A stretch of DNA of 31,410 nt from Pseudomonadota bacterium (GTDB taxonomy: Bacteria > Pseudomonadota > Gammaproteobacteria > Acidiferrobacterales > UBA6901). Where the stretch lies: contig JAJYEK010000033.1 in the NCBI GenBank assembly GCA_021785795.1, positions 1-31,410 on the forward strand, written 5' to 3'. The notes under the pieces were generated by a model. That model had not been told where the DNA came from. It did no database searches and saw only the letters and a program-made list of their open reading frames with translations. Shown here one piece after another: positions 1-31,410 of this stretch (positions within the stretch are counted from its first letter, which is position 1; each line of letters opens with the position of its first letter). The translations under genes were made by a program, and so were the position numbers.

Positions 1-217
1 CATCCGGCGCTTTGCGCCCCAGCTCGACGATTGCATCGCCCCATACATAGGAAAAATCCACGCCCCGGGGGATCGGCCCATTCAGCCGCTCTGCGAGCGC
101 CACGTACCGCCTTGCGTCGTGCACGAATGGTTCGTGAATCACCGGATCACAGGGGCGTGGCAGAATCTGGTCGACGCCGCGGCCCAACATGACGTCGCCG
201 CCCAGGAACAAGGTCAC
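1..217 (-). CDS. CapA-family (PGA_cap) metallophosphoesterase, N-terminal part
   Basis: The gene enters the window from the left edge, so only about the first 72 residues are visible. They read VTLFLGGDVMLGRGVDQIL, then a conserved stretch ending in PRGVDFSYVWGDAIVEL. This GDVMLGRG start with a downstream Y-WGD block is the signature of the CapA / poly-gamma-glutamate synthesis protein domain, a calcineurin-like fold whose first aspartate binds metal. Enzymes of this family are linked to capsule or poly-glutamate metabolism, but many stand-alone members have no known substrate. The chosen start is a GTG at 217, behind a weak GGGA; another in-frame GTG lies at 232. An ATG at 285 with a strong AGGAGGG site lies in a neighbouring frame that stops after 18 codons, so the true N-terminus is uncertain. 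Confidence 0.75.
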   Translation of the reverse strand, partial: MTLFLGGDVMLGRGVDQILPRPCDPVIHEPFVHDARRYVALAERLNGPIPRGVDFSYVWGDAIVELGRKAPD

Positions 218-418
218 CAGTCCCGCGTTCACGGAACCGGCGCACGCCGCCCAAAGCAGCAACCCGCAGACCGCGTCGACACCATCGGCGCACCCTCCTG
301 GCCCGGACTCGGGAAACTACGCTTGCGTGCAGCAAATGCGCTACGGGCGCGATATGCCGCATCTCCGTCTTTGTCTCCGGTCAAAGCCTCGATAGCCGCT
401 ACAATCTATCGTTTTAAA

Positions 419-943
419 ATGGCACGGACAACCACAGATCTGCTCGTCTCGTACCCATGGAGACGCTTCCGGCCGGCGCGGCGCGAGATCCTGCGGATCC
501 TGAAGCATCTGGGCGATGGGTCTGCGCGCGCGGAACGGACCGATGTCGATGGTGTCGCCCTCGTTCATACCGTGCTCGATAGCCGCGAGGTCATACGCCG
601 TTGCTCGGAACTGTTTCACGCTGCGCCCGTTCCGGAGTTCGCGATCAAATGGGTGCCGGTCGACTACTGGTGCGATACTGATCTCGCGGCTATGAAGAGA
701 TTGATAACGGAAAGTATCCTCGTTGAGATCGAACCACACGAAACCTGGGGCATGAAGGTCGAGAAACGTCGCTGGCAGAACTGCCACACGGCCGACATCG
801 TTGCCCAACTCGCTCCGCTCATAGACCGCCGTGTTGACCTTGGCCATCCCGACAAGCTCGTACGCGTGGACCTCGTCGGACGCCGCACCGCGATTTCCGT
901 GCTTCGCCCAGGCGACATATTCTCGGTCGCTGCGCGGGTGTAG
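419..943 (+). CDS. THUMP domain protein (TAN1-like), stand-alone
   Basis: This is a 174-residue protein beginning MARTTTDLLVSYPWRR. A central PREILRILKHLGDG-like region and the C-terminal blocks ETWGMKVEKRRWQ, HTADIV, DLGHPDKLVRVD and RTAISVLRPGDIFS match the THUMP RNA-binding fold of the TAN1/THUMPD1 type. In eukaryotes Tan1 assists acetylation of tRNA at C12; THUMP domains in general bind the acceptor end of tRNA. No catalytic domain is fused here, so it probably acts as an RNA-binding adaptor or has an unknown partner. The reading frame is open from 119, but conserved sequence starts only at the ATG at 419, which has no clear ribosome site. A TACAAT box at 400-405 would give a nearly leaderless mRNA. 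The family call is fairly firm; the function is inference. Confidence 0.75.
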   Translation: MARTTTDLLVSYPWRRFRPARREILRILKHLGDGSARAERTDVDGVALVHTVLDSREVIRRCSELFHAAPVPEFAIKWVPVDYWCDTDLAAMKRLITESILVEIEPHETWGMKVEKRRWQNCHTADIVAQLAPLIDRRVDLGHPDKLVRVDLVGRRTAISVLRPGDIFSVAARV

Positions 944-1066
944 TCGGCAGCCATGGCTGCGCCGGCACGATGACCTGCGGACCGGGGGCACCGGTTATGA
1001 AACGACGTCCATGCGAACCCCTCGCCGATTACGGGAATAAAACACAAATGCCAGCGGATCGATACG

Positions 1067-1270
1067 CTACCGCGTTTCGGGAAAAATCAGGCGCGCCAGA
1101 ATAAGTCCGGGGCAAATTCCTGTAAGCGCCGCAAATGCGAAAAAAATCGCGGGAACATAAAGCAGCCAGTTCACCACCGAAAAACCCGTGAGCCCGATAC
1201 CCAGCCACAGGACGCTGCCTGCGAAAACAAAAAAGAACCGCATGGCACGGCTGATCCGGAATTTTTCCAC
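1067..1270 (-). CDS. small DUF2892/YgaP-like inner-membrane protein
   Basis: A 67-residue protein with two hydrophobic segments (about residues 11-31 and 33-52), followed by ALTGICPGLILARLIF. The small size, paired helices and the TG-(I/F)-CP motif resemble DUF2892, the family of the YgaP membrane domain. That group is often found beside rhodanese or sulfur-handling genes, but its role is not established. The start is a GTG at 1270, preceded by GGGGAGAG, a good ribosome site. It is transcribed away from the TetR gene at 1336, and the two palindromes at 1293-1305 and 1323-1335 lie upstream of it, so it is the likely target of that repressor. The assignment to DUF2892 is by eye and moderately certain. 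Confidence 0.6.
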   Translation of the reverse strand: MEKFRISRAMRFFFVFAGSVLWLGIGLTGFSVVNWLLYVPAIFFAFAALTGICPGLILARLIFPETR

Positions 1271-1292
1271 TTTGCTCTCCCCGCCTTTTTGG

Positions 1293-1305
1293 CTTACACT
1301 GTAAG
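1293..1305. promoter_or_regulatory. TetR operator copy 1
   Basis: The sequence CTTACACTGTAAG is a perfect inverted repeat (CTTACA / TGTAAG around one central base). It lies between the divergent small membrane protein gene (start 1270) and the TetR gene (start 1336). A second, near-identical palindrome sits 30 bp away, centre to centre. This is the usual arrangement for a TetR-family repressor controlling itself and its divergent neighbour. Confidence 0.7.
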
Positions 1306-1322
1306 TTCATACAAATGATAGC

Positions 1323-1335
1323 CTTACGGTGTAAG
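1323..1335. promoter_or_regulatory. TetR operator copy 2
   Basis: CTTACGGTGTAAG repeats the arms CTTAC / GTAAG of the first operator. Its centre (1329) is 30 bp from that of copy 1 (1299), close to three helical turns, so two dimers would bind the same face of the DNA. It ends directly before the ATG at 1336, so bound protein would cover the start of the regulator mRNA. Confidence 0.7.
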
Positions 1336-2007
1336 ATGTCAAGACAACCTACCCAATCCTCATCGGTCAAAGACAGGGCTGCATTTACCGGAGAGGGCAT
1401 TGCCCTGGCAGCACTTAAGCTGATTGATGAACAAGGCATTGATGCCTTCAGTACCCGCACGCTTGGGGCCCGTATCGGCCTGCAGGCCATGTCGCTTTAT
1501 CATTACTTCGTGAACCGCGAAGCACTGCTCGATGCGGTGGTCGACTGCATGGTCGCTGAGGTATCCTTGCCCAACCCGAATCGCGTCGACTGGCGACCGG
1601 GCTTGCAACAACTCGCGTACCGCTACCGCGTCATGGGCCACCGGCACAGACGCGCAATTCCCTTGCTCGTTGAGCGTTGCCCCGCATCTCCCCGAATGCA
1701 TCGGTTCCTGGATACGTTAAGTGGATTATTGTTGAAAGCGGGGCTTGACCCGATCAACGCTGCCCGATGGCTTCTCATTCAGAGGGATTATGTCCTGGGA
1801 TCATTGATGGCGGATTTTTCGACGGATTTGCTGGCGACGGAGAAGAACCGGCAAGCCTCCATTTCGGGCATGGCCGGTAACCTTGCAAGGCGGAACCTCG
1901 TCTTCGGTCGGAGGGAACGAGAACATGTCTTCAGGAAGGGATTTGATGCCTTGCTCGATGCAATAGAGCACGAACAAGGAAAGCGGAGGCGATGCAAGCC
2001 GGAATAG
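1336..2007 (+). CDS. TetR/AcrR-family transcriptional regulator
   Basis: A 223-residue regulator. The N-terminal DNA-binding domain is clear: an open helix with GIALAALKLIDEQGIDAFSTRTLGARIGL, then the recognition helix and the hallmark MSLYHYFVNREALLDAVVD. The rest is the helical ligand-binding and dimerisation domain, whose ligand cannot be read from sequence. The ATG at 1336 gives a standard-length N-terminus; an in-frame ATG at 1315 would add seven residues, and neither start has a strong ribosome site. Two matching palindromes directly upstream suggest autorepression and control of the divergent membrane protein gene. Its 3' end is followed by about 250 bp without a recognisable gene, then the IS110 element. 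Confidence 0.85.
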   Translation: MSRQPTQSSSVKDRAAFTGEGIALAALKLIDEQGIDAFSTRTLGARIGLQAMSLYHYFVNREALLDAVVDCMVAEVSLPNPNRVDWRPGLQQLAYRYRVMGHRHRRAIPLLVERCPASPRMHRFLDTLSGLLLKAGLDPINAARWLLIQRDYVLGSLMADFSTDLLATEKNRQASISGMAGNLARRNLVFGRREREHVFRKGFDALLDAIEHEQGKRRRCKPE

Positions 2008-2247
2008 TCGCTTCCGGTCCTGTATGACGACGATGGTACGCCCCGGGGCAGAGTGGCTATCCGTCGCAAATTGGGCAAATAGATTCACGCTTACTGACCC
2101 GGATAGATCTAAGAAAAATTCCGATGGTCCTGGGAAAAATTTACACTTATGCCGGATCGCCGGATGCGGCAAACGGCGGATCACTATTACAGGCACGTCA
2201 ACAGGCCCGGAGGTGTATTCCGGCTCTATTGCCCCGTTACTATGTTC
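2008..2247. other. intergenic stretch between tetR and the IS110 element
   Basis: No convincing gene was found here. Short open frames on both strands lack recognisable protein features and ribosome sites. The stretch ends at the palindrome that borders the insertion sequence. Confidence 0.5.
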
Positions 2248-2268
2248 ATGCCCCTACAATAGGGGCAT
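2248..2268. repeat. palindrome at the left end of the IS110 element
   Basis: Perfect inverted repeat with 9-base arms (ATGCCCCTA / TAGGGGCAT) and a CAA loop. The motif ATAGGGGCA at 2259-2267 recurs at 3685-3693 at the other end of the element, where it also lies in a palindrome. The element boundary falls in or near these repeats; the exact crossover bases cannot be fixed from one copy. Confidence 0.75.
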
Positions 2269-2299
2269 CGGCCAGCCAGACCCGGCATGATTGCCGCCC

Positions 2300-2470
2300 C
2301 CAGTCGACCATGATCCGGGGTGTGTTGTCACCGGGTCTGGAAGGCAGTGCATCATCGCTGATAGGGGTTCGGCCCGTTGTGCTTAAAGGCCGCCTGTAAC
2401 GTGGATGCCGAGACGCACTGCCAAAGCGGCACGCTGGCCAGGCAAGGAATCCAGACAAAGGAGGGTCTCC
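2300..2470 (+). ncRNA. candidate bridge RNA in the IS110 leader
   Basis: The noncoding leader can be folded by hand into two stems with paired internal loops. Stem one pairs 2332-2337 with 2371-2376 and has a tip hairpin 2345-2349 / 2356-2360; its loop sides are 2338-2344 and 2361-2370. Stem two pairs 2379-2382 with 2415-2418 and has a tip 2390-2393 / 2401-2404; its loop sides are 2383-2389 and 2405-2414. This matches the target-binding and donor-binding loop layout known for the IS621 bridge RNA. The segment CTGATAGGGGT at 2358-2368 is the reverse complement of the right flank at 3695-3705, as expected for a right target guide. A convincing left guide was not found. RNA ends are approximate. 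Confidence 0.45.
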
Positions 2471-3676
2471 ATGGAAAGCACACCGCAACAGGACGGAATC
2501 GATGTTTTCATCGGGGTCGACGTCGGCAAAGGCGAGCATCATGCCGTCGCCGTGGATCGGTCGGGCAGACGGTTGTTCGACAAAACCCTGCCCAATGACG
2601 AGGCAAAGCTCAAGGCGCTTATCGCGGAACTCAAAACCCGAGGCAGCATTCTGTTGGTGGTCGATCAGCCGGCCACGATCGGGGCACTGCCCGTGACGGT
2701 CGCCCGGGCCGAAGGGATTGAAGTCGCCTATCTGCCGGGGCTTGCGATGCGGCGCATCGCTGATCTTCATGCCGGGGAAGCGAAGACCGATGCCCGCGAT
2801 GCCGCCATCATCGCCGAGGCCGCGCGCTCGATGCCGCATGCCCTGCGCGCACTGCCGAGAAGCGATGATGCGCTCTCGGAGCTCACGATGCTGTGCGGCT
2901 TTGACGATGATTTGGCTCAGGAGATCACCCAGGTGAGCAACCGCATCCGCGGGCTCCTCACCCAGATCCACCCGGCGCTCGAGCGGGTGTTGGGACCTAG
3001 GCTCGATCACCCGGCGCTGCTCGCTTTGCTGCAGAAATATCCTTCTCCTGGCGCGCTGTCGGCGGCAAGCGAGAAGCGTCTGACGGTCTTTCTCGCCAGG
3101 CTCGCGCCGCGGCTTGCCAAGACGCTTGCTGCTGAAATCCATCGGGCGTTGCGTGAACAGACGGTCGTGGTACCCGGTACGCAAGCCGTGGAACTTGTCC
3201 TGCCGAGGCTTGCCGAGCAGCTCGCCACCTTGCGCCGCCAGCGTGAGGAACTCGCCCGGGAAGTGGAGCGGCGCGTGAACGCACACCCTCTTGCCACGGT
3301 CCTGATGAGCATGCCGGGAGTCGGCGTCAGGACGGCGGCAAGATTCCTCACCGAGGTCACCACCCGGCCCTTTGCCTCCTCGGCGCATCTGGCGGCCTAT
3401 GCCGGGCTGGCCCCGGTCACGCGCTGCTCGGGCAGTTCGATCCGCGGTGAGCATCCTTCCCGGCGCGGGAACAAGGTGCTCAAACGCGCTTTGTTCCTCT
3501 CGGCGTTCGCCGCGCTGCGCGATCCGGTATCCCGCGCCTACTACGATCGCAAAATCGCCCAAGGCAAACGGCACAACCAGGCACTCATCGCCCTGGCGCG
3601 CCGGCGTTGCGATGTGCTCTTCGCGATGCTGCGTGATGGCAGCTTCTACCATGCTGTTCCCACGATGAACGCTTGA
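2471..3676 (+). CDS. IS110-family DEDD transposase / recombinase
   Basis: A 401-residue recombinase. The N-terminal RuvC-like DEDD domain shows FIGVDVGKGEHHAVAVD (first Asp at residue 17), VVDQPATIGALP (Asp at 65) and AGEAKTDARDAAIIAEAAR. A coiled, Arg-rich middle leads to the C-terminal transposase_20 domain with MSMPGVGVRTAARFLTEV, AYAGLAPVTRCSGSSIRGE and RRGNKVLKRALFLSAFAAL, where a serine in the SGSS region is the presumed nucleophile. The start at 2471 follows AAAGGAGGGTCTCC, an excellent ribosome site. Length and motifs are intact, so the protein may be active. The VGKGEHHAVA / VVDQPATIGALP subtype is, from memory, common in actinobacterial IS110 elements, which would suggest horizontal transfer; that is inference. 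Confidence 0.95.
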   Translation: MESTPQQDGIDVFIGVDVGKGEHHAVAVDRSGRRLFDKTLPNDEAKLKALIAELKTRGSILLVVDQPATIGALPVTVARAEGIEVAYLPGLAMRRIADLHAGEAKTDARDAAIIAEAARSMPHALRALPRSDDALSELTMLCGFDDDLAQEITQVSNRIRGLLTQIHPALERVLGPRLDHPALLALLQKYPSPGALSAASEKRLTVFLARLAPRLAKTLAAEIHRALREQTVVVPGTQAVELVLPRLAEQLATLRRQREELAREVERRVNAHPLATVLMSMPGVGVRTAARFLTEVTTRPFASSAHLAAYAGLAPVTRCSGSSIRGEHPSRRGNKVLKRALFLSAFAALRDPVSRAYYDRKIAQGKRHNQALIALARRRCDVLFAMLRDGSFYHAVPTMNA

Positions 3677-3684
3677 CTAAACAT

Positions 3685-3702
3685 ATAGGGGCACACCCCT
3701 AT
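3685..3702. repeat. palindrome at the right end of the IS110 element
   Basis: ATAGGGG CACA CCCCTAT is a perfect inverted repeat with 7-base arms and a 4-base loop. Its last base is the final base of the rlmJ stop codon (3702-3704, minus strand). It mirrors the palindrome at 2248-2268. Read on the minus strand it could also act as a weak terminator for rlmJ, but only a short T-rich tract follows. Confidence 0.65.
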
Positions 3703-4526
3703 CAGGACTTGGCCAGCTCCACCAGCCGCACCTGCGGCGCACCGCCGCTGCCAGCCAGACGTGCGGCCAGGGGCGGAAGACTGGCATGCAGAACGTCCAG
3801 GAGCTGCCAAGGCGGATTGATCAGCAGCAGCCCGCTGCCATTCAGGCGCCGGTCCATATCGAGAGGCAGGGTGATGAACTCCACGGCATGCACTGGTGCT
3901 TTGAAAGCCGCCACGGCACGATGGAAGGAATCGACCGGCCGGCGCGATTTGATCGGGTACCATGCCATGTAAACCCCGTTGCGCCAGTGCCGCATGCCAT
4001 GGCGCAGGGCAGCGGCAACTGCCGCAAACTCGTCCGGCCTTTCGTAGGGCGGGTCGAGCAGCAGCAGGCCGCGGCCTTCCCTGGGCGGAATGAATGCCCG
4101 GATCCCGTTCCAAGCGTTGACGTGATGCACGGCTATGCCCGGGACCCGGCGCGTGTTTTCGCGGAGCACCGCATATTCTTCGGGATGCAGCTCCAGCAAC
4201 ACCGCCCGGTCGCCGGATCTCAGAAACTCGCGAATGATCATCGGCGAACCGGGGTAGAATCTGAGCCTGTCGCCAGAATTGAAGCGCTCGACTATGCCGA
4301 GGTAACGGGCCAGCGCCGGCCAGGCTGTACGTTCTGGCCACAGCTGGCCTATCCCCTTTTCGTGCTCTCCCCCGCGCTCAAGCTCGTAGATCCCGGCACC
4401 GGCATGACTGTCAATCACACAGAACGGCGTTTGCTTGCGCTGCAGCGCCTCCAGCACCAGGGTGAGGACATAATGTTTGAAAACGTCGGCAATGTTGCCG
4501 GCGTGATAGCTGTGCCGGTAGTTCAA
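3702..4526 (-). CDS. rlmJ: 23S rRNA (adenine-2030-N6)-methyltransferase RlmJ
   Basis: RlmJ methylates A2030 of 23S rRNA using S-adenosylmethionine. The protein shows the family N-terminus NYRHSYHAGNIADVFKH, the SAM-site region DSHAGAGIYEL, the catalytic LLLDPPYE motif and the C-terminal LLLINPPWQ. Length is about 274 residues, close to the E. coli enzyme. The conserved start would be the TTG at 4526 (in place of the usual ATG before NYRHSYH); a GTG at 4565 would add 13 residues, and neither has a good ribosome site. It follows the MazG-like gene on the same strand and is probably the last gene of that unit. The IS110 element lies just downstream without truncating it. Confidence 0.93.
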   Translation of the reverse strand: MNYRHSYHAGNIADVFKHYVLTLVLEALQRKQTPFCVIDSHAGAGIYELERGGEHEKGIGQLWPERTAWPALARYLGIVERFNSGDRLRFYPGSPMIIREFLRSGDRAVLLELHPEEYAVLRENTRRVPGIAVHHVNAWNGIRAFIPPREGRGLLLLDPPYERPDEFAAVAAALRHGMRHWRNGVYMAWYPIKSRRPVDSFHRAVAAFKAPVHAVEFITLPLDMDRRLNGSGLLLINPPWQLLDVLHASLPPLAARLAGSGGAPQVRLVELAKS

Positions 4527-4595
4527 GGATGCGCCGCGCTGGCCGGCCGCGCCAACCGTCTGCACCTGCTTAGGTCGGACGCATGCGGGAAACCG

Positions 4596-4976
4596 TCAGG
4601 TATCATGGGGCTTGCCCGCCTTGCCGCGCACCTTGTCGGCAGGGTACTTGCGCTCATTGATCTCGATCTTGCGCCATGCGGCCTCGACCAGGTTCACGCC
4701 CAACCGGTCGGAGATGCGAATGAGATAAATGAATACATCGGCGAGTTCCTGCTCCACTGCGGCAAGTCTGTCCGCGGGAAGCTGCAGGCTCTGCTTCTCG
4801 GTGAGCCACTGGAAATGTTCGACCAGCTCGGCAGCCTCGACGATCAACGCCATCGACAGATTCTTAGGGGAGTGGAACTGCTCCCAGTCGCGCTCACGGG
4901 CAAAGTCGCGCAGGCGCTGCACCAGAAGTTCGAGGGCGTGCGCGCCGGAGCTGGAACCAGCGGATTCCGTATTCAT
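4596..4976 (-). CDS. MazG-like nucleotide pyrophosphohydrolase
   Basis: A 126-residue all-helical enzyme of the MazG / dCTPase (RS21-C6) superfamily. The metal-binding helices are visible: FHSPKNLSMALIVEAAELVEHFQW carries the E-x-x-E/D pattern, and VEQELADVFIYLIRISDRLGV carries the second E-x-x-D. Family members hydrolyse non-canonical or surplus nucleoside triphosphates to monophosphate and pyrophosphate; the length fits the single-domain type rather than full MazG. Its ATG overlaps the stop codon of the upstream diguanylate cyclase by four bases (ATGA), so translation is probably coupled. Confidence 0.88.
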   Translation of the reverse strand: MNTESAGSSSGAHALELLVQRLRDFARERDWEQFHSPKNLSMALIVEAAELVEHFQWLTEKQSLQLPADRLAAVEQELADVFIYLIRISDRLGVNLVEAAWRKIEINERKYPADKVRGKAGKPHDT

Positions 4977-6085
4977 GCCGGTTCCGGCAGTTGGCCGGCG
5001 TGCCGGATTCCACCGCGTCCGTCGGCCTGCTTTCCCTGATACATGGCTATATCGACGCGTCGCAGCACGCTGCCGAGATCGCGACCGTCCTGGGGCATGA
5101 CCCCGATGCCGATGGACACGCTGAGGGCGACATTGCCCCCATTTGTCCGTCGCGCTACCGCATCCTGCAGGCGCCGCGCAACGAGCATTGCCTTGTCGGC
5201 GTCTGAGTCCGGCATGACGATGACAAACTCATCTCCGCCGAAACGGGCCGCAATGTCGGATTCACGTACTGCTGTCCGGATCACGTCTCCGATCTCCCTC
5301 AAGACCCGGTCTCCTGCATGATGGCCCAGGACATCGTTGATCGCCTTGAACCGGTCCAGGTCGGCAAACAGAACTGCCGCCTGCCCGCCGGCACGATCGA
5401 GTTCCTGGAACAGCATGTCCGTACGCTCCTGCAGGCCACGGCGGTTGAGCAGGCCGGTAAGGAGATCGCGATGACTCTCGGCCTCAAGCTGCAGGCGGGT
5501 CTTCTCGATCCGGGACATGAGCGAATAGGCATAAACGATGATGATGGCAAAAAAGGCCAGAAAGAATGTAGTTGTTGGAGATATTGCATGCAGGTAGGAG
5601 GAGGAACGCAAGATCGTGATGATTGCCACCAGCGAAAACGTGCCAATCAGCGTTTCTGCGAACAGCCGCATTCCGTAGCGCATGCCGTTGCCCAGTATCA
5701 CCATGATGTACGCCAGATATGCGGGCGACATGGGATGGGGATCCATCAGCACCGAGAACGACACCATGAGCAGGTCCGTCCACATTGCAAGCCGCCAGCG
5801 CGCAACGGAGCGAAGGTGACGGCGCGCGTGCAGCAGGTAGGCGGTGGTCAGAACGAAGTATGCGCCTCCCGCTGCTTCTATCGCGGTCTTTCCAGGCAAG
5901 GCGCGACCCGTTGACTGACCCAGCCTGAAGTACAGCAGGTACAGGACCCAGAACAGGTACCGCGTGCAGTACTGGACACGTTGCTCGTCCCAGGAAGCCG
6001 TGTGGACCCAGCCGCCCTGCCGGCGATCCCCGCGGCGCCGCTCCCGGCCCGGACGTCTGTCGGATTCACGTCGACCCTGCATCAC
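4973..6085 (-). CDS. membrane-bound diguanylate cyclase (GGDEF)
   Basis: This enzyme makes cyclic-di-GMP from two GTP. After an Arg-rich N-terminus (residues 1-25), about five or six hydrophobic helices span residues 40-190 and form a membrane sensor without a recognised ligand. The GGDEF domain follows: DLLTGLLNRRGLQ, LFADLDRFKAINDVLGHHAGD, and the intact active site RFGGDEFVIVMP. The RESD motif five residues before GGDEF is a canonical RxxD inhibitory site, so the enzyme is probably product-inhibited. There is no EAL domain. The start is GTG at 6085 or the adjacent ATG at 6082. It follows argH by 59 bp and overlaps the MazG-like gene by four bases. Confidence 0.93.
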   Translation of the reverse strand: MMQGRRESDRRPGRERRRGDRRQGGWVHTASWDEQRVQYCTRYLFWVLYLLYFRLGQSTGRALPGKTAIEAAGGAYFVLTTAYLLHARRHLRSVARWRLAMWTDLLMVSFSVLMDPHPMSPAYLAYIMVILGNGMRYGMRLFAETLIGTFSLVAIITILRSSSYLHAISPTTTFFLAFFAIIIVYAYSLMSRIEKTRLQLEAESHRDLLTGLLNRRGLQERTDMLFQELDRAGGQAAVLFADLDRFKAINDVLGHHAGDRVLREIGDVIRTAVRESDIAARFGGDEFVIVMPDSDADKAMLVARRLQDAVARRTNGGNVALSVSIGIGVMPQDGRDLGSVLRRVDIAMYQGKQADGRGGIRHAGQLPEPA

Positions 6086-6144
6086 TTCGGCCTTCTCCGG
6101 TCAGCATGCCTGCGCATCCTGTCCATGGCAAGCGGACGGCTGCG

Positions 6145-7539
6145 CTATTTCCTGGCGGGAACGCCAAGGCGTTTGTGGGCGCGCGCTATGGCTTGGCGTA
6201 CCTGCTCCGGGGCGGTGGCACCAAAATGCTTCCTGGCAGCTACCGACCCGGTCACCGTCAATATGTCGAATACATCCGTACTGATGATCGCACTAAATCG
6301 CTGCAGCTCCGACAGGGTCATTTCCGCCAGATCCTTGCCACTGTCGACTCCATAGCGGACCGCCCGTCCCACCACTTCGTGCGCGTCGCGGAATGCAACC
6401 CCCTTGCGCACCAGGTAATCCGCCAGGTCGGTAGCCGTGGAAAATCCATGCTGGGCAGCATGCAGCATGTTCTGACGTTTGACCTTGATGTTTGGCACCA
6501 GATCCCCGTATGCCCTGAGACAGCCGAGAACGGTATCCAGGGCATCGAACAGCGGCTCCTTGTCTTCCTGGTTGTCTTTATTATACGCAAGCGGCTGGCC
6601 CTTTATCATGGTGAGCAGAGCTACTAGGTCACCGACGACACGGCCGCTCTTGCCTCGAACCAGCTCCGGAACATCGGGATTTTTCTTCTGGGGCATGATT
6701 GAAGAGCCTGTACAGAACGCATCCGGGAGCTCCACGAAATTGAACTGACTCGATGACCACAGGACCAACTCCTCCGAGAAACGCGACAAATGGATCATCA
6801 ACAACGCCGCGCCGGCAGCAAACTCCACGGTGAAATCGCGATCAGAGACGGCGTCCAGGGAATTCTCCGTCACAGCTTCAAATCCGAGAGCGCGCGCCGT
6901 GAATGCACGATCGATCGGATAGCTCGTGCCGGCCAGGGCTGCAGACCCGAGCGGCATGACATTGATGCGCCTGCGGCAATCAGAAAAACGCCCGCGATCG
7001 CGCTGGAGCATCTCGAACCACGCCAGCACGTGATGGCCGAAGGTGACCGGCTGGGCCACCTGCATGTGGGTGAATCCGGGCATGATTGTATCGGCCTCGC
7101 GCTCAGCGAACGAAACCAGCGACTGCTGCAACCGCTGGATTGCCGCATCGATCGCGTCGACACCGTCGCGGAGATACAGACGCAGATCAGTGGCAACCTG
7201 ATCGTTGCGCGAGCGCCCGGTGTGCAGCTTCTTGCCGGCATCGCCGATACGCGCGATCAGGCTCGATTCAATATTCATGTGCACATCCTCAAGCGCCACG
7301 CTCCAGGAGAACGTGCCGGCCTCTATTTCAGCCTCGATATCGAGCAGGCCCCCGACAATCGCGTCTCGTTCCGCCTCGGTAAGCACACCCACATGGGCCA
7401 GCATTTTCGCATGCGCCACGGAACCAGCAATGTCCTGCCGGTAAAGCCGCTTGTCGAACGAAACGGAGGCAGTGAAGGCCTCCACGAACGCGTCTGTCGG
7501 TTCGGTGAACCGGCCTTCCCAAGGCTTGTCTATGCTCAT
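6145..7539 (-). CDS. argH: argininosuccinate lyase
   Basis: ArgH cleaves argininosuccinate to arginine and fumarate, the last step of arginine synthesis. The 464-residue protein begins [16 protein letters not shown] and has all fumarase/aspartase-superfamily blocks: [37 protein letters not shown] (catalytic His region) and the signature [12 protein letters not shown] near residue 280 with the catalytic serine loop. Length is standard. No clear ribosome site precedes the ATG. It is divergent from algZ, separated by 685 bp, and may lead a minus-strand unit through the cyclase, MazG-like and rlmJ genes. The argH-algZR-hemCD order matches Pseudomonas. Confidence 0.97.
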
Positions 7540-7690
7540 GTCTGCGTCATCGTCATTTCTGGTTGGTCCCGGCAGAAAGCTGCGCCGCGCATGTCTTCAT
7601 GTGCGCGCCGGCGGATGCCTTCCCGCTCGTCCGTGCACCCGATCCGGCTGTCGGTAGAGCATTGTTGAAGACAGGCGTTCTAGGCTAGTG

Positions 7691-7825
7691 TTAATCTAAC
7701 TGAAGTTAGTTGAACGAGTCGCGGATTAGTCGGCGTTACCCTGGTTCGGACTCTCCTTTGTGCACCCCCACCCCGAATGCCGAACCAGGTCTTCCTGCCC
7801 CCGTCCAAGACGGGGGCTTTTTTTT
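7691..7825 (+). ncRNA. candidate small regulatory RNA with C-rich loop
   Basis: No plus-strand gene precedes the strong terminator at 7797-7825, so a short transcript must end there. Upstream are a tight hairpin (CTAACT GA AGTTAG, 7696-7709) and a 10-bp perfect stem CCTGGTTCGG (7740-7749) / CCGAACCAGG (7780-7789). The stem encloses a 30-nt loop rich in C, including CTCTCCTTTG and CACCCCCACCCC. CUCCUUU is complementary to ribosome-binding sites, a hallmark of trans-acting small RNAs with C-rich loops. TTGAAG at about 7665 and a TGTTAAT box near 7689 could be its promoter, but the fit is weak. The 5' end is a guess. Confidence 0.55.
7797..7825 (+). terminator. strong intrinsic terminator of the candidate small RNA
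   Basis: GCCCCCGTC CAA GACGGGGGC forms a perfect 9-bp stem with a 3-nt loop, followed at once by eight T residues (7818-7825). The T tract is on the plus strand only, so it ends plus-strand transcription. The nearest plus-strand gene (algZ) starts 400 bp downstream, and the upstream gene argH runs the other way. Confidence 0.92.
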
Positions 7826-8224
7826 CCACGCCGGCATGGACGGTCGGGTCGGCCCCGGGGCACCCGGGGACACAGGACGAATATACTTATTTTTCATGCA
7901 TAAAAACAGAACAAGTTGAGGTACTATTCTTGCAGTACAGGCAAACGTCACGGTCAGATTTGGTCCGCGATGACCGCATGCCGTGACAGGGGAAGCGATC
8001 GGCCGACCGGAAGCATGGGGTCCTTTGGACAATCGGGTCCGATCCGGAAATCCGGCTGGCAGGAAAATGTCGCCGACTGCAGCGTGGCCGTTCACCCCAA
8101 TTCTGACAGGGAGACGCGGTGGCACGGATTGCGGAATACCGCAGCGCCCGGTATTGCGTCCGATATTCATGAACCGCCGTTTGCATTCTGAAACAGTACT
8201 ACCCCACCCCCCGGTAGCCCGGAC
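7826..8224. other. long leader region upstream of algZ
   Basis: No gene was found in these 399 bp. An AT-rich patch at about 7880-7930, containing TATACT at 7882-7887 and TTGAGG at 7916-7921, is the probable promoter zone for algZ, but no -35/-10 pair with good spacing could be fixed. The rest is GC-rich with no strong hairpin followed by T residues. Confidence 0.4.
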
Positions 8225-9277
8225 ATGAACAAACCCAAGTCTCCTGGCCAGGACTTCCTGCCCGATTTCGCGTCCTTGAGCAATGCACTGCGGATCATCT
8301 TCCTGGCATTGATTATCGCAGTGATCATTACGATCGGACGCAATGCCACGTTCGACGAACGCGCCTGGCAGGACCTCAACCTGCTTACAGCCTTCGCGCT
8401 GATGATCTCGTTCGTGAGCGTCATTGTACTCAAGCTGGCGCATCCGTTCATACGCCGGCTCTCACTCGTCAACGGCTCGATCGTGGTGTTTCTGCTGCTT
8501 CTCTGCGCCATAGGGCTTGGAACGGAGCTCGTCATTTTCGGGTTGTATGATCTCGGCCTGATCAGCACACGCTGGCCCTCCTGGCACGTGGCGCTGCTCG
8601 CCCGCAGCCTGCTCATCGGCGCCATCATCAGCGCACTAGGCCTGCGCTACCTGATCGTGTCACACCGAGCGGAGGCGGATTCCAGGTCGGAACAGGAGGC
8701 GCGTCTGCAGGCTCTACAATCGCGCATACGCCCGCACTTCCTGTTCAATAGCATGAACAGCATCGCCAGCCTCACACGCAGCGATCCGGCGCGCGCCGAA
8801 ACTGCGCTGCAGGATCTCGCAGACCTGTTTCGGGTCCTGCTGGCGGACGCCCGCAACCTGGTCCCGATCTCGGCGGAACGGGAAATATCGCGGCAATACC
8901 TGGAAATCGAGAAGCTGCGGCTCGGAGACCGCCTGAAGGTGTCGTGGAACGTGAGCAATGTGCCGCGCAGCGCGCTCATTCCGGCGCTTACGCTGCAGCC
9001 TCTTCTTGAAAATGCGATCTATCACGGCATCGAGCCGCGGTTCAACGGAGGCACACTGAAGATCGAACTCTGGGCCGAAGGCGACTACCTCAGCGTGCTG
9101 ATCAGCAATCCGCTGCCGGAGACGCAGAACCACCGGTCATCCAAAGGCAACAAGATTGCCCAGGAAAACATACGCCAGCGCCTCAATACCCACTTCGGCA
9201 GCGCCGCCACCATGCAGACCTTCGAGGAAGGCAAGCAATACCATGTCAAACTGAAAATGCCGATTGTGAGGGGATAG
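8225..9277 (+). CDS. algZ: AlgZ/FimS-type sensor histidine kinase (LytS class)
   Basis: A 350-residue membrane sensor kinase. Four or more hydrophobic helices fill residues 20-140, with no periplasmic sensor domain. The His_kinase (PF06580) domain has RIRPHFLFNSMNSIASL, with the phospho-accepting His at residue 171, and the N-box QPLLENAIYHGIE. The G-box is degenerate (GNKIAQENIRQRL instead of a GxGxGLxN pattern), as I recall for the Pseudomonas AlgZ/FimS proteins, which raises the question of whether it is a kinase, a phosphatase or both. It pairs with the response regulator 94 bp downstream. In pseudomonads this pair controls alginate and type IV pili; the targets here are unknown. Confidence 0.9.
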   Translation: MNKPKSPGQDFLPDFASLSNALRIIFLALIIAVIITIGRNATFDERAWQDLNLLTAFALMISFVSVIVLKLAHPFIRRLSLVNGSIVVFLLLLCAIGLGTELVIFGLYDLGLISTRWPSWHVALLARSLLIGAIISALGLRYLIVSHRAEADSRSEQEARLQALQSRIRPHFLFNSMNSIASLTRSDPARAETALQDLADLFRVLLADARNLVPISAEREISRQYLEIEKLRLGDRLKVSWNVSNVPRSALIPALTLQPLLENAIYHGIEPRFNGGTLKIELWAEGDYLSVLISNPLPETQNHRSSKGNKIAQENIRQRLNTHFGSAATMQTFEEGKQYHVKLKMPIVRG

Positions 9278-9371
9278 CGCGGCGATGCGCTTTCCGCCAC
9301 AAAGTAAAGCTGACTCTGAGCCCGGGCGCGGGGCGCCGTGTACCTGCCCTGCCGACACGCGGAGGTAATCT

Positions 9372-10106
9372 ATGAAGGTGCTGATTGTTGATGACGAGAA
9401 GCTGGCGCGCGACCGCCTGCGTGAACTGCTGACCGAGATCGGAGGCCATGTCATCGTCGGCCAAGCCATGAACGGCAACGAGGCCGTGGAGCGGGCCGCC
9501 GAGCTGAAACCTGACGTATTGCTGATGGACATCCGCATGCCCGGCATGGATGGACTCGAGGCAGCAATGCATCTGATGGGACTGGAAACCCCCCCGAGCG
9601 TGATTTTCACGACTGCCTATGACCAGCATGCGCTGCACGCCTTCGAGGTGAACGCCGTCGACTACCTGCTCAAGCCGATCCGCAAGGAACGGCTCTCCCT
9701 GGCGCTCGAGAAGGCGCACAAGCTCACGCTGAAGCAGCTGCAACAGATCAACCAGGCCCAGGAACAGCCGAGTGCGCGCACGCACATCAGCGTGCACCTG
9801 CGCGGCAATATCCGCTTGGTACCTGTCCAGGACATCCTGTATTTCATGGCGGACAGCAAGTATGTCACAGTGCGCACCCCGTCGGAGGAGCACCTGATCG
9901 AGGATTCCCTGGTCAACCTGGAAAAGGAATTCGGCGAGAAGGCGTTTCTGCGGATCCACCGCAACGCGCTGGTCGCCACCAGCTATATCAAGGGAATCGA
10001 GAAAAGCCCGGCTGGCACCTGGCAGGTAAGCCTAAAGGGTCTTGACCGGAAGCTGGATGTCAGCCGGCGCCATGCCGCATCAGTCCGGCGGTGGGCCCGG
10101 CACTAG
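9372..10106 (+). CDS. algR: AlgR-type LytTR response regulator
   Basis: A 244-residue response regulator. The receiver domain (1-120) has the acidic pair D7-D8 (IVDDE), the phospho-acceptor D53 (LLMDIRMPG), the conserved T (FTTAYDQHALHAFE) and K (YLLKPI). The C-terminal LytTR DNA-binding domain runs from about 140: THISVHLRGNIRLVPVQDILYFMADSKYVTVRT, then LRIHRNALVATSYIKGI. The ATG follows GGAGGTAATCT, an ideal ribosome site, so it can be made independently of algZ. Its stop lies within a GC-rich hairpin (10095-10112), tail-to-tail with the thioredoxin-fold gene. Confidence 0.93.
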   Translation: MKVLIVDDEKLARDRLRELLTEIGGHVIVGQAMNGNEAVERAAELKPDVLLMDIRMPGMDGLEAAMHLMGLETPPSVIFTTAYDQHALHAFEVNAVDYLLKPIRKERLSLALEKAHKLTLKQLQQINQAQEQPSARTHISVHLRGNIRLVPVQDILYFMADSKYVTVRTPSEEHLIEDSLVNLEKEFGEKAFLRIHRNALVATSYIKGIEKSPAGTWQVSLKGLDRKLDVSRRHAASVRRWARH

Positions 10107-10112
10107 CCGGGC
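10095..10112. terminator. GC hairpin at the algR stop codon (possible weak terminator)
   Basis: GCCCGGC ACTA GCCGGGC is a perfect 7-bp stem spanning the algR stop codon, in the 11-bp gap between two converging genes. It lacks a T tract on either strand, so it may only slow polymerase or protect 3' ends. Confidence 0.35.
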
Positions 10113-10117
10113 GGCGA

Positions 10118-10666
10118 TCACTGCGGCGATCTGAGTGCGCTGACGAATGCGGTCGGGCCGACGGGGCCGCTCGCGCGCAGCTCGTGCCCGGCCGCGGCTA
10201 CAGCCGAGTCAAGGTAGCTGCCGTAAAAGTCGGCATTGCCCACGCCAACCAGCGGCGGCACCAGCTCACGGCCGTGGGCATCAAAGACCTGGATTGTCGG
10301 CGTCAGAGACACTTTGTAGTGCCGCGCGAACGCGGAGTCAGTTGTCATTTTTCCCGAAAAATCGCGCAGCGGCCGGGCGCTATCGATATTAACCTCGCGG
10401 ATGATGACTTTTCTGCGATACGCCGCATCCGCATACCTCGGCTCGAGGTAGAGTTCGTCCACCTCCTTGCAGTAGGCGCATGAGTTTTGATAGAAGAATA
10501 CCAGCACCGGCAACCGATTGCGTGCCGCGCGGCGCGCCACCGCCTGCAGATTGCCGGCCGGCGGCAAGCCGGCGGCAAGGGTGGGTGCAGCGACCAGCAG
10601 GAAGATCGTCGCCAACAGGATGCGGCCGACACCGGACTGCCCGCGTCGTCCGGCTGCGGTGCCCAT
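10118..10666 (-). CDS. exported thioredoxin-fold protein (SoxW/DsbD-gamma-like)
   Basis: A protein of about 182 residues with a signal peptide: MGTAAGRRGQSGVGR, hydrophobic ILLATIFLLVAAPTL and a likely signal peptidase cut after TLAA. The mature part has LPVLVFFYQNSCAYCKEVDELY, a thioredoxin-fold active site with CAYC (CxxC), then VNIDSARPLRDF and the cis-proline loop SLTPTIQVFD. It probably reduces or exchanges disulfides in the periplasm, in the manner of SoxW or thioredoxin_2 proteins; the partner is unknown. The start at 10666 was chosen for the signal peptide; longer in-frame starts (ATG at 10744) would overlap hemC. It sits between algR and hemC on the opposite strand. Confidence 0.82.
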   Translation of the reverse strand: MGTAAGRRGQSGVGRILLATIFLLVAAPTLAAGLPPAGNLQAVARRAARNRLPVLVFFYQNSCAYCKEVDELYLEPRYADAAYRRKVIIREVNIDSARPLRDFSGKMTTDSAFARHYKVSLTPTIQVFDAHGRELVPPLVGVGNADFYGSYLDSAVAAAGHELRASGPVGPTAFVSALRSPQ

Positions 10667-10742
10667 CCGGCCGCGAGGATGATTCCCAGCCCGATTTGAT
10701 TTAGCATTACCCACCCGCTCGACTTCCGGTTTTGCCGCTCGC

Positions 10743-11687
10743 ATGCGTCCTGCCTCCGTTCTGAACATCATTCGCATAGGTACCCGCAAGAGTCAGCTTG
10801 CCCTGTGGCAGGCCGAACACGTTCGCGCGCAACTCGTTGCCCGCTGGCCCGGTCTCGAGGTGGAACTGGTCAAAATGACCACCCAGGGAGACAAGATTCT
10901 CGACAGCCCCCTCGCAAAGGTCGGTGGGAAAGGGCTCTTCATCAAGGAGCTTGAACAGGGCTTGATGGATAGACGCATCGACCTGGCAGTTCATTCCCTA
11001 AAGGACGTGACGGCAACCCTGCCCGCGGGCCTGCACATCCCCGTGATTTGCGAGCGGGAAGATCCGCGCGATGCTTTTGTCTCGAGCCGCTATTCCGGCA
11101 TCGCCGCACTGCCTGCCGGCGCCCGCGTGGGCACTTCCAGCCTGCGCCGGCAATGCCAGCTGCGGGCGGCGCATCCGCAGCTCCAGGTTCTCGATCTGCG
11201 CGGAAACGTCAATTCACGCCTCGCCAAGCTCGACGGCGGCGATTACGACGCGATCATTCTTGCTGCAGCCGGCCTCAGGCGGCTCGATTTGGCCGTCCGG
11301 ATCCGAGCTTTCCTGGATCCGGACGAAAGCCTGCCGGCCGTCGGCCAGGGCGCCATTTGCGTCGAATGCCGCACCGATGACGAGCATACCAATCAGCTGA
11401 TCGCCGCGCTCAATCATCCCCCGACAGCATTCCGGGTACGGGCCGAACGTGCGATGAATGCGCGCCTGGAGGGCGGATGCCAGGTTCCCATCGGGGGTTA
11501 TGCCGAACTTGCCGGCGGCGATCTGCGCCTTCGCGGGCTGGTGGGCGCTCCGGACGGCAGCCACATCATACGCGGCGAAATCCGGGGACCGGCCGAAGAT
11601 GGCGAGAGGCTCGGCGTCACGCTGGCAGAGGACCTGCTGGCGCGCGGCGCGCGTACGCTGCTTGACCGCGTTTATGGACGCACCTGA
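10743..11687 (+). CDS. hemC: porphobilinogen deaminase (hydroxymethylbilane synthase)
   Basis: HemC joins four porphobilinogens into hydroxymethylbilane. The 314-residue enzyme shows [82 protein letters not shown] and [12 protein letters not shown]. The cysteine in the last motif (Cys246) carries the dipyrromethane cofactor. The ATG at 10743 adds a few residues before the conserved start and has no good ribosome site. The gene begins within 80 bp of the divergent thioredoxin-fold gene and overlaps hemD by 14 bases, so it is first in the hem unit. Confidence 0.97.
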
Positions 11688-12471
11688 AGGAGCGCCCCTC
11701 CAGCACACGACTGTCCTGATCACCCGTCCGGTGGCGCAGGCGGACGCCCTTGCCGCGCTCATCGAACGCTACGGTGGAGAAGCCATACGCTTCCCGGTGC
11801 TGGAAATTCTGGATCCCGCCGACAGCGGCGCATTGACACGCACTGTGGATCGGCTGGAGGAGTTCGACATGGCGGTTTTCATCAGCCCGAACGCGGTAAA
11901 CAAAGCCATGAACATCATCCGGTCGCGCCGGCCCCTGCCCCCGCACCTCAGGCTCGCCTGCGTCGGACGCGGATCCGCGCGCGAGCTGGCGCGCTTCGGC
12001 TGCGACAACGTGATCGTTCCGGCAGGCAGATTCGACAGCGAAGCTCTGCTTGCGCTGCCGGCCCTGGCCCAGGTCACCGGCTGGCGTATCGTGATCTTCC
12101 GCGGCGACGGTGGCCGGGAAGTGCTCGGCGAAACCCTGCAGCGGCGGGGCGCCCAGGTCGAATATGCGGAATGCTACCGGCGCGGAAAGCCGCAGGCCGA
12201 CACAGCACCACTGATGCGCCGGTGGGCTCGCGGAGAAATCGATATTGTGTCCGTCACGAGCACCCAGGCTCTGCGCAACCTCTACGACCTGGTAGGCAAG
12301 CTGGGCCAGCAGTGGCTGGTAAAGACGCCGATCGTCGTTATCAGCGAGCGAATGGCCGCCACCTGCCGCGAACTGGGATTCAAAACCGAGCCTGTAGTCG
12401 CAGCGCAGGCCAGCGACGATGCCATCGTCGAAGCCGTCAAGGCGTGGCGGGCGGCGCAAAAATCCCTATAA
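11674..12471 (+). CDS. hemD: uroporphyrinogen-III synthase
   Basis: HemD closes hydroxymethylbilane with inversion of ring D, giving uroporphyrinogen III. The family is poorly conserved, but this 265-residue protein has the recognisable [33 protein letters not shown] start, [58 protein letters not shown] and [15 protein letters not shown]. The ATG at 11674 lies inside the end of hemC (14-base overlap), so the two are translationally coupled. HemX starts 85 bp downstream. Confidence 0.93.
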
Positions 12472-12556
12472 TCCTGAATCAACCGCCAGACGCCCGTGCG
12501 CCTGGGACACGCCCCGGGAGTGCCGGACCGATGACACACAGCAAAGCTGCCAAGCA

Positions 12557-13585
12557 ATGACGAACAAAGATCCCGATGCCCGGACATCCGGCGCGAACAC
12601 CACCGAGCAACCCAGGCCGATTCCCGACAAGCGCCACCGATCCGGGTCGGTCTCCGGTGGCCTCGCGCTGATTCTGGCAATCGTTGCGCTACTATCCAGC
12701 GCCTACCTCGGCTACACCCTGATCACCAAGCAAGGCCTGTACAGCGCCAGCATCTCGAGCGACTTGAAACGGCTCGCAGAGCAAAGCTCGAAATCGCGCG
12801 GCGAAATCGTCGCCATGACCCGGCAGCTGGAAGTGCTCAAGAACAACCAGGACTCTCTGCAGGCGGCATTGGCAAAAGTTACGAGCGAGTTCGGCAAGGG
12901 CCGCCGGGAATGGCTGCTGTCGGAATCTGAGCAGCTGCTGATAATCGCCAATCACCGGCTGCAGCTGTCCCACAACGTTGGACTTGCGCTCGCCGCACTG
13001 CGTGCTGCGGACATGGACCTCAAGCAGCTCGGAGACCCACGCTACCTCCCGGTACGACGCACCTTGGCGGACGAGATCGGCAGACTCGAGGCTCTCGGTC
13101 ATATCGATGTCTCCGGCATGGCACTGCGGCTCGCTGACATCGCCCAACACCTCGGCAATCTTCCGCTCGCTTCAAGTTCGCGCCCTGCGGTACCGGCAGC
13201 GTCGCCGGAACCGGGGGCACGGCGATCTCAGTTCGGAGCCATGTGGCACGATCTTCTGGGTCTGGTACGCATCCGGCATACCCGCAAGCTGGGTGTGCCG
13301 CTGCTGCCGCCGGATCAGGAATATTTCCTTCGCCAGAACCTGCGGCTCATGCTCTATAGCGCGCAGACGGCTCTACTGCAAGGCAATGCCGCGGTGTTTG
13401 TCCAGGACGTGACGGCGGCGCGCCACTGGATAAGCGACTATTACGACAGCTCGGCGGCGCCGGTACAGGCGGCGCAAACCGAACTCGGACGCATGCTCAG
13501 CTCGCCGTTCCGCAGCAAGCTGCCGGATATATCCGGATCGCTTGAGCAGCTGCGCCGGATCCGCCACAGCGGTGCAATCCGATGA
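12557..13585 (+). CDS. hemX: HemX-family membrane protein
   Basis: A 342-residue protein with a polar, Pro-rich N-terminus (1-30), one transmembrane helix (about 33-55, GLALILAIVALLSSAYLGYTLI), and a periplasmic coiled-coil and helical domain with EWLLSESEQLLIIANHRLQLSHN and ALRAADMDLKQL. This is the HemX pattern (formerly annotated uroporphyrinogen-III C-methyltransferase, an activity without support in this domain). It probably has a scaffolding role in heme synthesis at the membrane. The stop overlaps the hemY start (ATGA). Confidence 0.9.
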   Translation: MTNKDPDARTSGANTTEQPRPIPDKRHRSGSVSGGLALILAIVALLSSAYLGYTLITKQGLYSASISSDLKRLAEQSSKSRGEIVAMTRQLEVLKNNQDSLQAALAKVTSEFGKGRREWLLSESEQLLIIANHRLQLSHNVGLALAALRAADMDLKQLGDPRYLPVRRTLADEIGRLEALGHIDVSGMALRLADIAQHLGNLPLASSSRPAVPAASPEPGARRSQFGAMWHDLLGLVRIRHTRKLGVPLLPPDQEYFLRQNLRLMLYSAQTALLQGNAAVFVQDVTAARHWISDYYDSSAAPVQAAQTELGRMLSSPFRSKLPDISGSLEQLRRIRHSGAIR

Positions 13586-14850
13586 AATTCCTGATTTTCG
13601 TGCTGTTTGTACTGTTCGCGTCAGTGGCGCTGGCGCTCACGGTGATGCACGATCCGGGATATGTGCTGATTGCACGCAGGCCGTGGAGCATGGAGATGCC
13701 GCTCACGGTTTTCGTGATCTCTCTGGTGGTGGGGTTCGGCGCGACTTACGTGGTGGTGCGCGCCTCGATCAGGCTATGGAACACGCCCCGGGACGTAACC
13801 CAGTGGCGCAAGCGGCAGCGCGCGCGGCGGGCGCGTGACGCCATGGAGCAGGGCCTAATCAGTCTCAGCGAGGGAAGCTGGGAAAAGGCGGAAAAGCAGC
13901 TTCTCGCCGACATCGGGCACAGCGAAACGCCTTCCATCAACTACCTGGCTGCTGCATTCGTGGCCCAGGCGCAGGGTAATACCGAGAAGCGCGACGAATA
14001 CCTGGCCCAGGCGCACCACAGCGCGCCCGAACATGCCCTGGCCACTGGCATGGCTCAGGCCCAGCTGCAGATTCTGGCGCATCAGAACGAACGCGCGCTC
14101 GCGACGATTTCCCAGCTGCGGACCATGGAGCCCAGGCATCCGCGCGTACTCAGCCTGTTGGCGCAGACCTACCGCGAGTTGCACGATTGGGAAAGCCTGG
14201 CCAATCTGATTCCGGAGCTGCGCAAACTCAAGGCGCTTCCGGGCGCCGACCTAGACGCACTGGAACTCGAGGCACGACGCGAGCTGCTCAGGCTCGCCCT
14301 GCCCAGCGGAGCCACCAGCGTGCTCAAGCAGGCCTGGAACGCGATACCCCACCATCTGCGTCAGCACCCCGACCTGGTTGCCATCTACGCCCGCCACCTC
14401 ATGGCCCAGGGCGCAATGGACGAGGCGGAAAATCTTCTGGCGAACGCCATCGGCAGCAGCTGGAACGAGGATCTGGTACGACTGTACGGACTAGCGCAGG
14501 CAAGCGACCCGGCGGCACAGCTCGAAACCGCCGAAGGCTGGCTTGCTACGCAGAGCGACAGTCCCGTCCTGCTGCTGACTCTCGGCCGCTTGGCGGCCCG
14601 CAACAAGCTGCTGAGCCAGGCGCGCGAATACCTCGAAAAATCTATTCTGCTGAGAGGCCCAGCAGAGGCTTACCAGGAACTGGCCGGGCTTATGGAGCAG
14701 CGCGGAGAACATCAAAAGGCGCTGGAATACTATCGCCATGCCCTGGAACTCTGCGTTGGCAGCGACCAGGCAGCCATGCACGGGCCGGCCGACAGATCGC
14801 ATGACCCGAGGCGCGGAAATTCAGGCGGCATTGGCCAATACGGCCGTTGA
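13582..14850 (+). CDS. hemY: HemY, TPR membrane protein of heme synthesis
   Basis: A 422-residue protein with two N-terminal membrane helices (MKFLIFVLFVLFASVALALTV and PLTVFVISLVVGFGATYVVV) and a cytoplasmic helical-repeat region of TPR type: ARDAMEQGLISLSEGSWEKAEKQLLADI, INYLAAAFVAQAQGNTEKRDEYL, and LALEYYRHALEL near the end. This is the proteobacterial HemY, which is distinct from the Bacillus coproporphyrinogen oxidase of the same name. It is proposed to organise late heme enzymes. It begins in an ATGA overlap with hemX, and its stop codon lies within the terminator hairpin at 14843-14873. Confidence 0.92.
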   Translation: MKFLIFVLFVLFASVALALTVMHDPGYVLIARRPWSMEMPLTVFVISLVVGFGATYVVVRASIRLWNTPRDVTQWRKRQRARRARDAMEQGLISLSEGSWEKAEKQLLADIGHSETPSINYLAAAFVAQAQGNTEKRDEYLAQAHHSAPEHALATGMAQAQLQILAHQNERALATISQLRTMEPRHPRVLSLLAQTYRELHDWESLANLIPELRKLKALPGADLDALELEARRELLRLALPSGATSVLKQAWNAIPHHLRQHPDLVAIYARHLMAQGAMDEAENLLANAIGSSWNEDLVRLYGLAQASDPAAQLETAEGWLATQSDSPVLLLTLGRLAARNKLLSQAREYLEKSILLRGPAEAYQELAGLMEQRGEHQKALEYYRHALELCVGSDQAAMHGPADRSHDPRRGNSGGIGQYGR

Positions 14851-14873
14851 CTGCACTCAACGGCGGGTTTTTT
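14843..14873 (+). terminator. terminator of the hem operon
   Basis: GCCGTTGA CTGCAC TCAACGGC is an 8-bp stem followed by GGG and six T residues (14868-14873). It contains the hemY stop codon in its left arm and the stop codon of the converging CDF gene (14857-14859) in its right arm, so two coding ends and one terminator share 31 bases. Confidence 0.85.
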
Positions 14874-15819
14874 CGGGGCTGAGCGGATATACCTTCGCCC
14901 CGCGCGGCAGCTGGATTTCCGTGAGGATGGCTGCGACCTCCGGCTGAAGCGTCACGTGCCTGATGCGGTAGCGCCTGTCGAGGAGCTGCTGCATGTCGGC
15001 CAGCATTTTCGGCCAGGCCGTCAGGTCGGCCATTACCACATGCGCCGAAAGTGCCGGCACGCCGGACGACAGCGTCCAGATATGCAGATCGTGCACCGAA
15101 ACCACACCGGGCACACGCGCAAGCGCCTCCCCCACCTGGCTGAGGTCAAGCTCCGGCGGCACACCTTCCATCAGGACATGCAACGCCTCGCGCAGCAGCC
15201 GTAGCGTGGAATACAAAATAAGCACACAGATCAGCAGCGAGAGCAGAGGGTCGATGGGCATCCACCCGGTAAAATAGATCACCGCCCCTGACAGGAGCGC
15301 GCCCACCGACCCGAGCAGGTCGCCCATTACGTGCACCAGGGCACCGCGCATGTTGATGGTCCGCTCGCCGCGGCTCAGTATGATGGCTGCCGCCACATTG
15401 AACAGCAGCCCGGCGCCCGCGATCACCATCACAGGTGCTCCGGCGACCGGCTGCGGCCCGTGAAGGCGATGGATCGCCTCGACCACGATCGCGATAACTA
15501 CCGCTAGCATCAGCAGGCCGTTCAGAAGAGCAGCCACAACCTCCGCCCGAGCCAGCCCGTATGAGTGCCGCGCCGATGGCGGGCGCCTTCCAAACCATGA
15601 CGCCGCGGCCGCGACACCCAGCGCAAAGGTATCGGAAAACATGTGTCCGGCATCACCGAGCAGTGCGAGCGAATGCGCCCACAGTCCGCCAAGCGTCTCA
15701 ACCATGGCAAAACCGAGCGTGAGCAGCAGCACCCACCACAGCAGGCGATGGCCATCGTTGTGGACCTGGCGATGGGGATCGTCCCGATGACCATGGCCAC
15801 CGTCGTGGTGATGATGCAT
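14857..15819 (-). CDS. cation diffusion facilitator, CzcD/ZitB-like metal exporter
   Basis: A 320-residue CDF transporter that exports Zn2+ and possibly Cd2+ or Co2+ in exchange for protons. The N-terminus is His-rich (MHHHHDGGHGHRDDPH), as in zinc-type members. Six membrane helices follow, with both metal-site motifs: HSLALLGDAGHMFSD in helix 2 (HxxxD type) and HVMGDLLGS in helix 5. The C-terminal domain after about residue 215 (GVVSVHDLHIWTLSSGVPALSAHVVM) is the cytoplasmic metal-sensing fold. GGAG lies 7 nt before the ATG. Its 3' end shares the hem terminator. No metal-regulator site was identified upstream. Confidence 0.93.
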   Translation of the reverse strand: MHHHHDGGHGHRDDPHRQVHNDGHRLLWWVLLLTLGFAMVETLGGLWAHSLALLGDAGHMFSDTFALGVAAAASWFGRRPPSARHSYGLARAEVVAALLNGLLMLAVVIAIVVEAIHRLHGPQPVAGAPVMVIAGAGLLFNVAAAIILSRGERTINMRGALVHVMGDLLGSVGALLSGAVIYFTGWMPIDPLLSLLICVLILYSTLRLLREALHVLMEGVPPELDLSQVGEALARVPGVVSVHDLHIWTLSSGVPALSAHVVMADLTAWPKMLADMQQLLDRRYRIRHVTLQPEVAAILTEIQLPRGAKVYPLSPEKTRR

Positions 15820-16040
15820 GGACCGCTCCGTTATTCCGCTTATGGCAACGCGCGCGTCACGCGCTGCGCGCTCACCGACTGGTACAACTATGCAATGGCC
15901 CGGTCTTCATGGCGTGGGCGATCACCCGCCTCCCGGAACCGGGATCGCGGCGGCGAATCCGGTGGCGCCCCGGGCACCCGCCGCCGTTGTGGCGGCGCAG
16001 TACGCGCGACCAGCGTCCCGCCAGAAGACCGTCTCCCATC

Positions 16041-17138
16041 CTAAGGCGCAATCGGGTCACGCGCACGTTCGAACGAGTCATAGAAAAGGCGATCATCCGG
16101 CAGGCCGCACGCCCCAAATGCCGCCTTGCCGGCCTCTATCATGGGCGGCGGGCCGCTGGCGTAGACCTCATGGGCGCTCAGGTCCGGATAGTCCTGCACC
16201 ACGGCCTCGTGTACCCAGCCGCAGCGGCCTGCCCAGCAATCGCCCGGGAGCGGGTCCGAGAGCACCGGGGTATAACGAAAATTGCCGTGTTCCTGCGCCC
16301 AGGCCTGAACCCGCTCATGCAGGTAGAGATCGGGCCGGGCACGCACGCCCCAATAGAGGTGGATCGGCCGCTGCAGTCCCACGTAAAAGGTATGCTCCAG
16401 AATCGCCTTCATGGGAGCAAAACCGGTACCGCCGGCCATCAGAATGATCGGGCGTCCGGACCCGGCAGGCTCCGCTCCGGCCCCGCCGCCCTCCTCGCGC
16501 AGGAAGAAGGTCCCCAAAGGACCCTGAAAGCGCAATAAATCCTTCTCCTTCATGCGCGTAAACACATGCTCGGAAAAGTGTCCGCCCGGCAAATGCCGGA
16601 TGTGAAGCTGCAGCGCCTCGTCATCATGCGGGGCATTGGCCAGCGAAAAGCTGCGACGGCGTCCGTCTCGCAGCAGGATGTCCACATACTGGCCCGCCAG
16701 GAACTGGAGCCGCTCGTTCTGGGGCAACTTCAGATAGAGCACCATCACATCGGGCGCCAGCTTCTCCATGCGGACCACCCGGCACGGGAGAGTCTTGACA
16801 GCAATTCCGCGGACCGCGCCGATTTCGCGCACCTCGATAATCACATCGGACAGCGGCCGGGCACGACAGAACAGGGCCATGCCAGCCCGCTTTTCCGATT
16901 CGCTCAGCGCCTTGCTCTCGTAAGTGCCGTAGTCAACCACGCCAGCGATCACCTTGCCCTTGCAGGTGGCACAGGCACCGTTGCGACAGCTGTAGGGGAG
17001 GTTGAAGCCATGGCGCAACGCGGCCTCGAGCACGGTTTCGCTGCCTTCGGCAGCAAACTCGTGGCCGCTCGGCTCGATGCGCACTGTGAAGCCCATGCCT
17101 GGTCTGCTCGGCTGCTCAATGGATGCAACGTCCGGCAT
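16041..17138 (-). CDS. ferredoxin-flavin reductase, CDP-6-deoxy-delta-3,4-glucoseen reductase-like
   Basis: A three-domain electron-transfer protein. The N-terminal plant-type [2Fe-2S] ferredoxin domain has PYSCRNGACATCKGKV and a fourth Cys in ALFCRARPLS. The FAD domain has RSFSLANAPH (the RxYS-type flavin motif), and the NAD(P) domain has ILMAGGTGFAPMKAILEH and the C-terminal YASGPPPMIEAGKAAF. This matches AscD-type reductases, which give electrons to a sugar dehydratase in dideoxysugar synthesis. Many gammaproteobacteria carry such a gene without the sugar pathway, and no sugar genes are near, so the substrate is open. The ATG at 17138 follows GGAG closely; an ATG at 17096 gives the usual family N-terminus. 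Confidence 0.88.
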   Translation of the reverse strand: MPDVASIEQPSRPGMGFTVRIEPSGHEFAAEGSETVLEAALRHGFNLPYSCRNGACATCKGKVIAGVVDYGTYESKALSESEKRAGMALFCRARPLSDVIIEVREIGAVRGIAVKTLPCRVVRMEKLAPDVMVLYLKLPQNERLQFLAGQYVDILLRDGRRRSFSLANAPHDDEALQLHIRHLPGGHFSEHVFTRMKEKDLLRFQGPLGTFFLREEGGGAGAEPAGSGRPIILMAGGTGFAPMKAILEHTFYVGLQRPIHLYWGVRARPDLYLHERVQAWAQEHGNFRYTPVLSDPLPGDCWAGRCGWVHEAVVQDYPDLSAHEVYASGPPPMIEAGKAAFGACGLPDDRLFYDSFERARDPIAP

Positions 17139-17523
17139 TGTCTCCAAAAACCGCGCGGAGTCCAAGCCGGATCCGGCAGCCGCCTCAGGATCTGGAAGCG
17201 CGCCCCATCACCGGCCCGCGGCAGCGCGGCCACCCGCCGCCAGTCCTGGCTGGGTACCGGCCGTTCATCATATACTTGCCGGCCCCATGCCGGAATGCCC
17301 GGAGCGCAGCCGGCAACCGGATTCCAGGAACCAAACCGGGCACAGGCCCGTCAAAGGGTCGGGACAAACGCAGCAGTGTTCAGGCGAGTGAACACAGATC
17401 AACGATGAACTGCCACGACCATATGCCTCAACGACGGCCACCCATTGACAACCCACCCGCGCCTACATTTAATTGCGCCCCATGCCAAACCGGCGGTTGC
17501 ATAGTTAGGGATAGAGAGCTGCC
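17139..17523. other. divergent intergenic region, reductase / ABC operon
   Basis: These 385 bp hold no recognisable gene. The only clear element is the plus-strand promoter at 17445-17473 for the ABC operon. Several GC-rich short inverted stretches are present but none is followed by T residues. Confidence 0.5.
17445..17473 (+). promoter_or_regulatory. sigma-70 promoter of the ABC operon
   Basis: A perfect -35 hexamer TTGACA (17445-17450), a 17-bp spacer and a -10 hexamer TTTAAT (17468-17473, five of six matches) form the best housekeeping promoter in the window. Transcription would start near 17480, giving a leader of about 44 nt before the ATG at 17524. Confidence 0.8.
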
Positions 17524-18477
17524 ATGAGTGACGAAGCGCTGGTGGAAGTTGAGGATCTGTCGCGTTCCTACGGCGGCGTCATGGCGGTCAATCACATCAG
17601 CTTCGGTATCCGGCGCGGGCAGGTGCTGGGGTTCCTCGGTCCGAATGGTGCCGGCAAAACCACCACGATGCAGATCCTCAGCGGCAACCTCGCGCCGAGT
17701 ACCGGACGAGTACGCATTGCCGGCCACGACCTGCTCGAGGATCCGCGCCAGGCGAAACAGGCGATAGGCTATCTGCCGGAGCAGCCTCCGGTATACCGTG
17801 AGCTTACGGTCGACGAATACCTGGACTACTGTGCTGGGCTGAACCGCATAGCCCGGAACAAGCGGCGTGCGGCACGCGAGGCTGCCAAGATGAAATGCGG
17901 CCTGGGCGACACCGGAAGCCGGCTTATAGGCAATCTCTCCAAGGGCTATCAGCAACGCGTCGGCCTCGCGCAGGCAATCATCCATTTGCCGCCGGTCATC
18001 ATCCTGGACGAACCCACGGTGGGTCTCGATCCCATACAGATCCGCGAGATCCGGCATCTCGTGCGCGAACTCGGAAAGGAGCATGGGGTGATTTTGTCCA
18101 CCCATATACTCCCCGAGGTGCAGGCAACCTGCGATCGGGTGCAGATCATCAACAAAGGCAATCTGGTGCTCAATGACAGCATCGAGGGCCTGTCCCGGCA
18201 TATGCAGTCCTCGACCCTGTCCTTGGGACTGCGTAACGCCCCCGATCTCGGCCTGATACAGGCCATACCAGGCGTCAAGTCCGTGCAGGACCAGGGGGAC
18301 GGCCGGCTGCATGTGTTCTACGATCCTGATAGCGATCCGACCGATAGGCTGGTAGAGCTGGCGGTTCAGAAGCGCTGGGGCTTGTACGAGCTGCAACCTC
18401 AGCGCGCATCGCTTGAGGACATTTTCGTGCAAATCACCACCGAAGAGCACCAAACCCCGACGGGGGACGCGGCATGA
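17524..18477 (+). CDS. ABC transporter ATP-binding protein (GldA/NosF-like)
   Basis: A 317-residue ATPase with Walker A FLGPNGAGKTTTMQIL, a Q-loop region near YLPEQPPVYRELTVDEYL, signature LSKGYQQRVGLAQAI, Walker B VIILDEPTVGLDP and switch His in ILSTHILPEVQA. A C-terminal extension (about 225-317) is typical of the GldA/NatA/CcmA class that drives ABC-2 permeases. The stop overlaps the permease start (ATGA). Together with the next three genes it forms the widespread proteobacterial ABC - permease - GldG - DUF4340 cassette, whose transported substrate is not known. Confidence 0.93.
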   Translation: MSDEALVEVEDLSRSYGGVMAVNHISFGIRRGQVLGFLGPNGAGKTTTMQILSGNLAPSTGRVRIAGHDLLEDPRQAKQAIGYLPEQPPVYRELTVDEYLDYCAGLNRIARNKRRAAREAAKMKCGLGDTGSRLIGNLSKGYQQRVGLAQAIIHLPPVIILDEPTVGLDPIQIREIRHLVRELGKEHGVILSTHILPEVQATCDRVQIINKGNLVLNDSIEGLSRHMQSSTLSLGLRNAPDLGLIQAIPGVKSVQDQGDGRLHVFYDPDSDPTDRLVELAVQKRWGLYELQPQRASLEDIFVQITTEEHQTPTGDAA

Positions 18478-19223
18478 TTCTGACGATCGCACGCAACGAA
18501 CTGCGGCGCATGTTCCTATCGCCACTCGCCTGGACCATCCTGGCGGTAGTCATGATGATCCTGGCGTTCATGTTTCTCAGCAGCCTGCAGTACTTCGTGA
18601 TGATCCAGTCGCGGCTCCTGAGCATGGGAAGCGACGACGGGATTACCGCGGTCGTTGTGGCACCGCTGCTCGGTAACGCGGCGGTCGTGCTGCTGCTGGT
18701 CGTTCCGCTGGTCAGCATGCGCCTGGTAGCCGACGAGCGCCGCAACAAGACGCTGAGCCTGCTGTTCAGCGCGCCGGTTTCGATGACCGAGATTGTGCTC
18801 GGCAAATACCTGAGCCTGGTAGCTTTCCTGTGGCTGATTCTGGCCCTGGTGGCGCTGATGCCACTGTCACTGCTCGCCGGGGGCACGCTCGATTTCGGGC
18901 TGTTCGGTGCCGGACTCCTGGGCCTGGCGCTGCTGCTCGCCGGATTCGCCGCAGTCGGACTCTTCATGTCCACGCTCACGCAGAACCAGACCGTCGCTGC
19001 AGTCAGCACTTTTGGCGTGCTGCTGCTGTTCTGGATCCTCGACTGGGCCGGCCAAGGTTCTGGCGCTGCCGGAATTCTTGGGTATATGTCAATCTTGAAT
19101 CATTACGAACCGTTTCTGCAGGGCATTTTCGATACGCGTGACGCCGCCTACCTGGTGCTGTTCATCCTGACATTCCTCATGCTGAGCGTACGGCGGCTTG
19201 ACATGGACCGGCTCGGGGGCTGA
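18474..19223 (+). CDS. ABC-2 type permease (GldF/NosY-like)
   Basis: A 249-residue integral membrane protein with six hydrophobic helices. It starts MILTIARNELRRMFLSPLAWTILAVVMM, typical of ABC-2 permeases, and contains LRLVADERRNKTLSLLFSAPVSMTEIVLGKYLS, the conserved cytoplasmic coupling region of the GldF/NosY group. It forms the channel for the ATPase encoded by the overlapping upstream gene. The GldG-like gene begins 5 bp after its stop. Confidence 0.92.
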   Translation: MILTIARNELRRMFLSPLAWTILAVVMMILAFMFLSSLQYFVMIQSRLLSMGSDDGITAVVVAPLLGNAAVVLLLVVPLVSMRLVADERRNKTLSLLFSAPVSMTEIVLGKYLSLVAFLWLILALVALMPLSLLAGGTLDFGLFGAGLLGLALLLAGFAAVGLFMSTLTQNQTVAAVSTFGVLLLFWILDWAGQGSGAAGILGYMSILNHYEPFLQGIFDTRDAAYLVLFILTFLMLSVRRLDMDRLGG

Positions 19224-19228
19224 GGCAT

Positions 19229-20575
19229 ATGCGCACATCCCGCCAATTGCGCATTCAGATGCGTCTTGCCAGCAGCAGCTTCGTCGTGCTGTTCCTGATC
19301 ATCGTGGCGCTGCTGCTGGCGCTGAGCCGTCAGTACCACCGGCAGTTCGACTGGACCGAATCGGGCCGAAACAGCCTTTCACCGGCAAGCGTGGCGCTCC
19401 TGAAGAAGCTGCCGAAGCCGATTACGATCACGGCCTTCGTCACCGACAAGCGCAACCTGCGCATGCGCATTAGCGAACTTGTCGAGCGCTACAAGGAGCA
19501 CGACTCCAGGATAAAGCTGGAATTTGTCAATCCCGACAAGCACCCCGGCCGCGTTCGTGACGCAGGCATACGTTTTGACGGAGAACTGCTGGTCGACTAC
19601 GGCGGCCGGACACAGACGGTCGAGCAGATAAACGAACAGGCCCTGACGAACGCGATCGCGCGCGCCGGTCGCGGTGGAGATCGTCAGGTGGTGTTTCTGA
19701 GCGGACAGGGCGAGCGCAGCCCTGACGGCAACGCCAACTTCGATCTCTCGACCTGGGCCATGCAGATGAACAAGCGCGGACTCAAGACACGCAGCCTGAC
19801 GCTTGGCGAAACGGGCCAGATTCCAGCGGACACCTCAGTGCTGGTCATTGCGAGTCCGACCGCACGATTCCTTCCCGGTGAGGTCAAGGAACTCGAGAAC
19901 TACATCCACCGCGGCGGCAACCTGCTGTGGTTGAGCGATCCTGGCACGCATGCCGGGTTGACCCCGCTCGCCGACATGCTCGGTGTCGTGTTCCAGCCGG
20001 GCGTGATCGTGGACCCGGTCTCACAGCTCCTGACCGGGGGGCAGTCCGCCACTGATCTGGTCGTTACGCGCTACGGCGAACAGCCGGTGGTACGCGGATT
20101 CAATTTGATGACGCTGTTTCCGGATGCCCGCGGCATCACCTTCAAGGCACCGAAACACTGGCAGGGGCAAGTGATCATCGACACATCGCCGACCGCCTGG
20201 TCGGCGATCGGGCCACTCGGCAAGGTCACTAGCTTCCGGAAAGGCAGGGACATACCCGGTCCACTTGATATCGCCGTGGCACTCACGCGCCAGCGCGCCA
20301 AACGGCAGCAGCGGATCGCCATCATCGGAAACGGGAATTTCCTGTCGAATACCTTCATCGGCAACGGGGGCAACCTCGACCTCGGCATGAATCTGATCAA
20401 CTGGCTGGCCAATGATGAAGCCTACATCAACGTGCCGGCACGGATTGCGCCGGATCTGCGCCTGGATCTGTCCCGGACAGCTGAGGCTGCAATCGGCATC
20501 GGATTCCTGGTCGTGCTGCCGCTGATTCTGCTCATGACCGGGATCGGAATATGGCTGCGCCGGCGCAAGCGCTGA
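19229..20575 (+). CDS. GldG-like ABC-associated protein
   Basis: A 448-residue protein with an N-terminal membrane anchor (about 16-34), a large extracytoplasmic domain and a C-terminal helix (GIGFLVVLPLILLMTGIGIW) ending in RRRKR. The motifs QFDWTESGRNSLSPASVALLKKLPKPITITAFV and VVFLSGQGERSPDG identify the ABC-type uncharacterised transport / GldG family; in Bacteroidetes GldG works with GldA and GldF in gliding. Outside that phylum its role is unknown. GAGG lies just before the ATG. It is in the same unit as the ATPase and permease. Confidence 0.9.
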   Translation: MRTSRQLRIQMRLASSSFVVLFLIIVALLLALSRQYHRQFDWTESGRNSLSPASVALLKKLPKPITITAFVTDKRNLRMRISELVERYKEHDSRIKLEFVNPDKHPGRVRDAGIRFDGELLVDYGGRTQTVEQINEQALTNAIARAGRGGDRQVVFLSGQGERSPDGNANFDLSTWAMQMNKRGLKTRSLTLGETGQIPADTSVLVIASPTARFLPGEVKELENYIHRGGNLLWLSDPGTHAGLTPLADMLGVVFQPGVIVDPVSQLLTGGQSATDLVVTRYGEQPVVRGFNLMTLFPDARGITFKAPKHWQGQVIIDTSPTAWSAIGPLGKVTSFRKGRDIPGPLDIAVALTRQRAKRQQRIAIIGNGNFLSNTFIGNGGNLDLGMNLINWLANDEAYINVPARIAPDLRLDLSRTAEAAIGIGFLVVLPLILLMTGIGIWLRRRKR

Positions 20576-20585
20576 GCCATCGGGG

Positions 20586-21494
20586 GTGCGCGTGAACAGT
20601 CGCTGGGCGCTCAATGCCGGGATGGTTGTTCTGGTCATCGCCCTCGCGCTGGTCCTGATCTTCAAGCCCGGACAGCATAAGCCGCCGGCAATCCCGCCGC
20701 TCACCGACCTATCCGCCAGCCGTATCGACCACATCCGGCTGCAGCGCCCGGGCGAACCTGAAATTGACCTCGACAAATCGGCAGGGCGGTGGATGATGAC
20801 TGCCCCACGCAGGGCGCGCGCGAACAGCTTTCGGATCAACGAGCTGCTGCACCTCGCCGCAGCCAGGATCGCAACACATTTCGCCGTGCCGCCGGCCGAT
20901 CTCGCCAGGTACGGGCTGGCCAAACCAAGCGCAGTCGTCTGGCTAGACAACGAGAAGATCAGTTTCGGCGGACCCCATCCACTGGACCCCGACCACTACG
21001 TCCTATACCGGGGGCAGGTCTATGTGGTGCCCGATCACTATGACAATGCCGCCACAGCACCGTTATCGGGCTTCTTCAGCACCCGCCTGATCAACATCCA
21101 CAGGAGACTCTTGGCAATGGAGATGCCGGGGCTCATCCTGACGCGCAAACCTGACGGTAGCTGGAAGGTGGCGCCCCCGGACAGCAAATTGTCGACTGAT
21201 CGCGTGAATACATTTGTCGATGACTGGCGCTACGCGGAAGCCCTGTCCGTCAAGCCGTATTCGGGCAAGCCCGTCATTGCCCATGTGCGTCTCACGTTTG
21301 CGCCGGCACCTGCCAAGACGGCGGGCGGCCATCCTGCCGCCAGTCCGGGCCGGGGGCCACTTCGCAGCCGGGTACTGGTTATCGGTATCCTGGAGCGCAG
21401 GCCGGAACTGATCTTCTACCGCAAGGATGAGGGGCTCGAATACAAATTCCCGGCCGATATGGCCTCACAGCTGCTCACACTCAAGCCCCGCTGA
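20586..21494 (+). CDS. DUF4340 membrane-anchored protein
   Basis: A 302-residue protein with one N-terminal membrane helix (about 10-27, LNAGMVVLVIALALVLIF), then a periplasmic domain. RIDHIRLQRPGEPEIDLDKSAGRWMMTAPRRARANSFRINELLHL is the characteristic DUF4340 block, repeated in weaker form as GLILTRKPDGSWKVAPPDSKLSTDRVNTFVDDW. It is almost always next to GldG-like genes, so it is probably a partner of the same complex. The start is GTG at 20586 or GTG at 20592, behind GGGG. Its stop codon lies in a 30-bp palindrome. Confidence 0.88.
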   Translation: MRVNSRWALNAGMVVLVIALALVLIFKPGQHKPPAIPPLTDLSASRIDHIRLQRPGEPEIDLDKSAGRWMMTAPRRARANSFRINELLHLAAARIATHFAVPPADLARYGLAKPSAVVWLDNEKISFGGPHPLDPDHYVLYRGQVYVVPDHYDNAATAPLSGFFSTRLINIHRRLLAMEMPGLILTRKPDGSWKVAPPDSKLSTDRVNTFVDDWRYAEALSVKPYSGKPVIAHVRLTFAPAPAKTAGGHPAASPGRGPLRSRVLVIGILERRPELIFYRKDEGLEYKFPADMASQLLTLKPR

Positions 21495-21513
21495 GGCGCG
21501 CCTCAGCGGGGCT
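21484..21513. repeat. 30-bp perfect palindrome between DUF4340 gene and mutM
   Basis: Every base pairs: the arms AGCCCCGCTGAGGCG and CGCCTCAGCGGGGCT meet without a spacer. It covers the DUF4340 stop codon (21492-21494) and ends 16 bp before the mutM ATG. No T tract follows, so it is not a standard intrinsic terminator; it may be an mRNA 3' stabiliser, a REP-like unit or a protein site. Confidence 0.75.
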
Positions 21514-21528
21514 CGTCGCCCACAATCC

Positions 21529-22344
21529 ATGCCGGAACTTCCGGAAGTCGAGACCACGCGCCGCGGGATCGAATCCCACCTGCTGGGTCGCTGCGTCGAG
21601 GCAGTAGTCATACGAAACCCCAATCTGCGCTGGAAGGTCCCGGACACACTGGCGCGGGAGCTGCCGGGACAGACCGTGCACGCAGTAGAGCGACGGGCCA
21701 AGTATCTGCTGCTGTACGCTGATCGGGGCACAGTCATTGTCCACCTCGGCATGAGCGGCAGTCTGCGTGTCGTGGCCTGCTCCGAGCCGGCGGAACGATA
21801 CGACCACGTAGACCTGGTGCTGACCGGCGGCACATGCCTGCGCCTGCGCGATCCCAGGCGTTTCGGCTCCGTGCTATGGACCCGCAGCGCCCCGGCAGAT
21901 CATGCGCTGCTCAAAAACATCGGCCCGGAGCCGCTGGCCGCAGCGTTCGATGGCGCCTACCTTCACACCTGCACCCGCCGGCGCACCGTTGCCATACGCG
22001 ACTTGCTGCTCAATACCCGGATTGTCGCCGGCATTGGCAACATCTATGCCAACGAGGCGCTGTTCCAGGCCCGTATCCGTCCGGCGCGACGCGCAGGTCG
22101 GCTGAGCCGCGCCGACTGCGATCGCCTGGTTGGGGCGATCCGCGCGACGCTCGCGCAGGCTATCGAGGCGGGCGGCACAACACTGCGTGATTTTCAGAAC
22201 GCAGACGGTAACCCCGGCTATTTCCAGCAGGTTCTGTCCGTCTATGGACGTGCCGGCGAACCGTGCCGGCAATGTGGCACACCCGTCCGCGCGCTCCGCA
22301 TCGGTCAGCGACGGGCATTCTTCTGTCCCCGGTGCCAACACTGA
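21529..22344 (+). CDS. mutM: formamidopyrimidine-DNA glycosylase (Fpg)
   Basis: MutM removes 8-oxoguanine and ring-opened purines. The 271-residue protein starts MPELPEVETTRRGI, with the catalytic Pro2 and Glu3, followed by the conserved RRAKYLLL Lys, HLGMSG, DPRRFG, the helix-two-turn-helix NTRIVAGIGNIYANEALF, and the C-terminal zinc finger CRQCGTPVRALRIGQRRAFFCPRC. All key residues are present. The ATG lacks a ribosome site, and the palindrome at 21484-21513 lies just upstream, so it may depend on the ABC operon transcript. Confidence 0.97.
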   Translation: MPELPEVETTRRGIESHLLGRCVEAVVIRNPNLRWKVPDTLARELPGQTVHAVERRAKYLLLYADRGTVIVHLGMSGSLRVVACSEPAERYDHVDLVLTGGTCLRLRDPRRFGSVLWTRSAPADHALLKNIGPEPLAAAFDGAYLHTCTRRRTVAIRDLLLNTRIVAGIGNIYANEALFQARIRPARRAGRLSRADCDRLVGAIRATLAQAIEAGGTTLRDFQNADGNPGYFQQVLSVYGRAGEPCRQCGTPVRALRIGQRRAFFCPRCQH

Positions 22345-22356
22345 CCGGACTTAAAG

Positions 22357-22372
22357 TGGCACGTTACTTGCT
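22357..22372 (+). promoter_or_regulatory. sigma-54 (RpoN) -24/-12 promoter
   Basis: TGGCACG TTAC TTGCT matches the RpoN consensus TGGCACG-N4-TTGCT at every defined base. The invariant GG is at 22358-22359 and GC at 22370-22371, with exact spacing. Transcription would start near 22383, about 160 nt before the dynamin-like gene. It is only 12 bp after the mutM stop, in an intergenic region. An activator (enhancer-binding protein) site was not identified. Confidence 0.85.
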
Positions 22373-22438
22373 TGCTTAAATATTTTGATTCCCCTGACTT
22401 TTTGGTTAGGATGAAACTCGGGAAATGGGTGGCCGTAG

Positions 22439-22494
22439 CCGACCGGCGGTCGGGCGGATGCGGCCGCCGGTAGGCGGCCATCGGGGCCGGCGGC
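22439..22494 (+). promoter_or_regulatory. leader with alternative hairpins upstream of the dynamin-like gene
   Basis: Three pairings can be drawn: CCGACC GGC GGTCGG (22439-22453); GGCCGCC (22462-22468) with GGCGGCC (22473-22479); and GCCGCCGG (22463-22470) with CCGGCGGC (22487-22494). The last two share bases and exclude each other. There is no T tract, so any control would act on translation or mRNA stability. This is structure by eye in GC-rich DNA and could be chance. Confidence 0.35.
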
Positions 22495-22542
22495 TAACAT
22501 TCTGATAGGCGGCTGCGCACAACCTCTCTCAAGGATCGCTCG

Positions 22543-24525
22543 ATGAATGACATAGAACGCCAATTTGAGGCTTACAGCGCCTGGCGCACGGGTTTGTTCG
22601 AATCGATCAGCCAATTCAGAGGATGGCTGCGCAGCCAGGAAATTGCTGACACCCAGGTCGATCAACGCCTGGAGCAGGTGCTATCGACACTGCGCGACGA
22701 CAAGCTCTATGTAGCCTTTGTTGCTGAATTCTCCCGCGGCAAATCCGAACTTATCAATGCCATCTTCTTCGCCGGATTCGGACAGCGTGTGCTGCCTTCG
22801 AGCGCCGGACGCACGACCATGTGCCCCACGGAGCTCGTATACGAACACAATACGGACCCCTTTATCCGGCTGCTCCCAATCGAGACCCGCACCAGCGGCA
22901 CGACGGTCTCGGAACTCAAAGCCTTCCCGGACGAATGGACCACGATCCCCCTGGACACGGGGTCTCCCGACAAAGTGGCCGAGGCACTGCAACATATCGC
23001 ACAGATCAAGTCAGTATCGAGGGACATTGCACAATCGATGGGGCTGCACATCGCCGAGGAGGAGACCGACAACGGCATGCATGTCACTGCGGACGGCCTA
23101 GTGGAAATCCCCCAGTGGCGTCACGCCATCATCAATTTTCCGCATCCGCTGCTCGAGCAGGGCCTGGTGATCCTCGACACGCCGGGCCTCAACGCGTTGG
23201 GGACCGAACCGGAGCTCACGCTAAGCCTGCTGCCGAGCGCCCATGCGGTACTCTTCATTCTCGCTGCCGACACGGGCGTGACCAAGTCCGATATCCAGGT
23301 TTGGCACAATTTCATCAGCAATCCGAATAGCGGTGCAGCAAAAGGCCGCATGGTGGTGCTCAACAAGATCGACGGCCTGTGGGATGAGCTGCGGGACTGG
23401 GAGGAGGTGCAGCGCGAAATTGACCGCCAGATCCAGGAAACGGCAAGACACCTCGGGATCGGAGAACACAATATCTACCCAGTTTCGGCGCAGAAGGCGC
23501 TGCTCGGCAAAATCAGGGGCGACAGGACCGTCCTCGAACGCAGCCGCATAGGGGCCCTGGAGAAAGCGCTGGGAGAAGAGCTCCTGCCAGCCAAACGCGA
23601 TATCGTGCGCGCAAACATCGGCGGCGACATGATGGATATCATCAAGGCCGTGCGCACCATCCTTGCGCAACGGCTCAAGGGGGTCCAAGAGCACATGGAG
23701 GAGCTGGAGGGCCTCAACGGAAAGAATCTGGACGTCATCGACCATATGATGGAAAAGGTCAGAGTAGACAAGGAGCACTTCGAGAAGAGCCTGCAGCGCT
23801 TCCAGGCAACCCGCAGCATCTTCTCACAGCAGACCAACCTGCTCTATTCGCACCTCAACCTCAAGGCCATCGATAAGCTGATTGCGGAAACTAAGCGCGA
23901 CATGGAAATCAGCCTGACGACGTCAGGACTGAAGGCGCGGATGCAAACCTTCTTCAGGCAGATGCACGGCATCATGGAAGATGCGGCCAGACAAGCCCAG
24001 GAGATCAAGGAGCTCATGGAGGGTGTATACAGGAAATTCCAGGAAGAGCACGGGCTGTCCAACATCAAGCCGCACGGCTTTTCGGTAATGAAATACTTGC
24101 GGGAGATCAAGCGCATAGAGGACAAGCACATGCAGTTTTTTGGCGGCATGTCGCTGCTGGTAACCGAACAGAAATCGGTCACCCGCAGATTCTACGAATC
24201 TGCAGTCGCCCGCATTCGGGCAATCTTCGCCACCGCCAACCGCGATGCCGACAACTGGCTGCGGACCATCATGTCGCCCATGGAATCGCAGGTGCGTGAA
24301 CACCAGATACAGCTGCGGCGGCGCCTTGAAAGCATAAAGCGTATCCACAAGGCAAGCGACACGCTCGAAGATAGGCTGAACGAACTCAAGGACGTACGCG
24401 ATGGAATCCGCGCCCAAGACGGGGCGCTCAAGGCTCAGGCTGACACCATCGTCCGGATTCTCAGCGCTTCGGCAGGATCGAAGTCTGACACCGATCCGGC
24501 GCCTGATATCAACCTGTCCGCCTGA
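22543..24525 (+). CDS. bacterial dynamin-like GTPase
   Basis: A 660-residue large GTPase. The GTP-binding motifs are clear: P-loop AEFSRGKSELINAIFF (about residues 60-75), the G2 threonine zone SSAGRTTMCPTEL, G3 LVILDTPGLNAL and G4 VVLNKIDGLWDEL. After residue 350 the protein is almost wholly helical with long coiled coils (EHMEELEGLN, HFEKSLQRF, REHQIQLRRRLESIKRIHKASDTLEDRLNELKDV), like the stalk of dynamin-like proteins. No obvious membrane-inserting hydrophobic paddle is present, though FFGGMSLLV around 530 could touch lipid. Such proteins remodel or protect membranes, but the role here is unknown. AAGGA lies upstream of the ATG. The gene stands alone behind a sigma-54 promoter. Confidence 0.9.
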   Translation: MNDIERQFEAYSAWRTGLFESISQFRGWLRSQEIADTQVDQRLEQVLSTLRDDKLYVAFVAEFSRGKSELINAIFFAGFGQRVLPSSAGRTTMCPTELVYEHNTDPFIRLLPIETRTSGTTVSELKAFPDEWTTIPLDTGSPDKVAEALQHIAQIKSVSRDIAQSMGLHIAEEETDNGMHVTADGLVEIPQWRHAIINFPHPLLEQGLVILDTPGLNALGTEPELTLSLLPSAHAVLFILAADTGVTKSDIQVWHNFISNPNSGAAKGRMVVLNKIDGLWDELRDWEEVQREIDRQIQETARHLGIGEHNIYPVSAQKALLGKIRGDRTVLERSRIGALEKALGEELLPAKRDIVRANIGGDMMDIIKAVRTILAQRLKGVQEHMEELEGLNGKNLDVIDHMMEKVRVDKEHFEKSLQRFQATRSIFSQQTNLLYSHLNLKAIDKLIAETKRDMEISLTTSGLKARMQTFFRQMHGIMEDAARQAQEIKELMEGVYRKFQEEHGLSNIKPHGFSVMKYLREIKRIEDKHMQFFGGMSLLVTEQKSVTRRFYESAVARIRAIFATANRDADNWLRTIMSPMESQVREHQIQLRRRLESIKRIHKASDTLEDRLNELKDVRDGIRAQDGALKAQADTIVRILSASAGSKSDTDPAPDINLSA

Positions 24526-24702
24526 ACCCGAGGCAACTGCATCTCCACTCGGCCCGGAGCGGATCCGCTGCCTCGCAGTCAGGCATGCGCTGCGGGCCGG
24601 CGACTGCACAGCCTTGATCAGGAGCCGTTCAATCGACCGCTCCCGCGGCTTCGGAGCCCCACGCTCGCAGGACAGCCCCCGGCAAGAGAGGCTGACGGAC
24701 GA

Positions 24703-24846
24703 TCAGTGCAGCACGGGGCGCCGGTCCGCCCTGTCGTTGGCTACCACGAAACGCTCCTCGGTCCCTTCATCGCGGCGTGCTGCGTGCCCGAAAATCACGG
24801 CAACAATGAAAGACGCCACTAACCAGCCCAGAATAATCCACCACAT
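24703..24846 (-). CDS. 47-residue single-pass membrane protein
   Basis: A very short gene encoding one membrane helix at the N-terminus (MWWIILGWLVASFIVAVIFGH), followed by a charged tail (ARRDEGTEERFVVANDRADRR). It is preceded by GGAGGTGCCGTT, one of the best ribosome sites in the window, which argues that it is real. The frame is open further upstream, but the preceding residues look random and the ribosome site fixes the start. Function is unknown; small membrane proteins of this kind often regulate transporters or sense stress. It converges with the dynamin-like gene and is 435 bp from the ferredoxin gene. Confidence 0.65.
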   Translation of the reverse strand: MWWIILGWLVASFIVAVIFGHAARRDEGTEERFVVANDRADRRPVLH

Positions 24847-25281
24847 AACGGCACCTCCAGGGGGAATCTGACCGCCAAACCGCGAACCGTTGCCCCTCGC
24901 CGCAGCGACGCCCGCGGAACCCTCCCCAACCCCCCGCTCCCTGGTTGTTCTAGTTTGGACCGAAAGTCTCCGGACGAATACGCTACCACTGCTGGTCAGG
25001 GGGTCGAGAGAATTTCGCCGAACGCCGCGAATCAGCAGATCGGTGGCGGATGCCAGCCATTCGGCGCCGGGCGCCCGGGAAACCGGCGTGGAGACGCGCA
25101 GGGTGCGCGGCACGTCGCAGCCACTACGGGAAGATCAGGCGCACCGGGACACTGGTGCCGTCCTGGAACGGCCGGGCCGGATTGCGCGCCGGCCGGGCGT
25201 CAGCGCGGCCGCAGCGATCCGCGATGAGGTTCCGTCACGAAAGCTGGCAGCAGCCGTCAGTCAGATGTCAGGGGATCGGAA
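24847..25281. other. gene-poor stretch between the small membrane protein and ferredoxin genes
   Basis: No supported gene, tRNA or clear terminator was found in these 435 bp. Open frames on both strands have the composition expected of GC-rich noncoding DNA. A GC-rich repeat of GGCCGG units lies at about 25169-25197. The promoter of the 47-residue gene is probably within the 24,900-24,990 zone but was not identified. Confidence 0.45.
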
Positions 25282-25557
<276 letters not shown>

Positions 25558-25590
25558 CTATGAAACCCTTGGGAATAAACCGTCCAAATT

Positions 25591-26698
<1,108 letters not shown>

Positions 26699-26840
26699 GG
26701 GGATCAGCCTCGGCTGCGATCCGGTACGCGGCGGCGGGCGGACGGAGACGCCGCTGGTCGCCTGGGTAACATGGGCTTCCTTTATCCGAAAGGTGTACGG
26801 GTGATAGGATAACCCATCACTCCGATTCTTTGTAATCTCA

Positions 26841-27806
26841 ATGGGTCTTTTCAGCAAAACCAAGCGTACCGAGGCCATTGACGCCGGAAGCGGCGAGGGA
26901 TTTCTCGCGCGGATCAGTGATCGTCTGACGGCGACCCGCCGGGGCCTCGGTCAGCGCCTCGCCGCACTCATCAGCGGCCGCTCCTCGGTAGACGCCAGTC
27001 TCGCCGAAGACATCGAGGCGTTGTTGCTCGGCGCCGATGTCGGCATCGAGGCGACCCGCGACATCATTGGCCGCATCACGCGGGCACAGGCGCGCACGCC
27101 CGAGGAACTATATGCCGAACTCCAGGCCGCCATGCTCGCCATCATTGCACCCTGCGCACAGCCGCTGACAATCCCGGCGGGCGTGCGACCTTACGTGATC
27201 ATGGTCGTTGGAGTGAACGGAGCCGGCAAGACCACCACTGTCGGCAAGCTGGCGCACCGCCTTCAATCCGAGGGCTATAGTCTGATGCTGGCCGCGGGCG
27301 ACACCTTCCGCGCGGCCGCAGTCGAGCAGCTGCAGGCCTGGGGGGAACGCAACGGGATTCCGGTCATGGCGCAGGGGGGTGGTGCGGATGCGGCAGCTGT
27401 CGCCCACGACGCCATGCAGGCAGCGGTGGCGCGCGCCGTCGATGTGCTGATCATCGATACCGCCGGACGCCTGCATACCCAGACGGGCCTAATGGATGAG
27501 CTCAGGAAAATAAAGCGCGTCATCGGGCGCTTCGATGCCCGCGCGCCGCACGAGGTATTGCTGGTTCTTGATGCCGGCATTGGGCAGAACGCGCTGGCAC
27601 AGCTGACGCACTTCCACAGTGCGGTAGGCGTGACCGGACTGTGTCTGACTAAGCTGGACGGCACCGCCAAAGGCGGCATATTGTTCGCAATGGCCGAAAA
27701 GCATGCCATCCCCATCCGCTTGATCGGGGTCGGAGAGGACATCGACGATCTGCGCGTGTTCGACGCTGCACAGTTCGTCGATGCCATCCTGCCCAGGGCG
27801 GAGTAG
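26841..27806 (+). CDS. ftsY: signal recognition particle receptor FtsY
   Basis: FtsY docks ribosome-SRP complexes to the inner membrane. The 321-residue form has only a short N-terminal region, not the long acidic A domain of E. coli. The N domain is followed by the G domain: VVGVNGAGKTTTVGKLA (G1), LAAGDTFRAAAVEQL (insert box), VLIIDTAGRLHT (G3), and CLTKLDGTAKGGILF (G4). The usual DA(S/G)TGQNA motif reads DAGIGQNA, a Thr-to-Ile change in a conserved position. ftsE starts 91 bp downstream. The ATG has no strong ribosome site. Confidence 0.96.
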   Translation: MGLFSKTKRTEAIDAGSGEGFLARISDRLTATRRGLGQRLAALISGRSSVDASLAEDIEALLLGADVGIEATRDIIGRITRAQARTPEELYAELQAAMLAIIAPCAQPLTIPAGVRPYVIMVVGVNGAGKTTTVGKLAHRLQSEGYSLMLAAGDTFRAAAVEQLQAWGERNGIPVMAQGGGADAAAVAHDAMQAAVARAVDVLIIDTAGRLHTQTGLMDELRKIKRVIGRFDARAPHEVLLVLDAGIGQNALAQLTHFHSAVGVTGLCLTKLDGTAKGGILFAMAEKHAIPIRLIGVGEDIDDLRVFDAAQFVDAILPRAE

Positions 27807-27897
27807 GCCGGACCTTGCGATTAATGGATAGGCCCTCCCGCCGTGCAGGTACACGACATCCGGTATCTCCGCACCCGCCATCTGCCATGCGCCAGCG

Positions 27898-28572
27898 ATG
27901 ATCCGGCTCAACAACGTATTCAAGCGATACCCCGGCGGCTTCGACGCCCTACGCGACGTCAGCTTCGAGGTCGGCGCCGATGAGATGGTGTTTATCACCG
28001 GACATTCCGGCGCCGGCAAGAGCACTCTGCTCAAGATTTTGACGCTGATCGAGCACGCTTCGCGCGGGCAGGTCGTGGTCAACAACAAGAATGTCGCGCG
28101 GCTGCCGCGCCGCCGCATCCCGCACTTTCGCCGCGAGATCGGGGTGGTCTTTCAGGACAACAAGCTGCTGCACGACCGAACCGTGTTCGATAATGTTGCG
28201 CTGCCGCTGGTGGTGGCCGGCCTATCGCACCTGGAAATCGGTCGACGCGCGCGCGCGGCGCTGGCCAAGGTCGGGCTGCTCGGAAAGGAGAAGATGTATC
28301 CCATCACCCTGTCAGGCGGCGAGCAGCAGCGCGTCGGCATCGCGCGCGCAGTGGTAAACAAGCCCGCGCTACTGTTGGCCGACGAGCCGACCGGGAATCT
28401 GGATGCGGATATGGCCGACCAGATCATAGACTTGTTCCACGACTTCAACCAGCACGGGGTCTGCGTGGTGATCGCGACCCACGATCTCCGGCAGATCCAG
28501 CGTCTGCGCAAGCGGGTGATCGGACTGAAGGACGGGGAGATCATCATCGACAGCGGAAACCAGGCAGCATGA
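27898..28572 (+). CDS. ftsE: cell division ATP-binding protein FtsE
   Basis: FtsE is the ATPase of the FtsEX complex, which controls septal peptidoglycan hydrolases during division. The 224-residue protein has Walker A ITGHSGAGKSTLLKIL, Q-loop VVFQDNKLL, signature LSGGEQQRVGIARAV, Walker B LLLADEPTGNLD and switch His IATHD. It starts MIRLNNVFKRYPGGF, typical of the family. Its stop overlaps the ftsX start (ATGA). Confidence 0.97.
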   Translation: MIRLNNVFKRYPGGFDALRDVSFEVGADEMVFITGHSGAGKSTLLKILTLIEHASRGQVVVNNKNVARLPRRRIPHFRREIGVVFQDNKLLHDRTVFDNVALPLVVAGLSHLEIGRRARAALAKVGLLGKEKMYPITLSGGEQQRVGIARAVVNKPALLLADEPTGNLDADMADQIIDLFHDFNQHGVCVVIATHDLRQIQRLRKRVIGLKDGEIIIDSGNQAA

Positions 28573-29483
28573 GAAGCCACCTGCTGCGCCACCTGCAGGT
28601 GCTTTTTTACAGCCTCGGAGAACTGGCGCGCGCACCGCTGACCGCCTTCATGACAATCGCCGTAATCGGCATCACTCTGGCCCTGCCGGCGGCGCTCTAT
28701 GCGCTTCTCGGCAACCTGCAGCGCGTCGGCGGCGGCTGGGACCAGGGCGCGCAGATATCGCTGTTCCTGAAGCTGGATGCGCCCCGGACCGCAGCCGAGA
28801 CACTGGCCGGACAGATACGTGCCATGCCCGGAGTCGCCCGTGTACGCTACATCTCCCCCGCCGCCGCCCTCAAGGAATTCAAGCGTCTGTCGGGGTTCGG
28901 CAACACCCTGGACCTGCTCAATTCGAATCCGCTGCCCGCGGTGCTGCTGGTACGTCCGACAGGCCATGCCGCCCGACCCCGTGCGGCTCAGGACCTGGCG
29001 CGGACCCTCGGAAAGCTTCCCGGCGTGGCGCAGGCGCAGTTTGACCTCGAATGGGTCAGGCGGCTAGACGCCATACTGCGGCTGGCCCAAAGAGGAGTGC
29101 TGATCCTGGCGTTGCTTCTCGGCATCGCGGTGCTGCTAGTAGTCGGCAATACCATCCGGCTGGCCATTCTCAGCCGCCGAGCCGAAATCGAGGTCATCAA
29201 GCTGATCGGCGGCACGGATGCCTTCATCCGCAGGCCCTTCCTGTATGCCGGCCTCTTTCAGGGCCTGTTCGGCGGCCTGCTCGCCTGGATACTGGTGGCG
29301 GCCAGCCTGGCCCTGCTGGCCGGCCCGGTGCGGGACCTGGCCGGTTTATACGGGAGCGGCTTCGAGCTGGCAGGCCTTGGTCTGCGGGCTGGGGCAATCC
29401 TACTGCTCGGCGGAGCCTTCCTGGGCTGGACAGGCTCGCGCCTTGCAGTCGGCCGGCATCTGCGCGCCATTGAGCCTGGCTAG
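28569..29483 (+). CDS. ftsX: cell division permease-like protein FtsX
   Basis: A 304-residue membrane partner of FtsE. One helix near the N-terminus (LTAFMTIAVIGITLALPAALYALL) is followed by a periplasmic domain (QISLFLKLDAPRTAAETLAGQIRAMPGVARVRYIS) that in other species contacts EnvC-type activators. Three C-terminal helices follow, with the conserved IRLAILSRRAEIEVIKLIGGTDAFIRRPFLYAG loop. The gene overlaps ftsE by four bases and is followed by a short terminator and then the rpoH promoter. Confidence 0.96.
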   Translation: MRSHLLRHLQVLFYSLGELARAPLTAFMTIAVIGITLALPAALYALLGNLQRVGGGWDQGAQISLFLKLDAPRTAAETLAGQIRAMPGVARVRYISPAAALKEFKRLSGFGNTLDLLNSNPLPAVLLVRPTGHAARPRAAQDLARTLGKLPGVAQAQFDLEWVRRLDAILRLAQRGVLILALLLGIAVLLVVGNTIRLAILSRRAEIEVIKLIGGTDAFIRRPFLYAGLFQGLFGGLLAWILVAASLALLAGPVRDLAGLYGSGFELAGLGLRAGAILLLGGAFLGWTGSRLAVGRHLRAIEPG

Positions 29484-29502
29484 GCCAATTCCCGCAATCT
29501 GA

Positions 29503-29523
29503 GGCCCTCCTGGGCCCATTTTT
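29503..29523 (+). terminator. terminator after ftsX
   Basis: GGCCC TCCT GGGCC makes a short GC stem followed by CA and five T residues (29519-29523). The stem is only five pairs, so it may be partial. It separates ftsEX from the rpoH promoter at 29584. Confidence 0.6.
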
Positions 29524-29583
29524 GACCGGGATTAAGGCAGCCCGGGTCGGTCCGTCCTAGGATTCTGTGAACTTTGGCTCGAA

Positions 29584-29610
29584 TTGGCACTCTCAGGTGA
29601 CGAGTGCTAA
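29584..29610. promoter_or_regulatory. CIRCE element (HrcA operator) at rpoH
   Basis: TTGGCACTC - N9 - GAGTGCTAA matches the CIRCE consensus TTAGCACTC-N9-GAGTGCTAA at 17 of 18 arm positions with exact spacing. It overlaps a sigma-70 promoter, with its left arm covering the -35 and its right arm running into the -10. HrcA binding there would block rpoH transcription until heat or misfolded protein releases the repressor. Confidence 0.9.
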
Positions 29611-29613
29611 AAT
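29584..29613 (+). promoter_or_regulatory. sigma-70 promoter of rpoH
   Basis: The -35 TTGGCA (29584-29589) and -10 TAAAAT (29608-29613) are separated by 18 bp, both with five of six consensus matches. The start of transcription would be near 29620, leaving a leader of about 45 nt before the ATG. The CIRCE repeat is embedded in this promoter. Confidence 0.7.
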
Positions 29614-29664
29614 TGCCTGGTCGATGGCCAGACAGAACGTTTACAGAAGCTGGGGAGTTCAACC

Positions 29665-30540
29665 ATGACGCAGACGCTTTCATTACCCATTGCCATGAAT
29701 CTTAGTTCCGAGGGCGGACTCTCGGGGTATGTCCGCGCGGTCAACGCGGCTCCCGTGCTCAGCGTCGAAGAAGAGCGACGGCTTGCCGAACGCCTCCATC
29801 GGGAAGGCGACCTTGATGCCGCCAGACAGCTTGTCGTCTCCCACCTGCGTTACGTCGTGCGGGTGGCGCGCGGCTTCAGCGGCTACGGCCTGCCGCAGGC
29901 GGACCTCATCCAGGAGGGCAATATCGGTCTCATGAAGGCCGTCCGCCACTTTGATCCGGGACACGGGGTTAGGTTGCTGTCTTTTGCGATCCACTGGATC
30001 CGTGCCGAAATCTACGACTTCGTATTGCGCAACTGGCGCATCGTGAAAGTGGCCACGACCAAGGCCCAGCGCAAGCTGTTTTTCAATCTGCGCAAGTCGC
30101 GCAATCGCATCGGTTGGATGAACCAGGGCGAGGTGGACAGCCTGGCGACCGATCTGGACGTGCCGACTGAGACCGTGAAGGAAATGGAGTCGCGCATGAC
30201 GAACACGGACGTTCCCTTCGACGCGCACGACGACGCCGACGACGACGAATTCCACGCGTCCCCTGCCGGATACCTGAAGGATATGCGCTACAACCCGGAA
30301 AGCCTGTACGCCGAATCGACCGGAGAGCAGGCGCGCGGGAGACAGCTGTCGAGCGCGCTTGCCGACCTGGATCCACGCAGCCGCGCGATTATCCAGCGAC
30401 GCTGGCTGGACGAGGACAAGCCGACGCTCCACGAACTGGCACACGAATATGGAGTATCGGCCGAACGCATACGTCAGATCGAGAAAAAGGCCCTCACCCA
30501 CATGAAGGAGGCGCTCGACTCCGGGGTCGTGACGGACTAG
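29665..30540 (+). CDS. rpoH: heat-shock sigma factor RpoH (sigma-32)
   Basis: A 291-residue sigma-70-family factor that directs RNA polymerase to heat-shock genes. It has region 1.2 (SGYVRAVNAAPVLSVEEERRLAERLHREGDLDAARQLVVSHLRYVVRVARGFSGYGLPQADLIQEGNIGLMKAVRHFDP, running into 2.1-2.2), region 2.3-2.4 (FAIHWIRAEIYDFVLRNWRIVKVATTKAQRKLFF), the RpoH box QRKLFFNLRK (about 134-143), and region 4.2 with RWLDEDKPTLHELAHEYGVSAERIRQIEKKALTHMKEAL. GGGGAG lies 7-12 nt before the ATG. It follows ftsX, the usual order in gammaproteobacteria, and carries its own CIRCE-controlled promoter. Confidence 0.97.
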   Translation: MTQTLSLPIAMNLSSEGGLSGYVRAVNAAPVLSVEEERRLAERLHREGDLDAARQLVVSHLRYVVRVARGFSGYGLPQADLIQEGNIGLMKAVRHFDPGHGVRLLSFAIHWIRAEIYDFVLRNWRIVKVATTKAQRKLFFNLRKSRNRIGWMNQGEVDSLATDLDVPTETVKEMESRMTNTDVPFDAHDDADDDEFHASPAGYLKDMRYNPESLYAESTGEQARGRQLSSALADLDPRSRAIIQRRWLDEDKPTLHELAHEYGVSAERIRQIEKKALTHMKEALDSGVVTD

Positions 30541-30592
30541 CCGGAACGGGGCAGGGTTGCTATCCGCACGGCCGTCCCGCGCCGGGTGTCGC

Positions 30593-31180
30593 TCAAAGCG
30601 CCGGACGGCCGGCGATAATCTGATCGGTCGTACGCACCAACCCCATGCGGGGGAAAATCCGGGTGATGCTTATTTCGTGTTCCTCTGCGGAGCGCGCGGC
30701 CATCGCGTCAGACGCAAAAATCTGGCGATAATTGCGCTCATAGGCATCGCGTGCCGTACTTTCGACACCGATGTTCGTCGCGATGCCGCACAGGATCAGG
30801 GTGTCGATTCCCCGCCGCCGCAACTGGAGGTCGAGCTCAGTGCCATAGAATGCGCCCCATTGACGCTTCGTAATCACCAGGTCGCCTGGCTGCGGACCCA
30901 ATTCCGGAACCAGGTCTGCCCAGCCCTCCGGCAGCGTCGGCCCGAGCGTAGAGGGCTGATCCGCCACGGGACGCAGCGCATCCGCGCCATCTGGCGAAGG
31001 CGTGACCCGTACCAGTACAACGGGGGCGCCGGCAGCACGGCAGGCCCCGGCCAACCGGATCGCATTGCGGACCACGTCCGCACCCGGAACGGGCACAGTC
31101 GGCAGCCCCACGATGCCCTTCTGAAGATCAATCACAACCAAGGCGGTTCTTTGCGGAACCCACTGCACATCGCCGACCAT
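30593..31180 (-). CDS. isochorismatase-family cysteine hydrolase
   Basis: A 195-residue alpha/beta hydrolase of the isochorismatase superfamily. The catalytic triad is visible: Asp in TALVVIDLQKGIV (about residue 18), Lys in VITKRQWGAFYGTELDLQL and Cys in LILCGIATNIGVEST. Members hydrolyse isochorismate, nicotinamide, N-carbamoyl amines or similar substrates; the type without siderophore or pyridine genes nearby cannot be resolved further. AGGAGGTCAGT precedes the ATG, a perfect ribosome site. It converges with rpoH, and a partial membrane-protein gene lies 120 bp upstream on the same strand. Confidence 0.9.
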   Translation of the reverse strand: MVGDVQWVPQRTALVVIDLQKGIVGLPTVPVPGADVVRNAIRLAGACRAAGAPVVLVRVTPSPDGADALRPVADQPSTLGPTLPEGWADLVPELGPQPGDLVITKRQWGAFYGTELDLQLRRRGIDTLILCGIATNIGVESTARDAYERNYRQIFASDAMAARSAEEHEISITRIFPRMGLVRTTDQIIAGRPAL

Positions 31181-31300
31181 ACTGACCTCCTGAGTCCCGG
31201 CAGATGCCGGCCGGACACCGCGCCTGCCCCGCAGAAGCGGGGATTCGCTGCCTCGCGGCGGTTCGTCTGGCTGCCTCGGCAGTGCGGCGCCGCGGACGTC

Positions 31301-31410
31301 CTAACGCACCACCTTGGGGTAAAGCCTCGCCGCCACCACCACCGCCACGGTCGCAAGCAATGCCAGCACCCCAAAATCGGTCCATAAGCCGAACGCGCCC
31401 GGCACCGACC
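31301..31410 (-). CDS. C-terminal end of a membrane protein (possible ABC permease)
   Basis: Only the last 35 residues are in the window: SVPGAFGLWTDFGVLALLATVAVVVAARLYPKVVR, ending in TAG at 31301-31303. The sequence is one membrane helix followed by RLYPKVVR. This ending resembles ABC-2 type permeases of multidrug or daunorubicin-like exporters, whose last helix ends in R-x-F/Y-P, but 35 residues are too few to be sure. It runs off the right edge of the window. Confidence 0.5.
   Translation of the reverse strand, partial: SVPGAFGLWTDFGVLALLATVAVVVAARLYPKVVR

Follow-up and report, generated by a model that had tools for sequence, protein, structure and literature searches.

The two-component system AlgZR, which serves surface life, has been studied in depth. 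In P. aeruginosa the binding sites of the response regulator AlgR resemble CCGTTCGTC, including the site at the fimU promoter, and fimU-pilVWXY1 is a classical AlgR operon in Pseudomonas (PMC4064291). The direct repeats to which LytTR regulators bind are spaced by about 12 bp, and this spacing is not obligatory for the AlgR sites of P. aeruginosa (PMC4064291). According to the same review, the signal for AlgZ is undetermined. AlgR also directly controls prrF2, a small RNA gene of P. aeruginosa (PMC5790918). Small RNAs with C-rich loops that have been characterised target G-rich sites in mRNAs (PMC3771888, PMC6234868, PMC5869019). One of them, sX13, is reported to be active without Hfq, and its deletion raises the type IV pilus and algR mRNAs (PMC3771888).

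The DNA analysed here (the window) is a stretch of 31,410 nt from a bacterium of the order Acidiferrobacterales, to which the cultured species Sulfuricaulis limicola and Sulfurifustis variabilis also belong (PMC5024460). The window has a conserved RNA gene with a structure and terminator, a tandem box at a fixed distance to a -35-like element upstream of it, and relatives carry such a box upstream of pilV. The RNA lies between argH (6145..7539, minus strand), which is divergent from it, and an algZ-like sensor kinase gene (8225..9277, plus strand). This is the position given in the preliminary description, and it was verified from the genes of the window. An algR-like gene (9372..10106, plus strand) lies approximately 1.5 kb from the RNA. 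It encodes a response regulator with a receiver and a LytTR domain, which is the proposed activator of the RNA. Comparison of this protein with solved structures gave mainly receiver-domain matches, and a named AlgR was absent among the 60 matches listed. Two AlgZ-like kinase genes occur in tandem in five genomes (G092, G321, G120, G237 and G336), the second being 36-40% identical to the AlgZ of the window.

The core of the RNA is a hairpin on the plus strand. Its arms, CCTGGTTCGG at 7740..7749 and CCGAACCAGG at 7780..7789, have perfect 10-bp complementarity and enclose a 30-nt C-rich loop, ACTCTCCTTTGTGCACCCCCACCCCGAATG, at 7750..7779, which is the proposed pairing region and contains the loop core TGCACCCCCACCCC at 7761-7774. 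An intrinsic terminator follows at 7797..7825 (plus strand). The sequence GCCCCCGTC-CAA-GACGGGGGC at 7797-7817 forms its 9-bp stem and 3-nt loop and is followed by T8 at 7818-7825; it is the one terminator-like site on the plus strand between 7500 and 8300. The preliminary description had this anatomy of stem, loop, terminator and T8 right to the base. It had also claimed that no plus-strand gene precedes the terminator; the nearest preceding ORF on that strand (6790-7668) is antisense to argH and was judged to be spurious. A 5' leader at 7698..7739 (plus strand) is predicted from the position of the -10 element, which would place the start at about 7698. Folding of the 140 nt from 7691 to 7830 gives -48.9 kcal/mol (z -3.24), a value that none of 200 shuffles equalled. 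Stems of 10 bp that enclose 20-40 nt occur in 2 places in the window and in 0-3 places per shuffled window (n=10). Because a lone 10-bp stem is near the shuffled-window rate, the case for the RNA rests on comparison.

A contig search with AlgZ resulted in 43 loci, all titled MAG. In 36 of these (L001-L036) the AlgZ is 50-97% identical, and several of the 36 are labelled Acidiferrobacterales or Acidiferrobacteraceae. The core TGCACCCCCACCCC, with at most one mismatch, is present in 31 of the 43 loci and in the window; each has it a single time, on the same strand as algZ. Two loci (L011 and L034) start at a contig end, so that only the 3' part of the RNA is visible, and L028 likewise starts at a contig end, 143 nt ahead of algZ. 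There is no RNA ahead of algZ in L006 and L014; in both genomes the RNA adjoins argH elsewhere. One contig with the argH-RNA-algZ arrangement of the gammaproteobacterial order is titled Nitrospira sp. (L012), a label or bin that is probably wrong.

In an alignment of 32 loci (30 distinct rows), 93.8% of the cells are paired and 12 of the 16 pairs of stem and terminator are changed on both sides. The covariation score was reached by none of 500 shuffles, and partners slid out of register pair in at most 63%. Compensatory changes in the 7740-7749/7780-7789 stem, whose absence the preliminary description had named as a refutation, are abundant: 7 of the 10 pairs show two-sided changes in the alignment and all 10 do so with divergent members, whose addition brings the covarying pairs to 15 of 16. 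The loop behaves differently. The earlier reading of a small RNA with a C-rich loop is supported, while its proposed anti-Shine-Dalgarno part is retained less strictly: CTCTCCTT is variable within the order (27-32 of 32 loci per column) and different in other orders, and the most conserved element is the core TGCACCCCCACCCC, which is invariant in 32 of 32. The loop in other orders, for example ACCCTCAT..CACCCCC, retains mainly the C-run. Variable stems around a constant loop are what would be expected if the RNA offers this loop to many partners.

A small protein gene or a chance pair of hairpin and terminator could in principle give a similar picture, as a 10-bp stem arises in shuffled windows and a frame reads through the region. 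The strong covariation and the presence of the RNA in nearly all genomes of the order (see below) make this explanation highly improbable. The protein-gene reading was rejected since the loop length shifts by 1 nt between relatives, which breaks any frame. The proof of the RNA is comparative, as read from aligned sequences, and consists of covariation and conserved position. The locus thus almost certainly represents a new conserved small RNA family.

A covariance model of the RNA (R1) matches once per genome in 53 of the 57 genomes that represent the order and has no match in the other four (G400, G406, G416 and G419). All 10 genomes reached through AlgZ loci match strongly. In a sample of the class (n=369) it matches 8 genomes. 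Four are of the same order, and in the other four (G067, G204, G309 and G336) the RNA also lies between argH and algZ. Matches were found in 7 of the 8 genomes in the order of G204, one of which (G427) has a weak match without argH or algZ, and in 2 of 4 in the order of G336 (E up to 0.1). Divergent homologues occupy the argH-algZ gap in two other orders. The RNA is twinned in six genomes of the order of G204, with starts approximately 290-440 bp apart; in the three examined (G067, G204 and G309) each twin has its own box.

The gene argH is found within 1.5 kb of the RNA in 40 of 41 loci and algZ in 38 of 41; contig ends truncate two loci (L067 and L078). This synteny could be taken to suggest a cis element, namely a leader or attenuator of algZ in which the terminator gates read-through into algZR, and in the window the RNA does lie upstream of algZ on the same strand. 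However, the distance from the terminator to algZ in the window is 399 nt, one locus (L052) has kept the RNA beside argH with algZ on another contig, and the twin copies each have a box and a terminator. A cis role is therefore very unlikely, and a free-standing RNA is the preferred reading. In the genome of L014 and L050 the RNA is likewise by argH and away from algZ, but N runs flank both places, so a scaffold join is likely. The L052 locus also contains a short repeat, atgggtagtctcctgg, twice between the promoter and the hairpin. In one genome without the RNA (L144), a long inverted repeat, spotted by eye, occupies part of the argH-algZ gap.

A second model (R2) was applied to samples of the class and the phylum. 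In the class sample (n=369), 8 genomes match at E<1e-9, all with argH and algZ adjoining the RNA, and the other 41 matched genomes are at E 2.9e-4 or worse. In a sample of the phylum (n=299), G001 matches at E 8.7e-20 and the next best at 1.1e-5. Neither argH nor algZ was found in the 1.5-kb flanks (three of them short) of any of the 41 weak loci inspected (class search, 22; phylum search, 19). With no argH or algZ nearby, the weak matches were set aside as chance or analogues. Two loci of the phylum sample (L119 and L120) have a hairpin with the C-rich loop CCCTCCTCCCCTCCC and a terminator, again with argH and algZ absent from the 1.5-kb flanks; this is possibly a separate spoon-type RNA. Two others (L106 and L115) have a hairpin with a CCCC loop and a terminator. 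These presumably resemble the Burkholderia double-hairpin type.

The region upstream of the RNA contains a promoter-like sequence and a tandem box at 7623-7691, of which the preliminary description made no mention. In the window the box reads CCGCTCGTC-N12-CCGGCTGTC, two 9-bp direct repeats with 12 bp between them. The first half-site, CCGCTCGTC, is at 7623..7631 and the second, CCGGCTGTC, begins 12 bp past it at 7644..7652, giving a 21-bp period; both are on the plus strand and the box is of the LytTR/AlgR type. The proposed -35 (TTGTTG, 7662..7667, plus strand) is 9 nt past the box and is a weak match that was placed by its conserved spacing. The proposed -10 (TAGTGT, 7686..7691, plus strand) follows after an 18-nt spacer. 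Together they match 6 of 12 consensus bases, and a consensus scan of 7500-8300 found no sigma-70-like promoter. Genes that depend on an activator should have weak promoters; therefore, this promoter would fit an activator-dependent gene.

Across loci the promoter has the general form TTG-N16-18-TAnnnT plus the tandem box. In a survey of 40 distinct loci, in which TTG hexamers with a 16-19-nt spacer were allowed, the distance from the box to the -35 is 9 nt in 36. The -35 is at 19-20 nt in L005, L012 and L016, displaced by 10-11 nt or about one helical turn, and at 26 nt in L008. The -35/-10 spacer is 17 nt in 32 loci, 18 in 7 and 16 in 1. The -10 is followed by the hairpin after about 47 nt in the window compared with about 7-13 nt in many relatives, in which the hairpin would therefore be nearly the 5' end. 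The group of the window has a leader of about 40 nt. The predicted transcript is thus about 90 nt in most relatives and about 130 nt in the window's group.

The box accompanies the RNA closely. The strict box pattern is present in 38 of 49 RNA copies (a count in which one contig appears twice, as L073 and L033), and all 49 have it with at most two mismatches, 11 needing one or two. Among 30 algZ loci, the strict pattern, which was composed after boxes had been seen, is found in 7 of the 8 that have the RNA and in none of the 22 that lack it; the eighth RNA-bearing locus (L140) has a box with one mismatch, and in L151, where argH is out of view, 599 nt were scanned.

Both 9-mers upstream of the RNA are similar to CCGTTCGTC, the AlgR site of P. 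aeruginosa, and the window has the promoter layout of the AlgR/LytTR type, with two such direct repeats about 12 bp apart. A matrix built from 29 RNA promoters, with no fitting to pilus genes, was used to scan two genomes, G092 over 1.2 Mb and G001 over 0.8 Mb. The promoter of the RNA reaches 33.8 bits in G092 and 31.8 bits in G001, which are top scores by construction because the G092 box is among the 29 and that of G001 is close to several of them. The second-best sites score 16.0 bits in G092, where the site spans the beginning of a long plus-strand ORF and precedes a divergent 197-aa ORF by about 165 nt, and 19.1 bits in G001, where it overlaps the 3' end of an ORF. Ranks three and four in the 1.2 Mb of G092 are tandem boxes upstream of genes like fimU, pilV, pilW, pilX and pilY1, names that were read from the sequences and not from a family search.

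These boxes prompted a test of the regions upstream of pilV in other genomes. Of the 57 genomes of the order, 34 gave a pilV match and 23 gave none. In 25 of the 30 loci obtained, the region upstream of pilV has a site of at least 8 bits (one of the 25, in L277, on the opposite strand; L289 contributed 161 nt), and without G092 the count is 24 of 29. Of 4000 random segments 2.7% have such a site, and of the 30 downstream stretches none does. With the threshold raised to 10 bits, 22 of 30 upstream regions have a site compared with 0.9% of random segments. An equivalent of the RNA box is thus found at the fimU-pilVWXY1 operon in 25 of 30 pilV loci, and the pilV upstream boxes are usable as an AlgR site model for this lineage. 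The upstream regions of L268-L296 and of G092 (contig C1, near 930698 and 930937) contain tandem boxes of the form CCTTTTATC-N12-CCGTTCGTC and similar, sometimes as two pairs.

The RNA is more widespread than the pilus operon, with matches in 53 of 57 genomes compared with 34 for pilV. The closest relative by AlgZ, G001, has no pilV match. Since many RNA-bearing genomes, including G001, lack such a match, the pilus link is not general. This leaves some room for a regulator other than AlgR, for example another LytTR protein, and the AlgR sites of P. aeruginosa are not obligatorily 12 bp apart (PMC4064291). However, the RNA adjoins algZR, and 25 of the 30 pilV loci have such sites in the upstream region, where AlgR acts in P. 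aeruginosa; another regulator is therefore distinctly unlikely. AlgR control of the RNA seems quite probable from the sequences, although confidence is slightly lowered because the RNA also occurs in genomes with no pilV match and because its own top score is by construction. The box lies between the divergent argH and RNA, and could also act on argH.

The preliminary description had suggested that the loop suits pairing with ribosome sites and that targets be predicted from the loop sequence. Target prediction covered parts of two genomes, with 1031 and 689 genes respectively; genes and start codons were called crudely, so that a real target can be missed. Duplex energies of the loop at gene starts are no better than those of shuffled loops (mean -14.75 compared with -16.07 in G092; eight shuffled loops, first 400 genes), a null result with which general pairing to G-runs is compatible, as the shuffles preserve C content. 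For 309 orthologue pairs the Spearman coefficient is 0.07 compared with 0.05-0.15 for five shuffled loops, with no excess correlation. The genes argH, algZ, algR, hemC and the fimU operon of G092 are poor predicted targets. Pairing with ribosome sites is thus no better predicted than for shuffled loops, and we infer it from the C-rich loop. Of the 57 genomes of the order, 55 have a gene for Hfq.

The same results raise the possibility that the RNA is real but titrates a protein with a liking for C-rich loops instead of pairing with mRNAs. The loop core is unchanged in 32 of 32 loci while the stems change, complementarity to mRNAs is not above that of shuffled loops, and one order has twin copies, all of which would suit titration. 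The loop nevertheless differs in other orders, where mainly the C-run is kept, and the characterised RNAs with C-rich loops work on G-rich mRNA sites (PMC3771888, PMC6234868, PMC5869019). Titration is therefore considered unlikely. That the RNA acts in trans by pairing is likely, but by analogy only. The explanation judged probable is that the RNA is free-standing, activated by AlgR and trans-acting, with a loop that pairs with G-rich mRNA sites. AlgR, probably in its phosphorylated form, would bind the box at 7623-7652, whose two direct repeats lie just ahead of a weak sigma-70-like promoter. The bound AlgR would drive a transcript from about 7698 to 7825, in which the covarying stem would keep the large C-rich loop open in a spoon shape. 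The loop may then pair with G-rich mRNA stretches at or near ribosome sites and alter their translation or stability; the targets are speculative, as is a possible involvement of Hfq. Since the promoter of the RNA has the type of control site found at a pilus gene cluster, a well-studied switch of surface behaviour probably acts in part through this RNA.

A wider role can be suggested tentatively. The RNA may be a dedicated RNA arm of AlgZR in this part of the Gammaproteobacteria, old in the argH-algZR locus and duplicated in one order. One type of tandem AlgR site would drive both the minor-pilin operon, where present, and the C-loop RNA, in a feed-forward arrangement in which the RNA tunes G-rich surface or metabolic mRNAs post-transcriptionally; this is possible but doubtful at present. 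To our knowledge, little is known of regulation in sulfur-oxidising and acidophilic bacteria. If true, the proposal provides a testable RNA branch of the AlgR regulon in these bacteria, and an RNA beside AlgZR that is a compact reporter of AlgR activity. It would also point to AlgR sites with the canonical LytTR-like 12-bp spacing, which is not obligatory in P. aeruginosa (PMC4064291).

The statement of the preliminary description that the RNA is not of a known family agrees with searches of Rfam, in which no family scored at or above its gathering score and permissive searches gave near-matches only. The best near-match is anti-hemB (RF02837), with 23.5 bits against a gathering score of 49.5. 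Atu_C10/PmaR (RF02497) reaches 19.1 bits against 60 and the Betaproteobacteria toxic or double-hairpin RNA (RF02278) 17.3 against 50. Literature searches found no paper on an RNA in an argH-algZ gap.

Several described RNAs share single features with the one reported here. The small RNA prrF2 has AlgR control in common with it but is iron-responsive and controlled by Fur; this comparison is by description only. Its gene is presumably located outside an argH-algZ gap. PmaR of Agrobacterium, formerly C10, similarly has one long stem and a C-rich loop that contacts the targets, in a spoon shape (PMC6234868). Unlike the RNA here, it is reported only from Agrobacterium and a close Rhizobium, and it is flanked by two genes of unknown function. 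The Burkholderia double-hairpin RNAs (RF02278, ncS27) are very short and have two stem-loops with CU-rich unpaired stretches that are predicted over ribosome sites (PMC5688073). The RNA sX13 of the Xanthomonadaceae is likewise gammaproteobacterial, and its C-rich loops act on mRNAs with 4G motifs (PMC3771888). It is described as constitutively expressed, with three stem-loops with 4C/5C loops, and as always beside polA, downstream of it (PMC3771888), whereas the RNA here has one C-rich loop and a terminator and lies in the argH-algZ gap, and so falls outside the sX13 family. In GsrN of Caulobacter the C-rich loop is the most conserved part of its family, and the gene typically adjoins its own regulators (PMC5869019). 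GsrN differs from the RNA here in being alphaproteobacterial and in having a promoter for a stress sigma factor (sigma-T/EcfG), and it was compared by description only. By analogy with these systems, the RNA of the argH-algZ gap appears to belong to the known kind of C-rich-loop RNAs, and what is new is a small RNA of this kind with an unusually clear predicted regulator.
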